Positions 1 to 64,000 of a stretch of DNA of 64,000 bases are shown one piece after another. Source of the DNA: Halorhabdus sp. BNX81. Lineage in GTDB: Archaea; Halobacteriota; Halobacteria; Halobacteriales; Haloarculaceae. Numbering within the stretch: position 1 is the first letter of the stretch; each line of letters begins with the position of its first letter. Under the pieces are notes generated by a model. It saw nothing but the letters and a program-made list of their open reading frames with translations. It made no database searches and was not told the DNA's origin. Position numbers and translations under genes: made by a program. Location of the stretch: contig NZ_CP107254.1 of assembly GCF_029229925.1 (NCBI RefSeq), positions 620,001 through 684,000 of the forward strand. Direction: 5' to 3'.

Positions 1-1
1 C

Positions 2-292
2 GCCGAGCCGATCGCCCTCACGCTCTCGGCTGCCGAGGAGACGCGAACGATCACGCCGGCACTCATCGCGGCCGTTGCCCGTCGCGAAGCAGACGAGGAC
101 ATCGACGTGTACATCGATCGACACGGTCTCGACGGCCTCGCTGTCGCGCTCGAGTACGCCTTCGAGTACGTCGAGGGCACGGTCAACTATCGCATTGCGG
201 CCCGGGAACTCGATCTCTCACCCCTCGAAGCCGAGATCATCTTACAGGCGCTCGAACCAGTCGCCACCGAGTACGCTGACGAACGTACATGA
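2..292 (+). CDS. Small protein truncated by the window edge, possible antitoxin partner of the PIN protein
   Basis: The reading frame is open from the first bases of the window, so the true start lies upstream and only the last 96 residues are seen. The C-terminal part (VNYRIAARELDLSPLEAEII) looks like a helix-turn-helix or winged-helix segment. Its stop overlaps the start of the downstream PIN-domain gene as ATGA, so the two are very likely translated together. By analogy with PIN toxin-antitoxin pairs it could be the antitoxin, but I recognise no named family and the N-terminus is missing. Confidence 0.5.
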   Translation, partial: AEPIALTLSAAEETRTITPALIAAVARREADEDIDVYIDRHGLDGLAVALEYAFEYVEGTVNYRIAARELDLSPLEAEIILQALEPVATEYADERT

Positions 293-816
293 CGACTGTC
301 TACGTCGCTGATACTGGTGTTTTCGTTCGCTGTGGCGGGCCTGAGAAAGACAAGTTCCAGCGGCTTCGCCGGGCTGTTCGACAGGCAGACATCTCCCTGC
401 GAATTCCACAACGCGTCTACGAGGAACTCGGTGGCGATACTGCTGCGGAGGAATATCCTTCGGGAGACGTGCCGTATTCGGCTGGGATCCGATCGGGCTG
501 GATCGTCGTCGCCGACGAACTCGACTACACCAATCCGTTGGTTTCGACGGTGATGGACGAGACACGCAGATTCATCGCCAGCGAGACCGACCGCGACGAG
601 GATCGTATCGAGAAGGCGGACACGGCTCTCGTTGGGCTTGCCGGACAACTTTTGGATGCCGGCGAGGCGGACCGCATCGTGCTGTTGACGACGGACAAAC
701 CGGCGGGACGAGCGGCTGTGCGCTTACTTCCTACCCACGGCTTCGAGGACTGTATCGAGTTCCGATACGTTAGCGAAGCGTTTCTGGAGACGATCACTGC
801 CGACGAATTTCGTTGA
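289..816 (+). CDS. PIN-domain ribonuclease-like protein
   Basis: A 175-residue protein with the PIN-fold pattern: an N-terminal strand ending in an acidic residue (VADTGVFV, Asp8), a Glu in VYEELGG, an Asp in the helix EKADTALVGLA and a further Asp in LLTTDKPAGRAA. PIN proteins are Mg-dependent ribonucleases, often toxins or rRNA-processing nucleases. It is longer than typical VapC toxins (about 130 residues). It starts inside the stop codon of the upstream small gene, so the pair may be a toxin-antitoxin module; this is inferred from organisation only. Confidence 0.65.
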   Translation: MTTVYVADTGVFVRCGGPEKDKFQRLRRAVRQADISLRIPQRVYEELGGDTAAEEYPSGDVPYSAGIRSGWIVVADELDYTNPLVSTVMDETRRFIASETDRDEDRIEKADTALVGLAGQLLDAGEADRIVLLTTDKPAGRAAVRLLPTHGFEDCIEFRYVSEAFLETITADEFR

Positions 817-884
817 GATTCCGCATTCCGAAGGCGGCATATCGGAGTTATTTTCCTGCGACGGTGAGAACCTACGGCGTCCGC

Positions 885-1901
885 ATGCAACTCGAGGCCT
901 TTCCGTCCGTGTCTTTGCACAACGTCGCCGAACTCGCCCCGGCCGACTGGACCAACGGCGGCGGCCACCTCCAGCGGGTCCCGCGTTCGGTGGCCGCGAA
1001 TCTCAACGTCATGGCCCGCGACCGCGTCCAGAGCCCGACGGGCAGTGAGATCCGATTCGTTCCGAAGAATGACGACGCGACCGTCGAGGTGACGCTCTCG
1101 GCCGCCGGCGAGACGACCGTCCAGCCGTTCTGGGGCCCGTTCCAGGGGGCCGAACCGTTCGAGATCGGCCCGGACCCCTCGACGCACACCTTCTCCGTCC
1201 CGGACCGCGTCCGGAACCTCGATCCGGCGGCTGCCGAAGACGCCGCGTATGACACCCGAATCTGTCGACTCCGCTTCGACGCGTGGTCCCGTGTCGCACT
1301 TCACGACGTCGCCGGTGACGCTCGTCCACCCCGAGACGCAGAACTCCCCGAAACCCGGTATCTCGCTTACGGCACCTCCATCACCGAGGGGGCGCTCTCG
1401 AATCCACACCTGGCGTACGTCGCCACCGCCGCTCGACAGCTGGGCGTCGATCCGATCAACCTCGGCATGGCCGGCTCGGCGTACTGCGAACCGGCCATCG
1501 CCGACCACATCGCCGGTCGCGAGGACTGGGACGTCGCCACGATCGCCGTCTCGGTCAACATGTCGAATCGGGGATTCACTGTCGAGCAGTTCCGTGAGAG
1601 CGCCGACCAGCTGCTCGATACCGTCGCCGACGCACACCCCGAGAAGCCGATCGCCGCCATTTCGCTGTTCCCGTATCACGCCGACGTCGTTGCGGGCGAC
1701 GACCCCGAACGGGCGGCGGCCTACCGGGAGACGCTTGAGACACTCGTCACCGAATCGGCCCACGACAACCTTTCGTTTATCGACGGCTCGAAGCTCCTCT
1801 CGGTGCCCGGGCTGATGGACGACATCCTTCACCCCGGCGACGCCGGGATGGTCGAGATCGGGCACAACCTCGCCGACGAACTCGCGCCGCTGGTGGAGTG
1901 A
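885..1901 (+). CDS. SGNH/GDSL-family hydrolase
   Basis: A 338-residue protein with an N-terminal beta-rich region and a C-terminal SGNH esterase domain. All four blocks are visible: the nucleophile in YGTSITEG, a Gly in NLGMAGSAY, an Asn in VSVNMSN, and the catalytic Asp/His pair in ILHPGDAG near the C-terminus. The ATG at 885 is chosen because the reading frame upstream of it is short, lacks conservation-like character and overlaps the PIN gene. The family removes acyl groups from sugars or lipids; the substrate here is unknown. There is no signal peptide, so a cytoplasmic role is likely. Confidence 0.8.
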   Translation: MQLEAFPSVSLHNVAELAPADWTNGGGHLQRVPRSVAANLNVMARDRVQSPTGSEIRFVPKNDDATVEVTLSAAGETTVQPFWGPFQGAEPFEIGPDPSTHTFSVPDRVRNLDPAAAEDAAYDTRICRLRFDAWSRVALHDVAGDARPPRDAELPETRYLAYGTSITEGALSNPHLAYVATAARQLGVDPINLGMAGSAYCEPAIADHIAGREDWDVATIAVSVNMSNRGFTVEQFRESADQLLDTVADAHPEKPIAAISLFPYHADVVAGDDPERAAAYRETLETLVTESAHDNLSFIDGSKLLSVPGLMDDILHPGDAGMVEIGHNLADELAPLVE

Positions 1902-1928
1902 GTCACAGGCCACGCCGCTGTCGAGCAA

Positions 1929-2261
1929 TCACATCCACAGCAACTGTGCGTGACGGGTCCCGTCGATGTCGAGAACGTTCGCCTCATCGACGAATCCCTC
2001 CTCGATAGCCACCCCGACGGCTGTCTCACCGACGAGATTCGCTGTGTCACACCGGGCCAGACTCGCGGCGACCGCCTCGGCGCTTGCGGGGTCGCCGCCG
2101 TAGAATTCCTCGGTCACCGCAAGTGAGAGTTCGCCGTCTTCGAAGGTCTCGCCCAGGACGGCCTTGTCGCATACCGAAACGAGCAGGCCCTCCTCGGTCT
2201 CGCGCTCGGTGAGCAGGAGTTTGGCATCCGCCGGCACGTCCGTTCCCTCGTCGTCGGTCAT
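1929..2261 (-). CDS. DUF424 family protein
   Basis: A 110-residue acidic protein matching the archaeal DUF424 pattern: a LLLTERETEEGLLVSVCDK strand region, then LGETFEDGELSLAVTEEFYGG, ending in a small hydrophobic strand (AQLLWM). DUF424 is conserved across archaea; its function is not established. The start lies 1 nt beyond the stop of the TPR gene upstream, so both belong to one transcript. Confidence 0.8.
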   Translation of the reverse strand: MTDDEGTDVPADAKLLLTERETEEGLLVSVCDKAVLGETFEDGELSLAVTEEFYGGDPASAEAVAASLARCDTANLVGETAVGVAIEEGFVDEANVLDIDGTRHAQLLWM

Positions 2262-2262
2262 C

Positions 2263-3018
2263 TTACTCGTAGAGTTCCGTCTGTGCGCCGTCGTCGATCA
2301 ACTCCTCTTCGGTCTCCTGGCGGAGTTCTTCGGCCTCCTCGACGAGCTCCTCGGCGCGTTCGTCCTCGCCGACTTCCTCGTGGGCGCGGGCTTTCTCCTC
2401 TAAGAGGGTCGCGTTGCGGAACCCGAGCCGGATGGCGTTGTCGAAGGCGTCGATGGCTTCCTCTGCGAGGCCGCGTTCGAGCAGGAAGAAGCCGCGGTTG
2501 TACCACGCCTGCGGGAATCGGGGGTCGATCTCGACGGCGCGCTCGGCGTGTTCGAGCGCCTGCTCGGAGCGGCCGGACTCCCAGAGCGCGTACGCGAGGT
2601 TGGTCTCGGCCGTCGCGGCGTGCTCGGAGTCGGGATCGATCTCGATCGCCTCCCGGTAGGCCCCCATCGCGGCGTCGTACTCCTCGAGTTCGGCGTGAGC
2701 GGCGCCCTTGTTCGTCCAGGCCTCCTGTGCGACCGACTCGTCCTCGGCGTAGCGGGCGGCGCGTTCGAGGGTCTCGGTCGCCTCCTCGAAACGCTGGATC
2801 CGGGTGTAGCTGATGCCGACGTCGAGCAATTCCTCGGCGTCGACTTCGTCCCCGCCGATCGATCGCTCGTCGAGGAGGTCGCTCACGACGCGGGAGTCGA
2901 CCGGGTCGACGCTGTCGGGGTCGACGTTGAGTTCCGGCGGTTCGAGGTCGAACCCCTCGTAAGGCTCTGAAAAGCCCTGGCCCTCCGAGAACTCGTGGTC
3001 GTCGGGTTCCTCAGTCAT
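2263..3018 (-). CDS. TPR-repeat protein
   Basis: A 251-residue acidic protein with at least four tetratricopeptide repeats between residues 65 and 215. Recurring features are AxxNLAYALWESGRSEQALEH, AWYNRGFFLLERGLAEEAI and EKARAHEEVGEDERAEELV, with the usual alternating small/large residues and Asp-Pro turns (EIDPDSE, EIDPRFP). TPRs mediate protein-protein contacts; the partner is not known. The N-terminal 60 residues are acidic and probably disordered. It is the first gene of a two-gene unit with the DUF424 protein. Confidence 0.8.
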   Translation of the reverse strand: MTEEPDDHEFSEGQGFSEPYEGFDLEPPELNVDPDSVDPVDSRVVSDLLDERSIGGDEVDAEELLDVGISYTRIQRFEEATETLERAARYAEDESVAQEAWTNKGAAHAELEEYDAAMGAYREAIEIDPDSEHAATAETNLAYALWESGRSEQALEHAERAVEIDPRFPQAWYNRGFFLLERGLAEEAIDAFDNAIRLGFRNATLLEEKARAHEEVGEDERAEELVEEAEELRQETEEELIDDGAQTELYE

Positions 3019-3430
3019 GTAGACCGTCTATGGCAGTCGAATGGTTAAGGGCTACGTCCGCGAGACGGGCGATCGAGCACGGAACGGGCGGCTGTACCGA
3101 CTACTTCAGTGTTTAACTCGGGGGGAACCCGACTTGGACGAATGATCGACAGAAACCTGATTACTAAACCGAGGGCTGACTACCATCGACCCCATTCTCG
3201 AGGAATATCTCGCGTCGGTAATACAGATAGCCGGCGATCACGATGATTCCAACGAGTATCTTGATGCCGAGTGGCGGCTTCGCTGCACCACTCCGTGTAA
3301 CTGTCGTATCGTTTCAATACAACTCTCACCGATCACGACAGGCTATGCTGCGTCAAACACGCGAGTCAGTGGCTGACGGCAAAGCGGGCGAAAACAGGCC
3401 GGATGGTGGGGCGATTCAGGTTCTGTTCCG
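3019..3430. other. Intergenic region with no intact gene
   Basis: A 412-nt stretch between the start of the TPR gene and the end of the FG-GAP-like lipoprotein gene. It is more AT-rich than its surroundings. The promoter of the TPR gene should lie near 3030-3060, but I see no clear TATA box. The only coding-like trace is a minus-strand membrane-helix fragment at 3164-3313, listed separately. Confidence 0.5.
3164..3313 (-). pseudogene. Possible 3' remnant of a membrane protein gene
   Basis: Minus-strand frame of 50 codons ending in TAG. It translates to a short polar lead, a hydrophobic helix (GIKILVGIIVIAGYLYY), then a positively charged stop-transfer run (RREIF) and a polar tail. An in-frame stop lies immediately upstream and there is no suitable start codon before the helix, so it cannot be an intact gene. 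It resembles the C-terminus of a degraded single-pass membrane protein. The call rests only on composition and hydropathy. Confidence 0.25.
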
Positions 3431-4813
3431 TCACGTGAAGACGTAGGCCGATCCAACGAATTCATAGCCCGTCCGACTGAGGAAAACCGTCTTGCCATCA
3501 TCCGAGAGAGTTACCCAGTGATCGAACATGTGTGTCTCGTCCTCGCCGCCTCCACTGGGACCGAGAGTGCCCTCACGGAACCATTTCCCGTTCGATCTGG
3601 TGTACATATACGCGGGTACCGTCTCGGTCTTCGTTTTTGGAGTCGTGGTACCGACGACGGCGGTTGAGCCGTCGGCCGCGATCGAAACGGATCCCCCGAG
3701 TGTCCTGTATTCGTCTGTTTCGTCGACAGTGAGTTTCGTCTGCCAGGACCATGGGCCGCTCTCGCGTTCGAAGACCAACACTGAACCGGTCGCCTCGTGT
3801 CCGGATTCATCGTCAGCGTCGAATACCTTCTCTCTCGGTACGCCAACCAGGGCGGTCGAACCGTCGTCCGTCAGTGCGACCGAATAGCCCATCATCAGTC
3901 GAGAGCCTCTGTCGGGGACGAACATCGCCTGCTGTGACCACTCCCCCCCGGACCGTTCGAAAACCGCTGCTTTCCCCCGATACGTTGGAACCGATTTTCC
4001 CTCGCGGGGAGCCGCGATTACGTTGGACCCGCCTGCCAGCGGACTTGTTCCGACGCTCTCACTGGCAGAACTGTCTTCGGCGTGGGGTGAACGGACGTAC
4101 GGCGGACCCTGTGGCGAAGAAGTGGACATGTATGCCCCGACGAGTGCCGTTTCACCGTCGTTTGAAAGCGCGACCGAATATCCGTGATGCCGCCAGAGTA
4201 TCTCTTCCATCCGGTGAAGCGTCCCCTTCCGGGACCATTCGCCATCGGAACGATCGTAAACGATAGCTGATTTCGGCGTACAGAGAAGCGCAGTCGTACC
4301 GTCTCCCGACAGCCCCACCGCTGAGCCGAATTGCGGTCCCTCTTGGCTTCTCTCCGGCGTTATTGTCCTCGTCCGGGACCACGAGCCGTCGGTGCGCTCG
4401 AAGACGAAGACCGCACCCGGGTTCGCACTGTTTGGGGCGTCGTAGCCGTACGCCCCTACGAGAATCGTTGTACTGTTGTGGTCGATAGCGACTTCGAAAA
4501 GCCCTCTTTGTATGTCACGATTGAGGATCGGAAGGGTTGTCCGAGACCATGATTCTTTGACGCGTTCAAAGACGTAGGCTGCATGGACGGTTTCACTTGC
4601 CGGTGGCTCTTCGAAGCGGGTGCCGATGACGACGGTCGATCCGTCTCCCGACGACGCCATTGACTGAAAGAAACTCGCGCTGTCACTATCCGCGGGCTGA
4701 AATGTATCGGACTGGGCCGAAGCGCCCGGGGCGACGACGCTCTCGCATCCGGCTAGCGCTGCTACGCTTGCCGTCCCGATGAGTCTCAGGGCGTTTCGGC
4801 GATTGTAATTCAC
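3431..4813 (-). CDS. Tat-exported lipoprotein with FG-GAP-like beta repeats
   Basis: A 460-residue protein. The N-terminus has a twin-arginine pair (YNRRNALRLIG), a hydrophobic stretch and a lipobox (LAGC, Cys near 23), so it should be folded in the cytoplasm, exported by Tat and lipid-anchored. The body contains about seven repeats of the type SGDGSTVVIG...VFERxxxSWSR, i.e. FG-GAP/beta-propeller-like blades with recurring Asp-Gly turns (SGDGTTAL, SNDGETAL, TDDGSTAL, AADGSTAV, SDDGKTVF). No catalytic residues are recognised; a binding or adhesion role is plausible. The start appears to be GTG. Confidence 0.75.
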   Translation of the reverse strand: MNYNRRNALRLIGTASVAALAGCESVVAPGASAQSDTFQPADSDSASFFQSMASSGDGSTVVIGTRFEEPPASETVHAAYVFERVKESWSRTTLPILNRDIQRGLFEVAIDHNSTTILVGAYGYDAPNSANPGAVFVFERTDGSWSRTRTITPERSQEGPQFGSAVGLSGDGTTALLCTPKSAIVYDRSDGEWSRKGTLHRMEEILWRHHGYSVALSNDGETALVGAYMSTSSPQGPPYVRSPHAEDSSASESVGTSPLAGGSNVIAAPREGKSVPTYRGKAAVFERSGGEWSQQAMFVPDRGSRLMMGYSVALTDDGSTALVGVPREKVFDADDESGHEATGSVLVFERESGPWSWQTKLTVDETDEYRTLGGSVSIAADGSTAVVGTTTPKTKTETVPAYMYTRSNGKWFREGTLGPSGGGEDETHMFDHWVTLSDDGKTVFLSRTGYEFVGSAYVFT

Positions 4814-4831
4814 ATTTGGAAATGATATTGG

Positions 4832-4843
4832 TAGATAAAAGAT
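4832..4843 (-). promoter_or_regulatory. TATA-like box for the lipoprotein gene
   Basis: On the minus strand this reads ATCTTTTATCTA, an archaeal TATA-type element about 20-30 nt before the GTG start at 4813. The spacing implies a leaderless or nearly leaderless transcript. Confidence 0.45.
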
Positions 4844-4860
4844 CTTGGGGCGACGGAATG

Positions 4861-5052
4861 GGCGGTGTTTAGATAAGCACCGTACAAACAGCCAAATCCT
4901 GGCGGAATGAAAGGGCGAGTCAGTTTTGGGAATCGCGGCGAAGTAAGCACTGCAGGCCGCAAGGTGGCCGAAGCGCGCAGCGAGTCGCGGGACCGAAACT
5001 GGGAGGGCTCAGAGTGGGTTCCATCATTTCGGATCCTTATCTGAACACCGCC
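4861..5052. mobile_element. 192-bp non-autonomous inverted-repeat element (copy 1)
   Basis: The ends are inverted repeats: GGCGGTGTTTAGATAAG at 4861-4877 and, on the opposite strand, GGCGGTGTTCAGATAAG at 5036-5052, differing at one position. The interior has no transposase. It shares its ends and several internal blocks (AAATCCTGG, AATGAAAGGGCGAG, CACTGCAGGCCGCAA, GCGGGACC) with the larger element at 29068-29601, so both belong to one family. No target duplication is evident at this copy (flanks ACGGAATG and AGCGTTTG). It ends 47 nt before the nucleotidyltransferase gene and could influence its transcription. Confidence 0.75.
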
Positions 5053-5099
5053 AGCGTTTGCGCCCGAATTATTTTGTACGCCGGGACGTACTGTGAACT

Positions 5100-5540
5100 A
5101 TGACGAACGACCGTGCGGACCCCTCAGTCGAGGGTTCCGTGGATATCGAGGGAATCCGACGGTATCTCGCGGAGACGGACGTGGCCTTCGCAGTGCTGTT
5201 TGGGTCGTTTGCCACCGGCTCTTCTCGTGATTCTTCGGACGTCGACGTTGCCGTTCAATTTCCAGCGGCGATGACACCGAAAGAGCGGTTCCATCGGCGA
5301 AACCGCATCGACGCCGAACTGCAGGCGTATGCTGACCGGTTCGTCGACGTGAGCGACATCGAGAACCTCCCGCTGCCTGTCGTCCGTCGCGCACTTCAGG
5401 ACGGCATTCGACTTGTCGGTGATCAGGAAGACATCGACGCGTATCGCGGGCGGATCGAAGCCGAATACGAGACCTCAGCTGCCAAGCGGAAACGTGAACG
5501 TCAGGAGTTCATCGACCGGCTTGCCAAAGGAGAGCTATAA
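5100..5540 (+). CDS. Minimal nucleotidyltransferase, MntA-like antitoxin
   Basis: A 146-residue protein with the polymerase-beta-type nucleotidyltransferase signature: GSFATGSSRDSSDVDVAV, i.e. Gly35-Ser36 and Asp47/Asp49, with a further Asp in FVDVSD around 83-86. MNT proteins of this size normally pair with a HEPN (HepT/DUF86) RNase toxin and silence it by adding AMP to a tyrosine. The metal-binding residues are intact. No full HEPN gene follows; only a 20-codon frame resembling a HEPN N-terminus abuts the stop. The gene is therefore an orphan antitoxin or has an unlinked partner. Confidence 0.8.
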   Translation: MTNDRADPSVEGSVDIEGIRRYLAETDVAFAVLFGSFATGSSRDSSDVDVAVQFPAAMTPKERFHRRNRIDAELQAYADRFVDVSDIENLPLPVVRRALQDGIRLVGDQEDIDAYRGRIEAEYETSAAKRKRERQEFIDRLAKGEL

Positions 5541-5603
5541 ATGGTTGATGAGGAGATTGTCGTGACCAAGTTGAACTCGACGGCAACTGACTGTCTCCTA
5601 TGA
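5541..5603 (+). pseudogene. Probable N-terminal stub of a HEPN-family toxin gene
   Basis: An ATG begins directly after the TAA of the MNT gene and reads MVDEEIVVTKLNSTATDCLL before TGA. The opening MVDEEIVVTKLN resembles the N-termini of DUF86/HEPN toxins, which normally follow MNT genes at exactly this spacing. The frame is cut after 20 codons and overlaps the thpR start as ATGA. The simplest reading is that nearly all of the toxin gene has been deleted. A short coupling peptide with no ancestry to HepT cannot be excluded. Confidence 0.4.
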
Positions 5604-6157
5604 GCAAGCGACTGTTCGTCAGCATCGACCTCGACGGCCTCGCCGAGGCGATCGCGGCCGTCCAGGATCGCTTCGAGGGTGCTTCGGGGCTGAACTTCGT
5701 CGATCCTGCACAGGCCCACGTCACGCTGAAGTTCCTGGGCGATACCGACCCGGACCGCCTCCCCGAACTCACCGATGAACTCACCGCGGCAGTCGAAGAG
5801 AGCGGCGTCGCCCCCTTCGAGGCCCGATTTGGCGGGCTCGGCGCGTTCCCCAGCGAGGAGTACATCACCGTCGTCTGGGTCGGCGTCCGCGAGGGCGGCC
5901 CGGCGATGACAGCCCTCAACGAAGCCATCGAGGATCGAACCGTCGCGATGGGCTTTGACCCGGAAGACCACGAGCTCACGCCCCACGTCACCATCGCCCG
6001 GATGGACCACGCTGGCGGGAAGGAGCAGGTCCAGACCGTCCTTCGCGAGGCCGATCCGACCGTCGGACCCCTCGATGTTTCCGAGGTCTGCCTGACCGAG
6101 AGCGTCCTCACCGACGATGGCCCCGACTATTCGACGCTCGAATCGTTCGAACTGTGA
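5600..6157 (+). CDS. thpR: RNA 2',3'-cyclic phosphodiesterase (2H family)
   Basis: A 185-residue 2H phosphoesterase of the LigT/ThpR family with both HxT motifs: HVTLKFLG (His40, Thr42) and HVTIARM (His129, Thr131), at the usual spacing. The family opens 2',3'-cyclic phosphates on RNA ends and can ligate tRNA halves in vitro. The protein is cytoplasmic and of standard length. The ATG at 5600 overlaps the preceding 20-codon frame by 4 nt. Confidence 0.9.
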   Translation: MSKRLFVSIDLDGLAEAIAAVQDRFEGASGLNFVDPAQAHVTLKFLGDTDPDRLPELTDELTAAVEESGVAPFEARFGGLGAFPSEEYITVVWVGVREGGPAMTALNEAIEDRTVAMGFDPEDHELTPHVTIARMDHAGGKEQVQTVLREADPTVGPLDVSEVCLTESVLTDDGPDYSTLESFEL

Positions 6158-6269
6158 CGCCTGTGGTGTGTAATATAAGAAATATGGTGTATTCTGGAAC
6201 AGGGAACTGCCAATAAATATCGGCTCTCATTGGATTAGATGGCTATTTAGTCCGGACAAACGACTTAGG

Positions 6270-6287
6270 CCAACCAAAATTGGTTGG
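6270..6287. promoter_or_regulatory. Interrupted palindrome, candidate operator of the ZIP transporter
   Basis: CCAACCAA-AA-TTGGTTGG is a perfect 8-bp inverted repeat with a 2-bp centre, directly followed by an AT-rich stretch (TATATTGATAATTCTTAAG) that can hold the core promoter. It lies 45 nt before the ZIP start. Position and symmetry fit a metal-responsive repressor such as a DtxR/SirR-type regulator; which protein binds is not shown by the sequence. Confidence 0.5.
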
Positions 6288-6331
6288 TATATTGATAATT
6301 CTTAAGTGCGTCCCGGCCCAACCATCGTCCA

Positions 6332-7135
6332 ATGAGTTTGCTGGCGAATCTGACGCTGGTGTTCGTCGCGGGATTGATCACCGCGCTGGCGACCGGGCTG
6401 GGCGCGCTGCCGTTTTTCCTGGTCGAGGACATCAGCGACCAGTGGTATGTGGCGCTGTGGGGCCTCGCCTCGGGGATCATGGTGGCCGCGTCGCTCTTTG
6501 GCCTGATCTTCGAGGGGCTCGCCGAGGGGACGGCGATCGAGATCGCGATCGGGATGGCCGCGGGCGTCGTGTTGGTTGTCCTCGCCCATCGCGTCCTCGA
6601 CGGTGCGGAGATCGACCCCCAGGAGTACGCGGAGGCCGATTACAAGAAGCTCGTGCTCATCCTCGGCATTCTGACCGTCCATAGCTTCCCCGAGGGCGTG
6701 GCCGTCGGCGTCTCCTTCGCCGAACTGGGTCTGGAGGGCGCAGAAGGGCCGATGATCCTCGGCGTGACGGTTCCGATCCTGGCGGTCTTCATGACGATCG
6801 CCATCTCGATTCACAACGTCCCGGAGGGGACGGCGATCGCCATCCCGCTACGGTCGATGGACGTCGGCGAGTGGCGGATGGTCTGGTGGGCAGTGTTTTC
6901 GAGTCTCCCCCAGCCGATCGGTGCCGTCCTTGCGTTCGCGTTCGTCCGGGTCGCCAGGGACTTTCTCCCCTACGGCTTTGGGTTCGCTGCGGGGGCGATG
7001 ATCTACCTCGTCCTGACGGAGTTCATCCCCGAGGCGTTGGAGACGGGTTCGGATTTGTGGTATCAGGGCCGGGTCGAACTGACTGCCGGCGTCGTCGTCG
7101 GGGTGGCGATCATGGTTCCGCTCGCGCTGGTCTGA
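6332..7135 (+). CDS. ZIP-family divalent metal transporter
   Basis: A 267-residue membrane protein with about eight helices. The metal path residues are in helix IV ([10 protein letters not shown], His117 and Glu121) and helix V ([10 protein letters not shown], His161 and Glu165), the hallmark of ZIP proteins that import Zn, Fe or Mn. A more polar loop (residues about 90-107) separates the third and fourth helices. Selectivity cannot be read from the sequence. A palindromic candidate operator lies just upstream, consistent with control by metal. Confidence 0.85.
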
Positions 7136-7152
7136 GACCCGAAAGAACACAA

Positions 7153-7160
7153 CTATAAAC
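7153..7160 (+). promoter_or_regulatory. TATA box of the eL39-eL31-aIF6 operon
   Basis: CTATAAAC about 25-32 nt before the ATG at 7185, the spacing expected for a nearly leaderless haloarchaeal transcript. Confidence 0.55.
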
Positions 7161-7184
7161 GACGACAGCGAACGATGGCCTACA

Positions 7185-7337
7185 ATGGGTAAGAAATCAA
7201 AGGGCAAAAAGAAGCGGCTGGCGAAACTCGAACGCCAGAACAGTCGCGTCCCTGCGTGGGTCGTGATGAAAACCGATCAGGACGTACAGCGGAACCCGAA
7301 ACGACGCCACTGGCGACGGAACGATACTGACGAATGA
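7185..7337 (+). CDS. rpl39e: Large-subunit ribosomal protein eL39
   Basis: A 50-residue, strongly basic protein beginning [19 protein letters not shown] and continuing with VPAWVVMKT and [10 protein letters not shown], the diagnostic eL39 sequence. It sits in the exit tunnel of the archaeal/eukaryotic large subunit. Its stop overlaps the start of eL31 (ATGA). The basic composition stands out against the acidic neighbours, as is normal for this protein. Confidence 0.96.
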
Positions 7338-7612
7338 GCGCCGAAGAATTCGAGGAGCGGGTCGTCACCGTCCCGCTTCGTGACGTCCAGGCAGTACCGA
7401 ACGGCGAACGAGCCGGCACGGCGATGTCGCTCATCCGCGAGCACCTCGCACAGCACTTTTCGGTCGCGGAGGATGACGTCCGTCTCGACCCGTCGATCAA
7501 CGAGGAGATCTGGTCGGACGGCCGTTCGAACCCCCCGAGTTCGATCCGCGTTCGTGCTGCGCGCTTCGAGGAAGCGGGCGAAAGCGTCGTCGAAGCCGAA
7601 CCCGCAGAGTAA
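7334..7612 (+). CDS. rpl31e: Large-subunit ribosomal protein eL31
   Basis: A 92-residue protein with the eL31 pattern: [21 protein letters not shown] near the N-terminus, [20 protein letters not shown] in the middle and the strand [11 protein letters not shown]. It is located near the tunnel exit. It overlaps eL39 upstream by 4 nt and is followed after 3 nt by the aIF6 start, the conserved archaeal gene order. Confidence 0.96.
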
Positions 7613-7615
7613 CCA

Positions 7616-8281
7616 TTGCTCCGCACGGCCTTCGCCGGATCGGCGTACGTCGGTGTCTACGCACGCGCTACTGACGAGTACCTCCTGATCCGGCCCGACG
7701 CCGAGGAAGACGTCACCGAGGCCTTTGGTTCGGAACTGTCTGTCCCGATGGTCGAGACGACGATCGGCGGGGCTGGCACCGTCGGCGCGCTCGCCGTCGG
7801 CAACGAGAACGGGCTGCTCGTCACGAGTCGCGTCACGGATCACGAACGCGACCACATCCAGGACGTGATCGACGTGCCCGTCGTCGAACTTCCGGGCCGG
7901 ATCAACGCGGCCGGGAACGTGGTCCTCGCCAACGACAACGGTGCGTTCGTCCACCCTGACCTCCCCCGGGACGCCGTCCAGGCTGTCAAGGATGCGCTCG
8001 ACGTGCCGGTCGAACGCGGCGATATCGCCGGTGTCCAGACGGTCGGGACGGCTGCGATCGCCACCAACCGCGGTGCGCTGTGTCATCCCAAGGCGACCGA
8101 CGCCGAACTCGACCGGGTCGCCGAGGTACTGGACGTTCCGACGGACGTCGGGACGATCAACTACGGCGGCCCGCTGGTCGGCTCCGGCCTCGTCGCCAAC
8201 GCCGAGGGCTACGTTGTCGGCCAGGACACGACCGGCCCGGAACTCGGCCGGATCGAGAGTGCCCTCGGGTACGTCGACTGA
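7616..8281 (+). CDS. eif6: Translation initiation factor 6 (aIF6)
   Basis: A 221-residue protein made of five quasi-identical alpha/beta units, each around a hydrophobic strand with Asn-Gly turns ([40 protein letters not shown]). aIF6 binds the large ribosomal subunit and prevents premature joining. The start is TTG at 7616, 3 nt after the eL31 stop; no ATG in frame lies near. In many archaea rpl18a, pfdA and ftsY follow; here an epimerase gene follows instead. Confidence 0.95.
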
Positions 8282-8322
8282 TATCAGTAGTTTCTTGGGC
8301 CCATTCGTTCACTACTACTGTC

Positions 8323-9243
8323 ATGAGTGGGTCCAGCGTAACCGGACAAACCGTGGTAATCACTGGGGGGGCGGGGTTTATCGGCAGCCATCTCGCCGAT
8401 GCACTCGTCGAAACAAACGATGTGATCGTTCTCGATGACCTCTCGACAGGGGCACGCGAGAACGTCCCCGACGGCGCGACGTTCGTCAAGGGCGACGTTC
8501 GTGATCCGGCGACAGTCGCCGAGGTCACTGACGGTGTTGACCTGATCTTTCACGAAGCCGCCGTCGTCAGTGTCGAGCAATCGATCGACGAGCCCGAATT
8601 CTGTCACGACGTCAATTTCGACGGCACGCTTCAGATACTCGAGGCGGCAAGACGGGAAGATGCCCGCGTCGTCTTCGCCTCAAGTGCAGCGATCTATGGC
8701 GAACCGACGTCCCTGCCGCTCACGGAATCCGAGCCGGTGGCTCCACAGTCGCCGTACGGGATCGATAAGTGCTCAGCCGACCAGTACCTCCGGACCTATC
8801 ACGACCTCTACGGCCTCGAAACGGTCGCGCTCCGGTATTTCAACGTCTACGGACCGCGCCAGACGGCGAGCGATTACAGCGGCGTGATCAGCATCTTTCG
8901 CGAGCAAGCCCAAGCCGGCGAGCCGATCACTGTCGACGGCGACGGGACACAGACCAGGGACTTCGTCCACGTTGCGGATGTCGTTCAGGCGAACCTCCGG
9001 GCAGCGACGACCGAGCACGTCGGCACTGCGTACAACGTCGGGACTGGCGAAGAAACCTCGATTCGGACGCTCGCCGAAACGACCCAGCGGGTCACCGACA
9101 GCGACTCCCCGATCGTTCATCGCGATCCGCGGCCGGGCGATATTGCACATAGTCGGGCCGACGTCACGAAAGCCCGCCAACGGCTGGGATACGAACCGTC
9201 GGTATCTCTCGAAGACGGCCTGGCAACGCTGGTCGGTGAGTGA
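8323..9243 (+). CDS. NAD-dependent sugar-nucleotide epimerase/dehydratase (extended SDR, GalE-like)
   Basis: A 306-residue extended short-chain dehydrogenase. The Rossmann motif GGAGFIGSH is at 15-23, the catalytic tyrosine and lysine are in YGIDK (Tyr145, Lys149), and LRYFNVYGPRQ marks the substrate domain. Such enzymes interconvert UDP-glucose/galactose, UDP-glucuronate/galacturonate or related sugars. The ATG at 8323 is chosen because it sits directly before the first Rossmann strand; longer frames overlap aIF6. The neighbouring sugar transferase suggests it supplies a precursor for surface glycan. Confidence 0.88.
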   Translation: MSGSSVTGQTVVITGGAGFIGSHLADALVETNDVIVLDDLSTGARENVPDGATFVKGDVRDPATVAEVTDGVDLIFHEAAVVSVEQSIDEPEFCHDVNFDGTLQILEAARREDARVVFASSAAIYGEPTSLPLTESEPVAPQSPYGIDKCSADQYLRTYHDLYGLETVALRYFNVYGPRQTASDYSGVISIFREQAQAGEPITVDGDGTQTRDFVHVADVVQANLRAATTEHVGTAYNVGTGEETSIRTLAETTQRVTDSDSPIVHRDPRPGDIAHSRADVTKARQRLGYEPSVSLEDGLATLVGE

Positions 9244-9246
9244 TCG

Positions 9247-10680
9247 TCACCTCTGGTCGCTATCGCCGCCGGCGATTGTCCGAGTAACGTCCGTCAATAC
9301 GTTCCAGATCTGTCGAACGACGATCTGGACGTCGAACCAGAACGACTGTTCACGGATATACTGGAGATCGTACCGGAGCTTCTCGATCGGTTCGATGCTC
9401 GTGGCCTGATGTATCTGTGCGAGGCCGGTGAGTCCCGGTTTGACGAACCATCGTTTTCGCCAGGCGTCGACGGTCGTCTCCAGGTACTGTTCTTCCTCTT
9501 CTGTCCAGACGGCACGAGGTCCCACGACGCTCATGTCCCCGACGAGAATCGACCACAACTGTGGGATCTCATCGAGATGCGTCTGCCGAAGGAACCGCCC
9601 GACCCGGGTAATCCGATCGTTCGTGTCGTCGTCGGTCGGTTCGATCGACGCCCCCTCCGGCACCATACTCCGGAACTTATAAATAGTGAACGTATCCCCG
9701 AACGTGGCTGTTCGATTCTGACTGTAGAATATTGGACCGCCGTCGTCGAGTTTGATCGCCACCCCGACGACGGCGATAACTGGAGAGAGAACGACGAGTC
9801 CGCCCACGGCGAACGCGATATCGAAGAGCCGCTTGATAAGGTGGTCCTGCCAGTCCCACGGTTCCAGGTCGACGTCGACCAGTTCGCCGCCGGCCGTTCC
9901 GTCGGTCAGTACGACATCGGCGTGATCACGATGGACTTTCGCGGCGACGCCGTACTCGTAGCAAGTGTCCAGCGCCCCGAAGAACTCCGCACGATCCGGG
10001 CGATCGAACGCGAGGATGGCCGTGTCCACATCGTAATCGAACAGGATCTCGTCGAGACGCGAGAGGCCGCCGAGATACGTTAGGTCCCCAATCGCGTCGG
10101 ACTCTTTCCCGCCGTCTGTCTGAGGACGCATCGGGGTGAGATCAGTATTCCCCACGTACGCCGAGGGTGGTGAGACATAGCCGATCACGGCCCCGTCGAC
10201 TGCGGCTAAGATATCTTTGATCGTCTCTGGGTCGTCGCCGATGATGACTGTCCGTTCACCAGTTCCCGCCGGACGGCGGCGGATGGCGACAAACCAGAGC
10301 GGGAGCACGAAGAGGAGAAGCCCCCCAGCAACCAGCAGCGTCGCCCGCGGAAGCCGGTAGGTGTAATCGAAGTAACCTATCGTCGCAAGCGAGAGGAGGG
10401 CAAGTATCGTCCGGCGGACAGCGTCCATCCACGTATCGAGGATCCGACGCGGGCGCGGCTTGTACAGCGGAACCATTGCCACGAGAACCACAACTGTCGT
10501 CGTCGTCGCCTCAAAAAGGAGTTCGGGCCCCGTCGCTGGCGCAGTAACGAGCGTCCGGATTACCGGCATCGTCTCAAGCAACGCCCGCATCAGGGGGCCA
10601 TTGACGACGACGACAGCGAGAAAAGCGAGAACGGCGGTTCCCAGGAGACTTCCCACCCGATACCGCCAGTGGCCGTTCAT
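9247..10680 (-). CDS. Polyprenyl-phosphate sugar-1-phosphate transferase (exopolysaccharide initiating enzyme)
   Basis: A 477-residue membrane protein. Residues about 1-140 contain four hydrophobic helices, followed by a nucleotide-binding-like middle domain (TVIIGDDPETIKDIL) and a C-terminal bacterial sugar transferase domain from about residue 275: KRLFDIAFAVGGLVVLSP, YKFRSM, LDEIPQLWSILVGDMSVVGPR and KPGLTGLAQ. This class moves a hexose-1-phosphate onto a polyprenyl phosphate to begin a surface glycan. I place the start at the ATG at 10680, which has a TATA-like TTTATCC some 28 nt upstream; a start at 10809 would overlap the next gene. It converges with the epimerase gene, leaving 3 nt. 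Confidence 0.88.
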   Translation of the reverse strand: MNGHWRYRVGSLLGTAVLAFLAVVVVNGPLMRALLETMPVIRTLVTAPATGPELLFEATTTTVVVLVAMVPLYKPRPRRILDTWMDAVRRTILALLSLATIGYFDYTYRLPRATLLVAGGLLLFVLPLWFVAIRRRPAGTGERTVIIGDDPETIKDILAAVDGAVIGYVSPPSAYVGNTDLTPMRPQTDGGKESDAIGDLTYLGGLSRLDEILFDYDVDTAILAFDRPDRAEFFGALDTCYEYGVAAKVHRDHADVVLTDGTAGGELVDVDLEPWDWQDHLIKRLFDIAFAVGGLVVLSPVIAVVGVAIKLDDGGPIFYSQNRTATFGDTFTIYKFRSMVPEGASIEPTDDDTNDRITRVGRFLRQTHLDEIPQLWSILVGDMSVVGPRAVWTEEEEQYLETTVDAWRKRWFVKPGLTGLAQIHQATSIEPIEKLRYDLQYIREQSFWFDVQIVVRQIWNVLTDVTRTIAGGDSDQR

Positions 10681-10786
10681 CACCCTGGCGTCTGATGGCG
10701 ACACGGATAAAGTCTGTGACAGGTGTAACGACAGGACGAAGGCGGAACTCGCCGACGGACTCTCGGTGATTCCGACTTCCGATCGC

Positions 10787-11413
10787 TCAGGAATCTTCCC
10801 TGCGCTCACTCGATAGATTCGGTGGTTCAGGCGGTTCCACCAATGTCACGAGTATGTCGTATATTCGCGTCTGGGTGATTGCTTCGGCGGAGTGTGTGAG
10901 GCGAGTTCCTGCGAGCGCGAGACTCGCGATGATGAGCTGCACACCGATTGCCCCTGATGGCGTTCCGCTACCGATCAACAGACTCAGATTTGCGACGACC
11001 GCTGTGAGCCCAATCGTACTGATCACCTGAATCGGGTGGGCGCGGAGGACATCAAGCAGTCGACCGGTCACCACTGACAACACTGAGTTGTCCCAGTGTG
11101 TGAGTAGCCCGGCCATTAGCCAGTCGAGAATACCCAACAGCGGTCCGACAATCACCGTTTCCCGAAGGTCGATCACGATCACGTCGGGCTCCGGCTCCGC
11201 CGTGACCCACCGGTAGAGCCAGGATGCTCGAACGGCACATTGGACTCCGCGAACGAACCGCCCGACGACACTCCTACTAATAGCAGCCCAGGCCACTGCT
11301 TGCGTTCGACGGACTGCCGCCGTGCCGCTTGCCGTGGACAACGCACTCCTGAGTCGCGCCGCTCCCTCGGAGATAGTCGCTACAGTCCGGGAGTCTTGAA
11401 CGTTCAGTCTCAT
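10787..11413 (-). CDS. Membrane protein of unknown function in the glycan cluster
   Basis: A 208-residue protein without recognised domain. There are hydrophobic stretches around residues 88-106 (VIVGPLLGILDWLMAGLL) and 128-172 (VISTIGLTAVVANLSLLIG and IGVQLIIASLALAG), so two to four membrane helices. The N-terminal third is amphipathic and basic. It lies 37 nt after the DUF4330 gene on the same strand and before the sugar transferase, so a role linked to exopolysaccharide is plausible from context only. Confidence 0.6.
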   Translation of the reverse strand: MRLNVQDSRTVATISEGAARLRSALSTASGTAAVRRTQAVAWAAISRSVVGRFVRGVQCAVRASWLYRWVTAEPEPDVIVIDLRETVIVGPLLGILDWLMAGLLTHWDNSVLSVVTGRLLDVLRAHPIQVISTIGLTAVVANLSLLIGSGTPSGAIGVQLIIASLALAGTRLTHSAEAITQTRIYDILVTLVEPPEPPNLSSERREDS

Positions 11414-11450
11414 CGATCGGTTCCGTGACGTGATGGCCCCTGCATCGGAA

Positions 11451-13166
11451 TCATTCGGCGTCGAGATCGACGATGGTCGCCTCGACTGTCGTCACACCGA
11501 GGTCGAGTGTGATTCGGTCGCCTTCCTGAACGGTCCGACCCTTGAATCGGACGGCCCGGTCGTCCTCTCGAACTTGTAACGCGGCAGTGAGCGTGACGTC
11601 CTTGTTCACGGGATGTTTACGCTCGTAGATGTTCCCGTCGTCGCTCGTAAGCGTAATCACGGCCGGCTGAACCGCCACGTCGTTGATCTCAGCGATCGTC
11701 TGTCCGGCATTGGTCTCGCCCAATCCCGCGGTGACACTGTCTGCTCGGCTGGGGGCGATGTTCGTCATCTCGAGTGTGACTGTTCGGGTTGTTGCTTGAC
11801 CCGGTTGTGCAAGTGTACCGGGTTGTACGATCTGACCGTCGAATTCGTATGCAACGGTTCGGAACGGCAGTGTAACTCCTCTTTCAAGCGACCGGTTCGT
11901 GCCGAATTGTGGCCGCTCACCGTATCCGAGTGCCCGGACCGTAAGTCCCACGTACACCCGTTTTCGGTCCGGATTGGCCGTCCCGTAGATAGCGACGTTC
12001 TCAAGGGTTGCAAGCGTCCGATCGCTGACGCGATACGTGTCGCCTTCCGTCATCTCCCTTGCGACGGCGGTGTCAACCACGTCGGTCACCAGCACGTCTT
12101 CGGTGGTCACTTGGAGATCCGCAGTCCCGACACGACGAACCTCACTGCTAAACTCGTAGTGGTCTGTTCGGAACGGGATCGTGGCCCCTTTCTCGATCGG
12201 CTGGGAACCAAATTTATTTCGCTCACCGTAGCCGAGCGCCTCGATCGAGAGACCCACGTGAACGCGTTTGCGATCACGCTCGTTCGTATCGTAGGCGATG
12301 ACGTCCGAAACCGTCGCGACCGCCCGTCCGGCGACCTCGTAGGTATCGCCCGTTTCGATCCGACGGGCGGTGTCGGCATCCACGACGCCGGTCGCGAGTA
12401 CCGATTCTGTGGTTCGATTCAGCCCGCCACCCACGCGTTCGATCGAACTACTGAACTGCGTGCCAGCGAGCGGAAGCGTTAGCACCTTTCCAGTCTCGAT
12501 TCGCGTCTCGCCGAACCGGTCTGTCTCCCCCATGGTGTACGTCCGGACGCTGGCGTCGACATACACTGTTCGCTGCCCAGGTCTCTCGGCGTCGAACGCC
12601 ATCATGTCCTGAATTGTCGCGATCCGGTTGCCGGCGACTCGTATCTCATCGCCCGCGGAGATCTCGTCGGTGACGGCATCGGTGACTGTCCCGCGGAGGA
12701 CGACTTGCCGGTCGGCTGTCGGGAGTTCCGGCCCGGAACCGACGTCGCGGATCGTCCCGTTCAGAACGTAGGTGGGGTTTTCTACCCCAAGCCGTCGGCC
12801 TATCCTGAGTGGCTCGCCGTCGACCGTCGGCGTCGAGTTCGCGCCGTGAGTGATGCCGAGTCGGATCACTGTGTTAGTCCCGTTCCCGGCCGACGCGAAG
12901 TAGGTGTCAGTGACGTTCGCGTTCTCGTATGCACCGTCGAGCGTAGCGTTATCGCCAGACTCGACTGCCTCGACGACGTAGTCCGGCTGGACGCCCACGT
13001 CGAGCGTCACGTATTGGGTCTCCGTCGGCCCTGTCGGTCCACCACCACCACCACCCACAATCAGCGCGACACCAGCGAGACCGACGGCGAGAACGAGCAA
13101 CACTACGAGAGCATCGACAACGTTTACGATCCCGAACAGTCGCCCCTGTTTGTCGATGATCTCCAT
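11451..13166 (-). CDS. Membrane-anchored multi-repeat DUF4330 protein
   Basis: A 571-residue protein opening MEIIDKQGRLFGIVNVVDAL and a single membrane helix (residues about 16-38), the DUF4330 N-terminus. A Gly-rich linker (VGGGGGG) leads to about five tandem extracytoplasmic beta modules. Each carries the pattern GDxxxVxxRxxATxxDVxxY, an RxVxVGLxxxALGYGE strand and an F-x-FRT strand. Usual DUF4330 proteins have a single module. Several NxT/S sequons occur. The function is unknown; the placement with a polyprenyl sugar transferase suggests a scaffold or export role at the cell surface. Confidence 0.75.
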   Translation of the reverse strand: MEIIDKQGRLFGIVNVVDALVVLLVLAVGLAGVALIVGGGGGGPTGPTETQYVTLDVGVQPDYVVEAVESGDNATLDGAYENANVTDTYFASAGNGTNTVIRLGITHGANSTPTVDGEPLRIGRRLGVENPTYVLNGTIRDVGSGPELPTADRQVVLRGTVTDAVTDEISAGDEIRVAGNRIATIQDMMAFDAERPGQRTVYVDASVRTYTMGETDRFGETRIETGKVLTLPLAGTQFSSSIERVGGGLNRTTESVLATGVVDADTARRIETGDTYEVAGRAVATVSDVIAYDTNERDRKRVHVGLSIEALGYGERNKFGSQPIEKGATIPFRTDHYEFSSEVRRVGTADLQVTTEDVLVTDVVDTAVAREMTEGDTYRVSDRTLATLENVAIYGTANPDRKRVYVGLTVRALGYGERPQFGTNRSLERGVTLPFRTVAYEFDGQIVQPGTLAQPGQATTRTVTLEMTNIAPSRADSVTAGLGETNAGQTIAEINDVAVQPAVITLTSDDGNIYERKHPVNKDVTLTAALQVREDDRAVRFKGRTVQEGDRITLDLGVTTVEATIVDLDAE

Positions 13167-13282
13167 GCTGTGTCAGCGCTCGGCCAGAATCTGTAAAGGG
13201 GTTTCGCTTGCGGAGGTGCCGATAAGACGTGTTCCCGTTTTTGTCTCAGCGTCCTCGTTTCAGAGGAGGACAGACTCCATCC

Positions 13283-15091
13283 TTACTCGACGGTCACGCT
13301 TTTGGCCAGGTTCCGGGGCTTGTCGATCGGCCGGCCGAGTTTTGCGGCTGTATGGTAGGCCGCGAGTTGCAATTGGACGTTCGTCAGTACCGCGGCCGTT
13401 CGCGGGGAACTTTCCGGGACCGAGAGGACGTGATCGGCGTAACGTTCGACGTCGCTCTGCCCGTCGGTGACCGCAACGACCGGTGCGTCCCGCGCCTCGA
13501 CTTCCTTGACGTTGCCGATGGTTTTGCGTGCCTGTTCGCCGTCGCCGGTCACCATCGCAAACACCGGCGTGTTCGCCGTCACGAGCGCGAGCGGGCCGTG
13601 TTTCAACTCCCCGGCGGCGAATCCCTCCGCGTGCTTGTACGTGATCTCCTTCATCTTGAGTGCGCCCTCCAGGGCGACGGGGTACTGGAGCCCCCGACCG
13701 AGGAAGAAGTAGGCGTCGCTGTCGAGGTATTCCTCGGCGACCGCTTCGGCCCGTGATTCGTCGAGGACTTCCTGGACGTCGGCGGGGAGGTCCCGTAGCG
13801 CGGCGATGGACTCCCGGTCGTCCTTGGAGGGAACCATCCCGGTTGCGAGCAGGTTCAGCGCCGTCAACTGGGAGGCAAAGGTCTTGGTCGCGGCCACCCC
13901 GATCTCCGGGCCGGCCTTGATGTAGAAGACGTGATCACATTCCCGCGAGGCTGTCGAACCCACGACGTTGGTGACTGCGAGTGTGGTCGCGCCCTGTGAA
14001 CGGGCCGCCCGCAACGCCGAGAGGGTATCGGCGGTCTCGCCGCTCTGGGTCACGCCGATGACCAGATCGTCGCCGACCGGCGGCGGCGCACTCGCGTACT
14101 CGTGAGCCAGGAACGCCTGGGCGGGGATACCGGCGTCACGGAACAGCTGTGCGCCGTATAGCGCCGCGTGATAGCTCGTCCCACAGGCCACCAACTGGAC
14201 GCCGCGTGGATTGAGATACGCCAGGTCGCCGATATCGACCTCGCCGGCGAGTTCGTCCACCCGTTCGGAGAGGCCCTGGCGCAGTGACCGGGGCTGTTCG
14301 TTGATCTCCTTTTGCATGAAGTGATCGTACCCCGCCTTGCCCGTCTCCTCGGGATCCCACTCGATGATATCGACGGGCTTCTCGACGACGTCGCCGTCGA
14401 TCGTCGAGACTGTCCAGCCGTCGGGATCGAGGCGGGCGAATTCACCGTCATCCAGATAGACCACACGGTCGGTGTACTCACGGAACGCCGGGACGTCGCT
14501 GGCGAGATAGTAGGCGTCGGCTGGCCCGTCGCCCTCGGCGCTACCGAGGCCGAGCACAAGCGGGGAGTCGTTACGGACCGCAAAGACCGACTCGTGGCCG
14601 GCGATCACGACGGCGACGGCGAAACTCCCCTCCAGTCGAGAGACGGCGTTTCGCACAGCGGTCTCGGGCTCAGCGCCCGCCTCACGGGCTTCCTCGATCA
14701 GGTGCGGGACGACTTCGGTATCCGTCTCGCTCTTGAACTCGTGGTCGGCACCGAGCTCGTCTTTGAGTTCCTGGTAGTTCTCGATGATCCCGTTGTGGAC
14801 CACAGCTACGTCGCCGGTACAGTCGGCGTGCGGATGGGCGTTTTCGTCAGTCGGCGGCCCATGGGTGCTCCAGCGGGTGTGGCCGATCCCGACCGGCCCG
14901 GACGGCTGCTCGAGTTCGACTGCCGCCCGGAGTTCGTCGATCGTGCCCGAGCACTTGGTGACCTCGATGTCGCCGTTTCCCAGGGCAACGCCTGCCGAGT
15001 CGTAGCCGCGGTACTCAAGCGTCGAGAGTCCCTCGACGAGGACGTCGGTCGTCTCCGCGTCACGACCGACACAGCCGATGATACCACACAT
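13283..15091 (-). CDS. glmS: Glutamine-fructose-6-phosphate aminotransferase (isomerizing)
   Basis: A 602-residue enzyme starting MCGIIGCVG, with Cys2 as the glutaminase nucleophile, HTRWSTHGPP and NGIIENY in the amidotransferase domain, then two SIS sugar-isomerase domains (VACGTSYHAAL, GVTQSGETADTL, LGRGLQYPVALEGALKMKE). It ends in the canonical PRNLAKSVTVE. It makes glucosamine-6-phosphate for UDP-GlcNAc. Its start overlaps the glmU stop by 1 nt, so the two enzymes are co-translated, glmU first. Confidence 0.95.
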   Translation of the reverse strand: MCGIIGCVGRDAETTDVLVEGLSTLEYRGYDSAGVALGNGDIEVTKCSGTIDELRAAVELEQPSGPVGIGHTRWSTHGPPTDENAHPHADCTGDVAVVHNGIIENYQELKDELGADHEFKSETDTEVVPHLIEEAREAGAEPETAVRNAVSRLEGSFAVAVVIAGHESVFAVRNDSPLVLGLGSAEGDGPADAYYLASDVPAFREYTDRVVYLDDGEFARLDPDGWTVSTIDGDVVEKPVDIIEWDPEETGKAGYDHFMQKEINEQPRSLRQGLSERVDELAGEVDIGDLAYLNPRGVQLVACGTSYHAALYGAQLFRDAGIPAQAFLAHEYASAPPPVGDDLVIGVTQSGETADTLSALRAARSQGATTLAVTNVVGSTASRECDHVFYIKAGPEIGVAATKTFASQLTALNLLATGMVPSKDDRESIAALRDLPADVQEVLDESRAEAVAEEYLDSDAYFFLGRGLQYPVALEGALKMKEITYKHAEGFAAGELKHGPLALVTANTPVFAMVTGDGEQARKTIGNVKEVEARDAPVVAVTDGQSDVERYADHVLSVPESSPRTAAVLTNVQLQLAAYHTAAKLGRPIDKPRNLAKSVTVE

Positions 15092-16284
15092 CAGCGCCGC
15101 ACCTCCGCACCTTCCGTAACGCAGCCCTCGACGCTAACGCCGGTCGCGAGGTGGGCGTTCGGGCCGACCAGTGTCCCCGGCGCGAAGCTGACGTTCCCCT
15201 CTGCGGTGACTCGGTCGGCCAGCAGCGCACCGAGCGGTTCGTCCTCGAAGATCTCCGTGCCGACTCGCACTTCCGAGGGGCCGCCCGAGACGACGGTGTT
15301 TGGACCGACGGTGACTGCCTGGCCGATGACCGCATCGAGCAGGGTCGATCCCGGGCCGACGCGTGCGTCGTCGTCGAGGACGGTTGTCCGAAGCGTCGCG
15401 TTCGAACCGACGGTCGCGTTCCGGCCGAGCGCGACGTTCGGTCCGACTACCGCACCCGGGCCGATCTCACAGTCCGGGCCGACAACGGTCGGCGGTTGGA
15501 TCGTTGCCGCCTCGTGGACGGTCGCACTCTCGTCGATCCAGACTCGTTTGTCCGATTCCGGCGGATTGATCCGTCCGTTTGCGAGGACCTCCTGTGCCAA
15601 CTCCAGCAGGTCCCACGGGTAGGTCGCATCGACCCACGTCCCGTTCGTCTCGACGGCACCGACGCCTTCCTCGTCTACCATCCGCCCTAACGCGTCGGTC
15701 AACGTGAGTTCGCCGGCCTCCCGGGGCGTCGCTTCGATCACGTCGAAGATTGATGGCCCGAACGCGTAGACCCCCGCGTTGATATAGCGATACTCGCCGG
15801 CGTCCGGCTTTTCGACGATATCGGTTACCGTCCCGTTCTCGACGACCACTGCCCCGTAATCCGTTGGATCGGGCTCGTCAAGAACGGCCAACGTCGCCCT
15901 GTCGTCGCTCTCAGCGAACCGGTCTGTGACGTCCCCGATAATCGTCGGATCGATCAGCGTGTCGCCATTGACGACCACTACCGGCCCCTCGATGGCTTCC
16001 CGGGCCTGCAGCAGCGCATGGCCCGTGCCGAGCTGTTTCTCCTGGTGGACGTATATGATTGGGCACCCACGGTAGGTCGGTCCGACGTGATTCTGGACCC
16101 GGTCACGTTCGTACCCGACGACGATGACGATTTCGTTGATCCCGTTCTCGACTAACGCGTCGAGGACGTACTCCAGGATCGGTCGGTTCGCCGCAGGGAG
16201 CATCGGCTTTGGCCGATTTCGCGTCAACGGACGGAGTCGTGTCCCTTCGCCGGCCGCAAGAACAACTGCTGTATGGCAGCACAT
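15091..16284 (-). CDS. glmU: Bifunctional sugar-1-phosphate nucleotidylyltransferase/acetyltransferase (archaeal GlmU type)
   Basis: A 397-residue protein. The N-terminal nucleotidyltransferase domain has the pyrophosphorylase motif LAAGEGTRLRPLT near residue 8 and the lysine in NRPKPMLPAANRPIL. The C-terminal region is a left-handed beta-helix of hexapeptides (IGPGAVVGPNVALGRNATVG). It should acetylate glucosamine-1-P and form UDP-GlcNAc, or make a related sugar nucleotide. The ATG at 16284 is chosen because the domain begins immediately after it; the 31 codons upstream are unlike coding sequence. It is the first gene of the glmU-glmS unit. Confidence 0.9.
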   Translation of the reverse strand: MCCHTAVVLAAGEGTRLRPLTRNRPKPMLPAANRPILEYVLDALVENGINEIVIVVGYERDRVQNHVGPTYRGCPIIYVHQEKQLGTGHALLQAREAIEGPVVVVNGDTLIDPTIIGDVTDRFAESDDRATLAVLDEPDPTDYGAVVVENGTVTDIVEKPDAGEYRYINAGVYAFGPSIFDVIEATPREAGELTLTDALGRMVDEEGVGAVETNGTWVDATYPWDLLELAQEVLANGRINPPESDKRVWIDESATVHEAATIQPPTVVGPDCEIGPGAVVGPNVALGRNATVGSNATLRTTVLDDDARVGPGSTLLDAVIGQAVTVGPNTVVSGGPSEVRVGTEIFEDEPLGALLADRVTAEGNVSFAPGTLVGPNAHLATGVSVEGCVTEGAEVRR

Positions 16285-16386
16285 ATTGGATACAAGCGGG
16301 GACTTGATTTTAATCTGATGGGTTTCCGCAAGTGCTGTCCTGTCCGTCCCCTCACGAGCGCAACTGGATGAGTCCACTCGTCTCAG

Positions 16387-17250
16387 TCATTGCGATCCCA
16401 TCTCTTCGCTGGCGACCTGTCGGCCCCGGGACGTCATCTCGACTTCGGTCCGCTCGCGGATCGTCTCGATCACGTCGAGTTCGATCAGCCGATCGAATAT
16501 CGCCTCGATGTCTGTGACGTCTTCGTCGACGAAATCCGGCAGGTCAAAGGGTGAAACCCCCGAGTGTAGCGCCATCACGATCTGTTGCTCGGTCGGCGAG
16601 AGGTCGAGGTTTGCACGGTTTCGTTCGACACCCTCCTCGAAGATCGCTTTCAGGATCGTCACCTGCTGGCCTTCACCGGCGATGTGGGTTTCGACGCTCC
16701 GATCCTCGCTGTCGGTGTGTTCGACCTCGAAGATCCGTCGTTCGCCACCGTCGACCGTTCGCTCGTCGGTCTCGACGTCACCGATATCGTCGCGCTCGAT
16801 GGTGACATACTGGCCGTCAGCGACTGCGATCTGTACCGCCTCGTCGGTGAGCTTGATCTTGGCCCGTTGCCACTCAGCACCCTGGACAACGCCGCCTTTC
16901 ACCGCTGGATGCTGGACATAGATGATCGTATTGTCGAGGAACGCCCGGTAGAGATCCGTCTCGAAGGCGTCCTGTTCGGGTGCCCGGAGGAGGATGATGT
17001 CGTCTTCCAGATGGAGCGTGACGTAACTCGCAACGCCGGCCGCGTTCTGGTTGACATCGTAGCGGCCACCGATGTCGTCGATGTCGCCCAGGGGGAGCAC
17101 CCGTTTCTCGTCGGTGATGAGGGCGATGCGCTCGGTCGTGAGGACGATCCGGCATTGCGTCCAGTCGGCATCCTGGATGTCCCTGCCCTCCGTGACTGCC
17201 TGCAGGTACTGCCCCCGGTCGTCCATCAGTTTGCGCTCGCCCTCACTCAT
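16387..17250 (-). CDS. cheF: CheF taxis adaptor protein (paralogue 1)
   Basis: A 287-residue protein with the archaeal CheF pattern: an N-terminal MSEGERKLMDDRGQYLQ, DADWTQCRIVLTTERIAL, and a paired PH-like architecture with VQHPAVKGGVVQGAEW at the mid-point. The C-terminus is a winged-helix-like segment (LSPTEQQIVMALHSGVSPFDLP). CheF links CheY, CheD and CheC to the archaellum switch. It is 49% or less similar by eye to the second copy at 23467-24324 and is separated from it by the surface glycoprotein and xylanase genes. It ends about 100 nt before the glmU start. Confidence 0.88.
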   Translation of the reverse strand: MSEGERKLMDDRGQYLQAVTEGRDIQDADWTQCRIVLTTERIALITDEKRVLPLGDIDDIGGRYDVNQNAAGVASYVTLHLEDDIILLRAPEQDAFETDLYRAFLDNTIIYVQHPAVKGGVVQGAEWQRAKIKLTDEAVQIAVADGQYVTIERDDIGDVETDERTVDGGERRIFEVEHTDSEDRSVETHIAGEGQQVTILKAIFEEGVERNRANLDLSPTEQQIVMALHSGVSPFDLPDFVDEDVTDIEAIFDRLIELDVIETIRERTEVEMTSRGRQVASEEMGSQ

Positions 17251-17403
17251 CGTTTGGTCTCGCTATCCTGACGCTACACCGCCCGGGTGATTATGCGTTA
17301 CGGCCCTGGGACTCTCTATCGGTATCCACGTATTGACAGGTACTGGAGCACGTGTGTTTGAGAGCGCTCTCGACGACGGTCCCGCCGTTGTTCGACGTAG
17401 CAG

Positions 17404-17444
17404 CCAAAAAATGAAAAACTGCGCGGACAACCGCTTTCGGCGGT
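17404..17444 (-). terminator. Hairpin plus T-tracts after the surface glycoprotein gene
   Basis: On the minus strand the stem ACCGC/GCGGT with a 5-nt CGAAA loop (17430-17444) is followed by TTTTTC and TTTTTTGG. It begins 22 nt after the stop codon at 17467, a good fit for intrinsic termination of a highly expressed archaeal gene. Confidence 0.55.
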
Positions 17445-17466
17445 CAGTCGTGATTAGATGGACGCT

Positions 17467-19971
17467 TTACTGCTGGCGGCGGACGGCGAGCAGTGCGGCA
17501 CCCATCAGGGCGACCAGCGCGATCACAGCCGTGAAGCCGGGACCGCCGGTGGTCGTGGTTTCATCGTCAGATTCGAGCTGCTCGTTGAGGTCCTCGATCG
17601 TGGAGTTCTTCTCATCGAGCAGACTCTGGAGATCCTCGTTGTTCGCTTCCAGGGTCTGGACCGAGAGGTTCAGCGAGTCAAGCTGTTCCTGAAGGTCAGA
17701 CATTGCGGTGGTCTGGTTGAGGACTTGACTCTCGAGCTCCGCGATCGTGGAGTTCTTCTGTTCGAGCAGTTCCTGGCTTGCGCCGCCACTCTCGTTGACC
17801 TGCGTGCGCAGTTCTTCGATGGTGGCGTTCTTCTGCTCGAGCATCATCGTCGTCTCGTTCAGGAGCGTCTCGAGTTCGGAGACGCGCTGTTCGAGCTGAG
17901 CGACGTTGCCGGAGGTTTCCCACTCGGGCGTGTCTGCGAAGACGGCGTCGACTTCCACGCCGTAGGCTGCCGAGACAGTGATCGTCGCGTTGTCGCCAAC
18001 GCTGCGGTCACTGAAGTCGTAGCTGACGTTCCACGTGCCGTCTTCACTGACTACCACGTTCTCGGCGATGGCGAGCGAGCCACCGGCGAGGACGCGGACG
18101 TCGAACTCGCTACCGGGTGCGACGTTCGCACTGCCGCGGATTTCGGAGTCTTCCCCGGGCACTATCTGGTAGGGTTCTTCGACCGTGTTGGGACTGGCGT
18201 CCGCATCGACGAACTCGAAGCTCGCCGAGACGTCGCCGTCGTTGTCCCAGTACGTGTTCCTGTCAGCGTTGATGTCGAGGGTGCCATCGAACATCTGGCC
18301 GACGTTCTTGTCTTCGAGTTCGCCCTTGTCGAGGATGAAGTAGATTCGGTCGTTGTCATCGCTCGCGAGGACTGTGCCGCCGATGTCGCCGGGGTTGTTC
18401 TGGACAGCCTCTTCGACCGACCAGTTGATGCCCGCTGCGGTACTTTCGCCTGCTTCAATGGCACCGAAGACACCACTGGCGTCGAAGGCGACGACGACTT
18501 CGTCAGAGTAGCCGTCGTCCGTGTTGTCGTTAGCGACTTCGCTGGCCTCGGTCGTGTTGCCTTCGATGGCGGCGACCTGAGTTGCGTCGTCGTCGTAGTT
18601 GCTACCGTCGAAGGCGTCGTGACCTTCGGGACCGACGAGGACGGTTGCGCCCTCAAGCTCCGGCTGCCGGAGGTTGAGCGACGCGGCGTCCTCGGCTGCA
18701 CCCGAGTCATCGCCGTCCTGGGCGATGAACAGCGTGAAGGTACCGGGGTAGATCGGCTCGCCGTAACCGAGGGTGGCGGAGTCGTCGTCACCTTCGGCAC
18801 TGGCCGTACCCGTGTACGTGTTGATGAGGACGGTCACGGAGCCATCGCCGTCACCGTCTGTGACGTCGATCGTTTCCTCGTCGAAGCCTTCTCCGTCGAG
18901 CAGAAGGTCGACTTGGTCCGTGCCCGTGATGCTGAGGTCGATCTCGACGATGTCACCAGCAGTCTCCTGGTAACCAGCCGAGCCGAGCTCGAGATTGGTG
19001 TCAGGCTTCTCGTTGACGGTGACGTCACCGAGGTCAACGATAATGCCTGTGTCGAGGTGGACTGCCTCGGCACTGAGGGTATCTACGGCCAGGTCTTCGG
19101 CGGTGAAGTCGGCGGACGCTTGACCGTCACTGCCGATGGTACGGAACTCGACGACATCGCCAACCTGGAAGGCGACCTTACGGTCGATTCGGTTGGATTC
19201 GGCCGAAAGCGTCGTCGTGCCGTCGTCCTGCGTGATCTCGGTATCGCTGATGGACGCCGAGAAGTCGAACGGATCGAACGACAGGTCGTACGTAGTCGCC
19301 CCTCCGTCCGGATCGAACGTGAAGTTGTATCCCGTGTCAGTGTCTGCCAGGTCACTGGTTTCGACGACCAGGACATCGCTGTTCGTTCCGGTCCCTCGTT
19401 CGCGGAGGAACGTTCCGTTTTCAGCGATGGAGATGACAGTTTCTGGGTCGTCAGCGACCAGAGCGATCCGTTCGCCCTTGTACGCAGTTTGGTCAGATGC
19501 CGACGGCGCAGATTCACCAATTGTTGTCGTCGTTTGGGTCACGTCAACCGTCGAGTTGACGAGGCCGTACTGACTTTCGATGCCGACCTGGGTGATGTTC
19601 ACCGGATTAACCGATCCGTTGAAGGTAAGGTCGACAGCACCGTTATCGGCCGTGGCACCGTCAATCGCCAATCCAGCCGTTGTGGCATTTACCATGCCAT
19701 TGTCACCAACGTCGTCCCCTCGGAACGAGACGTTGAATTCCGTGGCGTTGGCGGAATTGATCGACGTGTTGAATGCCACTTCAACGGTTGTCGTTGTGTC
19801 GTCAGTGTTATCCGCATAATACGATACCGCTCCCGTAGCCTCCGCCGCCGGGGCGGAGCCTGTATTTGCCGCTGCGGCTGCACCACTGAACGCGACGGTT
19901 CCAGCGAAGACGCTGAAGACCATCAGCGCTGTGAGGAACAGCGCGCGAAGTTTCTCTGTTGTATCTGTCAT
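17467..19971 (-). CDS. S-layer-like surface glycoprotein with coiled-coil stalk and PGF-CTERM anchor
   Basis: An 834-residue secreted protein. Residues 1-36 form the haloarchaeal surface-glycoprotein signal peptide (LRALFLTALMVFSVFAG...AAAAAN). The body is acidic, beta-rich and dotted with NxT/S sequons. Residues about 689-803 form a coiled coil (LEQRVSELETLLNE...). The C-terminus GGPGFTAVIALVALMGAALL plus VRRQQ is a PGF-CTERM signal, cleaved and lipid-modified by archaeosortase A. Size and layout resemble major haloarchaeal S-layer glycoproteins, but the coiled coil takes the place of the usual Thr-rich stalk. Long leader, strong terminator and single-gene transcription fit high expression. 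Confidence 0.8.
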   Translation of the reverse strand: MTDTTEKLRALFLTALMVFSVFAGTVAFSGAAAAANTGSAPAAEATGAVSYYADNTDDTTTTVEVAFNTSINSANATEFNVSFRGDDVGDNGMVNATTAGLAIDGATADNGAVDLTFNGSVNPVNITQVGIESQYGLVNSTVDVTQTTTTIGESAPSASDQTAYKGERIALVADDPETVISIAENGTFLRERGTGTNSDVLVVETSDLADTDTGYNFTFDPDGGATTYDLSFDPFDFSASISDTEITQDDGTTTLSAESNRIDRKVAFQVGDVVEFRTIGSDGQASADFTAEDLAVDTLSAEAVHLDTGIIVDLGDVTVNEKPDTNLELGSAGYQETAGDIVEIDLSITGTDQVDLLLDGEGFDEETIDVTDGDGDGSVTVLINTYTGTASAEGDDDSATLGYGEPIYPGTFTLFIAQDGDDSGAAEDAASLNLRQPELEGATVLVGPEGHDAFDGSNYDDDATQVAAIEGNTTEASEVANDNTDDGYSDEVVVAFDASGVFGAIEAGESTAAGINWSVEEAVQNNPGDIGGTVLASDDNDRIYFILDKGELEDKNVGQMFDGTLDINADRNTYWDNDGDVSASFEFVDADASPNTVEEPYQIVPGEDSEIRGSANVAPGSEFDVRVLAGGSLAIAENVVVSEDGTWNVSYDFSDRSVGDNATITVSAAYGVEVDAVFADTPEWETSGNVAQLEQRVSELETLLNETTMMLEQKNATIEELRTQVNESGGASQELLEQKNSTIAELESQVLNQTTAMSDLQEQLDSLNLSVQTLEANNEDLQSLLDEKNSTIEDLNEQLESDDETTTTGGPGFTAVIALVALMGAALLAVRRQQ

Positions 19972-20082
19972 AGTTGTCGTGTGTCTCTGTCCCCGTCAGC
20001 GCCCTGCCACCGAGGACGCACTGCACCTGCCCCCAGTGGTAGACGGGACTGACGGTTCACGTTGTAATCCATCTACCACATA

Positions 20083-20093
20083 TGATAAATGCT
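20083..20093 (-). promoter_or_regulatory. TATA-like box of the surface glycoprotein gene
   Basis: The minus strand reads GCATTTATCAT. A transcript starting about 25 nt downstream would carry a leader of roughly 90 nt, longer than usual for haloarchaea but known for S-layer genes. Confidence 0.4.
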
Positions 20094-20392
20094 TTCTGGT
20101 TCAGACCAGGTGTGTCCAACCCCCGCAACCGGCCCGAGTGGGCTCAATCCCCCTATTTTCGCCGCTTTCTCACCTACTCTCAACGGGCGTCTCCACAAAG
20201 CATTTAAGAGGGGTATCGATATCGCCCGGAAATCGCGTGAATTCACGTCATTCTGTAGGCCGGTCGTATTTCCGTGTTTCGACACCCGGCGGTCGACTAC
20301 TCGTCGACCGTCCTACAAAATTTCATTACGCACGCAATAGGTCGTCCGGATCGTCGAACGCCGAATCCAACAACTGCGAGCAAAAGCGGTAC

Positions 20393-20417
20393 CGACGACG
20401 GATCCCGGGCGTCGTCG
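20393..20417 (-). terminator. Hairpin directly after the xylanase stop codon
   Basis: CGACGACG and CGTCGTCG form an 8-bp stem around a 9-nt GC-rich loop, starting right at the stop codon. On the minus strand it is followed after a few bases by CTTTTG, a weak T-tract. Confidence 0.4.
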
Positions 20418-23315
20418 TTACTGGTAGAGCTTCCGGAACAGCGCGAGGGCGTCGCCGACGTCGACGCTGCCGTCGCCGTCGAAGTCGTAGGCGTCGGCGT
20501 TGGCCCGCACTGACTCGTGATTGCGATTGTTCAACAGCGAGCGCACGTCTGCGATGTTGGCGTTGCCGTCGCCGTTGACGTCCTCGTGGAGGCCGTCGCC
20601 GTCGGGATCCTGGGACGGGCCGCTGCCGCCGGGCAGCGTACCGGGCGCGGTCTCCTCGCCGTCGTCCGCACCGTCGTCTTCCTCACCGTCGCCGTCTTCG
20701 ACCTCGCCGATTGTGACCGTCACGGTGTCGGTGCTGTCGTCGATCTCGATCTCCCGTTCGGCGGTCTGCTCGCCGTGGGTCGCCGTGATCCGGTAGGTGC
20801 CCTTGAATCCGTCGGTCGCGTAGACGCCGTCGGCGTCGGTGCTGCCGGCTTTCTCTGTCCACCACTCGTCGAAGACCAGGTCCTGCCAGACGCCGAAGGA
20901 CGGTTTCTCGTTCCACTGGGCGTCGAAGAAGGGCGCGTCGTCCCGCCAGTGGAGGTCGTCCTTGAAGCCCCACACCATGAAGGTGTCCACGTTCGGATGG
21001 CTGAACGTCACCTTGAGGAACTGCTTGAAGAAGGTGGCCTTGTCGGCCTCCGTCCAGGTCTCGTCGGCCATGTCGAACTCGGTGATGCGGATGCCCGCAC
21101 CGTGGCCGGTATACAGCTCCAGGGCATCCCAGATCTCGGTCGGGGTAAGCGCCATCGACTGGTTGAAGTGTGATTGCAGGCCGATCCCGTCGAGCCCGAC
21201 GCCCTCTTCGACCAGGAACTCGGCCATTCGGTTGTGGTCCTGGCGCGTTTGCTCGATGGGGCCCTCGATGGTGTTGTAGTCGTTGATCGCGATCCCGACA
21301 TCGTCGGGGGCGACGTCCTCGGCGTGGTTGTGCCACTCGGCGAGGACCGGTGCCTCGACGGGGTTGATGTCGAGTTCCTCGTCAGGACCGACACCACGGA
21401 CTGCCTTGATGAACCCGGGCACGTGAGTGGTCTCGTTGTGGACCTCCCACTCGTCGATGACGCTGCCGTAGTCCTTGAAGTCCGCGTAGTGGTTGATGAT
21501 CTCCTCGATGTGCTCGAACGTTCGATCGCGGACGTACTCCGGATCGAGTTCGGGATCGTCTACCTCCGACCACTCCCGGCCCATCGCCGCGACAACATCC
21601 GCCGGTACGGCGTACGAGTCAACGGCCGCCCATAGACAGACGTGGCCACGGATGGACATGTCCTGTTCGACGAGCCACTCCGTGGCCGCGTCGGCGGTGT
21701 CCTGTGCCTCCTCGAAGAAGCGCCACTTGTGGTGGTTGCCCAGGACGGCGGTGTTGAAGTTCTCCGTGATGACCTCGCGGTATTTATCTCCGGGCTCGGT
21801 GTTCGGGATCAGGTGATCGGCGGTGACCTCCGTCCCGAAGTTGAAGTCGTGTTCCTGCATGGCGACCTCGACATCGGCACCCTCGACGGCGTTGCCGCCG
21901 TCGTCGACGACTTCGACCCCGAAGTCGGTCTTGCGATGGTCCTCGATCCGGGCGTCGGCTTCTTCCTCCCACTGCTCGCTGATGGCCTCTTCCCAGGCGG
22001 GGAGGTCACCGACGGCTACTCCCTGCGCGAAGTCGATGACGGCGAGGCCGCCGATGTCGACGGTCTGGGCCTTTGCGCCGAGCCAGATCTCGGTCCACCA
22101 TTCGCCGGATGCAGCGTCGCTGCCGTACTCGATCGGGAAGTAGTACCGCTTCCACTCGCCGGTGAGCGAGGGGCCCGATTTGGTGACGTAATTGGACGAC
22201 TCGTTGCCCGTTCCCGTCGATTTGTAGGTGATCGTGGAATCGCCTTCCGGATCGCGCATGTACGCGACGCCGAGCAGCACGTCGCCGCTCGATAGCCCAC
22301 GGTTCCCGTAGGACTTGAAGCTGATCAGCCAGTCGTCCTCGGCTGGTTCGGTCACTTCGATCCGGGTCGCCTCCGAGAACGGCACGTCGTCGCCGCTGAC
22401 GTCCAGGGACTGCTGGTTGGCGAGGTCCGCACTGCCGCCGCCGAGTTCGTACGTGTCGAAGACGGCCGCCTCGGTCGTGCCGTTGACGAACTGACCGGCA
22501 CCGCCGAGGTTGTATCCCTTGAGGTCGCTGATGAGCTCCGAGTAATAGGCGTCGTCAGTCTCCGACCACATCTCGTAGCCATCGCCCGTACTCGGCGCGC
22601 CGCTTGGGAGATCGCCGACCGCGACGTCTGCGTCACTGTAGTCGATCAGCGCCATCCCGCCGAACTCGACGGTCTGCTGGGCCATTCCAAGCCAGAATTC
22701 GACGTATGGGGTGCGAGAAGTTCCCGGCTGGGCCCCGACTTCGATCGGGAAGTAATAGCGGGTCCACTCCTCGCCCGGCTGGACAGTCGTGGTGCCAGTG
22801 ATGTAGTTGGCATCCTGGTATTGCGTGTTGCCGTCCTCGTCCACGTACCGATATTTGAAGAAGCCCTCCGTCTCCGCGTTCTCCGACTCGCTGCGGATGT
22901 ACCCGACGCCGAGGAGGACGTCCCCTTCCTCGAAGGACTGTTCTTCGAGGAATCGCTGGTAGGAGTACGTCCAGGAGTCCGCGCCTTCCTCGTTGACTTC
23001 GATGCGGACGCCCTGGGTGATCGGGACCGAGTCGTTGTCGACGGAGATCTCCGAGAGGGTGCCGCTGTCACCGGACTGGAACTCGAAACTGTCGATCGTC
23101 TCCTGTTCTGTTGCCCCATACCGGAACGACCCGGCAGGCAGATCGTACTTCTCCTGGAGCTCGCTCCGTAGTGTCTGGTGATAGTCGTCGAGATGATTGT
23201 CGGCCACCACCGACCCGATTGACCCCGATCCAACCGCCGTTGCCGCCCCGAGTGCCCCGACGGACTTCAGAAACGTCCGTCGATCGCCATGAATGTGTAA
23301 TCGATCGTCTGTCAT
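20418..23315 (-). CDS. Tat-secreted GH10 endo-xylanase with two N-terminal CBM-like domains and dockerin-like tail
   Basis: A 965-residue enzyme. A Tat signal is at 11-38 (DRRTFLKSVGALGAATAVG). Two related beta-sandwich regions follow, about 75-240 and 285-440, each ending in a VAVGDLP sequence and resembling carbohydrate-binding modules of the CBM4/9 type. The GH10 barrel spans about 490-820, with acid/base Glu628 in EWEVHNE, nucleophile Glu746 in RITEFD, and the substrate-site NHHKWR and MVWGFKD. A Pro/Gly/Asp linker leads to 903-965, with two Ca-binding loops (DVNGDGNANIAD, DFDGDGSVDVGD) of dockerin type I form. It should hydrolyse xylan outside the cell. Confidence 0.92.
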   Translation of the reverse strand: MTDDRLHIHGDRRTFLKSVGALGAATAVGSGSIGSVVADNHLDDYHQTLRSELQEKYDLPAGSFRYGATEQETIDSFEFQSGDSGTLSEISVDNDSVPITQGVRIEVNEEGADSWTYSYQRFLEEQSFEEGDVLLGVGYIRSESENAETEGFFKYRYVDEDGNTQYQDANYITGTTTVQPGEEWTRYYFPIEVGAQPGTSRTPYVEFWLGMAQQTVEFGGMALIDYSDADVAVGDLPSGAPSTGDGYEMWSETDDAYYSELISDLKGYNLGGAGQFVNGTTEAAVFDTYELGGGSADLANQQSLDVSGDDVPFSEATRIEVTEPAEDDWLISFKSYGNRGLSSGDVLLGVAYMRDPEGDSTITYKSTGTGNESSNYVTKSGPSLTGEWKRYYFPIEYGSDAASGEWWTEIWLGAKAQTVDIGGLAVIDFAQGVAVGDLPAWEEAISEQWEEEADARIEDHRKTDFGVEVVDDGGNAVEGADVEVAMQEHDFNFGTEVTADHLIPNTEPGDKYREVITENFNTAVLGNHHKWRFFEEAQDTADAATEWLVEQDMSIRGHVCLWAAVDSYAVPADVVAAMGREWSEVDDPELDPEYVRDRTFEHIEEIINHYADFKDYGSVIDEWEVHNETTHVPGFIKAVRGVGPDEELDINPVEAPVLAEWHNHAEDVAPDDVGIAINDYNTIEGPIEQTRQDHNRMAEFLVEEGVGLDGIGLQSHFNQSMALTPTEIWDALELYTGHGAGIRITEFDMADETWTEADKATFFKQFLKVTFSHPNVDTFMVWGFKDDLHWRDDAPFFDAQWNEKPSFGVWQDLVFDEWWTEKAGSTDADGVYATDGFKGTYRITATHGEQTAEREIEIDDSTDTVTVTIGEVEDGDGEEDDGADDGEETAPGTLPGGSGPSQDPDGDGLHEDVNGDGNANIADVRSLLNNRNHESVRANADAYDFDGDGSVDVGDALALFRKLYQ

Positions 23316-23466
23316 CTGTGTATAGCGCTCGATCTGTTCGTCACGATTTTACTTAGTGTTTTGGGAAAAATAGTCGTTGAATCGCCCAACTCGCCTTCGA
23401 CATTCACAGAACTTTATAATTTTCTGATATTATTTCCCGTCTCGGAACATGTCGACGACGTTGCAG

Positions 23467-24324
23467 TCACTGCTCGTTCATCGCCTCGCTGGCCATATTA
23501 CGGCCCTGGGCGTTGAGCGAGACCTCGGTACGAGTGCGCACCTCGTCGACCGCCCCGACTTCGAGGAGTTTCCCGTAGATCTCTTCGACTTCATCGACGC
23601 TGAGACCGACGAAGTCGGCCATTTCGAACGGGGATACCCCCGAGTAAAGCGCCATGAGAACTTGACTCTCCGTCTCCGTGAGTTCGTATTCGTCGTCACG
23701 CTCGGCGACGCTGACTTCGAAGAGTTTCCGGAGCACTGACGTGTGCCGTTCGGTCCCCGAGAGGTGGGTCTCGACACTTCGACCATCGTCGTCGGTGTGT
23801 TCGATCTCGACGACCGGTCGCGTCTCGCCCATGACCGATCGCGTCCCTGTCTCGACGGTCCCCACGTCGGCGAAGTCACTGGTGACCCGCTCGCCGCCGG
23901 GAAACGTCAGCGTAACCTCCTCTTCAGTGGCCGAAAACCGGGCTTTCGTCCATTCGGCGTCGTCCTGGACGACCCCGCCCACGACTGCCGGATGATTGAC
24001 GAGGACGACTTCACCGGCGAGATTTGCCCGACAGTACGTGCTCGGAAAATCACTCTCGCTCGTCGGTGATATCTCGATCACGGTCGAGCCGACCCGGAGC
24101 GCGATCGCGTCGGTGGCAATCTCGATCGCATCGAGATCGTTCGGGATCGTCACCCGCCCGTGAGGCAGCGACCGATTCGACCCGTTGCCCGCCAGAACGA
24201 GCCGCTTGTCGGTCAGGACGATGCGTGAGGACTGCCAATCGGGATCGTTGACCCGCTGGCCGTCGCGGCGGACCTGCCGGTAGTCTCCGGCAACGTCCAG
24301 GATTTTTTGTTCTTCCTCACTCAT
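23467..24324 (-). CDS. cheF: CheF taxis adaptor protein (paralogue 2)
   Basis: A 285-residue protein co-linear with the CheF at 16387-17250: MSEEEQKILDVAGDYRQV, DPDWQSSRIVLTDKRLVL, VNHPAVVGGVVQDDAEWTKARF and the C-terminal TETESQVLMALYSGVSPFEM. Paired cheF genes are known in haloarchaea, usually adjacent and beside che or archaellum genes. Here the pair is split by about 6.2 kb of surface-protein genes and lies about 35 kb from the archaellum operon in this window. Confidence 0.87.
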   Translation of the reverse strand: MSEEEQKILDVAGDYRQVRRDGQRVNDPDWQSSRIVLTDKRLVLAGNGSNRSLPHGRVTIPNDLDAIEIATDAIALRVGSTVIEISPTSESDFPSTYCRANLAGEVVLVNHPAVVGGVVQDDAEWTKARFSATEEEVTLTFPGGERVTSDFADVGTVETGTRSVMGETRPVVEIEHTDDDGRSVETHLSGTERHTSVLRKLFEVSVAERDDEYELTETESQVLMALYSGVSPFEMADFVGLSVDEVEEIYGKLLEVGAVDEVRTRTEVSLNAQGRNMASEAMNEQ

Positions 24325-24361
24325 GGGCCCGCGTGCCTACCCGGAAGTTAGCCACTCACGG

Positions 24362-24371
24362 GCATATAAGT
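24362..24371 (-). promoter_or_regulatory. TATA box of the second cheF gene
   Basis: The minus strand reads AACTTATATGC, about 40 nt before the ATG at 24324, giving a leader of roughly 15-20 nt. Confidence 0.45.
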
Positions 24372-24410
24372 TCTCACCGCCGAGTGCGATATCGTCCACA
24401 GTCGGTGGCG

Positions 24411-25942
24411 TTACCGCGATAACCGCTCGCCCACCCTTTCCCGATATCGGCCGGCGAGTTCGGCGACGACGAGCCGGTCACGCGGATCGACCCCCAGGAC
24501 GGCCAGCGTCCCGAAGTAGGCTCCGATCCCGACGAAGCTACCGAGCCCTGCCACGGCCACCCCGTCGCCGAGGGACCGGACGCCAAAGAGGACCGCGAGC
24601 ATGACGAGACCGGCCGCGATCGGCGTCCGGAACGCCGCGTCGAAGGGCCACAATCCCTCGAAGCGTCTGAGCAGCAGGACCTGCAGGCCGTTCTGGACGG
24701 CGATCGCCAGCGACGTGCCAAGGGCCGCCCCGGCGAGGCCGAACGCCTGGATAAAGGTATACGTCAGGGCGACGTTGAGCACCGCCAGCAGCCAGTCGAG
24801 TGCCATCCGGGCGTACTGGTGGTCGGTCATCATCAACAGCCACCCGGTCGCGCCGACCGCGCTCCCGACGAAGACACCGCCGAGGTAGACCACCAGCGGA
24901 ACGTATCCACGGACGAACGGCTCACCGAACACGCCGAGGAATACCCGTCCGTAGACGACCTGGATCGCGAGGATTGGGACCACAGTCGTGACGATCAGCC
25001 GCGTGGCCGAGCCGTAGACGGCGTTCAACGTCTCAATCTTCCCCTCGCGTAGAGATCCGAGGCGACCGGTGGGAGCAACTGGTTGAACGACAACAACGGG
25101 ATCCACGCGATGGCGACCAGCACGAGCACGACGTTGTAGATCCCCGCCGCCACCGCTGTCAGCAACGCGCCGACCAGCAGGAGGTCGACCCGGTTTTGAA
25201 ACACCTTTCCGAGGCTGCTCATCGCGACCGGCGCGGCGTGATCGAAAAAGCGCCGAGCTTCGGCCCCAGCGCCCCGTAACGACGGCGTGATACCGGTCGA
25301 TCGAACGGTGATCGGGACGCCCACCACGACGAGGATCGCCATGCACGCCACGATCGTTCCGGCGACGCCCACGACCGAGAATCCGAGGGAGAGCGCCACG
25401 AGCGCCCCGACTAACCGCGCGGCTGGCCGGAGGATCTTGTTGAATAGCACCTCCCCGCGGGCTGAGCCTGCCGCCCGGAAGGTCGCGGCGGCAATCATCA
25501 CGACCCCGATCAGCCCGACGAGCGTTCCGAACAGTCCCATCGCACGAGGGAAATCGGGGTGATCGAGCGTGAGACGGTTGAGCCACGGGGCCGCGAGCCA
25601 GACGCCGACCGCGATCGCCAGCCCGAAGCCCCCCGTCGTGGCGTAGGCCAGGCCCGTGACCCGCGACTGGGTCGCTGGCTGGTCCTCGGCGGCCGGGAGG
25701 TATCGCTGCAGCGTCGGCACGCTTCCAAAAGTGACCAGCCGCACGAGCAGCCCCGCGATCCGCCACGAAAGCGCGTAGACGCCGTAGACGACGGGGTCGA
25801 GCCCGCGCGCGAGGACGAACTCCGTCGCCGTCGCCAGCGCTCGCTGGATCGAGACGCCACCCGACGTGACGACCGCCCCGTGGACGATCGTCACCAGCGC
25901 CTCGCGCTCGTCGTCAGGTATCTCCGAATCAGTTTCACTCAC
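24411..25942 (-). pseudogene. Frameshifted oligosaccharide flippase (Wzx/RfbX-like)
   Basis: Two adjacent frames together make one flippase of about 510 residues. The N-terminal part (25942 to about 25045) has eight or so helices and begins MSETDSEIPDDEREALVTIV; it includes DPVVYGVYALSWRIAGLLVRL and NKILRPAARL. The C-terminal part (about 25046 to 24411) starts GKIETLNAVYGSATR and carries the remaining six helices. The break falls at a CCCC run at 25041-25044: one more C would join them as LYARGKIETLN. It is either a real inactivating indel or a sequencing error in a homopolymer. Intact homologues move lipid-linked sugars across the membrane, which fits the neighbouring uppP. Confidence 0.8.
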
Positions 25943-26011
25943 AGCTCGATACTACTTCGGGGGAATCAGCTCCCGCAAGTAAACGATTCGAAAGCCGTCT
26001 CACCTTCGATT

Positions 26012-26824
26012 CTACACCACTGCGATCGCGAGACCGCTGGCGACCGCGAGCAGCCCGAACGCCGTACAGACGGCCCAGAACGCCAGCCGACGAACCAGCG
26101 CGACCAGCGTTCCGACGGTCAGATAGCCCACGACCGCGCTGACCGCGAGTGCGACGACCGCCGCGACCGGCTCGATCCCGGGCAGCCCGGTCTCGACGAG
26201 CACCAGCACGCCGGCCGCCAGGGCGGCGGGGATCGACAGCAGAAACGACAGCCGGAGCGATCCCTCGCCGTCGTGGCCCCGGAGCAACAGCGCGCTCACG
26301 GTTGTCCCGGACCGGGAGACACCGGGCAGAATGGCCAGGCCCTGAAGCGCGCCGACGAGGACGGCGTCCACCGCGTCCGGATCCGCCCGCCGCCCGCCCG
26401 ACCCCTCGGCGACGTACTGGATCAGCCCCGTCGCGACCAGCAACGCGCCGATGAGCGCGACGAACGCGCCGCCCGACAGCGTCGAGACCAGTTCTTCGAG
26501 GCTGAGATAGGCGATCCCGCCGGTCGCGAACGAGGTCGTCATCGCGAGCACGACAAAGGAGAGGTCAGCACCGGCCGGCGCGAAGGCCGTCTCGGGTCGC
26601 CATTCGCGGACGTCCCCGAGGAGATCCCGGACGTCCGCCCGGTAGTAGACTGTCGCCGCGAAAGCGGTCCCGACGTGTAAGAAGAGCGCGAACTGCGTCG
26701 CCTCCAGGGCGGTGTCGCCGACCGCCGTCCGGGCCAGTGCCAGCGCGCCCTCGCTCGACACCGGGAGCCACTCCAGGGCACCCTGGACGGCACCTAGCAG
26801 TGCCGCGAGTAGCGTTTCATCCAT
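26012..26824 (-). CDS. uppP: Undecaprenyl/polyprenyl-diphosphate phosphatase
   Basis: A 270-residue BacA/UppP-type membrane enzyme. The first signature ALEWLPVSSEG (Glu18 to Gly26) and the second LPGVSRSGTTVSALLLRG hold the catalytic Glu, Ser and Arg; about eight helices follow the family topology. It recycles the polyprenyl carrier used in surface glycan synthesis. The ATG at 26824 fits the family N-terminus; nine codons upstream are not needed. It stands next to the frameshifted flippase on the same strand. Confidence 0.9.
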   Translation of the reverse strand: MDETLLAALLGAVQGALEWLPVSSEGALALARTAVGDTALEATQFALFLHVGTAFAATVYYRADVRDLLGDVREWRPETAFAPAGADLSFVVLAMTTSFATGGIAYLSLEELVSTLSGGAFVALIGALLVATGLIQYVAEGSGGRRADPDAVDAVLVGALQGLAILPGVSRSGTTVSALLLRGHDGEGSLRLSFLLSIPAALAAGVLVLVETGLPGIEPVAAVVALAVSAVVGYLTVGTLVALVRRLAFWAVCTAFGLLAVASGLAIAVV

Positions 26825-26956
26825 GACTGCATCGCCGGACAGCCGATACAAAGCCGGTTCGGTTCGTGGCGTGGACGGCTCGGAATAGCGAGCGGCCCTG
26901 ATCGTGGCCGAGCGTGACTCGAAAGGGAAATACGCCCCTGCCGATACACTCCCCCT

Positions 26957-28306
26957 ATGGATCTCCTCGCATTCGCCCGGGCCGCGCGAGCAACTGGCCC
27001 GATCTGTGACGCGTGTCTCGGCCGGCCGGTCGCCGACCGGAGTTTCGGACTCACGAACACCGAGCGCGGCCGTGCGTTACGGACCACCGTCGCACTGGAC
27101 GACGACGAACCGATCGACGCTCCCGACGAGTGCTGGGTGTGTGAGGGTGCCTGCGAGGATTTCGACGACTGGGCCGACCGCGCCGCCGACGCCATCGCCG
27201 AGTACGACTTCGACACCTACCAGGTCGGGACGCGCGTCCCCGCACTGATCGAGGAGAACGAGCGCCTGCTCAGAGAGGACGCCGGCCTCGAAGCTGACGC
27301 GGGCGAACCGCTCAAGGGGGAGTTCAACCGCGAGGTCGGCAAGCGTCTGGGCGGGCAGATCGACGCCGCGGTCGACTTCGAACGCCCTGACGTTCAGCTC
27401 CTGCTCGACCTCGAAGCCGATAGCGTCGAGGTCCAGGTCAACTCCGCGTTCGTCTACGGTCGCTATCGGAAGATCAAGCGCGACATCCCCCAGACGGAGT
27501 GGCCCTGTAACGACTGCAACGCCACCGGCACCGTCGACGGCAAGCCCTGTGAGGGTTGTGACGGGACGGGCTATCGCTACGACGAGAGCGTCGAGGAACT
27601 CACCGCGCCGGTCGTCCGCGAGGCGATGGACGGTTCCCGGGCGGTCTTCCACGGAGCCGGTCGCGAGGACGTCGACGCGCGCATGCTCGGCACCGGTCGC
27701 CCGTTCGTGATAGAGGTCAAAGAGCCCCGAACCCGCGACGTGGACGTCGAGGATCTTCAGGACGACATCAACGACTTCGCCGACGGGAAGGTCGAGGTCG
27801 AGGGGCTCGCGCTCGCGACTCACGACATGGTCGAGCGCGTCAAGGAACACGACGCGAGCAAGACCTACCGGATGACCGTCGCGTTCGAGGAGGATGTCGA
27901 CCGGGAGGACTTCGAATCGGCTCTCGCGGAACTCGAAGGGAAGACGATCGAGCAGCGGACGCCAAACCGCGTCGCCCATCGCCGCGGCGACATCGTTCGA
28001 ACCCGTGACGTCTACGCCATCGATGGCAAACTCGACCCGGACGGCGAAGGGATGGAACTGGCTGTCGGAGCGGAAGCCGACGACTCCGGCACGTCCACAG
28101 CCAACCACGCCACGATCGAGGTCCACGGCGAGGGCGGCCTCTACGTGAAGGAACTCGTCTCCGGCGACGAGGGGCGAACCGAACCCAGTCTCGCCGGGCT
28201 GCTCGACATCGCTGCCGAGGTGACGGCACTCGATGTCCTCGATGTCGAAGGCGAGGACGAACCGTTCGAACGCGAGCCGTTCTTCCGGGACGCCCGAGCG
28301 GAATGA
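26957..28306 (+). CDS. pus10: tRNA pseudouridine synthase Pus10
   Basis: A 449-residue enzyme. The N-terminus has a zinc site formed by CDAC and CWVC, followed by a THUMP-like RNA-binding region. The middle carries CNDCNATG and CEGCDGTGYRY, a typical Pus10 zinc-ribbon insertion. The catalytic Asp lies in GREDVDARMLGTGRPF around residue 236-238. The archaeal enzyme makes pseudouridine 54 and 55 in tRNA. It overlaps the RNase HII gene downstream as ATGA. Confidence 0.92.
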   Translation: MDLLAFARAARATGPICDACLGRPVADRSFGLTNTERGRALRTTVALDDDEPIDAPDECWVCEGACEDFDDWADRAADAIAEYDFDTYQVGTRVPALIEENERLLREDAGLEADAGEPLKGEFNREVGKRLGGQIDAAVDFERPDVQLLLDLEADSVEVQVNSAFVYGRYRKIKRDIPQTEWPCNDCNATGTVDGKPCEGCDGTGYRYDESVEELTAPVVREAMDGSRAVFHGAGREDVDARMLGTGRPFVIEVKEPRTRDVDVEDLQDDINDFADGKVEVEGLALATHDMVERVKEHDASKTYRMTVAFEEDVDREDFESALAELEGKTIEQRTPNRVAHRRGDIVRTRDVYAIDGKLDPDGEGMELAVGAEADDSGTSTANHATIEVHGEGGLYVKELVSGDEGRTEPSLAGLLDIAAEVTALDVLDVEGEDEPFEREPFFRDARAE

Positions 28307-29052
28307 CGGGGAGTGGCGACGGTTCGACCGCCGGTGAGGACTCCGCCGACGCGGACGAGCACGCGCCCGGCGAGCGAACGTGCCTCGATGACTGGACCGA
28401 CGACGGGAGCGATCTCCGGGCCGGCGTCGACGAGGCCGGCAAGGGGCCGGTGCTGGGATCGATGTTCGCGGCCTGCGTCGTCGCCGACCCCGCCGATCTG
28501 CCCGACGACGTCGACGACTCGAAGGACCTCTCGGCCGAGCGCCGCGAGGAACTCGCGGCCGTCGTTCGCGATCGAGCGCACGCCGTGGCAGTCAGCGAGA
28601 TCCCGGTCGCGCGGATCGACGACCCCGAGACCGACATGAACACGCTCACCGTCGCGGCCCACGCCGAAGCACTCGAACCAGTCGCCAGCGACGGACTCAC
28701 CGCCTACCTCGACGCCGGTGACACCAACGCCGTCCGCTTCGAGCGCCGTGTCGCCGACCGGATCGAGGCCGATCTCGATCTCCGGGCCGAGCATGGCGCT
28801 GACGCGTCCTATCTGATCGTCGGGGCGGCGAGCATCATCGCCAAAGTCGAACGCGACGCCCATGTTGCGGAGCTTGCGGCCGAGTACGGCGACCTCGGCA
28901 GCGGCTACCCCGGCGATTCGACGACCCGGGACTTTCTGGAGGACTATATTGAAGCACACGGCGAACTCCCGGCGTGTGCGCGAGAGTCGTGGCAGACGAG
29001 CCGCGACGTCCGTAACGCGGCCGGGCAGGCCGCTCTCGATGATTTTGATTGA
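28303..29052 (+). CDS. rnhB: Ribonuclease HII
   Basis: A 249-residue enzyme with the type 2 RNase H motif GVDEAGKGPVLGSM (Asp and Glu catalytic), VDDSKDLS, a later acidic residue in YLDAGDTNAV and SIIAKVERDAHV. It removes RNA from RNA:DNA hybrids. An acidic, probably disordered extension of about 38 residues precedes the domain and is unusual for the family. The start overlaps the pus10 stop by 4 nt, so translational coupling is likely. Confidence 0.93.
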   Translation: MTGSGDGSTAGEDSADADEHAPGERTCLDDWTDDGSDLRAGVDEAGKGPVLGSMFAACVVADPADLPDDVDDSKDLSAERREELAAVVRDRAHAVAVSEIPVARIDDPETDMNTLTVAAHAEALEPVASDGLTAYLDAGDTNAVRFERRVADRIEADLDLRAEHGADASYLIVGAASIIAKVERDAHVAELAAEYGDLGSGYPGDSTTRDFLEDYIEAHGELPACARESWQTSRDVRNAAGQAALDDFD

Positions 29053-29059
29053 TGGGCAT

Positions 29060-29067
29060 ATTCAGGG
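29060..29067. repeat. 8-bp target-site duplication, left copy
   Basis: ATTCAGGG immediately precedes the left inverted repeat of the element at 29068-29601. An identical ATTCAGGG immediately follows the right end at 29602-29609. An 8-bp direct duplication is a typical mark of transposition by, for example, IS6- or IS1595-type enzymes. Confidence 0.8.
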
Positions 29068-29601
29068 GGTGGTGTTCAGATAAGCACCGATCAAAGAGCC
29101 TATTTCTGCCGGCGAATCGGCTAAATCCTGGTGGCCTGCGAAAATCGAAGATTTTCGGGCGACCAGAAGACTACGTCTTCTGGTAAAATGAAAGGGCGAG
29201 GCACGCGTGGCGGCTGCGAGGCGGTTGCACCGCCTCGAATGGAGACGGCGACGCCGTCTCCCTGCCGCCACGGTTTGCGGAGGTCGGCGACGCCGACCTC
29301 CCTTTCCGGGAACCCCGGCGACGCAAGCCGCGAGGCGGCAGAGCCGCCTTGCGAGGCGGTTTCACCGCCTCGAACTCGCGGCGCACAGCGCCGCGCATGG
29401 CCCGTGCGAACGGGCGCTTCGCGCCCGTGAGCAGACACTGCAGGCCGCAACGCGGCCGAAGTCGTTCGAAAGACCTGCGGTCTTTCGTGATGACGAGAGA
29501 GCGAAGCTCTCTCGAACCACGCACAGCGAGCCGCGGGACCGGAACTGACGAGGGCTTTCTGGCTGGTTTCAATCATCTCGAATCCTTATCTGAACACTAC
29601 C
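29068..29601. mobile_element. 534-bp non-autonomous transposon-like element (copy 2) carrying a palindrome array
   Basis: The ends are inverted repeats, GGTGGTGTTCAGATAAG at 29068-29084 and, on the opposite strand, GGTAGTGTTCAGATAAG at 29585-29601. The element is bordered by perfect 8-bp duplications. No transposase frame is present. It shares end sequences and internal blocks with the 192-bp element at 4861-5052, but its interior contains a long run of distinct palindromes (29139-29514). It fills most of the 705-nt gap between rnhB and vapB. The autonomous parent must lie outside the window or be lost. Confidence 0.85.
29139..29514. repeat. Array of twelve different palindromes, each with a 3-nt centre
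   Basis: The palindromes (arm length, centre) are: 29139-29157 (8, GAA); 29162-29184 (10, TAC); 29217-29237 (9, TGC); 29241-29261 (9, GAC); 29279-29301 (10, GAC); 29333-29349 (7, AGA); 29352-29372 (9, TTC); 29377-29395 (8, ACA); 29410-29428 (8, TTC); 29443-29457 (6, AAC); 29467-29487 (9, TGC); 29494-29514 (9, GAA). All arms listed are perfect. The arm sequences mostly differ from each other; 29217-29237 and 29352-29372 share the arm CGAGGCGGT. Any transcript would fold into a row of tight 3-nt-loop hairpins. Confidence 0.85.
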
Positions 29602-29609
29602 ATTCAGGG
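29602..29609. repeat. 8-bp target-site duplication, right copy
   Basis: ATTCAGGG, identical to 29060-29067 on the other side of the element. Confidence 0.8.
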
Positions 29610-29716
29610 TGCGAACATCCGGCTGCCTTCTCCCACGACGATATTCCTGCACCTTCGCGCTGTGATCGCTGTCTATTCCCAAATAGATTCGACCGTACGG
29701 GATCTCAGTGAGGATT

Positions 29717-29736
29717 GTGGGAAGATTTTTACCCAC
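29717..29736. promoter_or_regulatory. Inverted repeat and AT-rich core upstream of vapB
   Basis: GTGGG and CCCAC flank AAGATTTTTA, about 22-41 nt before the vapB start at 29758. The AT core is at TATA-box distance. Autoregulation by the VapBC complex through such a site is common in the family; binding here is inferred. Confidence 0.4.
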
Positions 29737-29757
29737 TCCCCAACTAGTCATACCCAC

Positions 29758-30018
29758 ATGAGCAAAACCGCCGAGGCCGACGATCGGGGGCGGATCGTCA
29801 TTCCGCATGAAATCCGAGAGAAGCACGGCGATCGGTATCGGGTCGTTGAACTCGATGATCGGGTCGAACTCATTCCGATCAACCGGGATCCAATCGAAGG
29901 GCTTCGAGATGCCGTCGGCGATACGTTCGACGGAAATTCGATCGCCGAGATCAAAGAGCAGGCACGGACGGCCGCCAGGGAAGCTGCGGTCGAGGATCTC
30001 TCGGACTCGTCGCAATGA
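29758..30018 (+). CDS. vapB: AbrB/SpoVT-type antitoxin (VapB)
   Basis: An 86-residue protein with a swapped-hairpin AbrB/MazE domain at the N-terminus: EADDRGRIVIPHEIREKHG then YRVVELDDRVELIPI. The C-terminal half is acidic and helical, as expected for the part that wraps the toxin. The ATG at 29758 is chosen because the domain starts right after it. It overlaps the PIN toxin gene as ATGA. Confidence 0.87.
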   Translation: MSKTAEADDRGRIVIPHEIREKHGDRYRVVELDDRVELIPINRDPIEGLRDAVGDTFDGNSIAEIKEQARTAAREAAVEDLSDSSQ

Positions 30019-30392
30019 TCTACGCCGATACCGACTTTTTCATCGCGCTGGTCAAAGACGACGACTGGCTCCAGGAGCGTGCTGTCTCGATCGCCCGGGA
30101 GAACGATGGGCAGATCTACACGTCACGGGCAACGCTGCTCGAGTTGTTGATGATCTCCGACCGATTCGCGTTCGATCGCTTCGAGGCACTCAGCTACGTC
30201 CTCGAAATCGCGGACGTTCCCGAGGACGAATCCGTTCTCTTTCAGGCGGCGGATTACATGGAACAGTACGACCTCACGGCATTCGACGCCTACCACGTCG
30301 CCTATGCTGACGCCGATCCCATCGTCTCCTCGGACAAAGCGTTCGACGACCTCACCGACGACCGTATTCCGATCGAAGCAAAATCCCAGTAA
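30015..30392 (+). CDS. vapC: PIN-domain toxin (VapC)
   Basis: A 125-residue PIN ribonuclease of standard VapC length. Acidic residues are at the expected places: MIYADTDFFIAL (Asp5/Asp7), Glu in TLLELLMI, LTAFDAYHVAYA and the final SSDKAFDDL. VapC toxins cut tRNA or rRNA and are neutralised by VapB, encoded 4 nt overlapping upstream. The module stands between the palindrome-bearing element and the duplicated dapD tail. Confidence 0.9.
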   Translation: MIYADTDFFIALVKDDDWLQERAVSIARENDGQIYTSRATLLELLMISDRFAFDRFEALSYVLEIADVPEDESVLFQAADYMEQYDLTAFDAYHVAYADADPIVSSDKAFDDLTDDRIPIEAKSQ

Positions 30393-30402
30393 TTGCGTTC
30401 CT

Positions 30403-30483
30403 GCACGCGGATGCTCTTCCCGCAACGCGTTTTCTCTCTTACTCCCGCAACGCGTCCTCTCGCTCGGCTCCTTCCAGCGTCTC
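30403..30483 (-). repeat. Second copy of the dapD 3' end
   Basis: On the minus strand 30439-30483 encodes ETLEGAEREDALRE followed by TAA, identical in protein to the last 14 residues of DapD (30613-30657). The two 45-nt segments differ at three positions and all three changes are synonymous. Similarity continues past the stop with GCATCCGCGTGC in both copies (30403-30414 and 30595-30606). Upstream of ETLEG the copy diverges completely. There is no start codon, so this is a tail fragment and not a gene. Confidence 0.75.
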
Positions 30484-30612
30484 GCTCCCACCTTTTTCAT
30501 CGTCGGGTGCGCCTTCGGCGCACCACTCCTTGAAAAATCTGGACCAAAAAGGCGCTCACTCCCTTCGGTCGCTCGCGTGAACCGCGTGCCGCAGGCACGC
30601 GGATGCTTTCCG
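30484..30612. repeat. Short spacer with two more 3-nt-centred palindromes
   Basis: Between the two dapD tails lie GGTGCGCC-TTC-GGCGCACC (30506-30524, 8-bp arms) and CCGCGTGCC-GCA-GGCACGCGG (30582-30602, 9-bp arms). They have the same design as the twelve palindromes in the 29.1-29.5 kb element. Runs of A/T (CTTTTTCATC, GAAAAATC, CAAAAAGG) separate them. Either could also act as the dapD terminator on the minus strand. Confidence 0.6.
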
Positions 30613-31440
30613 TTACTCCCGCAAGGCGTCCTCCCGCTCGGCTCCTTCCAACGTCTCCTCCTCGACGTGGGTCGCAACCACGGCCGGCTTGAACGCGCCG
30701 CCGTCGAAGAGGTCGTGCTCGCCGATGGAGGACTCGACAAACCGCTGGAATGCCCGACGTTCGGGCGGCAACTCGCCGTAGAGAATCTCCTCCTCGACTA
30801 AGTCATAGACGGGAATCCGGGGGGATAACAGCGTATCCTCGCCGACCACCGAGTTCTCGCCGACGACGAACCCCGAGGTGACACGACTGCCGGCTCCCAG
30901 TGCCACGCCGTCCTCGACGATCACCGGCGCGTCCTCGACGGGTTCGAGCACGCCACCGATGACGGTGTTCGCGCCGAGTTTCACGTCGTCGCCGATCTGA
31001 GCGCACGACCCGACGACATCGTTGGAGTCCACGAGCGTGCCGTCGCCGACGTGCGCACCGATGTTTACGAACGCCGGACTCATCAGGATCGCATCGCTGC
31101 CCACGTAGGCACCGCGTCGGATGACGGTCCCGTCAGGTGTGTTTCGGGTGCCACGCTCGCCAAGGTCAGCGGTCTCCCGAAGCGGGAGCACGTCGTGGTA
31201 GGTCACGTCGCCGTACTCGCGGGCCTGGGTGTCCCGCAGAGTAAAATTCAGCAGGATGCCCTGCTTGACCCAGGCGTTGGCTTCCCAGCTATCGCCTCGT
31301 TTTTCGGCCGCCCGAACCTCACCGGCCTCCAGTGCTTCGAGGAAGCGATCCAGGGTGGCCTGCTGGTCCTCAGTGAGATCAGCAGGTGTCAGGTCGTCCG
31401 ATCGATCCCAGAGCGTCTCGATATCGCTTTCCAGACTCAT
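30613..31440 (-). CDS. dapD: 2,3,4,5-tetrahydropyridine-2,6-dicarboxylate N-succinyltransferase
   Basis: A 275-residue acyltransferase with a left-handed beta-helix built of hexapeptide repeats (VIRRGAYVGSDAILM, VNIGAHVGDGTLVDS, VGSCAQIGDDVKLGANTVIGG, VVEDGVALGAGSRV). It performs the succinylation step of the diaminopimelate route to lysine. It is the last gene of dapA-dapB-dapD and starts 1 nt after the dapB stop. The 3' 45 nt recur about 170 nt downstream. Confidence 0.93.
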   Translation of the reverse strand: MSLESDIETLWDRSDDLTPADLTEDQQATLDRFLEALEAGEVRAAEKRGDSWEANAWVKQGILLNFTLRDTQAREYGDVTYHDVLPLRETADLGERGTRNTPDGTVIRRGAYVGSDAILMSPAFVNIGAHVGDGTLVDSNDVVGSCAQIGDDVKLGANTVIGGVLEPVEDAPVIVEDGVALGAGSRVTSGFVVGENSVVGEDTLLSPRIPVYDLVEEEILYGELPPERRAFQRFVESSIGEHDLFDGGAFKPAVVATHVEEETLEGAEREDALRE

Positions 31441-31441
31441 G

Positions 31442-32206
31442 TTAGCCCTCGATTACGTCCCCGAAGGTATAGAATCCCTGGTCGCGGCTAGCGACCCAAA
31501 CCGCGGCGTCAAGTGCGCCAGCGGCGAAAACCCCGCGATCCTCAGCGCGATGGGTCAGCGTCACCACTTCGTCGTTGCCCGCGAACATGAGTTCGTGCTC
31601 GCCACGGACATCACCGGCTCGTCGGACGTGGACGCCGACTTCTCCTGCTTCGCGCGGGTCGATACCTTCGCGGCCGTAGACCTCCTCGAAGTCCTCCTCG
31701 CGTTCCTCGGCGAGTGCTTCGAGCAGCGTCTTCGCCGTGCCGCTCGGCGCGTCCTGCTTGCCGTTGTGGTGGGTCTCGGTCAGTTCCACATCGTAGCCGG
31801 GCAATGCTTCCGCGGCTGCCCGGACGGTCGACAACAGTGCCTGGATCCCGCGGGCGAAGTTCGCGGCCTTCAGGACAGCCACGTCTTCGCTTGCAGCCTC
31901 CAGTTCGTCGAGTTGCTCGTCCTCGAAGCCGGTCGTCCCGGTCACGAGCGGGACGCCCGCCTCGGCGCAGGCGTCGGCGAAGGCGACGGTCGCCTCGGGG
32001 ACTGAGAAGTCGACGATCGCGTCGGGTTCGTGCGTCGCCAGCAGCGCCCCGATATCAGCCGGTTCGTGGACCGGGGTGCCGGCGACCGTCCCTTCGTCCG
32101 TGGCGTCGACGGCGAAGCCGACCGTCACGTCCTCGCGATCGCCCGCCGTCTCGATGACTGTCCGTCCCATGCGACCTGCCGCGCCGGTGACGCCAACTCG
32201 TATCAT
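31442..32206 (-). CDS. dapB: 4-hydroxy-tetrahydrodipicolinate reductase
   Basis: A 254-residue reductase. The nucleotide-binding motif VGVTGAAGRMGRTV is at the N-terminus and the substrate/catalytic motif ETHHNGKQDAPSGTA is near residue 150. FDF-like NFARGIQ and AGDVRGEHELMF follow the family. It reduces the DapA product in lysine synthesis. The ATG at 32206 is used since the Rossmann strand starts immediately after it. It sits 31 nt after dapA and 1 nt before dapD. Confidence 0.94.
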   Translation of the reverse strand: MIRVGVTGAAGRMGRTVIETAGDREDVTVGFAVDATDEGTVAGTPVHEPADIGALLATHEPDAIVDFSVPEATVAFADACAEAGVPLVTGTTGFEDEQLDELEAASEDVAVLKAANFARGIQALLSTVRAAAEALPGYDVELTETHHNGKQDAPSGTAKTLLEALAEEREEDFEEVYGREGIDPREAGEVGVHVRRAGDVRGEHELMFAGNDEVVTLTHRAEDRGVFAAGALDAAVWVASRDQGFYTFGDVIEG

Positions 32207-32237
32207 ACCCCTCGCTCCGTCCTCGGTCCCGGAATGG

Positions 32238-33161
32238 TTATCGATCCGTCGTCTCGACCGGCGTCTCGACGTCGATCGGGTCGAGCTCGTCGAGCACGTC
32301 CCGGAGGTGGGCCCGGTGCTCATCGGCGAGCCGGGTCAGGGGCGACCGGAGTTCCGGCGAGCCGTGGCCCCGGATCGCCATCGCCTCCTTGACCGGGATC
32401 GGGTTCGTCTCGATGAACAACGCTCGGGCGAGCGGCCCGAGTTCGTGATGCAACTCCCGAGCGCGTTCGAAGTCACCCGCCAGCGCCGCCCCGACCATCG
32501 CACAGGTCCGGACCGGCTCGACGTTGGCGACGACGCTGATCGCCCCGCGCGCGCCGATCGACAGCATCGGCAGCGTCAGCGCGTCGTCGCCCGAGAGGAC
32601 GGTGAAGTCCTGCTCGCGGGTCCGTTCGACGATCTCAGTGATCTGGCCGAGATCGCCAGAGGCGGCCTTGAACGCCTGAATGTTCTCGTGGTCGGCCAGC
32701 GCGACCGCCGTGTCGGGGTCGATGTTCCGGCCCGTCCGTGAGGGGACGTTGTAGACGATCTGTGGCAGGTCGATCTCGTCGGCGATGGTCAGGTAATGTT
32801 CGCGGAGCCCGCGTTGTTCGGGCTTGTTGTAGTACGGCGAGATGAGCAGGAGGGCGTCCGCCCCGGCGTCTCGCGCTCGGCGGGACAGTGAAAGTGCTTC
32901 GCGGGTGTTGTTGCTCCCGGTGCCGGCGATGACTGGGACATCCTCGAGTGCTCCGGCGACGGCCTCGATCACTTCGACGTGTTCGTCGTGGGATAGCGTC
33001 GCGCTCTCGCCGGTCGAGCCGACGGGGACGACCCCGTCGACGCCGGCCGCTTCGAGCCGCCGGGCGTTCGCCCGCAGTTGGTCGAAATCGATGCGTTCGT
33101 CGTCTTCGAAGGGTGTCGTCATCGCGGGGTAGACGCCTTCGAACAGTGGTTGTGGTGGCAT
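32238..33161 (-). CDS. dapA: 4-hydroxy-tetrahydrodipicolinate synthase
   Basis: A 307-residue TIM-barrel lyase. The GSTGESATL motif binds pyruvate, Tyr137 lies in IVYNVPSRTG and the Schiff-base lysine is Lys165 in FKAASGD. It joins pyruvate and aspartate semialdehyde, the first committed step of lysine synthesis, and leads the dapA-dapB-dapD operon. It is of normal length. Confidence 0.94.
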   Translation of the reverse strand: MPPQPLFEGVYPAMTTPFEDDERIDFDQLRANARRLEAAGVDGVVPVGSTGESATLSHDEHVEVIEAVAGALEDVPVIAGTGSNNTREALSLSRRARDAGADALLLISPYYNKPEQRGLREHYLTIADEIDLPQIVYNVPSRTGRNIDPDTAVALADHENIQAFKAASGDLGQITEIVERTREQDFTVLSGDDALTLPMLSIGARGAISVVANVEPVRTCAMVGAALAGDFERARELHHELGPLARALFIETNPIPVKEAMAIRGHGSPELRSPLTRLADEHRAHLRDVLDELDPIDVETPVETTDR

Positions 33162-33491
33162 GGATGTGCGTGAAGTACTGGGTGATTACGGCGCTACATC
33201 AAAAAACCGACCCGAAACGAGGTCGCTACCCTCGCCTCGAGCCACTCAGGCTCGCTTCAGCTTCGGACGCGACGTGTGCCGACAACCCCTTTCGTTCCGA
33301 TCGGCCCCCTCCCCGTGACTCGGCTGACCGATTGTAGCCTGCAGTCGGGGTGTCGGCGTCATGTGTCTATTTCTCCCGCCGGATGACTTAGTGGTTACGT
33401 TCGTGACTGCTTGCGAACATGAGTTATTGATTGTGAGAATTAGGTCGGCACAGTCTTCCGTGTATACACCAACCATCGGGAAGTACAGCGT
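33162..33491. other. Divergent intergenic region between dapA and the histidine kinase
   Basis: A 330-nt region without a gene that must hold both promoters. A 5-bp inverted repeat with a 10-nt centre (GTTCG...CGAAC, 33399-33418) lies about 75-95 nt before the kinase start and is followed by an AT-rich GTTATTGATTGTGAG. I see no tRNA or structured RNA. Confidence 0.45.
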
Positions 33492-35180
33492 ATGGACTGG
33501 CAGTTGACGCTCGGTGCCGCGCCGTTGTTCGCTGCGACGCTGGTTGCCACAGCTGTCGCTGTCGCCGTCTACAGGAACCGCCACGCGCCGGGAGCGCGCG
33601 CACTTGCCGTGATCGCCGTGTTCGCCGGGTGGTGGTCGCTGTCGGCCGGTCTCGAACTCCTCTCGACGGACCCGCTCACGAGCGTCGTCCTGACGAAAGC
33701 GTCCTACTTCGGGATCGTCATCGTCCCTGTCGCCTGGGTAGTGTTCGTCCTTGCGTACACAGGCCGGTGGGCCTGGCTTTCGCGTCGCCGGATCGCCCTG
33801 CTCAGTGTCGTCCCCACGATCACCGTCGTGGCGGCGATCACGAACGATCCCGCCGGTATCCACTCTCTCTTCTGGCGCGATCTCGCGATTGTCACGGACG
33901 CCACGGGAGCGATCCCGGAATCACGATACGGCCCGCTGTTCTGGATTCACGCTGCGTACTCCTACTTGTTGCTTGCTATCGGGTCGTACTTGCTGATCGA
34001 ACTCGTCGTCACCGCGGATCTGCTCTACCGGGCACAGGCGAGCGTCCTGTTGATGGCTGTCCTCGCGCCGTGGGGTGCGAACGTACTGTACCTCTCCAAC
34101 CTGATCCGGACGCCGTACGATCCGACGATCCTCGGGATCGTTCTGACCTGTTGTCTCCTGCTGGTGACAGTGTATCGTCACCGCTTTCTCGAAATCGGCC
34201 CGGCAGCGAGATACCTCGCTCGAACCGAACTGATCGAGACGCTCGACGACCCGGTTGTCGTGATCGACAGCGAGCGTCACGTCATCGAATTGAACCCCAC
34301 GGCGGTGGATGTGTTTGGCGTCGAACGCACGGACGCGATCGGTGGTGATCTGGCCGCTGTCAGCTCGAAACTGTGTGACTGGCTCGACAGCGACCGCGTC
34401 GAGGAAACGATCGTCTACGAAGTCGGGAACGTCGACCGGTACTACGATGTCCAAGCTACCCCACTGCCCCAGGGAACCAGCACGGACTCGGGGGCGCTGC
34501 TCGCGCTGCGGGACGTGACCGCCCGCCAGCACAACCGCCAGCAGGTCAGTGTGCTCAACCGACTGCTCCGACATAACCTCTCGAACGCCGTTACGACGAT
34601 CCACGGAAACGCTGAGTACGCCGCCGCCAGAGCCGACGACGACGAGGTCCGCGACCGAATCCGGGTCATCAGGGACAACGCCGCCGCGATGATGGACAAA
34701 CAGGAGAAACTCGATCGGATTCTCCGAACGTTCGAACGCGAACGGTACACGTGTACGTCTCTTGACACCCTGTTGGGGGAGGTCGTCACAGACGTCCAAA
34801 CGGCACATCCAGCCGCCCGGATAACCGTCGACCTCCCCGACGCAACACTTTCGTTCGACGGCAAGGAACGACTCCGGTTCGCCCTGAAGGAACTGCTGAC
34901 GAACGCGATCGAGCACACCCCGGGTGACGCCCCGACGGTGAGCGTCACCGCGACCGTTGTCGAGGACCAGGTCCAAATCACGGTCCGGGACCAGGGTCCG
35001 GGCATCCCGGATCACGAACTCGAACCGATCACCGATGGGCAGGAGACCCAGCTATCACACGGCAGCGGCGTCGGACTCTGGCTCGTCTCCTGGATCGTCC
35101 ACTCACTCGATGGTGCTGTCGACTTCGAAACCGGCGAGGACGGGACGACGGTCACGTTGACTGTGCCCGGTCGTGAGTGA
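33492..35180 (+). CDS. 7TM sensor histidine kinase with PAS domain
   Basis: A 562-residue sensor. Residues 1-225 form seven membrane helices of the histidine-kinase N-terminal 7TM type. A PAS domain follows (ELIETLDDPVVVIDSERHV, about 238-350). The phosphoacceptor His361 is in NRLLRHNLSNAVTTIHGNAE, and the ATPase domain has the N box KELLTNAIEHTP, G1 DQGPGIPDHE and G2 GSGVGLWLV. There is no receiver domain and no adjacent response regulator, the usual situation in haloarchaea. The signal is unknown. Confidence 0.88.
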   Translation: MDWQLTLGAAPLFAATLVATAVAVAVYRNRHAPGARALAVIAVFAGWWSLSAGLELLSTDPLTSVVLTKASYFGIVIVPVAWVVFVLAYTGRWAWLSRRRIALLSVVPTITVVAAITNDPAGIHSLFWRDLAIVTDATGAIPESRYGPLFWIHAAYSYLLLAIGSYLLIELVVTADLLYRAQASVLLMAVLAPWGANVLYLSNLIRTPYDPTILGIVLTCCLLLVTVYRHRFLEIGPAARYLARTELIETLDDPVVVIDSERHVIELNPTAVDVFGVERTDAIGGDLAAVSSKLCDWLDSDRVEETIVYEVGNVDRYYDVQATPLPQGTSTDSGALLALRDVTARQHNRQQVSVLNRLLRHNLSNAVTTIHGNAEYAAARADDDEVRDRIRVIRDNAAAMMDKQEKLDRILRTFERERYTCTSLDTLLGEVVTDVQTAHPAARITVDLPDATLSFDGKERLRFALKELLTNAIEHTPGDAPTVSVTATVVEDQVQITVRDQGPGIPDHELEPITDGQETQLSHGSGVGLWLVSWIVHSLDGAVDFETGEDGTTVTLTVPGRE

Positions 35181-35196
35181 TCGCACGGACGGTGGG

Positions 35197-36357
35197 TCAG
35201 TCGCCGTCCCCGAAACCCACCGCGTCGGCATCTTCCCGTACCCGACGCGTTGCGTCGTCGATGTCGAATTCCCGGACTAGCTCGCCGTCTCGAAGCAGTG
35301 GCTCGAACAACGATTCGGCGTCGGTCGGTCCCGGCCGGCCGGCGAGGCCGACCTCGTGGCCCCCATCGGGCGTCCGATAGACGGCCTTCTTCCCCGAGAG
35401 CTTGCCCCGCTTGGCGACCGGCTCGCCGTCGATCGTGACGATGTCCAGCGCGAAATCCTTCGGATCTGCGTTGGAGACGTACCCGCCGACGCCGAACCCG
35501 TCGGCAACGTCTCGGAGTGCTCGAAGGGTTGTGGGATCGAGCCCGCCGCTGAGGAAGATGCCAACGTCGTCGTGTCCGCGGGCGTCGAGCTCCCACCGGA
35601 CTTCCTGGACGATCCGCCGGAAGTCCCCGCGGCGTGAACTCGTGGTGTCCAGCCGGATGCTGTCGAGGTCGGGAACGGCTTCGACGGCCCGGATCGCCTC
35701 CTCGACTTCGTCGCTGTAGGTGTCACACAGCGCGACCCGCGGGACGTCGGGGCCAACAGCTTCGTCGAAGGCCCGCCAGGCGTCCTCCTGGTTGCCCCGG
35801 CCAAAGCAGATCACCAGCGCGTGGGGCATCGTCCCGCCGGCCTCGTAGTCGATGACTTCGCCGGCGGCGACGTTGGAGATACCGTCGAGCCCCCCGAGTA
35901 GTGCGCTGCGTTCGACCATCGCGCCCAGCGACGGGTGGACGTGCCGGGACCCGAAGCTCAACACTGTCGAGTCGGGAGCGGCCCGGCGAGCACGGAGTGC
36001 GTGTGTCGCGATCCCGGTGGGGTGGGAGAGAAACCCAAGCAGTGACGTTTCCAGGCGAGCGAACTCCCGATACCGGCCTTCGATCCGCATTACCGGCCCG
36101 TGATCGAACAGTTGCCCTTCAGGAAGCGCGTCGACGTCGATGGGGTGTCCTTCCAGCAGGTGGGCGGCGTCTTTCAGCCCGGCGAGGACGGCAAACTCGC
36201 CGGTCGGGAACTGGTCGGCCGAGACCTCCGCGACGACCGACGGATTCTTCCCGGCGTGTTCGAGCGCTTCCATCGTCCGATCGAAGTAGGCGTCGGTCGC
36301 CCGTCCCGCACTGATCGCCTCGGGGCCGACGATGTCGAACGGCGTCTTCTCGGTCAT
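35197..36357 (-). CDS. Nicotinate phosphoribosyltransferase
   Basis: A 386-residue enzyme of the archaeal nicotinate phosphoribosyltransferase type: VVAEVSADQFPTGEFAVLAG near the N-terminus, LLGFLSHPTGIATHALRAR, FGSRHVHPSLGAMVERSALLGGLDGISN and the barrel segment GIFLSGGLDPTTLRAL. It makes nicotinate mononucleotide in NAD salvage. It converges with the kinase gene. A nicotinamidase-like gene lies at 42191, so both salvage steps may be encoded in this region. Confidence 0.88.
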   Translation of the reverse strand: MTEKTPFDIVGPEAISAGRATDAYFDRTMEALEHAGKNPSVVAEVSADQFPTGEFAVLAGLKDAAHLLEGHPIDVDALPEGQLFDHGPVMRIEGRYREFARLETSLLGFLSHPTGIATHALRARRAAPDSTVLSFGSRHVHPSLGAMVERSALLGGLDGISNVAAGEVIDYEAGGTMPHALVICFGRGNQEDAWRAFDEAVGPDVPRVALCDTYSDEVEEAIRAVEAVPDLDSIRLDTTSSRRGDFRRIVQEVRWELDARGHDDVGIFLSGGLDPTTLRALRDVADGFGVGGYVSNADPKDFALDIVTIDGEPVAKRGKLSGKKAVYRTPDGGHEVGLAGRPGPTDAESLFEPLLRDGELVREFDIDDATRRVREDADAVGFGDGD

Positions 36358-36417
36358 CCTGCCCGTCGATTCTCGTCGCGTACAAAAAACCTCCCGGGTC
36401 GCCGCGTCGCGCTCGTG

Positions 36418-38160
36418 TTACCGCCGGCGGAGTGCCAGCAGTGCGACGGCGAGAAGACCGATCAGCGCACCCGTGGCGACGAATCCGGGGCCGTTCGTCG
36501 TCGTCGTGTCGGTTGGCTCGTCGGTGTCCGTCACCCCATCGGTGGTCTCGTCGTCCGTCGCCGTCTCGTCGGTAGACTCCGTGGTCTCGGTCTCGCTGTC
36601 GCCTGTGGCCGTCCCGTCGTCGGTCGCCGTTTCCGTCGGCTCTTGGACGTCCGGCGCCATCGCGTGCACTGCTGAGAGTTCCCCGACACTCGGCGCGTTG
36701 ACGATCGTGAACGTGTCGCCGTCCCGATTCAGGTAGAACGCGTCGTTGAACTCCTGGTCGTCGGGAATATGGTAGACGTTCTCGTGACCGTCGACGGATT
36801 CAGCGCCGTGGAACGCAAGGAGTTGCTCGTAGCCCTCCTGGAACTGTCCGGCGTCCGCCGGCGAGTCCCAGAGCATCTTGTAGACGTAGCCAGTCTCGTT
36901 GGTCGCACTCGACTCGTCGGTCACGTATGGCATGAGTTTGTCGCCGTCCCAGCCCGCCGTGTAGGTGTGATTGTAGTCGTACGGGTCGAACTCGTCGACG
37001 CCGCCGCCAACCTGGTTGATGTGGCTATTGTAGGGGATGATCCGATTCGAGAGCGATTCGTAGCTCGGATACCAAAGCGCCACAAACAGCCCTGCCTCAC
37101 CGAAGGAGGCGTGGTTGATACTCCCGTTGATCGCAAGCGGCCGCCAGCGGTCGTCGCTGGTGTCCTCGATCGACACCGGTGTCGGCTCGTCCTCGCCGTA
37201 TTTCTCGGGGTGGATCGTCTGCTCGGTCGAGTTTGGTGGGCTCTCGTAGACCGCGTTCACCGCGTCCCAGCCGTCCGATTCGTGGATGTCCCGCACGAAC
37301 GACGGGCCATCACTGTAGGGCTGGAGCGTGATCTGGAGGAGACCGATGTGGATGTCGGCGGTTGACCCGCCCTGTGATCCCTCGGGCATGATACAGTCGC
37401 CTTGCCATTCACCCTCACACCGTTCCTGGTAGAGGTAATCGACGTAGTTGCCGTCGCCTTCGATGATCCCGTCTTTCGCGTTGTGGAGCTCCTGGGTCGA
37501 CTGGTTGAACGACGAGATGTTGAACCGCTGGTCCTGGAGGGCGTGAAACAGCTCCTGGGCGAGGGTGATCTCGTTCATCTTCGGCGTCGACGTGTTCTCC
37601 GAGACAATCTTGATCTCGCCGGCTGACGGGTCGTAGAACCCGCCCACGCTCCCGGCCTGATTCTGCCCTTGGACGCCGATCGCGTCGGTCGACTCGTTGA
37701 CCATCAACAGCGCCTCGTACTTGACGTTCTGGTGGAGACGGGTCGCGGTGGTCACGTTCGCCGTCTGATTTTCGACCCGCTCGCTGAACTGCTCACGGGA
37801 GATCACTTCGACCGGCGGGGCCTCCTCGAACTCCAGGCGACGGATCTCCTCGACGCGTGCCATCCCGCGGGCGACCACCGCGTCGAGTTCAGAGTCGTTC
37901 AGCCCATCGTCGGGCGTGACGGCAATCGATTCGTTGTACCAGTAGCCGTTCTCCCACCCGAGGACGTCCGACTCGGGATCGGGCGGATGCTGGTCGGCGA
38001 GCGTGGCATCGTCCGTCGTCTTCGAGAGGTGCGTGGTGTTCGGAGGGCTGTCCGTCTGGGCGGTGGCGGCTGCGTTCGGGGACCCGGCCGCCGCGGCGAC
38101 TGGCACGCCGGCCAGTGCGACCGCGAGGACCACGGCGATAATCCGTGTTCGGTGGACCAT
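36418..38160 (-). CDS. Hvo_1808-like surface protein with degenerate zinc-protease motif (paralogue 1)
   Basis: A 580-residue secreted protein. It has a signal peptide (about 1-26), the family motif DVLGWENGYWYNES, a protease-like helix AQELFHALQDQ (202-212) and EGDGNYVDYLYQ 28 residues on. A Thr/Asp/Glu-rich spacer leads to a PGF-CTERM tail (GPGFVATGALIGLLAVALLA plus LRRR). In bacterial relatives this block reads HExxH; here the first His is Gln202. It should be anchored on the surface by archaeosortase. Many NxT/S sequons suggest glycosylation. The function is unknown; it is the last of three tandem paralogues. Confidence 0.82.
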   Translation of the reverse strand: MVHRTRIIAVVLAVALAGVPVAAAAGSPNAAATAQTDSPPNTTHLSKTTDDATLADQHPPDPESDVLGWENGYWYNESIAVTPDDGLNDSELDAVVARGMARVEEIRRLEFEEAPPVEVISREQFSERVENQTANVTTATRLHQNVKYEALLMVNESTDAIGVQGQNQAGSVGGFYDPSAGEIKIVSENTSTPKMNEITLAQELFHALQDQRFNISSFNQSTQELHNAKDGIIEGDGNYVDYLYQERCEGEWQGDCIMPEGSQGGSTADIHIGLLQITLQPYSDGPSFVRDIHESDGWDAVNAVYESPPNSTEQTIHPEKYGEDEPTPVSIEDTSDDRWRPLAINGSINHASFGEAGLFVALWYPSYESLSNRIIPYNSHINQVGGGVDEFDPYDYNHTYTAGWDGDKLMPYVTDESSATNETGYVYKMLWDSPADAGQFQEGYEQLLAFHGAESVDGHENVYHIPDDQEFNDAFYLNRDGDTFTIVNAPSVGELSAVHAMAPDVQEPTETATDDGTATGDSETETTESTDETATDDETTDGVTDTDEPTDTTTTNGPGFVATGALIGLLAVALLALRRR

Positions 38161-38251
38161 ACCCCGTCTGGGGGCGAGTCGGTTAAAAATTCTCGGTGCC
38201 GATGGTCGCCTGACCAGCCCCAGGCGGAATTTCCACCCAGCTTGGCTCGTG

Positions 38252-40087
38252 TCAGTCTGGACGGGTAGCCATCGAGATGAGCGCGACGAGCGCGAGGACT
38301 GCCGCCCCGAAGGTAAATCCGGGGCCCGAGGCCGTCGTCGTCTCGGTCGACTGTTCGTCGGTCACGTTCCGGTTCTCGGTGGCTTCCGACTCGTCTCCGG
38401 TCTCGTCACCGCTCTCTGTCGGGGTATCCGGCTCCTCGATTGCTGTCTCAGTATCCGTGGTCGTGTCGTCTGTCGTCTCATCGGATTCTGTCGTCGATTC
38501 GTCCGCTTCTGTCGTCTCGCCTGCGGGCGTCGACTCTTCGGTTTCAGATGTCGTCTCTTCCGCTTCGGGGGCTGCTCCCTCCCGGACGGCCGAAAGTTCC
38601 TCGACGTTCGGTGCGTTGACGATCGTGAACCGATCGCCGGTCCGATTCAGGTAGAAGGCGTCACTGTACCCACTTTCGTTGGGGATCCGATATGTGTCGT
38701 TGCGTCCATCGACGGACTCCGCGCCGTGGACTGTGAGGAGGCGTTCGTATCCTTCCTGGAACTCTTGGGCGTCTTCCGGCGAGTCCCAGACCGTCTTGTA
38801 GACGTAGCCGGTCTCGTTGGTCCCACTTGAGTCGTCGGGTACGTACGGGATCAGTTTGTCACCATCCCAGCCCGCCGTGTACGTGTGGTTGTAGTTGTAC
38901 CGATCGAAGTCCTGGATCTCGCCATCCGGCCCGTAATTCATGTGGTTCCGCAACGGGATGATCGAGACGGCTCCCTGGGTTTGCATCGCCGGGTACCACA
39001 GCGTCACGTACAGCCCGGCCTCGCCGACGGACGCGTAATTTGGGCCACTCTCAACCGAAAGCGGCCGCCACTCCTCGGCACTTCGATCCGGCACAGTGAC
39101 ATTCGCGGGTGTATCCCTGGGGTACTTTTCGGGGTGAATCGTCTGCTCGGTCGAGGCCGGCACTTCGTCGTAGACCGCGTTCACTGCCTCCCAGCCGCCC
39201 TCCTCACGGAGGTCTTGGACGAACGGCGGGCCATCGATATAGGGCTGTAAATATATCTGTAAGAGCCCATAGTGAAAGTCGGGCGTCGAGGTCGATTCTG
39301 CAGTGTTCGGCATGAGACAGCTGCCGGCCCACTCGTTCTGACAGCGCTGCTGGTAGAGCCGGTCGACGTAGTTGCCATCTCCTTCGACGATACCATCCTT
39401 GGCGTTGTGCGCTTCCCGTGTCGTGTGGTTGAATATTGCCTGCCCGAATTGCTGATGCTGGAGCGCGTGATAGAGCTCCTGGGAGAGGGTGATCTCGTTC
39501 ATCTTCGGTGTCGAGGTGTTCTCCGAGACGATCCTGATTTGTTCCGACACGGGGTCGTAGAATCCGCCGATGCTACTGCCCTGATTGTCGGCCTCTACCG
39601 CCACTGCATCAGTCGACTCGTTGACCATCAACAGGGCTTCGTACGTGACGTTCATCCGCAATCGCTGCGCATCGGTCTTCGTCTCCGTACTGTTGTCGAC
39701 AGTCGCTTCGAATTCCTCTCGACCGATGACCTCGACAGGGACGGTCTCCTCGAATTCGAGGCGTCGGATCTGCTCGACGCGGGCCATACTCCGGTTCACA
39801 ACCGCCCCGAGTTCGGACTCGTTCAGCCCGTCCTCGGGCGTGACGGCAATCGTCTCGTTGTACCAGTAGCCGTTCTCCCACCCGAGGACGTCTGCTGCAG
39901 GGTCCGACGGGTGGGTCTCGTTCGGTTCCGTTTCGTTCTCGCTTGCCTGGGGTACGTCGCCGACTGTGAGTGAGTCACTCGTCGTCGGGGTCGGTGCGTC
40001 GGTCGCTGCCGCCGTCGCGACCGTCACCGGCTGGAGGGCCAATGCGATCACTACGACAGCGGCCATGAGTTTGGTGCGGGAAACCAT
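38252..40087 (-). CDS. Hvo_1808-like surface protein with degenerate zinc-protease motif (paralogue 2)
   Basis: A 611-residue protein co-linear with its neighbours: signal peptide, DVLGWENGYWYNET, SQELYHALQHQ (Gln203, His207), EGDGNYVDRLYQQRC and a long Thr/Glu/Asp spacer of about 85 residues. The C-terminal GPGFTFGAAVLALVALISM keeps the PGF motif and helix but ends in ATRPD, without the basic cluster (RRR or RR) of the other two. That may weaken archaeosortase processing. The family function is unknown. Confidence 0.8.
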   Translation of the reverse strand: MVSRTKLMAAVVVIALALQPVTVATAAATDAPTPTTSDSLTVGDVPQASENETEPNETHPSDPAADVLGWENGYWYNETIAVTPEDGLNESELGAVVNRSMARVEQIRRLEFEETVPVEVIGREEFEATVDNSTETKTDAQRLRMNVTYEALLMVNESTDAVAVEADNQGSSIGGFYDPVSEQIRIVSENTSTPKMNEITLSQELYHALQHQQFGQAIFNHTTREAHNAKDGIVEGDGNYVDRLYQQRCQNEWAGSCLMPNTAESTSTPDFHYGLLQIYLQPYIDGPPFVQDLREEGGWEAVNAVYDEVPASTEQTIHPEKYPRDTPANVTVPDRSAEEWRPLSVESGPNYASVGEAGLYVTLWYPAMQTQGAVSIIPLRNHMNYGPDGEIQDFDRYNYNHTYTAGWDGDKLIPYVPDDSSGTNETGYVYKTVWDSPEDAQEFQEGYERLLTVHGAESVDGRNDTYRIPNESGYSDAFYLNRTGDRFTIVNAPNVEELSAVREGAAPEAEETTSETEESTPAGETTEADESTTESDETTDDTTTDTETAIEEPDTPTESGDETGDESEATENRNVTDEQSTETTTASGPGFTFGAAVLALVALISMATRPD

Positions 40088-40262
40088 GCGATCGACGATC
40101 GATCCCCCGTATACTGATAACCAGTTGCTGAACTACAGAATCTGAAGTCGACTCCGTCCCGTGAAAAGCGGGATCAGCCAATCGATCCGCCAGACCGAAC
40201 TTCCAGCCGGCCTGGTGAGGTATTCACCGAACTCGATACTGATAAAATAGTGGTGGCCCGGA

Positions 40263-42047
40263 TCAGCGACGGCGAGAGACGACCAAAACGAACCCGACGA
40301 GCGCGAGGATTGCCGCCCCGAGCGTGAACCCGGGACCGGAGGCTGTCGTCGTTTCGGTCGACTGCCGGTCGGTTCCGTCCTGGCTTTCGGTCGTCGAATC
40401 GTCCGTCTCGGCCGCCGTGTCAATTTCGGCAGTAGAGACGTCTGTCCCGGTCGCTTCGTCAGTGTCCGTCGTCGAATCGTCCGTTTCGGTCGATCCGTCT
40501 GTCTCGGTCGTCTCCTCGATTTCAGGAGCGGACCCCTCCCGGACCGCCGAGAGTTCCTCGACGCTCGGCGCGTTGACGATCGTGAACGTGTCACCGGTCC
40601 GATTCAGGTAGAACGCGTCGTTGAACTCCTGGCTGTCGGGGATCCGGTAGACGTTCTCGTAGCCTTCGACGGAGACCGCGTCGTGGAACTCGAGGAGTTG
40701 CTCGTACCCGTATTGGAACTCCTCGGCGTCGTCCGGCGAGTCCCAGATCGTCTTGTAGACGTAGCCAGTCTCGTTGGTCGCACTCGACTCGTCGGTCACG
40801 TACGGCACGAGTTTGTCGCCGTCCCAGCCGGCCGTGTACCTGTGATCGTAGTTGTATGGATTGAGTTCGCCGGGCCTGTCGTCATTCACGATATTGGTGT
40901 ACGGGATGATATCGATCGCACCGTTGGTCTCGGAGCCCGGATACCACAGCATCATGTACAACCCTGCCTCGCCGAAGGAGGCGTAGTTGACTGTCCCGTT
41001 GATGTCGAGCGGTCGCCACCGGTCGTCGCTACGGTCCTCGATGGACACTGACGTCGGTGCGTCTTTGCCGTACTTCTCCGGGTGGATCGTCTGCTCGGTC
41101 GATGCGGGTGGGTTGTCGTAGATCGCGTTCACCGCGCTCCATCCACCCAACTCCTGGATGTCCCGGACGAACGCCGGACCGTCGCTGTAGGGCTGATACG
41201 TGAGCATCTGGAGGCCGACGTGGGTGTCGACGTCGGCGTTCGATCCGCTTTGTGATCGCTCGGGCATGATGCAGGTTCCGTTCCACTCGTTCTCACACCG
41301 CTTCTGGTAGAGATAATCGACGTAGTTGGCGTCGCCCTCGACGATGCCATGTCTGGCTCTGGTTTCTTCCGTGGTGGTCGGGTTACCTACCGAGGAGAGA
41401 TTGAACTGCTGATCCTGGAGGGCGTGGAACAGTTCCTGTGAGAGGACGATCTCGTCCATCTTCGGCGTCGTGGCGTTCTCGGAGATGATCTTGATCTCTT
41501 CGTCGCCGTAGTATCCGAGCCAGGCGGCCCGGTTCTGCTCCGCATCGCGGATCACATTGGCCGACTCGTTGACCATGAACAACGCCTCAAACATGGTGTT
41601 CGCGCGCAAGCGCCGTGCGGTAGTCGCGTTCGACTGGTTCACGACCTGCTCGCTGTGTTCCTCTCGGGAGATCACTTCGACCGGGATCGTCTCCTCGAAT
41701 TCGAGTTGTCGGACCTGCTCGACGCGGGCCATGCTCCGGGCCACAACCGCGTCGAGTTCCGACTCGTTCAACCCGTCCTCGGGTGTGACGGAAATCGACT
41801 CGTTGTACCAGTAGCCGTTCTCCCACCCGAGGACGTCTTTCTCGGGGTCCGGCGGATGCGTCTCGTTCGTTTCTGTCCCGTTCGTCTCCGTTTCGTCGTG
41901 TGTCGTCTCGGGGACGTCACCGACTGAGAGTGGGTCACTCGCTGTCGGCGTCGATACGTCGGTCGCTGTCGCCGTCGCGATCGTCACGGGCTGGAGGGCC
42001 AGTGCGACGACGACGATAGCCGCCATGATCTTGGTGCGGGAGACCAT
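40263..42047 (-). CDS. Hvo_1808-like surface protein with degenerate zinc-protease motif (paralogue 3)
   Basis: A 594-residue protein, closest in its N-terminus to paralogue 2 (both open MVSRTK...). It has a signal peptide, DVLGWENGYWYNES, SQELFHALQDQ (Gln204, His208), EGDANYVDYLYQKRC, a Thr/Asp/Glu-rich spacer and a full PGF-CTERM tail (GPGFTLGAAILALVGFVLVV plus SRRR). The three genes are separated by 91 and 175 nt and may be transcribed separately. Confidence 0.82.
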   Translation of the reverse strand: MVSRTKIMAAIVVVALALQPVTIATATATDVSTPTASDPLSVGDVPETTHDETETNGTETNETHPPDPEKDVLGWENGYWYNESISVTPEDGLNESELDAVVARSMARVEQVRQLEFEETIPVEVISREEHSEQVVNQSNATTARRLRANTMFEALFMVNESANVIRDAEQNRAAWLGYYGDEEIKIISENATTPKMDEIVLSQELFHALQDQQFNLSSVGNPTTTEETRARHGIVEGDANYVDYLYQKRCENEWNGTCIMPERSQSGSNADVDTHVGLQMLTYQPYSDGPAFVRDIQELGGWSAVNAIYDNPPASTEQTIHPEKYGKDAPTSVSIEDRSDDRWRPLDINGTVNYASFGEAGLYMMLWYPGSETNGAIDIIPYTNIVNDDRPGELNPYNYDHRYTAGWDGDKLVPYVTDESSATNETGYVYKTIWDSPDDAEEFQYGYEQLLEFHDAVSVEGYENVYRIPDSQEFNDAFYLNRTGDTFTIVNAPSVEELSAVREGSAPEIEETTETDGSTETDDSTTDTDEATGTDVSTAEIDTAAETDDSTTESQDGTDRQSTETTTASGPGFTLGAAILALVGFVLVVSRRR

Positions 42048-42190
42048 GCGATCGAACGTCGCACGCCCCCGATATTAAATACAACTGAACAACTACATAC
42101 TCTGAAAGCTAACAGCGAACGCCGAAGACGGACCGTCTGCACGCCGACGCCCGAACGTCTTTTGCCCGGCCAGCCGTAGGCTGGCACGCC

Positions 42191-42763
42191 ATGAAATTCG
42201 ATCCGGACACGACCGCTGTCGTCGTCGTGGACATGCAAAACGGCTTCTGTCATCAGGAGGGGAGTCTCTACGCACCGCCGAGCGAAGACGCGGTCGACCC
42301 CTGCGTCGAACTGGTCGATCGTGCGGGTGAAATGGGCGCGTCGGTCGTCTACACCCGCGACGTTCACACCGACGAGCAGTTCGAAGACGCCCACTACTAC
42401 GACGAGTTCGACCGGTGGGGCGAACACGTCCGCGAGGGGACCTGGGACGCCGAACTCGTCGCGAAGCTCAAATCCCGCGACGCCGATCTGATCGTCGAGA
42501 AACACACCTACGACGCCTTCCACGAGACCCAACTCGACGGGTGGCTCAGGGCCCACGGGATCGACGACCTGCTGATCTGTGGGACGCTGGCGAACGTCTG
42601 CGTCCTCCATACGGCCGCCAGCGCCGGACTCCGGGATTACCGCCCGGTCCTCGTCGAGGACGCCGTGGGCTACCTCGAGGAAGACCATCGAGAGTACGCC
42701 CTAGAGCACGCCGACTGGCTGTTCGGCGAGGTAATGGATCGCGAGTCGGTCGAATTCGCCTGA
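42191..42763 (+). CDS. Nicotinamidase/isochorismatase-family cysteine hydrolase
   Basis: A 190-residue hydrolase. The triad is visible: Asp in VVVDMQNGF, Lys in VEKHTYDAF and Cys in GTLANVCVLHTA. Metal-type residues occur in TRDVHTDEQF and GEHVREG, which favours nicotinamidase activity over isochorismatase. It would convert nicotinamide to nicotinate, the substrate of the phosphoribosyltransferase at 35197. The gene is followed by a GNAT gene overlapping by 1 nt. Confidence 0.83.
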   Translation: MKFDPDTTAVVVVDMQNGFCHQEGSLYAPPSEDAVDPCVELVDRAGEMGASVVYTRDVHTDEQFEDAHYYDEFDRWGEHVREGTWDAELVAKLKSRDADLIVEKHTYDAFHETQLDGWLRAHGIDDLLICGTLANVCVLHTAASAGLRDYRPVLVEDAVGYLEEDHREYALEHADWLFGEVMDRESVEFA

Positions 42764-43242
42764 TGACCGGGCGTTCCAGCGACTCGATCGTCCGGCGATT
42801 CCGGCCCGGCGACGGTCCCGACGTGCAACGGGTCCACCGGGAGGCGCTCCGGGCGGCGGGGACGGATCCCGAAGATGTTCCTGGCAACCAGGATCTCCGG
42901 TGGATCGCGGAGACGTACCTCCGGAGCGGGGAGTTCCTGGTCGTCGAGCGCGACGGCCGGGTCGTCGCCTGCGGCGGCCTCCTCGTCGAGGGCGGGACGG
43001 CCGAACTCATGCGGATCGCCGTCGATCCCGCCCACCAGCGATCGGGCTACGGGACCGCGATCCTCGATGGGCTAGAGGCGGCTGCCGCCGAACGGGGCTG
43101 TGATCGGGTCGTCCTGACGACGGCGGCTCGACAGGCCGCGGCGACGCAGTTCTACGCCGATCGCGGGTACGAGCGACGGGACACCCGCCAGGTTGAGAGC
43201 TACGAATTGATCGTCTTCGAGAAGTTTCTATACGCTGTCTGA
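42763..43242 (+). CDS. GNAT-family N-acetyltransferase
   Basis: A 159-residue acetyltransferase. Motif A is LMRIAVDPAHQRSGYGTAIL, followed by RVVLTTAARQAAATQFYADRGYER, the motif B segment. The ATG at 42763 overlaps the TGA of the preceding hydrolase, so the two are co-translated. The substrate is not predictable. Confidence 0.83.
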   Translation: MTGRSSDSIVRRFRPGDGPDVQRVHREALRAAGTDPEDVPGNQDLRWIAETYLRSGEFLVVERDGRVVACGGLLVEGGTAELMRIAVDPAHQRSGYGTAILDGLEAAAAERGCDRVVLTTAARQAAATQFYADRGYERRDTRQVESYELIVFEKFLYAV

Positions 43243-43293
43243 ACGGTGACGGCCGGGAAGCACGAGCAGGCCAGGCAGACGAGAACCGGGCGA

Positions 43294-44364
43294 TTATCGA
43301 GTCTCGACCGTCCCGTCCGGACCGACGCGCTCGACGCGATCTTCGCCGCCGAAGGTCGTCGCGACGAACGACGTCTCGACCGTCTCGCCCGGGCCGAGCG
43401 TCTTCATCGTGCCGTTCTCGCGCTGGGCGTCCGGATAGGAGTGGCCGGGATGGGACGTCGTCGGTTCGAGGCCGGCCGTGTAGTTGCGCCCCCAGAAGGG
43501 CGCGGCCTCCACGCCGCCGAAGGGTTGCCAGTACCACAACGACTCGAAGAGGTCGGCCGGCCAGTGGATACCGAAACCCAGGTCGAGCTCCGGATTGGTG
43601 ACGGCGTACCATCCCTCCTCGAACCCGCGCAGGTACGCCATGTCGTTGTGCCGGGCGTCAGTCGACGGGAACCTCTCTAGGTCGACCGTCCCCCCGTCAG
43701 CAGCCGGTGCCTCGGGCCACTCGAAGGTGGCACCGCTCTCGAGTCGGTTGTACTCGTTGCCGGGGTCGTAGTCCTCGACGTACCCCTTTTCGGCCGGGAC
43801 GTCGAGGTGGGCCTGTGGCCCGATCAGCGGTTGCCCCAGCGTGAGGTGTTGCTGCCAGGCGTATTCGAGTTCGAACGCCCCCTCGTTGGTGACCGACTCC
43901 TGAATCTCGAGGCGGGCGGCGTCGGCCGGTAGCGTCAACTCGCGAGTGATCGAGAAGGGATACTGCCGGAGGTCCGTCGTGAGTTCGAGGGTCACGGCCG
44001 TCTCGTCGTCGCGGGCGATCGACGCCTCCCAGGGCACGAGTGCGGTCTCGCCGTGGTGTTCGTAGGTGCCGCCCGGGAACTCGAGCGGCCCGGCCGCGAC
44101 GGGGAGGTTGACTTGCCACCCGCCCGGGTAGTGTTCGTCCCACGACGGTTCGGCCCCCTGGAGGACGCTCGGGGGCGGCGACCACTCGTGATCGGCGTGC
44201 CAGAGTACGTCGACGTCGGTCCGCTTGTCCCTGAACTCCAGGATGTCCCCGCCCTTGCCCTGTAAGACCATCACGCGCAGGTGACGGTTCTCGAGGACCG
44301 AGGCGTCGATCCCCCGGTAGGCGTAGTCCGTCGAGATCCGCGGTCGCTTGTTCCAGTCGTCCAT
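43294..44364 (-). CDS. Galactose-mutarotase-fold protein (aldose 1-epimerase-like)
   Basis: A 356-residue protein rich in beta strands. Motifs fitting the mutarotase superfamily are LQGKGGDILEFRDKRTDVDVLW near residue 35, YPGGWQVNLP, YEHHGETALVPWEA, and a central HLTLGQPLIGP. The final third holds an aromatic cluster (ESLWYWQPFGG). Catalytic His/Glu assignments are uncertain, so it may be a sugar-binding or DUF4432-type protein and not a true epimerase. It is divergent from pyrC with 112 nt between starts. Confidence 0.65.
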   Translation of the reverse strand: MDDWNKRPRISTDYAYRGIDASVLENRHLRVMVLQGKGGDILEFRDKRTDVDVLWHADHEWSPPPSVLQGAEPSWDEHYPGGWQVNLPVAAGPLEFPGGTYEHHGETALVPWEASIARDDETAVTLELTTDLRQYPFSITRELTLPADAARLEIQESVTNEGAFELEYAWQQHLTLGQPLIGPQAHLDVPAEKGYVEDYDPGNEYNRLESGATFEWPEAPAADGGTVDLERFPSTDARHNDMAYLRGFEEGWYAVTNPELDLGFGIHWPADLFESLWYWQPFGGVEAAPFWGRNYTAGLEPTTSHPGHSYPDAQRENGTMKTLGPGETVETSFVATTFGGEDRVERVGPDGTVETR

Positions 44365-44476
44365 GCCGGGACCTCAAGTGCCACGGGCTAAGAACCTGCG
44401 AACGTCCCGGGGTCTCTGCGCACCTCGGCTGTCTTACTCCGGGACACTTAGGGTCGCGGGGCATCGATCCGAATCC

Positions 44477-45922
44477 ATGCTCATCAGGAATGCGACGCTC
44501 CCTGACGGCCGCCGCCGGGACGTTCGCCTCGACGGTGAACAGATCGCGGCCGTCGGCGAGGGCCTCTCGGGGGAAGACGATACTGAAATCGACGCGACGG
44601 GCAAGCGCCTGTTGCCGGGCATGATCGACACACACGTCCATTTCCGACAACCGGGAGCGGGCCACAAGGAGACCTGGGCGACCGGCTCGCGGAGTGCGGC
44701 CGCCGGGGGGGTGACGACTGTCGTCGACCAGCCCAATACCGACCCGCCGACTGTCGACGGCGATGCGTTCGACCAAAAGGCCGGTCTGGCAGCCGACTCG
44801 ATCGTCGACTTCGGCCTCAACGGTGGCGTCTCGCCGCGGTGGGATCCCGACTCGCTGCTTGACCGCCCACTCTTCGCCCTCGGCGAGGTGTTCCTGGCGG
44901 ACTCCACCGGCGACATGGGGATCGACGAGCGACGCTTCCGGGAGGCGCTCGCGGCTGCCGCCGAGGCTGACGTGACCGTTACCGTCCACGCCGAAGACGA
45001 GAGCCGGTTCAATCTAGGCGCGCGCGACCGGACCGACGCCGACGCCTGGTCGGCCTATCGATCGGCCAGAGCCGAGATCGACGCCGTCGAGCGCGTTTGT
45101 GCGCTCGCCAGCGAGTACGATGTCGACGTTCACATCGCCCACGCGAGCACGCCGGAGGCGATCGACGCCGCCGGCGAGGCCGGCGTGAGTACCGAGGTGA
45201 CGCCCCATCACCTGTTTCTCTCCCGATCGAATCTCAATGATCTGGGAACGCATGGCCGGATGAACCCGCCCTTACGCCGCGAGAAGCGCCGCGAGCGCGT
45301 CTACGACCGCGTTCGAAACGGCCAGGTCGACATCATCGCAACGGATCACGCCCCCCACACTAGCGGGGAGAAGGACGCCGGCATCTGGGACGCCCCGAGC
45401 GGCGTTCCGGGTGTCGAGACAGCTCTGCCGCTGTTGCTAGAAGAGGCCCGCCGCGGTCACCTCTCGTACGAACGCGTCCGGGATCTGACGGCCGCGAACC
45501 CGGCCGCGCTGTTTGACCTGCCGAGGAAGGGGCGGATCGCCGAGGGATATGACGCCGACCTCGTACTCGTCGATCCCGAGGCCACCCGGGAGATTCGGGC
45601 CGACGATCTCCACACGACGTGTGACTGGACGCCCTTCGAGGGCTGGAGCGCTGTCTTCCCGGAGCGCACGATAGTCCGGGGAGCCATCGTTTACGAACGA
45701 ACCGATGGCGAAGAGAGCTTCCAGGACCAACAAGGTCGAAACGTCCGACTGGAGCGTCCCACAGCGGACACTGACGATGAAATCGAGACGGGAGATCAGG
45801 GCGAGGCCACCGAACAGGCGGATACTGCGGGCGAAGCAACTGCGGAAATGCTCCCCGACGAATTGGTCGACAGTGATGACCAATCCCCGGAAGGGGTCGA
45901 CAGCGCTGAATCAGCGGAATAG
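44477..45922 (+). CDS. pyrC: Dihydroorotase with acidic C-terminal tail
   Basis: A 481-residue amidohydrolase: metal-binding DTHVHFRQPG near residue 50, HAEDESRFN, HIAHAST, EVTPHHLFLS and the catalytic Asp in ATDHAPHT. It closes carbamoyl-aspartate to dihydroorotate in pyrimidine synthesis. The enzyme proper ends near residue 420. About 55 more residues, very rich in Glu, Asp, Ala and Thr, follow (from about ERPTADTDDEIETG), which is unusual. The ATG at 44477 is used because the longer frame overlaps the divergent gene. Confidence 0.9.
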   Translation: MLIRNATLPDGRRRDVRLDGEQIAAVGEGLSGEDDTEIDATGKRLLPGMIDTHVHFRQPGAGHKETWATGSRSAAAGGVTTVVDQPNTDPPTVDGDAFDQKAGLAADSIVDFGLNGGVSPRWDPDSLLDRPLFALGEVFLADSTGDMGIDERRFREALAAAAEADVTVTVHAEDESRFNLGARDRTDADAWSAYRSARAEIDAVERVCALASEYDVDVHIAHASTPEAIDAAGEAGVSTEVTPHHLFLSRSNLNDLGTHGRMNPPLRREKRRERVYDRVRNGQVDIIATDHAPHTSGEKDAGIWDAPSGVPGVETALPLLLEEARRGHLSYERVRDLTAANPAALFDLPRKGRIAEGYDADLVLVDPEATREIRADDLHTTCDWTPFEGWSAVFPERTIVRGAIVYERTDGEESFQDQQGRNVRLERPTADTDDEIETGDQGEATEQADTAGEATAEMLPDELVDSDDQSPEGVDSAESAE

Positions 45923-45988
45923 ACCACCGACGCTACCTGCCTGACGGATCGGCCGACTGCACCGAATCACCATGGACGACCCGCACGG

Positions 45989-46696
45989 TCACTGCCGCTC
46001 GACGGTCTCGCTCAGCACCCCGCGAACGAGTGTCGCTTCCGCCCGTCTGAGGTGTTCGCCGACCGTCCCGCGGGAGACGTCACACGCCTCGGCGATCTCC
46101 CGCTGTGTCGCCGTCCGTGGGATCTCATAGTAGCCCAGTTCGAGGCCGGTCCGGAGGATCTCCTGTTGACGATCGGTCAGGCGCTGAGCCGGGTCGTCCT
46201 GATCGGCCCGGTACTCCCCCGAGCGTTCAAGCCGGAGGCTCGCTCCCGGCGGATCGGCGTCGAAGATCGCTTGCAGCGCCGACTCCGTGCCAAGCACCGT
46301 CACGCGAAGGCCCTCGGGGGTCATCTTGGCCGGCCAGTCGACCGTGATCGCCTCGCGATCGATGACCTCGATCAGGGCCTGCTCGGTGGGATTGGGCTCG
46401 TACCGCACCGAGACTAGCGGGGCCTCGCCCTCGCTCACCGAACAGGAGAGCACCCCGGGATACTCGTCGTCGATCGCTTCGAGCCGATCCGAATCGCCCC
46501 GGAACTGGGCGACGACAACGACGGTCCCGTCATCGAGGAGATTGATGTATTCGATCGTCTCCTGCGTGGCGACGTGAGCACCGTGCAGCCAGACCTCCCG
46601 CGGATCGGCCGATCCACTCCCGCCGTAGTGCTCGTCGTAGTCCTCGGCCTGGGCGGGGTCGTCGGTCGGCGAGATGACGACGGTCGCGTACCGCAT
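45989..46696 (-). CDS. HTH-10 (bacterio-opsin activator-type) transcriptional regulator
   Basis: A 235-residue haloarchaeal regulator. The N-terminal 160 residues form a sensory domain without clear cofactor motif. The C-terminus is the HTH-10 domain: LTDRQQEILRTGLELGYYEIPRTAT, then QREIAEACDVSRGTVGEHLRRAE. It is transcribed away from the ABC exporter at 46863 (167 nt between starts) and is a natural candidate to control it. A TATA-type AATTATATC lies about 35 nt before its start. Confidence 0.85.
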   Translation of the reverse strand: MRYATVVISPTDDPAQAEDYDEHYGGSGSADPREVWLHGAHVATQETIEYINLLDDGTVVVVAQFRGDSDRLEAIDDEYPGVLSCSVSEGEAPLVSVRYEPNPTEQALIEVIDREAITVDWPAKMTPEGLRVTVLGTESALQAIFDADPPGASLRLERSGEYRADQDDPAQRLTDRQQEILRTGLELGYYEIPRTATQREIAEACDVSRGTVGEHLRRAEATLVRGVLSETVERQ

Positions 46697-46862
46697 GCAA
46701 CCGGAGAGAATTGCCGCGGGAGATATAATTCCTGTGTGTCAGGTAGGCCTATCGTCGCCAGGAGCCGGGCAGGTCCGATCAGCCACTTTCGAGGGGGTGG
46801 TATAGCTCCCCCGTGCATGCTCGGGATAACGCCGAGGGGGCCTCCGGTCCCCATTCTGTCTG

Positions 46863-47897
46863 ATGGTAGCTCAGACCGACGGGCAGACACGAAATAGGAA
46901 CGCGATAGAAGCGACCGATCTCGCGGTGACATACGCGGACGGAACCCGGGCTGTCCGGGGGATCGACCTCGCCGTCGCGGAGGGCGAGTGTTTCGGATTC
47001 CTGGGGCCGAACGGGGCCGGCAAGACCACCGTTATCAAAGCGCTGGTGACGCTGCTTGGAACCACCCGAGGATCGGTGCGGATCAACGGCTTCGACCCGC
47101 ATGATTCGCCGCGGGCGGTGCGGGCCTCGATCGGGTACATGGCCCAGGAGACCAGCGTCGACGAGACGCTCACCGCCCGGGAAAACCTGGCGTTCGCCTG
47201 CGATCTATACGGCGTCTCTCGCGGGGAGCGGGCCGATCGGATCGCGGACGTCCTCGAACTCGTCGGCCTCGAAGCCGACGCCGATCGCCAGGTGGGCACG
47301 TTCTCCGGGGGCATGGCGAAACGGCTCGACGTCGCGACCGCGCTGGTCCACGAGCCACCGATCGTCTTCCTCGACGAACCGACGACCGGACTGGACCCGC
47401 GCTCCAGAAACCGTCTCTGGGAGCACGTCCGGGCGATCAACGACCGCGGTGTGACCGTCTTTCTCACGACCCAGTATCTCGCGGAGGCCGACGCCCTCTG
47501 TGATCGGATTGCGGTCCTCCAGGACGGATCGATCGTCGCGACCGACACGCCAGCCGCACTCAAGGCCGCTATCGGCGGCGACGTCCTCGAGGTCACACTC
47601 GCGGACCCGAACGACGAGCGACGGGCCGAGGCCCGCCGGATCGCTCGCGACGTGGGCTTTGACCCGTCGGCTGTCGAGCCGACCGACGACGGGATTTCGG
47701 TTACCGCCGACCGCGCGCGATCGGCCGCCCCCGACCTCCTCGTTGCCCTCTCGGAGGCGGGTCTGGCCGTCACCGGGTTCGAGGTCCATTCGCCCACGCT
47801 CGATGACGTGTTCCTCTCGCTGACTGGCGAGGACGCCGGCGAGGAGCCGACACAGCAATCCCGGGCGGCCGCCGTCACGCCGGGAGGTGACCGATGA
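46863..47897 (+). CDS. ABC transporter ATP-binding protein (DrrA/NodI type)
   Basis: A 344-residue ATPase with Walker A GPNGAGKTT (48-56), signature FSGGMAKRLD, Walker B PIVFLDEPTTGLD and the H-loop region VFLTTQYLAEAD. The C-terminal extension (VLEVTLADP...) and the LDDVFLSLTG ending are typical of drug or polysaccharide exporters. The permease follows with an ATGA overlap. A GC-rich hairpin (GGGGGTGGTATAGCTCCCCC, about 46796) lies upstream of the start. Confidence 0.9.
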   Translation: MVAQTDGQTRNRNAIEATDLAVTYADGTRAVRGIDLAVAEGECFGFLGPNGAGKTTVIKALVTLLGTTRGSVRINGFDPHDSPRAVRASIGYMAQETSVDETLTARENLAFACDLYGVSRGERADRIADVLELVGLEADADRQVGTFSGGMAKRLDVATALVHEPPIVFLDEPTTGLDPRSRNRLWEHVRAINDRGVTVFLTTQYLAEADALCDRIAVLQDGSIVATDTPAALKAAIGGDVLEVTLADPNDERRAEARRIARDVGFDPSAVEPTDDGISVTADRARSAAPDLLVALSEAGLAVTGFEVHSPTLDDVFLSLTGEDAGEEPTQQSRAAAVTPGGDR

Positions 47898-48826
47898 GCG
47901 CATCCGCCGACGATGCGAGCGCGGCTGCTGAAGGCCGCCAGCGCGCATCCGGCAACTCAGTTCCCGGTGACGTCTGGATCACGTTCGTCCGCTGGGTCCG
48001 CAAGACCGTCCGGAACCCGTATCTCGTGGTCGGCGCGCTGTTCACGCCGGTCCTGTTGCTCGTGTTGTTCACAGAACTGTTCGGCGAGGTGACCGTCGGC
48101 CCGCTCCAGTCGGCGCTGGGCGAGGACGTCTCCTATATCACCTACCTCGTCCCGGCGGTCGCGATCCTCTCGGCGATGGACGCGGCGGCGTTTTCGGGGA
48201 TGGGGCTGGTCGAGGACATCGAGAGCGGGATGTTCGAGAAGACCCTCGTCGCGCCGATCCACCGCAGCGCGATGGTCTTCGGGAAGACGCTCGCGGACGT
48301 CCTCCAGATTCTCGTCCAGACGGGACTGATCCTCGTGATCGGGTACGTCGCCCTGTGGATCGATACGGGTGGCGCGCCGGGGCCATACGTCCGGACCGGG
48401 TTCGTCGGCGTCCTCGCGATCGGACTGGTCGTCGTGCTCTTCTCACTGTGGTACGCCGCCGTTTCGAACATCGTGGCGCTGGTGACGCGTGACGCGGAAT
48501 CGACGTCGCTCTGGACAAACGTCCCCCAGTTGCCTCTCCTCTTTGTCTCGACGGCGTTCCTGCCGGCCGACTTCCTGCCCGGGTGGATGGAACTCGTCGC
48601 GACGGTCAACCCCGTCACCTACGGCGTCGAGGCCGTCCGGGCGATCGTGCTCGGCCAGGACACCCTCAGCGTCCTCGAGGTATCGGCGTTCGGTGGCCTC
48701 TGGAACACGCTCGGCCCGGCGCTCGCGGTTATCATTGGCCTGGATCTCGTTCTCGGCGGCATCGCCGCCGTCTTCTTTCACCGCGCGACGAGTGCGAGCG
48801 TCCGGGGCGGGCGGGCCGACGACTGA
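47894..48826 (+). CDS. ABC-2 type permease
   Basis: A 310-residue membrane protein with six helices in the ABC-2 arrangement, including VGALFTPVLLLVLFTELFG, YLVPAVAILSAMDAAAFSGMGLVEDIESGMFEKTL and LPADFLPGWMELVATVNPVTYGVEAVR, the family's conserved C-terminal motif. It pairs with the ATPase at 46863, probably for drug or lipid export. Confidence 0.88.
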   Translation: MSASADDASAAAEGRQRASGNSVPGDVWITFVRWVRKTVRNPYLVVGALFTPVLLLVLFTELFGEVTVGPLQSALGEDVSYITYLVPAVAILSAMDAAAFSGMGLVEDIESGMFEKTLVAPIHRSAMVFGKTLADVLQILVQTGLILVIGYVALWIDTGGAPGPYVRTGFVGVLAIGLVVVLFSLWYAAVSNIVALVTRDAESTSLWTNVPQLPLLFVSTAFLPADFLPGWMELVATVNPVTYGVEAVRAIVLGQDTLSVLEVSAFGGLWNTLGPALAVIIGLDLVLGGIAAVFFHRATSASVRGGRADD

Positions 48827-48895
48827 CTGTCCAGTCGGCCGGGCGTCGACTCGGCGCATTCAAATACGTCGTCCATCTCCGCGGCCGTGCGGGAG

Positions 48896-49675
48896 TCACT
48901 CGCCGTCGACGGCGACTTCGAAGGTATGCCCGCACTCGGGGCACTCGGCCTCGTCGTGGCGCAGCGCGACACTTTGATCGCGAACTTCGCGCATGACTTC
49001 AGAGATGCGATCTTCGGCTTCGAGTTCCTCGCCGACGCTCAACTCGACGCCTTCGACTTCCAGGAGGAACTTCGCCACTTCCGTGGCTTCGTACATCAGA
49101 TCGTCGAGTTCGTCGGCGGTGAAGAAGTCGCTCATCGCCCCATAGAGGAAGGTTGCGCCGGCCATCCGGACCTTCTCTTCGAAGGAGGCTCGGGCCTGAT
49201 TGACCGCCTGGGGCGAGTAGGTATCGGTCATAAAGGGGACGAGTTCGGGCAGGTTCTCGCCGATCTTGGTCATCTCGACGCCGGTCTCGGTCCGGAAGTC
49301 GGCACACAGCCGGGCGATCGCCCACTCGCGGGCAGTGATGTAGGTACGTTCCCGGAGGAAATCGTTGGCGCGCTCGTAGGTGCCGCCGTCGATTTTCTGG
49401 AAGCGTTCGTACGATCGGACGTCTTCGGGAACGCCGTCGGGTTCGTCCGGGGATTCGTCGTCGGCTTCGTCCGCGTGAGCACGTGACGCCTCTTCCGGGT
49501 CAGTCTGTGGTTCCTCCTCCTCTTCCGGATCGGCCCTCGTTGCCGCGTCGGTCGCATCGGGCTGTTGGGCCGTGGTTTCATTTGCGCTCGCCGCGGGGTC
49601 GGAATCCTCGTCCGCCGGAGACGACGAGCCGTCGTTTGCGCCTTCCTCGTCTGCGGGCGGTGAGCGGTCGTCCAT
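48896..49675 (-). CDS. Haloarchaeal conserved protein, DUF5806-like
   Basis: A 259-residue protein. The first 85 residues are acidic and low in complexity. The conserved part starts at VRSYERFQKIDGGTYERAND and is helical (RTYITAREWAIARLCADFRTE, MTKIGENLPELVPFMTDTYS), ending in a half zinc finger CPECGHTFEVAV. It matches my recollection of the haloarchaeal DUF5806 family; the function is unknown. It is convergent with the ABC permease. Confidence 0.65.
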   Translation of the reverse strand: MDDRSPPADEEGANDGSSSPADEDSDPAASANETTAQQPDATDAATRADPEEEEEPQTDPEEASRAHADEADDESPDEPDGVPEDVRSYERFQKIDGGTYERANDFLRERTYITAREWAIARLCADFRTETGVEMTKIGENLPELVPFMTDTYSPQAVNQARASFEEKVRMAGATFLYGAMSDFFTADELDDLMYEATEVAKFLLEVEGVELSVGEELEAEDRISEVMREVRDQSVALRHDEAECPECGHTFEVAVDGE

Positions 49676-49788
49676 GCGGTGACGTTCGGCCCCGGTATGA
49701 AAAACATGTCGTCGCTGCCCCCCGTTACCTCTTTGGTACGCGTAGCGAGGAACAGAGACTTTTTAGGCGCTACCCCAATGGGAGACAT

Positions 49789-50157
49789 ATGAAAATCCTG
49801 TTGGGAGTCGGCGGGAGTGAACGCTCCCGACGCGCGCTCGAGGACACCGTCGAGCGGGTACAGGAAACTGGCGAGGCACTCGCGGTGGCGATATTCGACG
49901 CCGAGGACGTCGACGCGACGGCGACCGAGGTCGAGTCCGACGTCCGTGAGACTCTCGAATCGGCGGGCGTCGAGGCGGAGATCCACCGCCTGTCGGGACA
50001 TCCCGCCGGAGAACTAGTCGGGCTCGCCGACGAGGGGGACTTTGACAGGCTGGTGATCGGCGGCGGGACTCGCAGTCCGCTCGGGAAGATTCAGCTCGGG
50101 TCGATCGCCGAGTTCGTGATACTCAACGCCGAAACCCCGGTGACACTCATCCGATGA
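49789..50157 (+). CDS. Universal stress protein-like (UspA family)
   Basis: A 122-residue protein with the UspA fold: MKILLGVGGSERSRRAL at the start and the terminal GGGTRSPLGKIQLGSIAEFV followed by TPVTLIR. The G-2x-G-9x-G(S/T) nucleotide pattern is present in part (GGGTRSPLGKIQLGS). It is shorter than usual (140-150). It overlaps the GNAT gene downstream as ATGA. An AT-rich CTTTTTAG lies about 25-30 nt upstream. Confidence 0.82.
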   Translation: MKILLGVGGSERSRRALEDTVERVQETGEALAVAIFDAEDVDATATEVESDVRETLESAGVEAEIHRLSGHPAGELVGLADEGDFDRLVIGGGTRSPLGKIQLGSIAEFVILNAETPVTLIR

Positions 50158-50714
50158 ACGACGATCGTTCCTATCCGGCGGAGGTATCCGGGCCGTTTCC
50201 GACGCCGCCCCATCGCTTCGTCGACGGGGAAGACCGGGAGATCGTCGTCCGCGTCGCTGACGACGACCGGGAAGCGTTAGTCGCGATGTACGAGGCCTTC
50301 GACTCGGAGGACCGGGCCCAGGGGATCCCGCCGGTCGACGAACAGTCGATCCGTCGGTGGCTCGAACGCGTCTTCGAATCCGACTGTCTGAACGCGATCG
50401 CCTGGCACGACGACGACCCGGTCGGCCACGCGATGTTAGTCCCGGACGAGGAAGGCGCCCACGAACTCGCAATCTTCGTCCTCGGGACCCATCAGTCCGC
50501 GGGCATCGGCACGGAGTTGCTCCAGACCCTGCTTGGCTATGGGAAACGCGAGGGCATCGAGCGCGTCTGGCTGACGGTCGAACGCTGGAACGAACCCGCG
50601 ATCGGGCTCTACCAGAAAGTCGGCTTCGAAATCAGAAACACCGAGAGTTTCGAACTGGAGATGGCGATCCGGATCGCCGATCCCGGTGACGACTCGTCGG
50701 CCGCCGACCCCTAG
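50154..50714 (+). CDS. GNAT-family N-acetyltransferase
   Basis: A 186-residue acetyltransferase: ELAIFVLGTHQSAGIGTELLQTL is motif A, and ERWNEPAIGLYQKVGFE is motif B. The substrate is unknown. It is translated with the small UspA protein upstream and ends overlapping the convergent UspA gene by 4 nt. Confidence 0.82.
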   Translation: MNDDRSYPAEVSGPFPTPPHRFVDGEDREIVVRVADDDREALVAMYEAFDSEDRAQGIPPVDEQSIRRWLERVFESDCLNAIAWHDDDPVGHAMLVPDEEGAHELAIFVLGTHQSAGIGTELLQTLLGYGKREGIERVWLTVERWNEPAIGLYQKVGFEIRNTESFELEMAIRIADPGDDSSAADP

Positions 50715-51163
50715 ACGGAGAGGACGGGCTGGCTTGCATACGAGAGGACGTACTCGGCAACTTTTCCGAGCATCGCCCCCGGTTCGTCGATGGCACACTG
50801 TCGCGGGATGACGATGAAGTCCGCCTCGATGTCCTCGGCGGCATCAAGGATCACGCTGACTGGATGACGACGTAGCGAACTCGCCGAGTACCCGAAGGCG
50901 GTCGACTGCGAGAGCGCGATGTCGTGGCCGTCAGCATGCACCTGTTCCCGGACCGCGCGCATGAACGCCCGATGTTCGTTCGCGACGCTATCGGCTTCGA
51001 TGTTGCCGTGTTCGAGTCCCGCGGCGACTGCTTCGTCGATCACGTGCAGGACGTGTAATTCGGCCCCGTAGCGGGCTGCGATCGGCAATGCGTGCTCGAT
51101 CGCCTGCTCCGATCGGTCGGTCCCGTCGACCGGAACCAGCACCGTGTCGATTTCGACGGCCAT
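50711..51163 (-). CDS. Universal stress protein (UspA family)
   Basis: A 150-residue protein with VLVPVDGTDRSEQAIEHALPIA at the N-terminus and HVIDEAV in the second strand. The C-terminal region FIVIPRQCAIDEPGAMLGKVAEYVL lacks the standard GxxGxxxxxxxxxG loop, so ATP binding is doubtful. It is the second of three UspA-like genes within 2 kb. Confidence 0.82.
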   Translation of the reverse strand: MAVEIDTVLVPVDGTDRSEQAIEHALPIAARYGAELHVLHVIDEAVAAGLEHGNIEADSVANEHRAFMRAVREQVHADGHDIALSQSTAFGYSASSLRRHPVSVILDAAEDIEADFIVIPRQCAIDEPGAMLGKVAEYVLSYASQPVLSV

Positions 51164-51285
51164 TACGCCAGCCTGCGAGTGGAGCCATCAAAAAACCCAC
51201 TGGGCGTCTCGCCGTGCTTGCGCTCCGCCCCGATCGGTCCGCATCGGTCCAAGCCCACCGGGGGTTGCGGGCGGCGGTCGCTGAA

Positions 51286-51296
51286 CCTTTATACGA
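51286..51296 (+). promoter_or_regulatory. TATA box of the third UspA gene
   Basis: CCTTTATACGA, 21-31 nt before the ATG at 51317; spacing fits a leaderless transcript. Confidence 0.5.
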
Positions 51297-51316
51297 GCCG
51301 ACCGTCCCTTTGCTCC

Positions 51317-51775
51317 ATGTACGATACTGTCGTTTTGGCGACTGACGGTTCCGGGAGTGCCGATCGAGCGGTGACGGTCGGCCTCGATCTCGCCCGTCGG
51401 TTCGATGCCACGGTCCACGCGCTCTATGTGACTGACGCGGGCGAGGTCACCGCCTCGCCGGCGGCAGTCCGGGACGATCTCGAGGACGCCCTTCGAGCGC
51501 ACGGTCAGGACGCGCTTGCGCAACTCTCCGGACAGACAGACCAGCCCCTCGTCACGGCTGTCAGGGAAGGCCGACCCGCCGACGAAATCTGTGCCTACGC
51601 CGCGGACATCGGGGCCGACGTCGTCGTGACTGGCACGCGCGGCCGTCACGGCGAGCATGCCTTCCTGCTTGGCAGCGTCGCTGAAGCCGTCGTGAGACGC
51701 TCGCCCGTCCCCGTGTTGACCGTCCGACAGCTCGAAGGCACCCAAGCTACTGCCGCGACACGACAGGAGGCCTAA
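51317..51775 (+). CDS. Universal stress protein (UspA family)
   Basis: A 152-residue UspA protein with the complete pattern: VVLATDGSGSADRAV, HALYVTDAG, and the ATP-loop GTRGRHGEHAFLLGSVAEAVV followed by PVPVLTVR. The ATG at 51317 follows a clear TATA box. It is followed after 2 nt by the DHH phosphoesterase gene, so the two probably share a transcript. Confidence 0.9.
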   Translation: MYDTVVLATDGSGSADRAVTVGLDLARRFDATVHALYVTDAGEVTASPAAVRDDLEDALRAHGQDALAQLSGQTDQPLVTAVREGRPADEICAYAADIGADVVVTGTRGRHGEHAFLLGSVAEAVVRRSPVPVLTVRQLEGTQATAATRQEA

Positions 51776-51777
51776 GC

Positions 51778-52845
51778 GTGGACGACTGGCTTATCGACGA
51801 CGACCGTCTCTCGATCGAGCGCAAGTCGATCCTCCCCGGTGAGGGCTTCTTTCATCCTGACACTGTCGAGGAGGCTGAACGCGAACGTGAGGCGACAGAG
51901 ACGCTCGCCGACGCCGGGACGGTCGTCATTGCCGACCCCGACGCCGATGGGCTCGCCTGCGTCGCATTGATCCGGGAAGCGGCCGGCGAGGCGGCACTCC
52001 TGGAGGCGAGTCCGCACAACCTCGCCCGTGCCTTCGAATGGACCGCCGAGTACCTCGAACCCGGCGCGGACGTCTTCGTCTGTGATCTCTGCCCCGACGA
52101 CACTGAGGACATCGCAGGGCTGGCCGACATTACAGCCCGCGCTGGGTTCGTCCGGTGGTTCGATCACCACCAGTGGGACGACGACCTCGCCGCCGCCGTC
52201 GAAGACGCCGGCGTGGATCTCACTGTCGGCGAGTCCGAGGAGGCGTGTACCGCCGACGTCGCACTGGCCGAACTCGACGCCGACTTCGACGATCGGTTCG
52301 TCGATCTGACGGCCGTCACCCGTGATCACGACCTCTGGATCCGCGACGATCCCCGAAGCGACGACCTGGCCGATCTCGCCCACTGGACCGAACCTGCGGA
52401 GTACATCGATATCGTCCGCGAGCACGGTGCCGACCTCCCGGCCGAGGCCGAGGAGTTGCTCGCCGAGCGCCGCATCGAGAAGGAAGCCCTAGTCGAGAAG
52501 GCCGTCGAGCGCGCCCAGTTGCGGGAGGTCGGCCCCTGGACGGTCGGCGTGACCTACGGCCGGTGCTCACAGAACGAGGTCGCAGAGGCACTCCGCGAGC
52601 AGGGGGCCGACGCCGCGGTGATCGTCAAACCAGCCGGCTCGGCGTCGATCCGCGGGACCGACACCTTCGAGCGCGCCCATGAGGTCGCCGCCCAGGTCAA
52701 CGGCGGCGGCCACCCCAAGGCAGCCGGCTGCAAGCCCGACGTCTACGACGATATGCTGGATTACGCACACCACTGGACGACGAGAGGTGCGGTGGCAAAG
52801 CAGGCGATTGTGGACGCGTTCCGGCGGTTAGAGATCGAAGAGTAG
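51778..52845 (+). CDS. DHH/DHHA1-family phosphoesterase
   Basis: A 355-residue protein. DHH motif I is DPDADGLAC, motif III is WFDHHQWD, and TRDHDLW carries a further ligand. The C-terminal DHHA1 domain ends VNGGGHPKAAGCKP. Such enzymes degrade cyclic dinucleotides, nanoRNA or single-stranded DNA (RecJ/NrnA relatives). It begins with GTG 2 nt after the upstream UspA gene. The substrate is not predictable. Confidence 0.85.
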   Translation: MDDWLIDDDRLSIERKSILPGEGFFHPDTVEEAEREREATETLADAGTVVIADPDADGLACVALIREAAGEAALLEASPHNLARAFEWTAEYLEPGADVFVCDLCPDDTEDIAGLADITARAGFVRWFDHHQWDDDLAAAVEDAGVDLTVGESEEACTADVALAELDADFDDRFVDLTAVTRDHDLWIRDDPRSDDLADLAHWTEPAEYIDIVREHGADLPAEAEELLAERRIEKEALVEKAVERAQLREVGPWTVGVTYGRCSQNEVAEALREQGADAAVIVKPAGSASIRGTDTFERAHEVAAQVNGGGHPKAAGCKPDVYDDMLDYAHHWTTRGAVAKQAIVDAFRRLEIEE

Positions 52846-52904
52846 TACCGCGAGCAATGCGAGACGCGACCGACGGGAGCGTTTCTGGTGGCGTTTGACG
52901 CGCC

Positions 52905-53330
52905 TTACCCCCACGTCCAGTGGGTGTCGAGTGCGAACCGATAGAGTCCGCTGACGCCGATCGCGACGGCGTTGGCCAGCAAGTACGGGATGGCTGCCCA
53001 CTCGACCAGGACGAACAGCCCGACGAGCTGGATCGGGATTGCCGTCCCGCGGACGACGTTCGTCTTGAGGAGGCCGTAGAGATACTCGGCGACGCCGGTG
53101 TTTTGCATCGTCTGAAACGTCCAGGCGTTGTTGAGGACGTACGAGAGGACGATCGTGAGTTCGATCGCAACCACTGCCCCGATGAGATACTCCAGGTTCC
53201 CGAACTCGACGAACACCCAGAGCAACACCATCTGGACGCCGGCCGCGAACGACCCGACGATGAAGAATCGCCGGAGCCGTGTGGCGTAGGGCCCGCTGTG
53301 AAGCGCTCTGAGTGTTGATCGTACCATCAT
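52905..53330 (-). CDS. GtrA-family membrane protein
   Basis: A 141-residue protein with four helices and the GtrA pattern: RLRRFFIVGSFAAGVQMVLLW, ELTIVLSYVLNNAWTF and RFALDTHWTW at the end. The family helps move lipid-linked sugars across the membrane. Its start overlaps the sulfatase stop (ATGATG region), so the two are co-expressed. Confidence 0.85.
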   Translation of the reverse strand: MMVRSTLRALHSGPYATRLRRFFIVGSFAAGVQMVLLWVFVEFGNLEYLIGAVVAIELTIVLSYVLNNAWTFQTMQNTGVAEYLYGLLKTNVVRGTAIPIQLVGLFVLVEWAAIPYLLANAVAIGVSGLYRFALDTHWTWG

Positions 53331-54775
53331 CGGTAGCCCAGTGCTTTCAGGCGTGTCTGTAGGTCATCGTCGACTTCTGCGTCCGTCTCCGCGCCCGCTT
53401 CGGCCGACCCCGCCGCCCCGCCGCGGATCCTGCTCGCGTGCTCGTCGACGATGTCGGCAAAGTCCTCGACGATCCGTCGTTCCTCGTCGGTCATGTCCGC
53501 CGAACGGTCGTCCTGCTGGGTCGGATCCGACGGCCGATGATACAGCTCCGTCGCCCCTGTATCGACGTTCTCGATGTACGTCCACTCCCGATCCCGGACG
53601 CTGACGAGCAACTCGCCGTCGTCGAGCGAGCGCGGGATCGGCTGGCTCGTCACCTCTTCGCCGCGGACAGTGATCGAGACGACCGGCTCCTCAGCCGGTG
53701 GCTCGCCGTCCAGTAGCGTCGGGACGAGTGAGTGGCCCTCCCACGCCGGATGGGCGTCTACCGAGAGGAGGTCGGCCACCGTCGGCGGGATCGAATCGAG
53801 CCCAACCTGCCGGTCGACCCGTCTGGCCGGCGTCCCGGGTACGTCGACGAGCAGCGGAACCCGGATTAGCTCGTCGTAGAGCTTCGGATAGTGGGCGAGA
53901 TGCCCGTGGTCCTGGAACTCCTCGCCGTGATCGCCGGCCAACATGACCGCGGTCTCATCGGCGACGCCGGCTTCCGAGAGCGTCTCCAGGACCCGACCGA
54001 CGCTGGCGTCGATCTGCCGGACGGCAGCCTGATAGAGCGTCCGAAGGTCCGCGAGGGTTCGCTCGCCGACTTCCCAGCCCAGCCCGGTCCGGGCGTGGGC
54101 GTGGAGCATCCGGTGGGTCCCGAACAGATCGCTCGAGACGTCCCGGATGTACCGCGGAGCCGGGACGTACGGCGTGTGGGCGTCCATGTAGTGAATCCAG
54201 AGGAAAAACGGCTCGGACGTGTCTTCGAGGAACGACTGGGCGGCGTGCTCGACGTCGAACATTCGAGAGGTGTCCAGAAATGGCCGGGCGTCGGTTTCCC
54301 GCCGGAGCCAGGAACCGATCCGCCGGAGCGGGGAGGCCGCGAACTGGAGCCACGCCTCGACCGTCGGATGGGTCGCCAGGTACCGGCTGTAGATGCTCGA
54401 ACCGACGCTGGCAACGAAGGGTTCGAACTCGTCGAACCCCTCGTCGTAGCCCCACTGGGACGTGAGAAAGCCGTTGGCGGCGTTGAACCCGGCCGTCGCG
54501 ACGCCCGCCTCGGAGAGCACCGACGCGAGCGACGGTGAGTCGGCGATTCCGACCCGATCCGAATCGGCGAAAACTGGCCGGGACGCGAGCATCGACGGGA
54601 ACGAGAACGGCGTCCAGTTGCCGTTTGCGAAGGCGTGCTCGAAGACGGTCCCGCGCTCGGCGATCCCGTCCATCACCGGCGTGTGTTGGCCCCCGTCGTA
54701 CGCCCCGAGTGCGTCCGCTCGGAGCGAGTCGACCGTGATCAACACGACGTTTGACGGCTCCCCGGTGGCTTCCAT
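53327..54775 (-). CDS. Sulfatase-superfamily hydrolase or transferase
   Basis: A 482-residue protein of the alkaline phosphatase/sulfatase superfamily: VVLITVDSLRADALG near residue 12, FLWIHYMDAHTPYVP and the metal motif AGDHGEEFQDHGHL. The nucleophile region reads NWTPFSFPSMLASR, with Ser58 at the usual Cys/Ser place but without the Arg of CxPxR. True sulfatase activity is therefore uncertain; a phosphotransferase is possible. The ATG at 54775 precedes the first strand directly. It leads a two-gene unit with GtrA, suggesting surface glycan modification. Confidence 0.8.
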   Translation of the reverse strand: MEATGEPSNVVLITVDSLRADALGAYDGGQHTPVMDGIAERGTVFEHAFANGNWTPFSFPSMLASRPVFADSDRVGIADSPSLASVLSEAGVATAGFNAANGFLTSQWGYDEGFDEFEPFVASVGSSIYSRYLATHPTVEAWLQFAASPLRRIGSWLRRETDARPFLDTSRMFDVEHAAQSFLEDTSEPFFLWIHYMDAHTPYVPAPRYIRDVSSDLFGTHRMLHAHARTGLGWEVGERTLADLRTLYQAAVRQIDASVGRVLETLSEAGVADETAVMLAGDHGEEFQDHGHLAHYPKLYDELIRVPLLVDVPGTPARRVDRQVGLDSIPPTVADLLSVDAHPAWEGHSLVPTLLDGEPPAEEPVVSITVRGEEVTSQPIPRSLDDGELLVSVRDREWTYIENVDTGATELYHRPSDPTQQDDRSADMTDEERRIVEDFADIVDEHASRIRGGAAGSAEAGAETDAEVDDDLQTRLKALGYR

Positions 54776-55124
54776 TTGTCTATCGTGGCCTCCGTCGGTC
54801 CGCCGGCGATCAACTCGTCTCAGAGCTAGCTGCCAGCGCGGATCCCCTGCCGTTCGCACTCGCGTCGTCGCTGCGTTTCCGATGTGGTTGCCCCGTCCAC
54901 ACAGTAATTACACGGTTAGTCGCCCTCTTTAGCGTTCTGGTCTGTTTGACGACCATTCTTTGCCGTCGGCACGCCGCCGAACGGCATGCGTGACTGTATC
55001 AACCACCCATTGTTATCTCGTCACATTTCTGAATTGTAACGTTTGTGGTGGCTCGAGTGCACTTGCAGTGATGCCCGTCTGGTGAACAGAATGCTTATGG
55101 CTGACTAACCGTTCAGTTATCAGT
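54776..55124. other. Divergent intergenic region before the zinc-ribbon membrane protein
   Basis: A 349-nt region without a gene. It carries the sulfatase promoter on the minus strand, a half-site of the TetR-type motif (CGGTTAGT at 54913-54920) and a full motif at 55104-55117 just before the ATG at 55125. Confidence 0.5.
55104..55117. promoter_or_regulatory. Candidate TetR operator, site A
   Basis: ACTAACCGTTCAGT, 7 nt before the start of the gene at 55125, at the probable transcription start. It matches the dyad ACTNAYNSKTYAGT also found at 56304, 56408 and 58245. Confidence 0.5.
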
Positions 55125-55553
55125 ATGAGACAGCCGAGTGAGCGAAAGCGACCGTGGCTTGCGGCCCTCCTTTCGTCGTTGGTCACCGGACTGGGGCATC
55201 TCTATCTGGGGCGATGGCGTCGTGCGCTGGGATGGCTCGTCGTGGTGACCGGTGTGGGACTGTTTTTGGTGGATCCGACAGCCATCGCGTCGCTGGCAGC
55301 CGGGTCTGTCCCGGACCCGGTGGCTCTCGGGCCACTGTTCGTCGTGAGTCTGCTTTCCGTTCTTGATGCGTACATCTTGGCACGCGCCCAGAACGTGATG
55401 CAGCGAGTCAGCAACACCGTCGAGGGGGCACGAACTCATTGTCCGAACTGCGGAAACGAACTCGATCCCGAACTCTCGTTCTGTCACTGGTGTTCGACGG
55501 AAATCGATCGGTCCACTGAATCGCAACCGGACCCGATTACCGAACGGACGTGA
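55125..55553 (+). CDS. Membrane protein with C-terminal zinc ribbon
   Basis: A 142-residue protein: a basic N-terminus, three hydrophobic segments (ALLSSLVTGLGHLYLG, ALGWLVVVTGVGLFLV, ALGPLFVVSLLSVLDAYIL), then a zinc ribbon CPNCGNELD...FCHWCSTEID with four cysteines. The LGHLYLGRWRRALGW segment is reminiscent of TM2-type proteins. The function is unknown. The TetR-type dyad directly before its start suggests shared control with the MATE exporter. Confidence 0.75.
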   Translation: MRQPSERKRPWLAALLSSLVTGLGHLYLGRWRRALGWLVVVTGVGLFLVDPTAIASLAAGSVPDPVALGPLFVVSLLSVLDAYILARAQNVMQRVSNTVEGARTHCPNCGNELDPELSFCHWCSTEIDRSTESQPDPITERT

Positions 55554-55672
55554 TCCGTTCGTTGTTCCGACTGCGCGCTATTCGACACTGAGGGGCCCGA
55601 TACAGACGACAGCACGGTCTCGACTGCGTTCGGTCATACTCGGATAGTTCGGACTCTAACGGGTTCTACGCG

Positions 55673-56266
55673 TTATGCAAAGAGAACAGCCTCGATGTAT
55701 TCATCGGCCGCCCGTCGCGCCGTCGAAAGCGTGTCTGTCTCGCCGTGGATGACGGCCCGTGTCCTCGCGCCGTCGACGATCGTCATGATCGCTCTCGCGA
55801 CGTGCTCGGAGTCGGCCTCGACGAAGACGCCTGCCTTGATCCCGTGGTCGATCACCGTCTCCAGCAAGTACCGGACGTACTCGTCGTTCTGCCGGAAGCG
55901 GTCCTCGAAGGCGTCGTTGTACGGTGCCTGGCTCCGCATTTCCAGCAGGGCGATCAGGAAGTTCCGGTGGTCCTTCGGATCGACGAGCAACTTATCGAGC
56001 AATAATTCGAGTCGTTGCTCGGGCGCAGTCGTCTCGACTTCGTGAATCGTCTCGACGAACTGGTCGATGACGTAGTCCAAAAACGCCGCGAGCAGGTCGT
56101 CTTTGGTGTCGTAGTGATAGTGTATCGCCGCCGTCGACTTGCCGTACTCGTCGGCGATCCGTTCGATCGTGAGATCCGCGTACCCGTGTTCCCGAAGCGC
56201 ACGATAGGTTGCGCGCATGATCGCCTCGTCGGTCTCGGAAAACGACCGTTCGAGCGGGTCGGCCAT
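55673..56266 (-). CDS. TetR/AcrR-family repressor
   Basis: A 197-residue regulator. The N-terminal HTH spans about residues 12-60 (AIMRATYRALREHGYADLTI, then RIADEYGKSTAAIHYHYDTK), and the remainder is an all-helical ligand domain. It is divergent from the MATE exporter, the classic layout of a drug-efflux repressor. A 14-bp dyad in its own upstream region suggests autoregulation. Confidence 0.9.
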   Translation of the reverse strand: MADPLERSFSETDEAIMRATYRALREHGYADLTIERIADEYGKSTAAIHYHYDTKDDLLAAFLDYVIDQFVETIHEVETTAPEQRLELLLDKLLVDPKDHRNFLIALLEMRSQAPYNDAFEDRFRQNDEYVRYLLETVIDHGIKAGVFVEADSEHVARAIMTIVDGARTRAVIHGETDTLSTARRAADEYIEAVLFA

Positions 56267-56303
56267 CGTCTTGACGTACGTCGGATCCTAATTAACTGTT
56301 TTG

Positions 56304-56317
56304 ACTTACACGTCAGT
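56304..56317. promoter_or_regulatory. Candidate TetR operator, site D
   Basis: ACTTACACGTCAGT, 38 nt before the tetR start. The arms ACTTAC/GTCAGT match as an inverted repeat with one mismatch. Confidence 0.4.
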
Positions 56318-56407
56318 GACATTTGCCCACAATCCCGCCGGTATTGGGTCTCTAAAGGGGAAGATTCTCGATTCTGGACGATTCTCGTCCGCTCCCAAAG
56401 ACTTTTG

Positions 56408-56421
56408 ACTAATTGGTTAGT
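56408..56421. promoter_or_regulatory. Candidate TetR operator, site B
   Basis: ACTAATTGGTTAGT, with perfect 5-bp arms ACTAA/TTAGT. It lies 17 nt before a GTG at 56438 and 253 nt before the MATE ATG. Confidence 0.5.
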
Positions 56422-56437
56422 AAGTACTGTATCTACT

Positions 56438-56674
56438 GTGATCGTCGACGATTCACTCAGGACCTTCTCTGAAGAGACGCATTGTCGGGTCTGTGTGCAG
56501 CCTGTGACGGACCGCGGGCGGGACGCGGGGACCATCCCGGAAACCGGACCCCCATGGCGTCGGTTCCGTCATCCAGTCCGGGAGGCCCCCTTCGGCAGGC
56601 CGCTGAACGGGCCGGGCGTTCGAGCCATCGGCCGCGAACTGTTCACCCCTGACCTGCTGGACGGGTGTCGATAA
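56438..56674 (+). CDS. Possible 78-residue leader protein of the MATE exporter
   Basis: An open frame from GTG at 56438 to TAA at 56674 whose stop overlaps the MATE start (TAATG). Codon third positions are mostly G or C. The product is rich in Arg and Pro with a HCRVCVQP segment and matches no family I know. The placement right after an operator and in coupling distance of the exporter supports expression, but it could equally be a long untranslated leader. Confidence 0.3.
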   Translation: MIVDDSLRTFSEETHCRVCVQPVTDRGRDAGTIPETGPPWRRFRHPVREAPFGRPLNGPGVRAIGRELFTPDLLDGCR

Positions 56675-58158
56675 TGGGTGTTCGGGACCGCCTCGGCGCG
56701 CTGTTCAAGGGGCCCGAGGAGTTCGACCTCACGTCGGGAGCCATCGGCAAACCGTTGTTTTTCCTGTCGATGCCCATCGTCATCACGAACCTGTTTCAGA
56801 CGGCGTACAACCTCGCGGATACGTTCTGGCTGGGGCAATACAGCACCGACGCGCTGGCGGCGATCAGTTTCGCGTTCCCGATGGTGTTTCTGGTCATCTC
56901 GCTGGGTATGGGAATCTCGGTCGCGGGGAGCATCCTCGTCGCCCAGTACACCGGCGCGGACGAGGAGCGAGAGGCCGAATACGCCGCGTCCCAGACGGTC
57001 ACCTTCGCCGTCCTCGCTTCACTTCTGCTGGGTGGGGCCGGCTATCTCTTCGTCGATCAGTTCCTGGCGATCATGGGCGCGTCGGCGTCCGTGTTGCCCC
57101 TCGCGACGAGTTACATGGAGGTCATCTCGCTGGGGCTGGTGTTCATGTTCGGCTTTGCGGTGTTCGTCGCCCTCATGCGCGGGTGTGGCGACACGATCAC
57201 GCCGATGGTCGTCATGTTCGGGTCAGTCGTCGTCAACATCGTCATCGATCCGTTCCTGATCTTCGGGTGGACCGTCGTCGAAAACGTCCCCCTCGTCGGG
57301 ACGATTTCGTTCCCTGAACTCGGCATTCAGGGGGCGGCCGTCGCGACGGTGTTCTCCCGAGCGCTCGCCCTCGTTGTTGGGCTCGCAATCATGTTTCGCG
57401 GGACCCGCGGGCTCGAAATCCACCTCAGCGATATGGTCCCGGATCTCCACTATTTCCGCCGACTCGTCCGGATCGGGCTTCCCGCATCGATCGAGGGGAC
57501 CGGCCGCGCGCTCTCGATGAACCTGCTTCTGTTCGTCGTCGCGACGTTCTCGGATCCGGTGGTCGCGGCCTACGGCATCGGGACGCGGATCTTCTCGGTC
57601 GTGTTCCTGCCGGCGACCGCTGTCGCTCGCGGCGTCGAGACGATGACCGGCCAGAACATCGGCGCGAACAGGCCGGCCCGCGCTCAGCGGGCTACTCGGC
57701 TCGCCGCGACGTTCCTCTTCGGTGTCCTCACCGTCGTTGGACTCGCCGTCTTCGCCGTGCCAGAACCGATCGTCTCGGTGTTCGTGGGTGCCGGCCAGGA
57801 CAACGCCGAGGCTGTCGTCTCCGCCGGGTCACAATTCCTGCGATACGTCGCACTTTCGTTCGGCTTCATCGGCATCCTGCGGGCCTACACGGGAAGTTTC
57901 CGGGGTGCCGGCGAGACGCTGACAGCCGCAGCGATCGCCGTGGTCACGCTCGGGGGAATCCGGTTCCCCGTCGCCTGGGTGGGTGCCGCCGCGCTCGGTG
58001 CCCCCGGTATCTGGGTCTCGTTTGCCGTCTCGAACGTCGTCGGGGCGGCTGTTGCCTACCTATGGTATCGTCGCGGGACCTGGCGCGAGGGTGATCTGAC
58101 GGAGACGAAGATCAGCACTGACGGGACCGCCATCGAGCCGACCGCGACGGACGACTGA
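56674..58158 (+). CDS. MATE-family multidrug/cation antiporter
   Basis: A 494-residue membrane protein with 12 helices in two related halves: SMPIVITNLFQTAYNLADTFWLGQYSTDALAAI opens the first, LVRIGLPASIEGTGRALSMNLLLF the second. The MATE signature VALMRGCGDTITPM and its counterpart RAYTGSFRGAGETLTAA are clear. It exports drugs or organic cations against Na+ or H+. The ATG at 56674 is preferred to GTG at 56665. It is divergent from tetR and preceded by a dyad motif. Confidence 0.92.
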   Translation: MGVRDRLGALFKGPEEFDLTSGAIGKPLFFLSMPIVITNLFQTAYNLADTFWLGQYSTDALAAISFAFPMVFLVISLGMGISVAGSILVAQYTGADEEREAEYAASQTVTFAVLASLLLGGAGYLFVDQFLAIMGASASVLPLATSYMEVISLGLVFMFGFAVFVALMRGCGDTITPMVVMFGSVVVNIVIDPFLIFGWTVVENVPLVGTISFPELGIQGAAVATVFSRALALVVGLAIMFRGTRGLEIHLSDMVPDLHYFRRLVRIGLPASIEGTGRALSMNLLLFVVATFSDPVVAAYGIGTRIFSVVFLPATAVARGVETMTGQNIGANRPARAQRATRLAATFLFGVLTVVGLAVFAVPEPIVSVFVGAGQDNAEAVVSAGSQFLRYVALSFGFIGILRAYTGSFRGAGETLTAAAIAVVTLGGIRFPVAWVGAAALGAPGIWVSFAVSNVVGAAVAYLWYRRGTWREGDLTETKISTDGTAIEPTATDD

Positions 58159-58233
58159 TACTGACCCCGGGAGGGGAGCCGTCCTGGCCTCCCTTTCCAG
58201 TTCTGCCGGCCGAACTGCGTTGGTGGCACGGCA

Positions 58234-58243
58234 GGTTTATATT
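58234..58243 (+). promoter_or_regulatory. TATA box of the small membrane protein gene
   Basis: AGGTTTATATT, 36-45 nt before the ATG at 58279, immediately upstream of operator site C. Confidence 0.5.
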
Positions 58244-58244
58244 G

Positions 58245-58258
58245 ACTGACCGGTTAGT
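58245..58258. promoter_or_regulatory. Candidate TetR operator, site C
   Basis: ACTGACCGGTTAGT, a 14-bp dyad with a single mismatch between the arms. It lies between the TATA box and the start at 58279, so bound repressor would block initiation. Confidence 0.55.
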
Positions 58259-58278
58259 CAGTCTATCGGCTGTTCGAA

Positions 58279-58527
58279 ATGGACGAAACGACTCCATCGG
58301 TACGAGAGCGGTTCCGGGACGCAAACGAGGATGGCCGGCTGTACCTCTGGGGCGGGATCATCGCAGCTGCGATCTCGCTCCTTATCCTGCCGATCGTCGG
58401 GCTACTCGCGATCTACTGGGGGTACAAGCTTCATGCCGAGGCAGGACGGACTGTCCCGGCGGTCGTCATCGCCGGGGCCGGCGCGACCGGCGTCCTCTAC
58501 TGGATAGCCTATCTGGCGACGCTGTGA
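58279..58527 (+). CDS. Small membrane protein
   Basis: An 82-residue protein with a charged N-terminus (MDETTPSVRERFRDANEDGR) and two hydrophobic helices (LWGGIIAAAISLLILPIVGLLAIYWGY and VPAVVIAGAGATGVLYWIAYLA). There is no recognised family. A TATA box and a TetR-type dyad precede it, tying it to the exporter next door. Confidence 0.7.
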   Translation: MDETTPSVRERFRDANEDGRLYLWGGIIAAAISLLILPIVGLLAIYWGYKLHAEAGRTVPAVVIAGAGATGVLYWIAYLATL

Positions 58528-58546
58528 GCGCCCGTCCTGCAATCGG

Positions 58547-58984
58547 TCACGCCGTCTCTTCGGCGAGCCACTTCTCGCTGTAGGTCTCCCCGCAGGTACA
58601 GACGGCGTAGGCGTGGATCACGTCACCGTCGGCGTAGAGCCCGCCGACCTCCTCGTTTTGGGCTTCGGCGAACGCGAACACGAACTTGGCCGTGTGATCG
58701 GCTTCGGGGTCCTCGCCGCTCACCGGGCAATTGCCACCGGTCAGATCGTCGTGAATCTCGCCCGGCGTATCCATCGCCTGCTGGGCCAGCCCCATCGGAT
58801 CCATCCCGACGACCGATTGGAACGCGCTCCGGCCTTCTTCACCCGGGAGAACGAGGACGATACCGTTCTCGACAGTCGTTGCGTGGTCTTCGAGTGATTC
58901 GAGGTTCGAGACGCTGTCCTCGTGGAGAAAGAAGGCGATGTCCTCGGGGCGTTCGCCAGCCAGAAACTCCGTCGTATCGGTCAT
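58547..58984 (-). CDS. Haloarchaeal conserved protein, DUF5807-like
   Basis: A 145-residue acidic protein: MTDTTEFLAGERPEDIAFFL, EEGRSAFQSVVGMDPMGLAQ, the conserved GEIHDDLTGGNCPVSGEDPEAD and a final pair of cysteines in HAYAVCTCGETYSEKWLAEE. It matches my recollection of DUF5807, a haloarchaea-specific family of unknown function. Three cysteines (one plus CTC) may bind metal. It is convergent with the small membrane protein gene. Confidence 0.7.
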   Translation of the reverse strand: MTDTTEFLAGERPEDIAFFLHEDSVSNLESLEDHATTVENGIVLVLPGEEGRSAFQSVVGMDPMGLAQQAMDTPGEIHDDLTGGNCPVSGEDPEADHTAKFVFAFAEAQNEEVGGLYADGDVIHAYAVCTCGETYSEKWLAEETA

Positions 58985-59105
58985 ACCTCGACGAAGTCGC
59001 CGAGGGCCAAAAGGAACGTGATCCGGGCGCTGACGGTGCCTGCTCCGGAGCAGCCCAGCGTGATTTGGAAGTCAGCGGCGCCCATCCTCGCGAGCTTGGC
59101 GGGGA

Positions 59106-60851
59106 TCAGATGCTAATGACGCTGGAGACGACGAACTTCGTGAAGATCGCGACCAGCGCCCCGATCCACGACAGCGCGACGAAGTGCATGTAGCTGTTGA
59201 GCTTGTGGCCGCCGTCGGTCGTCCGGATCATCAGCGACGACAGCAGGGCGTTGAAGATCACGACGGTGATCAGCAGGAACTCGATGATCGGGATCTGGTA
59301 CACCGAGGTGTGAATGAGCGAGCCCACCTCGAAGTTGCTCGACCCCGTCTGCAGGTTCAGGCTCATCTCCGAGAGGATGTTGACGACCTGCAGCCCGATG
59401 AAGAAGGCGAAGGTCGCGGCCGCGGAGATGCCGTACAGCACGCCGATGAGCGTCGTCGTCTCCTGGTCGCGTTGCTGGCGCAACTGCAGGACCTCGTTCA
59501 TGTTCTCGCTGATGAGTTCGCCCAACTGTTTCGGGCTGCCACCCATCTTCCGGCCGATGAGGTACATCTCGCTGAACGTCTGGATCAGGTACGATCGGGA
59601 CTCGGCGGTGAAGTGTCGCCAGGCCTTCTCGGGTTCGATCCGCATGTTCAGCCGTTTATAGAGGTTGTCGATGTTCTCGCTGAGCGGCCCGAATTCCTTC
59701 TCACGGAGGGATTCGAGGACCGCGCCTGTCGTCGACTGCTTGGCACCCTCGGTTGATCCGAGCGCACGGATGAAACTGGGATACTCCTGATCACGGGCCT
59801 TGATCTTCTTTTCCTCCCGTCGGATGACGAGCCCGGGGATGAGCAGCGGTGTGATCGGGAAGACCGCGTAAATCGACAGTGGCACCGGATCCCAGAAGAA
59901 AACGAGCATGTCGAGCGTGAGCGGACTGATCCCGGCGAACCCGCCGAAACTGATGAACCCGAACACGAACGTCAGCCCGACACCGACGGCAAAACTCACG
60001 TTGAGTCTGCGTTCCATCGGCGAGGTGATCTCTTCGGGGTGATACCAGACCGGATCGTAGGGAGCCAGCGAGCGGATCGCGACGAAAAAGCCAGTCTGGA
60101 CGAAGATGAACAGCACGATGACAGCGCTGACGGTCATCATCGGGTTCGTCCCCGTCAGGATCGGGAGGACGACCGCGAACACCAGGGCGAACGTCATCGA
60201 GAGGATCATCGACAGGTAGAGGTCTTTCATCACTTCGAGGTTGCCAAGCGTCCCCTCGTAGAGCGTCTTGTAGTTCTCGATGATCATGTCCTGCTCCGAG
60301 AGCAGATAGTCGTCGATACTTTGGCCCGCACCCATGGTGTAGGCAAGTCGGTCGAAGAAGTCCGCCAGGGCGTCGCTCGGGACTTCTTTCGCCCGGCGGC
60401 GACACGCGTCGTCCAGACTCAGGTTCCAGGTGTCGACCAGCTCGACGACCCGTCCCATCTCCGTTGCGAGTTCGCCGTACTCCTCTTCCTCGGCGAGCGC
60501 CCGGAACACCTCCATGCGGTCGATCTTGGTCGTCGAGAGGACCGTCATGTGTGTGACCATGAGGTGAAACCGGTTGTTCAGCGCCTGTTTGCGCTGGGAG
60601 AGTCGCACTTTCGGGTAGAACACGGCGGCCCCCAGCAACAACAGCCCGAGCAGCGGGAAGGGCACCTTGATCGCCAGCGGCAGGTTCACCAGCACCGCGA
60701 CGCCGAGGGTGCCGAGAAAGAAGACGAACGCGGGAAGCAGGATGCCGAGCAGGTATCGCTGGATCGGGATCCCCATCCCGCGGTAGGATTCCAGTAGCGA
60801 GGCTATCGTCCCGGAAATCGTCAGGTCGAGGGTGGCTTCTTCGGAGGCCAT
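59106..60851 (-). CDS. arlJ: Archaellum assembly membrane platform ArlJ (FlaJ)
   Basis: A 581-residue integral membrane protein of the GspF/TadC type with two homologous halves. LVTHMTVLSTTKIDRMEVFRALAEEEEYGE and FIRALGSTEGAKQSTTGAVLESLREKEFGPLS are the paired cytoplasmic helices. About nine membrane helices are present. It forms the platform on which the ATPase ArlI drives archaellum assembly and rotation. Its ATG overlaps the arlI stop by 1 nt, and it closes the operon in this window. Confidence 0.94.
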   Translation of the reverse strand: MASEEATLDLTISGTIASLLESYRGMGIPIQRYLLGILLPAFVFFLGTLGVAVLVNLPLAIKVPFPLLGLLLLGAAVFYPKVRLSQRKQALNNRFHLMVTHMTVLSTTKIDRMEVFRALAEEEEYGELATEMGRVVELVDTWNLSLDDACRRRAKEVPSDALADFFDRLAYTMGAGQSIDDYLLSEQDMIIENYKTLYEGTLGNLEVMKDLYLSMILSMTFALVFAVVLPILTGTNPMMTVSAVIVLFIFVQTGFFVAIRSLAPYDPVWYHPEEITSPMERRLNVSFAVGVGLTFVFGFISFGGFAGISPLTLDMLVFFWDPVPLSIYAVFPITPLLIPGLVIRREEKKIKARDQEYPSFIRALGSTEGAKQSTTGAVLESLREKEFGPLSENIDNLYKRLNMRIEPEKAWRHFTAESRSYLIQTFSEMYLIGRKMGGSPKQLGELISENMNEVLQLRQQRDQETTTLIGVLYGISAAATFAFFIGLQVVNILSEMSLNLQTGSSNFEVGSLIHTSVYQIPIIEFLLITVVIFNALLSSLMIRTTDGGHKLNSYMHFVALSWIGALVAIFTKFVVSSVISI

Positions 60852-62524
60852 CAGTCTTGGCGGTGGATGTCGAAGGGGAGTCCCTCGACGCCGTCGCGCT
60901 GGAAGTTCTCGATCAACTCGTTGACCTCGTGATAGCCCAGCACGTTCTCCTGGATCGCCCGCTTGATGATGTTCGCCCGGAACTGCAGGTCGTCGTAGAT
61001 GTCACGGGTGTCCTCATAGCCCAGCAGCGTCGCGATCTGCTCTTCCAGCACGAAGGAGTTGTTCATCCCCTGGAAGACGATCTCGTCCTCGACGGGGTCC
61101 CAGTAGAAGCTCTGGCGGGTGACGACCCCGTCCATCTCCTTGGAGTAGCCTTCGATCTCCTGGACCGACGTGACCCGACGGAGGACATCGTCGCCCTGCT
61201 TGACCCGGTTCTGGAACAGCGCGATGTCGGCGTTGTCCATGAACGTCTCGGGGACGTTGATCGGGTCGCCCGTGAACCGTTGGATCATCGAGACGATGTC
61301 GCTCGCGTGGAACGTCAGCATGACCGGGTGGCCGGTCTGGGCGGCCTGGAAGGCCATCCGCCCCTCCTCGCCACGGACCTCGCCCACGATGATGTAGTCG
61401 GGCCGCGAACGCAGGGCGGCGGCGACGAGGTCGAACATGTCGACGTCCGTCCCTTCGTCGTCGCCCTCGCGGGTCAACAGTTGCTGCCAGGTGTCGTGCG
61501 GGGGGAGGACCTCCGAGGTGTCCTCGGCGGTGTAGATCTTCGAATCCCGCGGGATGAACGACATGATGGAGTTCAGCGTCGTGGTCTTCCCTGACGCCGT
61601 CTCCCCGACGACGAACACCGTCTGCTCGTTTTCGAGAGCGAGCCAGAGGTAGGCCGCCAGTTCCGGAGAGAGGGTGCCCCACTTCGTAATCTGGAAGATC
61701 GACAGGGGCACCTCGTCGCCCTGGCGGATGGTCAGAGAGGGCCCCTTCAGCGAGACGTCGTCGGAGTAGATGATGTTGATACGCGACCCGTCGGGCAGCG
61801 TCGAGTCGATGATCGGGTCGCTGTCGGAGACGGGGTCGCCGATGCGCTCGCCCATGTTGCGCAGCCACTGCTCGTACTGGCCGTCCTCGCCGAAGTCGAC
61901 GGTCGTCTTGATGAGGCTGTACACCGAGTGATCGACGTAACACTCGTGGGGACCGATGACGTGAATGTCCTCGTTGGCCGGGTCCCGCATCACCGGCTCC
62001 AGCGGTCCGAGCCCGACGATGTCCCGGTTGAGCCGGTAGCGGATGTTCTCGTAGGTCTCCTCGGTGACGTCGACCTTCCCGAGGTTGGTGATGTCGCCCA
62101 GCCGACTCATGACGCCGTTGCCGCTCTCGCGGCTCTTGACGTTCGTAGTCTCCTGGAGGAGTTCCTCGATCCGGTCGTCGTACTCGGCCTCCTCGCTGGG
62201 CGCGGGTTTCATCACGCTGCGTTCGAGCAGCCGGTTGCGGACTTTCTCGAAGACCGTCCGCTCGTCGTCCGCGAGTTCCGGTTCGATCGCGTAGTACTTG
62301 ATGTCCTGGCCGATGTCGCCGTAGATGTGGGTGTAGATCGGGCCGCCGACGGGATAGAGGATGTTCGGGCGGTTGGTCTCGTACTCGCCGTCGGCCTCCT
62401 CGACGAACATCGGGAACTCGCCGGTGATCTGCTTGAACTTCTGGAGGTGATCACGGAGATGTGGCCGCCTGGCTGCGTGCTGGCGGAGTTCGTCCGACGG
62501 TTTGGGTCTGCCGTGATCTGTCAT
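60851..62524 (-). CDS. arlI: Archaellum motor ATPase ArlI (FlaI)
   Basis: A 557-residue secretion ATPase. Walker A is VVGETASGKTTTLNSIMSF, the Asp box KIYTAEDTSEVLPP, Walker B IIVGEVRGEEGRMAFQAAQ and the His box GHPVMLTFHASD. The N-terminal domain (residues 1-220) has RYRLNRDIVGLGPLEPVMRD. It powers assembly and rotation together with ArlJ and ArlH. It starts 12 nt after arlH. Confidence 0.95.
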   Translation of the reverse strand: MTDHGRPKPSDELRQHAARRPHLRDHLQKFKQITGEFPMFVEEADGEYETNRPNILYPVGGPIYTHIYGDIGQDIKYYAIEPELADDERTVFEKVRNRLLERSVMKPAPSEEAEYDDRIEELLQETTNVKSRESGNGVMSRLGDITNLGKVDVTEETYENIRYRLNRDIVGLGPLEPVMRDPANEDIHVIGPHECYVDHSVYSLIKTTVDFGEDGQYEQWLRNMGERIGDPVSDSDPIIDSTLPDGSRINIIYSDDVSLKGPSLTIRQGDEVPLSIFQITKWGTLSPELAAYLWLALENEQTVFVVGETASGKTTTLNSIMSFIPRDSKIYTAEDTSEVLPPHDTWQQLLTREGDDEGTDVDMFDLVAAALRSRPDYIIVGEVRGEEGRMAFQAAQTGHPVMLTFHASDIVSMIQRFTGDPINVPETFMDNADIALFQNRVKQGDDVLRRVTSVQEIEGYSKEMDGVVTRQSFYWDPVEDEIVFQGMNNSFVLEEQIATLLGYEDTRDIYDDLQFRANIIKRAIQENVLGYHEVNELIENFQRDGVEGLPFDIHRQD

Positions 62525-62536
62525 GTGTAGTCCTCG

Positions 62537-63298
62537 TTAGGCGACGCTGCGTGATTCGATGACGATGCCCGTCCCCGAGCGGACGGAGTAGCCGATGGTA
62601 TCGCCGACCTGTTCGCCCATGCCGGCGAAGCGTTTCACCGAGATCTGTCGGCGGACGTCGTTACCGACCTCAACCATTTCGAGTTCGATGAACACGTCGG
62701 CGATCGCCCTGAAGGGGCCGATCGCGTCCTCGTCGAGCGTCGAGGGGTCGACTGTGAGCATGATGACCTTCCCCTCGGCGATGACGTCCCGGAAGAAACT
62801 GATGATCTCGAGGGCGGCCTGGCGCTCCTCGTTCTGGCGGACCAGGGCCTCGAACTTGGGGTCGTTCCGGAGGATGGCGTCGAAGGTGTCGATGATGATG
62901 ACGTCCGTGTCCCACATCACTTCGGCGTCCATCAGCCGTTTGAGAAGGTCCATTCGATCGCTCTCCTCGTCGCCGCCCTGGAAGGTGTTGGAGTCGCCGA
63001 TGTCGGCGTGCAAGAACAGCAGGTTCTCGTCGAGGAGATGCTCGACCATGCCGTAGTCGAGGCTATGCATCTGATCGAGGAAACTGCCAACGGTCAACTC
63101 CGTCGAGAGCATCGTGACCGTCTGGCCCTCCTCACAGAGCCCATACGAGAACCGCTGGCTCATGGCTGATTTCCCGGCCCCGTAATCCCCTTCGACGAGG
63201 ACGATGCTGCCGGGCGGGATGCCGCCACCGAGTTCCTTGTTCAGTCTGTCGCGCTCGTCGAGACCAAGCGAGTACAGGTCAGTCGTTGCGATGCTCAT
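62537..63298 (-). CDS. arlH: Archaellum RecA-like protein ArlH (FlaH)
   Basis: A 253-residue KaiC/RecA-like protein with Walker [20 protein letters not shown] and Walker [15 protein letters not shown]. ArlH binds ATP, forms a ring and regulates ArlI. It overlaps arlG upstream by 4 nt. Confidence 0.95.
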
Positions 63299-63744
63299 GT
63301 GTTGAACTCGAACACCTCCCTGTCGCCGTTGATCGTCACCTGGACGCGGTGATCGCCAGTCGAGAGATCCGGTGCCGAGATCTCCATCCGGATGACGTTG
63401 CCCGGCCGCCAGTAGTCGCCGTCGACGACCGTAAAGCCAATATCGGTCCAGTAGGCCCCGTCGACGAGCACGTCCATCCCGGTTCCATCGGCCGGTAACC
63501 GCTGGGAACCGGTGTTTTTGACGTACAGCGTGATGTTTCCGTCCCCGTCGATGTCGTAAATCTGGGCACCGCTGTCGCTGATGATCTCGACTTCCGTCCG
63601 GACCTCCTGGCTGGCGTCGACGCCGAGATCGTCGACCGCGCCGCTGAGCTGACCGACGGTACTGGTGATCGTCCCCGCGACGCTCGCCGCAACGAGGATG
63701 CTCGCGATGAAGATGATCAAGTGCGACGCCGAGACGCTAGCCAC
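63295..63744 (-). CDS. arlG: Archaellum stator component ArlG (FlaG)
   Basis: A 149-residue protein with an N-terminal helix ([20 protein letters not shown]) and a beta-sandwich domain outside ([21 protein letters not shown]). ArlG forms filaments with ArlF that anchor the motor in the S-layer. It overlaps arlH by 4 nt and arlF by 8 nt. Confidence 0.92.
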
Positions 63745-64000
63745 TCAGACCCACCTCCGTATCAGCGATGCCCGGGCCGCTGATGACTTTCAGCCGGTCG
63801 GGCTGGTTCGGAACGGTCATGTTTGCGGTGAGTCGCTCGCCAGTCGCCCAGATGTCGGTCGAACTGTCGCCACCGACCGCCCGATCGAGAAACGCCGTTT
63901 GCAGGGCTCCATCGACCATAAAGTCCGTATCCCCGACACTCAACCCGGTCGCCCCGGTGTTCTCGACGGTCGCGTTCACGTAATATAGCCGATTTCCGGT
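63737..64000 (-). CDS. arlF: Archaellum stator component ArlF (FlaF), truncated at the window edge
   Basis: The frame is open to the last base of the window; the N-terminal membrane helix and the start are beyond 64000. The visible 87 residues form a beta-sandwich (LYYVNATVENTGATGLSVGD, MVDGALQTAF, LTANMTVPNQPDRLKVISG) typical of ArlF. It interacts with the S-layer protein and ArlG. Identification rests on this fold and on the gene order. Confidence 0.85.
   Translation of the reverse strand, partial: TGNRLYYVNATVENTGATGLSVGDTDFMVDGALQTAFLDRAVGGDSSTDIWATGERLTANMTVPNQPDRLKVISGPGIADTEVGLSG

Follow-up and report, generated by a model that had tools for sequence, protein, structure and literature searches.

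REP/BIME repeats with RAYT are intergenic hairpins which often occur in inverted pairs and are read as folded single strands, and the sequence of their stems is conserved. The attC sites of integrons are read as folded single-strand DNA as well, with a conserved fold and a variable stem sequence. From haloarchaea, the part of the Haloquadratum study drawn on here describes MITEs as short, transposase-free elements with transposon-related TIRs and a target duplication, in addition to PATEs, which have neither TIRs nor target duplications and carry palindromes only near their termini, and SMRs, which have no target duplication (Dyall-Smith et al. 2011, PMC3119063). Concerning loop structure, GNA loops on G-C stems are known to give very stable DNA mini-hairpins, with a Tm of 78 C for d(GCGAAGC) (PMC4686876).

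The window studied here is a stretch of 64,000 nucleotides from Halorhabdus sp. BNX81 (G000). A first-pass annotation had listed twelve palindromes between 29139 and 29514, each with a centre of three bases, and all twelve were recovered with the same coordinates and centres by a scan for perfect inverted repeats. The maximal centre is exactly 3 nt in 10 of them, while those at 29241-29261 and 29279-29301 (GGC-GAC-GCC) extend to 1 nt, because the outer bases of GAC can pair with each other; this formal 1-nt centre still leaves a hairpin loop of 3 nt. The 3-nt centre of the array is a hairpin triloop. Two more, overlapping palindromes with 4-nt centres lie at 29344 and 29400, and the two further palindromes reported downstream are real (30506-30524, arm 8, TTC; 30582-30602, arm 9, GCA). 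In 400 kb of evenly sampled, unselected sequence of the same genome we counted 186 triloop palindromes with arms of at least 6, corresponding to 0.17 per 376 bp, and the densest 376-bp window contained four compared to ten in the array. The palindrome density of the array is far beyond chance. A genome-wide peak at 3 nt, also proposed, is not clear at arms of 6-7, and only a modest two-fold excess appears at arms of at least 8, where 30 palindromes with a 3-nt centre were counted in the 400 kb and a Markov null predicts 14.8 (Poisson p = 3e-4). As the excess is no more than two-fold at these long arms, an independent palindrome class with a genome-wide 3-nt peak was rejected, and instead of forming a distinct repeat class set by its 3-nt centre the palindromes together make up the stems of a single composite fold, a rod with linkered modules. 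The arms are also less unrelated than had been stated: CGAGGCGG is present twice, and the same arms turn up again in further elements, both in this genome and in relatives. A protein-coding array was rejected for want of a plausible ORF, and no tRNA or tmRNA is present in the window.

The array had been placed inside a non-autonomous element, and this is borne out by TIRs, a target-site duplication and multiple copies. The element and its ends, the latter read from the sequence, are the following.

29060-29067, no strand: left target-site duplication ATTCAGGG, repeated at 29602-29609; the element is absent here in the congener G004
29068-29601, plus strand: MITE of 534 bp, multicopy, with a TIR pair and an 8-bp target-site duplication
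29068-29084, plus strand: left TIR GGTGGTGTTCAGATAAG, 17 bp, matching the right TIR in 16/17 positions and shared with a 697-bp element of G005
29585-29601, minus strand: right TIR, 17 bp (GGTAGTGTTCAGATAAG on the minus strand)
29602-29609, no strand: right target-site duplication ATTCAGGG, 8 bp

The genome has about 15 related copies, mostly of ~208 bp, and the copy at 578673 has the target duplication ACTCATAG. Of the genome sequence, 864 kb were sampled in stretches, the window included. Between 29068 and 29601 there is no transposase, only short ORFs of a spurious type. The 697-bp element of the congener G005 has the same TIR and encodes a 220-aa transposase with the Pfam domain DDE_Tnp_IS240 (IS6-type), and no autonomous element with these ends was found in the window's own genome. 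The insertion site of the window MITE, which begins 16 bp past the rnhB stop, is filled at the same position in the congener G006 and empty in G004; at a third locus a MITE is present in G006 and missing from the orthologous G000 site. Matches were obtained to four haloarchaeal plasmids and to none of the phage records. In the plasmid pHTIA of Halorhabdus tiamatea (L240:3001-3218) a MITE copy overlaps the ends of two annotated genes, one for an HNH endonuclease and one for a hypothetical protein, which are probably mis-annotated or truncated there.

Behind the MITE (29758-30392) lies a type II toxin-antitoxin-like pair, of which one member resembles MazE/AbrB antitoxins (by a weak Pfam match under the cut-off) and the other is a PIN-domain protein. 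In G004 the pair is likewise found after rnhB, and in G006 the antitoxin start can be seen there. It is followed in the window by another repeat.

30490-30605, no strand: separate repeat with the palindromes 30506-30524 and 30582-30602, built as TTTTTCATCGTCGGGTG-[hairpin]-CACCACTCCTTGAAAAATCTGGACCAAAAAGG and also as TTTTTCATCGTCGGGTG-hairpin-CACCACTCC

Similar sequence with other hairpins occurs in L035, L008 and, reverse-complemented, in L039, and the repeat reads as a second family, distinct from the rods, with conserved linkers of its own and exchangeable hairpins. At L026:900-1450 (genome 280900-281450) a tRNA-Gly(CCC) is followed by more 3'-end copies (GGTTCAATTCCCGGCCGGCGCA) between palindrome-rich stretches, and the arrays of L006 and L039 also adjoin tRNA-like sequence.

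Laid on the 208-bp sister copies, the window element appears as one rod with four hairpin-block insertions. The core rod of the short sister copies has about 119 bp, with GGNNTGAAAGGG at its start and GGGCTTTC at its end; its long arms pair, and a hairpin forms the apex. The boundaries given here come from a by-eye alignment to the 208-bp copies.

29125-29134, plus strand: rod, 5' segment (ATCCTGGTGG)
29135-29187, plus strand: hairpin block 1, not in the 208-bp sisters but present in the copy at genome 711045
29139-29157, plus strand: block 1 hairpin CGAAAATC-GAA-GATTTTCG
29162-29184, plus strand: block 1 hairpin ACCAGAAGAC-TAC-GTCTTCTGGT
29188-29203, plus strand: rod, ATGAAAGGGCGAGGCA (S1 5' arm and outer S2 5' arm)
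29204-29302, plus strand: hairpin block 2, a three-way module followed by the hairpin 29279-29301
29206-29214/29264-29272: CGTGGCGGC/GCCGCCACG, closing the three-way module of block 2 around the hairpins 29217-29237 and 29241-29261
29303-29328, plus strand: rod, inner S2 5' arm and conserved GAACCCCGGCGACGCAAGC
29329-29435, plus strand: hairpin block 3, with hairpins 29333-29349, 29352-29372, 29377-29395 and 29410-29428 and linkers GCGA...GAGC
29436-29461, plus strand: rod, CACTGCA, apical hairpin GGCCGC-AAC-GCGGCC (29443-29457) and GAAG
29462-29519, plus strand: hairpin block 4, TCGTT-[29467-29487]-TGATGA-[29494-29514]-AACCA; L019 has the same linkers with other hairpins
29520-29559, plus strand: rod, 3' segment with the S4, S3, S2 and S1 3' arms, ending GAGGGCTTTC

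Within the modules the linkers are conserved and the stems exchangeable. This applies to GTT-hairpin-TGATGA-hairpin-AAC and GCGA-hairpin-GAGC, which are found in this genus and in others, as well as to the three-way module CGTGGCGGC/GCCGCCACG, found in other elements of the own genome and in G006. The apical hairpin can be wholly different between otherwise similar sister copies, and the block 4 module with its TGATGA linker has opposite orientations relative to the rod in the window and in L019.

The comparison of orthologous loci, proposed earlier as a check for gain or loss of single palindromes, revealed gain or loss of modules between G000 and G006. At the window locus three differences separate the G006 element from that of G000, namely a single TIR base, a single loop base (TAC/TGC) and an extra 58 bp with two hairpins, located in block 3; the rnhB gene beside it is 93% identical. 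Over a block of ~700 bp (28995-29695), comprising the end of rnhB, the MITE and the downstream flank, both genomes are nearly identical, whereas the flanks differ by several percent, and this near-identity between diverged flanks suggests a recent recombination exchange between the two species. In the orthologous rods L225/L025 a 55-bp two-hairpin block is present only in G000, and its position within the S2 arm corresponds to that of block 2 of the window. In the second rod of this pair the S2 stem has changed on both arms and the adjacent unpaired stretches are identical. Such a fast two-arm replacement leaves room for inter-copy conversion or templated mutation.

Rods were found by DNA search in 39 out of 60 genomes and by a covariance model in 57 out of 79 haloarchaeal relatives, often with dozens per genome and up to 46 scored matches. 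When 120 genomes were drawn from the phylum, 17 had rods, all of them among the 19 that belong to the window's own genome, family or order, and none was found in the remaining 101 genomes outside the order. Adjacent rods are arranged head to head in 43 of 45 pairs, with a modal gap of 22 nt. Outside the genus many rods lack a TIR that could be recognised, and a search around the rods detected clear IS6-like ends in a minority of them, so that mobility by IS6 enzymes is only putative for the rods as a whole. L134 and L141, from other genera, have rods between different IS6-like ends (GTGTTTACTTTAG, GTGTTTAGTTA), as if the cargo were changing its ends according to the transposase at hand.

In an alignment of 76 distinct rods 96% of the cells pair, and both sides have changed in 24 of 27 pairs. 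The covariation score is 0.608, in comparison to 0.173 for shuffled and 0.05-0.08 for slid partners. The stem cells of 184 distinct rods are 95.4% Watson-Crick, 1.7% G.T and 0.6% A.C, and rods which diverge by 3-6% in the unpaired columns often differ by 20-40% in their stem pairs, on both sides. The unpaired bases are thus conserved while the stem sequence is nearly free, and the earlier statement that geometry is kept and sequence varies proved right. In 150 distinct S2 helices G.T outnumbers A.C 35 to 9 (p = 1e-4), the copies being related and the counts not fully independent. S1 was omitted from these counts because RNAalifold had put it in a G.U-containing register, while GAAAG/CTTTC pairs Watson-Crick. 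A low G.U content as proof of DNA was dropped, as the tRNA-stem control is also low (G.U 4/96). Covarying helices, the mark of a structured RNA, are present, and this mark is the same for RNA and single-strand DNA. Comparison of the array with known structured genes, a check set beforehand, matched no Rfam family: the best score in Rfam 15 was 22.4 bits against a gathering threshold of 40, and five copies gave no match at E<=1. The rod fold is under selection or, at the very least, is being maintained.

Clustered triloop hairpins have GNA or its complement TNC as loop in 76 of 105 cases (72%), isolated ones in 38 of 144 (26%; p = 5e-13), and the GNA/TNC share rises with arm length, from 14-15% at arms of 5-6 to 70% at arm 9. 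At rod apices with the motif GA-NN-loop-NN-GA, read on the rod strand, 87 GNA and no TNC loops were found among 135 unique contexts, the copies again being related. Where the flanking GA/GA steps stand in a CGAG context, their pairs are sheared in DNA as well as in RNA.

On balance we favour the explanation that the array belongs, as one of its long members, to a haloarchaeal MITE family which is mobilised in trans by IS6-type transposases and whose single-strand fold, probably of DNA, is under selection. The cargo of these MITEs is a conserved folding module, the rod, enlarged here by the four hairpin-block insertions. The fold would form in one single strand, for which DNA is a likelier candidate than RNA and which would be exposed on the lagging strand, during transposition or in DNA uptake; a putative host or element protein might then recognise the shape together with the conserved unpaired bases, as REP and attC sites are read, and so place the fold under selection. 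A stem would be free to vary as long as its two arms do so jointly, through compensation or inter-copy conversion. The pattern fits some such putative reader of shape, as had been supposed for an RNA or protein. That one strand folds is suggested by the excess of G.T over A.C in S2 and by apical GNA loops on one strand only. GNA triloops, 2-bp mini-hairpins, the inversion of a module and the lack of a TATA excess or a gene-orientation bias make us lean to DNA, and we regard single-strand DNA as roughly twice as probable as RNA. The inversion of the block 4 module between copies is nevertheless odd for a strand-specific reader and counts against our favoured explanation. Going further, the rods and GNA hairpin modules might form a class of archaeal mobile elements that is new and spans the order, one whose information lies in the shape of single-strand DNA, with a putative haloarchaeal reader, sequence-free stems and hairpins exchanged as units; this we put forward tentatively.

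The strongest alternative, which we consider unlikely although it deserves to be taken seriously, is that the rod and its hairpins act as folded RNA, either as a mobile non-coding RNA or as an mRNA element. The very strong covariation and the conservation of the unpaired bases would suit it, as would a rod strand on which G.T exceeds A.C and which alone has the GNA loops, and with RNA energies the fold has a z-score of -10.6. With DNA energies, however, the fold is equally extreme (-10.8), the loops are triloops and not tetraloops, Rfam has no match, and the block 4 module is inverted between copies. In addition, a TATA-like box, searched with a crude motif, lies upstream of 2 out of 184 rods vs 1.3 in shuffles, which is no excess, the rods are not biased toward the direction of neighbouring genes, and head-to-head rods occupy opposite strands.

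An explanation without any function, in which template switching from one arm to the other (quasipalindrome correction), together with conversion between copies, keeps and rebuilds the perfect palindromes, seems improbable to us. The arms do change jointly with few one-sided states, the S2 stem of L025/L225 changed in both arms beside identical unpaired neighbours, and hairpin blocks are gained or lost. Correction leaves unexplained, however, why unpaired bases are conserved across many genera, and also the conserved linkers, the GNA loops and the fixed head-to-head rod pairs 22 nt apart. The templated snap-back building of palindromes suggested in the first-pass annotation is neither demonstrated nor required, since covariation and conserved unpaired bases are expected from selection on the fold. 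Transcription terminators or insulators at gene ends are very improbable, because in spite of 40 out of 43 loci being intergenic (by a crude gene call) and of the MITE start 16 bp after the rnhB stop, 3' ends are not enriched (neighbours convergent in 4, divergent in 8 and codirectional in 15 cases), single rods point in the direction of codirectional genes in 5 cases and against it in 6, and conservation of the rod sequence would be superfluous for a terminator.

The rod family is large and seemingly undescribed so far: rods and hairpin-block arrays had no match in Rfam or in the open papers searched, among which were works on MITEs, PATEs and REPs, and a prior description elsewhere is possible. 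With its many copies, its strong covariation and no Rfam entry, this abundant haloarchaeal fold seems so far untouched by study. Should it be read as DNA, GNA mini-hairpins would have found one of their rare uses in nature, and recognition of shape over sequence would gain a new example; should it be read as RNA, it would be a large new mobile RNA family. The covariance model makes the family testable in genetically tractable haloarchaea, and the orthologous sites offer a natural system for following the appearance, loss and swapping of hairpins.

Among the known systems, attC sites share with the rods the conserved fold with variable stems, but the rods are dispersed, and in an unsystematic look neither an attC core motif nor a cassette array was noticed. 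REP/BIME repeats are likewise intergenic hairpins often paired inversely. They differ in that rod stems are not conserved in sequence and the ends here are IS6-type TIRs, and an assignment to REP/BIME failed because one conserved palindrome sequence is lacking, the stem pairs being nearly sequence-free. With the GNA mini-hairpins of the d(GCGAAGC) type the rods have in common the GNA triloop and the G-C rich stem, as in the apices GC-GAA-GC and AC-GCA-GT, but the former are known as oligonucleotides and the rods are a natural repeat (PMC4686876); no natural repeat family with a GNA mini-hairpin loop was found in the literature searched. The PATEs and SMRs of Haloquadratum, as far as the part of the study used here describes them, resemble our element in having palindromes in transposase-free elements and in the nesting of elements, and an identification with PATEs is ruled out by the TIRs and the target-site duplication (PMC3119063). 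The closest likeness in that part is to the Haloquadratum MITEs, which are also short, without transposase, with transposon-related TIRs, a target duplication and an unrelated interior; no cargo like that of the window MITE, whose interior is an order-wide covarying fold with hairpin-block insertions, is described there (PMC3119063). MITEs are a known kind of element, and the rod family and the hairpin-block arrays would be the new part.

Follow-up and report, generated by a model that had tools for sequence, protein, structure and literature searches.

A glutamine at the first metal-ligand position of Hvo_1808 family surface proteins in Halobacteria: a possible altered metal site

Three tandem minus-strand genes of Halorhabdus sp. 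BNX81 encode surface proteins with a QExxH motif. The window analyzed here is a stretch of 64,000 nucleotides (contig NZ_CP107254.1, positions 620,001 to 684,000), and all coordinates below are those of the window. Gene 1 (36418..38160, 580 aa), gene 2 (38252..40087, 611 aa) and gene 3 (40263..42047, 594 aa) belong to the NCBIfam family NF038145, "Hvo_1808 family surface protein": each protein covers profile positions 1-432 of 432 and passes the curated cut-off of 200 bits (579.7 bits, E 4.6e-174; 562 bits, E 1.1e-168; 551.9 bits, E 1.2e-165, respectively). As a sequence-only reading of this DNA had noticed, every copy carries QEL(F/Y)HALQ and then EGD(G/A)NYVD, 28-29 residues past the second His. 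The first ligand position is Gln202 in gene 1 (37555..37557), Gln203 in gene 2 (39479..39481) and Gln204 in gene 3 (41436..41438), encoded by CAG on the minus strand in each case. In genes 1, 2 and 3 the second His is residue 206, 207 and 208, and the Glu that follows it by 28, 28 and 29 positions is residue 234, 235 and 237; His206 and Glu234 of gene 1 lie at 37543..37545 and 37459..37461 of the same strand. The nine-residue motif is not a chance occurrence, since its expectation from composition alone is about 5e-9 per 600 residues.

Gene 1 ends in a PGF-CTERM anchor (36421..36504, minus strand), which scores 33.2 bits against the cut-off of 24.5 bits of TIGR04126, the model for PGF-CTERM/ArtA-processed surface proteins; genes 2 and 3 score 18.8 and 20.1 bits, both below it. 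HVO_1808 itself carries a lipobox (PMC2945643), whereas the window proteins have this PGF-CTERM-like end. A literature search covering the family name, haloarchaeal HEXXH proteins, Gln pseudoproteases and related topics yielded only that paper directly on HVO_1808, and export and anchoring were the sole experimental mention found for the family.

A nicotinate phosphoribosyltransferase gene (35197..36357, minus strand; NF006415, 515 bits against a cut-off of 243) lies co-directionally 60 bases downstream of gene 1. At the other end, a gene for an isochorismatase-fold hydrolase (42191..42763, plus strand) is divergent from gene 3; it is nicotinamidase-like, although every NCBIfam match falls short of its cut-off, the nicotinamidase model giving 43 bits where 174 are required. 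Both flanking genes are present in 60 of 142 family loci, and singly the upstream neighbor is conserved in 99 of 131 testable loci and the downstream one in 69 of 109. Flanking by these nicotinate salvage genes might suggest that the pocket now serves a different reaction, such as one acting on pyridine nucleotides, and that the His/Gln state tunes that reaction. We consider this very improbable. A conserved gene order does not by itself imply a functional link, the H, E, E triad that is kept is the one required by a peptidase-type metal site, and we know of no enzymatic link between an Hvo_1808-type pocket and pyridine nucleotides.

AlphaFold models reached pLDDT values of 94-96. The zincin-like catalytic domain predicted in gene 1 (residues ~60-326; 37183..37983, minus strand; AlphaFold2 pLDDT 94.3, pTM 0.91) has as its best structural match 3cmn, a Zincin_2/DUF2342 protein (PF10103, TIGR03883), with Z 11.3 over 221 residues in the catalytic-domain search and Z 10.1 in another search. 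Peptidases of the M1, M9, M4 and M32 families follow it in the former, where all 50 matches listed appear from their titles to be zincin peptidases or zincin-like proteins. The family profile also matches 3cmn weakly by sequence (E 0.18). The Hvo_1808 family shares with 3cmn the HExxH motif, the Glu of the EG motif and a 'YxxGxxF' stretch. However, 3cmn is only 14-18% identical, its gap from the second His to the Glu is about 77 residues (from the alignment) against 28 here, and it is itself only a 'putative hydrolase'. The gluzincin peptidases M1, M4 and M9 (aminopeptidase N, thermolysin and clostridial collagenase) are of the same fold class, with Z of about 6-7, although values under 8 may represent only a common arrangement. 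They differ from the window proteins, in which the first His is replaced and the second domain matches other folds in these searches. The gluzincin ligand plan, HExxH and then a Glu on a later helix, is common to M1, M4, M9 and the Hvo_1808 family. Glu234 sits on helix 164-190 of the model, the helix next to that of the motif, and we infer from homology that Gln, His and Glu converge at one site.

For the three window proteins, all Pfam matches were sub-threshold (M76 at E 0.05, DUF6782 at 0.061 and M78 at 0.16), and Zincin_2 (PF10103) was absent among their matches up to E 10. Across 21 family members, DUF6782 'putative metallopeptidase' matched 15 (best E 2.3e-6), M76 matched 12 and M78 matched 9, and PF10103 appeared in one of the 21 at E 0.26, under the gathering cut-off. 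The C-terminal domain of gene 1 (residues ~327-498; 36667..37182, minus strand; model mean pLDDT 96.1) matches 4esq (Z 6.5), 7cu8 (Z 6.3) and RseB (Z 5.0); with Z under 8, its likeness to the PknH extracellular domain, TiME and RseB is only a lead. Together, the family models, the predicted fold and homology show the Hvo_1808 family as a predicted zincin of the gluzincin type (HExxH + Glu) to which a second domain is joined at the C-terminal side. A profile and fold search for a peptidase relation had been proposed as the check on the earlier reading; it found that relation and supports a gluzincin-like site (HExxH ... Glu) with Gln in place of its first His.

Members of the family were present in 390 of 391 searched Halobacteria genomes. 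The 218 matching frames were reduced to 189 by merging 29 near-identical or overlapping ones, and to 186 by dropping three that were shorter than 330 aa (L071 and two fragments from L109; L and G numbers are our labels for loci and genomes). The first ligand position of the 186 aligned members is His in 114 and Gln in 72, with no other residue; these rows are not a frequency sample, as L060-L067 and most of L103-L142 were chosen by their His or Gln pattern and L073-L102 were included because their genomes matched neither. The catalytic Glu, the second His and the downstream Glu are each invariant (186/186). The HExxH motif of zincin and gluzincin peptidases, replaced by the Gln form in the three window proteins, is present in 114 of the 186 aligned relatives, and a reading of the family as a whole as QExxH is not supported. 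All 21 of 21 distant homologues have HExxH + Glu. The His form is predominant and ancestral-like, and the window genes belong to a sub-line of the family in which Gln has taken the place of the first metal-binding His. Haloferax members (L048, L051, L052 and L055) have HExxH in both genes of the array, unlike the window proteins. Tandem arrays of two or three genes are common across the family; the suggestion that triplication diversified surface ligands found no specific support.

The exchange can be seen between close relatives. Haladaptatus halobius L038 (Gln) and H. salinisoli L058 (His) are sisters that agree in about 84% of 387 aligned columns; two altered segments, 198-205 and 237-241, bracket an unaltered RERHNAIDG. 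In trees built without the motif columns, 8-11 H/Q changes were needed: at least eight were forced by the starred branches of the first tree, the LG+C20 tree needed ten (seven of them forced), and the tree with both segments dropped needed eleven. A single clade of all Gln rows was rejected (p-AU 1.6e-122), as was a single clade of the main Gln rows (p-AU 1.9e-4). Apparent returns from Gln to His, one of them in a sister pair of about 84% identity, were found inside the Gln clade in the first and the LG+C20 trees. On this statistical showing the His/Gln exchange was repeated and apparently reversed, always between these two residues in the sample.

It is also conceivable that the scattered distribution of His and Gln arose through gene conversion or transfer between paralogues and not through repeated switching. 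Conversion between adjacent paralogues is easy, and in the trees some branches are long and some forks unresolved. For L002 and L006 the segment has its closest outside relative in L043, a His-type, and the nearest other loci to L040, L041 and L021 are L131 and L010, which carry both types. However, the trees leave out the motif columns, a single Gln clade was rejected, and in the L038/L058 pair the changed segments flank an unchanged one. In addition, among the matches listed, the genes closest to the segment in DNA sequence were all Gln-type, both for L058 (L022, L015 and L018) and for L139 (L015, L039 and L014). We regard conversion as an unlikely source of the pattern.

Repeated switching was accompanied by a few nearby residues. 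Over nine independent pairs, coupling in the same and in the opposite direction was 8.0 and 0 for D241, 7.9 and 0 for F/Y205 and for I/V198, 7.4 and 0 for G237, and 6.6 and 0 for S201, the residue sets having been picked from the same data. These are the top five of the 156 columns scanned; the helix with HExxH carries positions 198, 201 and 205, and the one with the downstream Glu carries 237 and 241. L110 is an exception, a Gln-type with Gly205, Met237 and Glu241. His226 was considered as a replacement ligand, since 59 of the 72 Gln-types have it and just five of the 114 His-types do, yet it changed the same way in only 2.8 of the nine pairs. In the first tree its five His-type carriers (L021, L040, L041, L058 and L139) all fall within the Gln clade, so that we interpret this residue as a relic of a Gln-type ancestor. 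A screen for other new His, Cys, Asp or Glu residues left only D241 (71 of 72 Gln-types) as both near-invariant in Gln-types and coupled, which makes it a candidate second-shell or ligand residue.

The earlier reading had left open an inactive scaffold or an altered metal site. A dead Gln form might serve as partner or regulator of an adjoining His-type or as an adhesive scaffold, its site residues being retained because folding or ligand binding needs them. A partner or pseudoenzyme role agrees with the make-up of the arrays: those of several genes that contain a Gln gene mostly include a His gene too (QH in 33 loci, HQH in 4 and HQQ in 3, overlapping loci counted), which places the two types side by side in 40 loci. 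A His clade of 48 rows in the first tree (support only 56), holding most second-position genes, never switches. On the other hand, the window array is QQQ, with no full-length His-type neighbor and only the distant His-type L070 (21% identity) elsewhere in the genome, and genomes G001, G002, G007 and G018 each have a single family match, a QExxH protein, and no match to the HExxH pattern. The general base Glu203 is retained in 72 of 72 Gln-types. With position 202 excluded, 43 columns reach at least 95% conservation in the His-types, and in 40 of these the same residue is found in at least 95% of the Gln-types. This lack of decay and the apparent reversions to His weaken the dead-scaffold option, which we consider possible but not probable.

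A working, retuned metal site is suggested because the His/Gln swaps recur and apparently reverse alongside few nearby residues. As a predicted function we give it about an even chance and favor it modestly over an inactive scaffold. In the Gln form, Gln202, His206 and Glu234 would still bind a metal, its first and second shells being repacked, and Glu203 would stay the general base. Such a protein may be a metallohydrolase that differs in metal preference or rate, although Gln is a rare zinc ligand, which speaks against this reading; its simplest role would be that of a peptidase acting outside the cell. More tentatively, and short of an even chance, His and Gln may form a reversible ligand switch with a five-residue network, the Gln state being a working enzyme that prefers another metal, such as copper, and not a pseudoenzyme. 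If so, we know of no earlier QExxH enzyme among the gluzincins. Natural pairs as similar as 84% with His in one and Gln in the other could be used to probe whether a Gln ligand is put up with or put to use in a zincin site, and in what way. Since the family is near-universal in Halobacteria and export and anchoring are the only experimental mention found, assigning an activity to it would also supply a missing piece in the biology of the haloarchaeal cell surface.

Zincins with substituted HExxH sites are common and usually taken as inactive, according to PMC3650047, a point that favors the dead-scaffold option; such sites are usually dismissed, and here the ligand flips many times within one archaeal class. 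The CLCA family described there is similar in that its zincin site was altered several times independently. However, its substitutions include Arg and are taken as loss, whereas the Hvo_1808 family shows only Gln, with coupled residues and apparent reversals. A precedent for QEXXH is VMP3 of Volvox carteri (Heitzer and Hallmann 2002, as described in PMC7717551), an extracellular QEXXHXXGXXH metalloproteinase that prefers copper and is reported to be active with it. It resembles the window proteins as an extracellular zincin whose first His is naturally Gln. It is of another fold class, whereas the Hvo_1808 family is archaeal, has Glu at the third ligand position and switches between His and Gln; in gene 1 QELFH is followed by ALQDQR, so that both the G at +3 and the H at +6 are missing. 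A QExxH motif is also described for di-iron sites (PMC12101540), but it is unrelated.

Three tandem genes on the minus strand of the window, at 36418-38160 (gene 1), 38252-40087 (gene 2) and 40263-42047 (gene 3), encode Hvo_1808 family surface proteins. In an NCBIfam search of the three proteins as sequence references without the start codon, they scored 552-580 bits against NF038145 (cut-off 200). Each consists of a signal-peptide-like start (judged by eye), a conserved region of ~440 residues, a Thr/Glu/Asp-rich linker and a PGF-like C-terminal anchor. The sequence-only reading correctly described a QExxH and EGD motif pair in all copies: (A/S)QEL(F/Y)HALQ and EGD(G/A)NYVD are present in 3/3 genes, the Gln codon is CAG throughout, and the His-to-Glu spacing is 28, 28 and 29 in genes 1-3. 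The point of interest is, rather, a family-wide switch between His and Gln at the first metal-ligand position (residue 202, gene 1 numbering), which is invisible from the window alone.

The peptidase relation proposed in the same reading was borne out by structure prediction, and sequence profiles agreed weakly with it. The AlphaFold2 model of gene 1 residues 60-498 had a pLDDT of 96.1 and a pTM of 0.93, and the first 269 residues of this region modelled alone had a pLDDT of 94.3. One model helix (138-154) bears Gln202, Glu203 and His206, and the next (164-190) bears Glu234. The first Foldseek match was 3cmn (probability 1.00; E 1.7e-3 and 2.2e-2 in two runs), which VIA-align superposed on the whole model with Z 10.1 (206 residues, rmsd 4.9) and on the domain model with Z 11.3 (221 residues, rmsd 5.4). 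M1 aminopeptidases, M9 collagenases and M4 and M32 peptidases followed at Z about 5-7, and all 50 listed rows of the domain search are presumably zincin peptidases or zincin-like, judging by their titles. With the family profile the E values were 0.18 for 3cmn and 0.89-1.3 for IrrE, and DUF6782 matched 15/21 family members (best 2.3e-6). On the predicted structure, the catalytic region of the Hvo_1808 family is a zincin. 3cmn itself carries HEMTH and an EGY Glu. The C-terminal half of the gene 1 model resembles the PknH extracellular domain, TiME and RseB (Z 5-6.5), a likeness that may serve as a lead only.

Across 186 aligned members, partly chosen by pattern, position 202 is His in 114 (His-types) and Gln in 72 (Gln-types) and nothing else, while Glu203, His206 and Glu234 are invariant (186/186). 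The exact His pattern was found in 349/391 Halobacteria genomes (74/86 genera) and the exact Gln pattern in 60/391 (18/86 genera). A renewed search by profile of 28 genomes that lacked both DNA patterns served as a control. The family was present in 27 of them, with 31 rows above the cut-off, one without a locus; no Gln row was found in the tree among the 30 resulting loci (L073-L102). The ancestral state of position 202 is likely to be His, since all 21 aligned distant homologues (from outside Halobacteria, and remote paralogues) have HExxH with the third Glu.

Position 202 has probably switched repeatedly, and back, as judged from the phylogenies. With the motif columns removed, the FastTree phylogeny needs 8 His/Gln changes, every one forced by starred branches, and 11 when the Glu-helix segment is removed as well; under a mixture model with 69 rows the count is 10, of which 7 are forced. 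Constraining all Gln rows together (49 vs 20 rows) was rejected, with a log-likelihood 485 lower and p-AU 1.6e-122, as was constraining the main Gln rows without a separate QELYHAYQ group (46 vs 23; p-AU 1.9e-4); these values are generous because the trait-based groups were chosen once the tree was known. The clearest switch is in Haladaptatus, where L038 (Gln) is the sister of L058 (His), with 84% identity over 387 columns. In the first tree, His rows nested in the Gln clade are L139, L058, L041 with L021, L040, and L002 with L006 and L019. Descent of these rows from Gln ancestors is supported by His226, otherwise confined to Gln-types, which 5/8 of them keep. The number of reversals is uncertain because several deeper forks are open in the mixture tree, in which the L038/L058 pair and the L001/L002 group are starred. 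Gene conversion may instead lie behind the His state of L040, L041, L021, L002 and L006, but the clearest evidence against it comes from L058 and L139, as the nearest relatives of their segments are all Gln-type among the matches listed.

The second Gln group (QELYHAYQ; L103-L109, from G233, G328, G324, G127, G053, G031 and G327) sits outside the usual gene neighbourhood and keeps Ala237, with Tyr205 and Asp241 (L109 is not in the alignment). L109 (positions 2190-3694), the Gln-type gene of G327, is broken across two reading frames and may be a pseudogene or contain a sequencing error.

Residues accompanying the switch were sought across 156 columns by comparing 9 independent pairs, all taken on starred branches. 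F/Y205, I/V198, G237 and D241 accompany Gln in 7.4-8.0 of the pairs, and the opposite in none; S201 does so in 6.6. These five positions rank just under the switch itself, followed by column 95 (6.4). L110 does not follow the coupling, and the HAYQ group departs from it at position 237. The p-values are optimistic because the residue sets were picked from the same data, and the grouping of the coupled residues on the two ligand helices is the stronger point. N238 occurs in 72/72 Gln-types vs 39/114 His-types (4.9 of 9 pairs, not significant); this residue, four past the third Glu, lies at what we take to be the place of thermolysin's second-shell Asp170.

Between the inactive scaffold and the altered metal site offered by the earlier reading, the latter appears the better from conserved columns, retained Glu203 and Gln-only genomes. 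Leaving out 202, 43 columns are at least 95% conserved in His-types, and in 40 of these the identical residue reaches 95% or more among Gln-types; the other three are the coupled 237, W404 (88%) and A474 (94%). The general base Glu203 is not obviously needed in a scaffold. Under equal odds for every codon change, five CAG exits would all reach His with a probability of about 0.002, a rough value that depends on how many reversals there were. Four genomes (G001, G002, G007 and G018) have one family match apiece, a Gln-type, without the His-type pattern, and 14/60 Gln-pattern genomes lack a His-type match (pattern matches only). On the other hand, a Gln-type protein may be the partner of a neighbouring His-type, since most multi-gene arrays holding a Gln gene also include a His gene. 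As for precedents of an altered site, Volvox VMP3 has QEXXHXXGXXH with a copper preference reported by Heitzer and Hallmann 2002, and the analogous His-to-Gln change computed in MMP8 favours Cu(II) (PMC7717551). A survey of substituted HExxH sites counts H-to-Q as one of the single-base changes and suggests five independent losses of the site in CLCAs (PMC3650047). Neither a gluzincin QExxH enzyme nor the Gln/His switch in this family turned up in our literature search, with most subscription papers outside its coverage.

The window array is flanked by a divergent isochorismatase-fold hydrolase (42191-42763) and a co-directional nicotinate phosphoribosyltransferase (35197-36357). Both neighbours occur at 60/142 fetched loci with a family match (partly overlapping, off-site paralogues included); the upstream hydrolase is found at 99/131 testable loci (divergent in 98/99) and the downstream transferase at 69/109 (co-directional in 69/69). 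The hydrolase, whose NCBIfam scores are all below cut-off, may be termed nicotinamidase-like only by its fold family and neighbour.

NF038145 matched 390/391 Halobacteria genomes and, of 14 named control genomes, Haloferax volcanii alone; the sole Halobacteria genome without a match (G128) is rated 98% complete. A study of HVO_1808 as a putative, lipobox-bearing Sec substrate found its Cys-to-Ser form still processed (PMC2945643); this was the one paper found naming the protein, and the passages available from it mention no activity. By simple regular expressions, the anchor among L001-L142 changes between lipobox-like and PGF-CTERM-like in both His- and Gln-types. Elsewhere, the window's own genome has a distant HExxH relative (L070, about 995665-996663; 21% identity), of a kind of remote paralogue found in several Halobacteria, and a true Zincin_2 (PF10103) protein with HEVTH (L143, 922682-923557).
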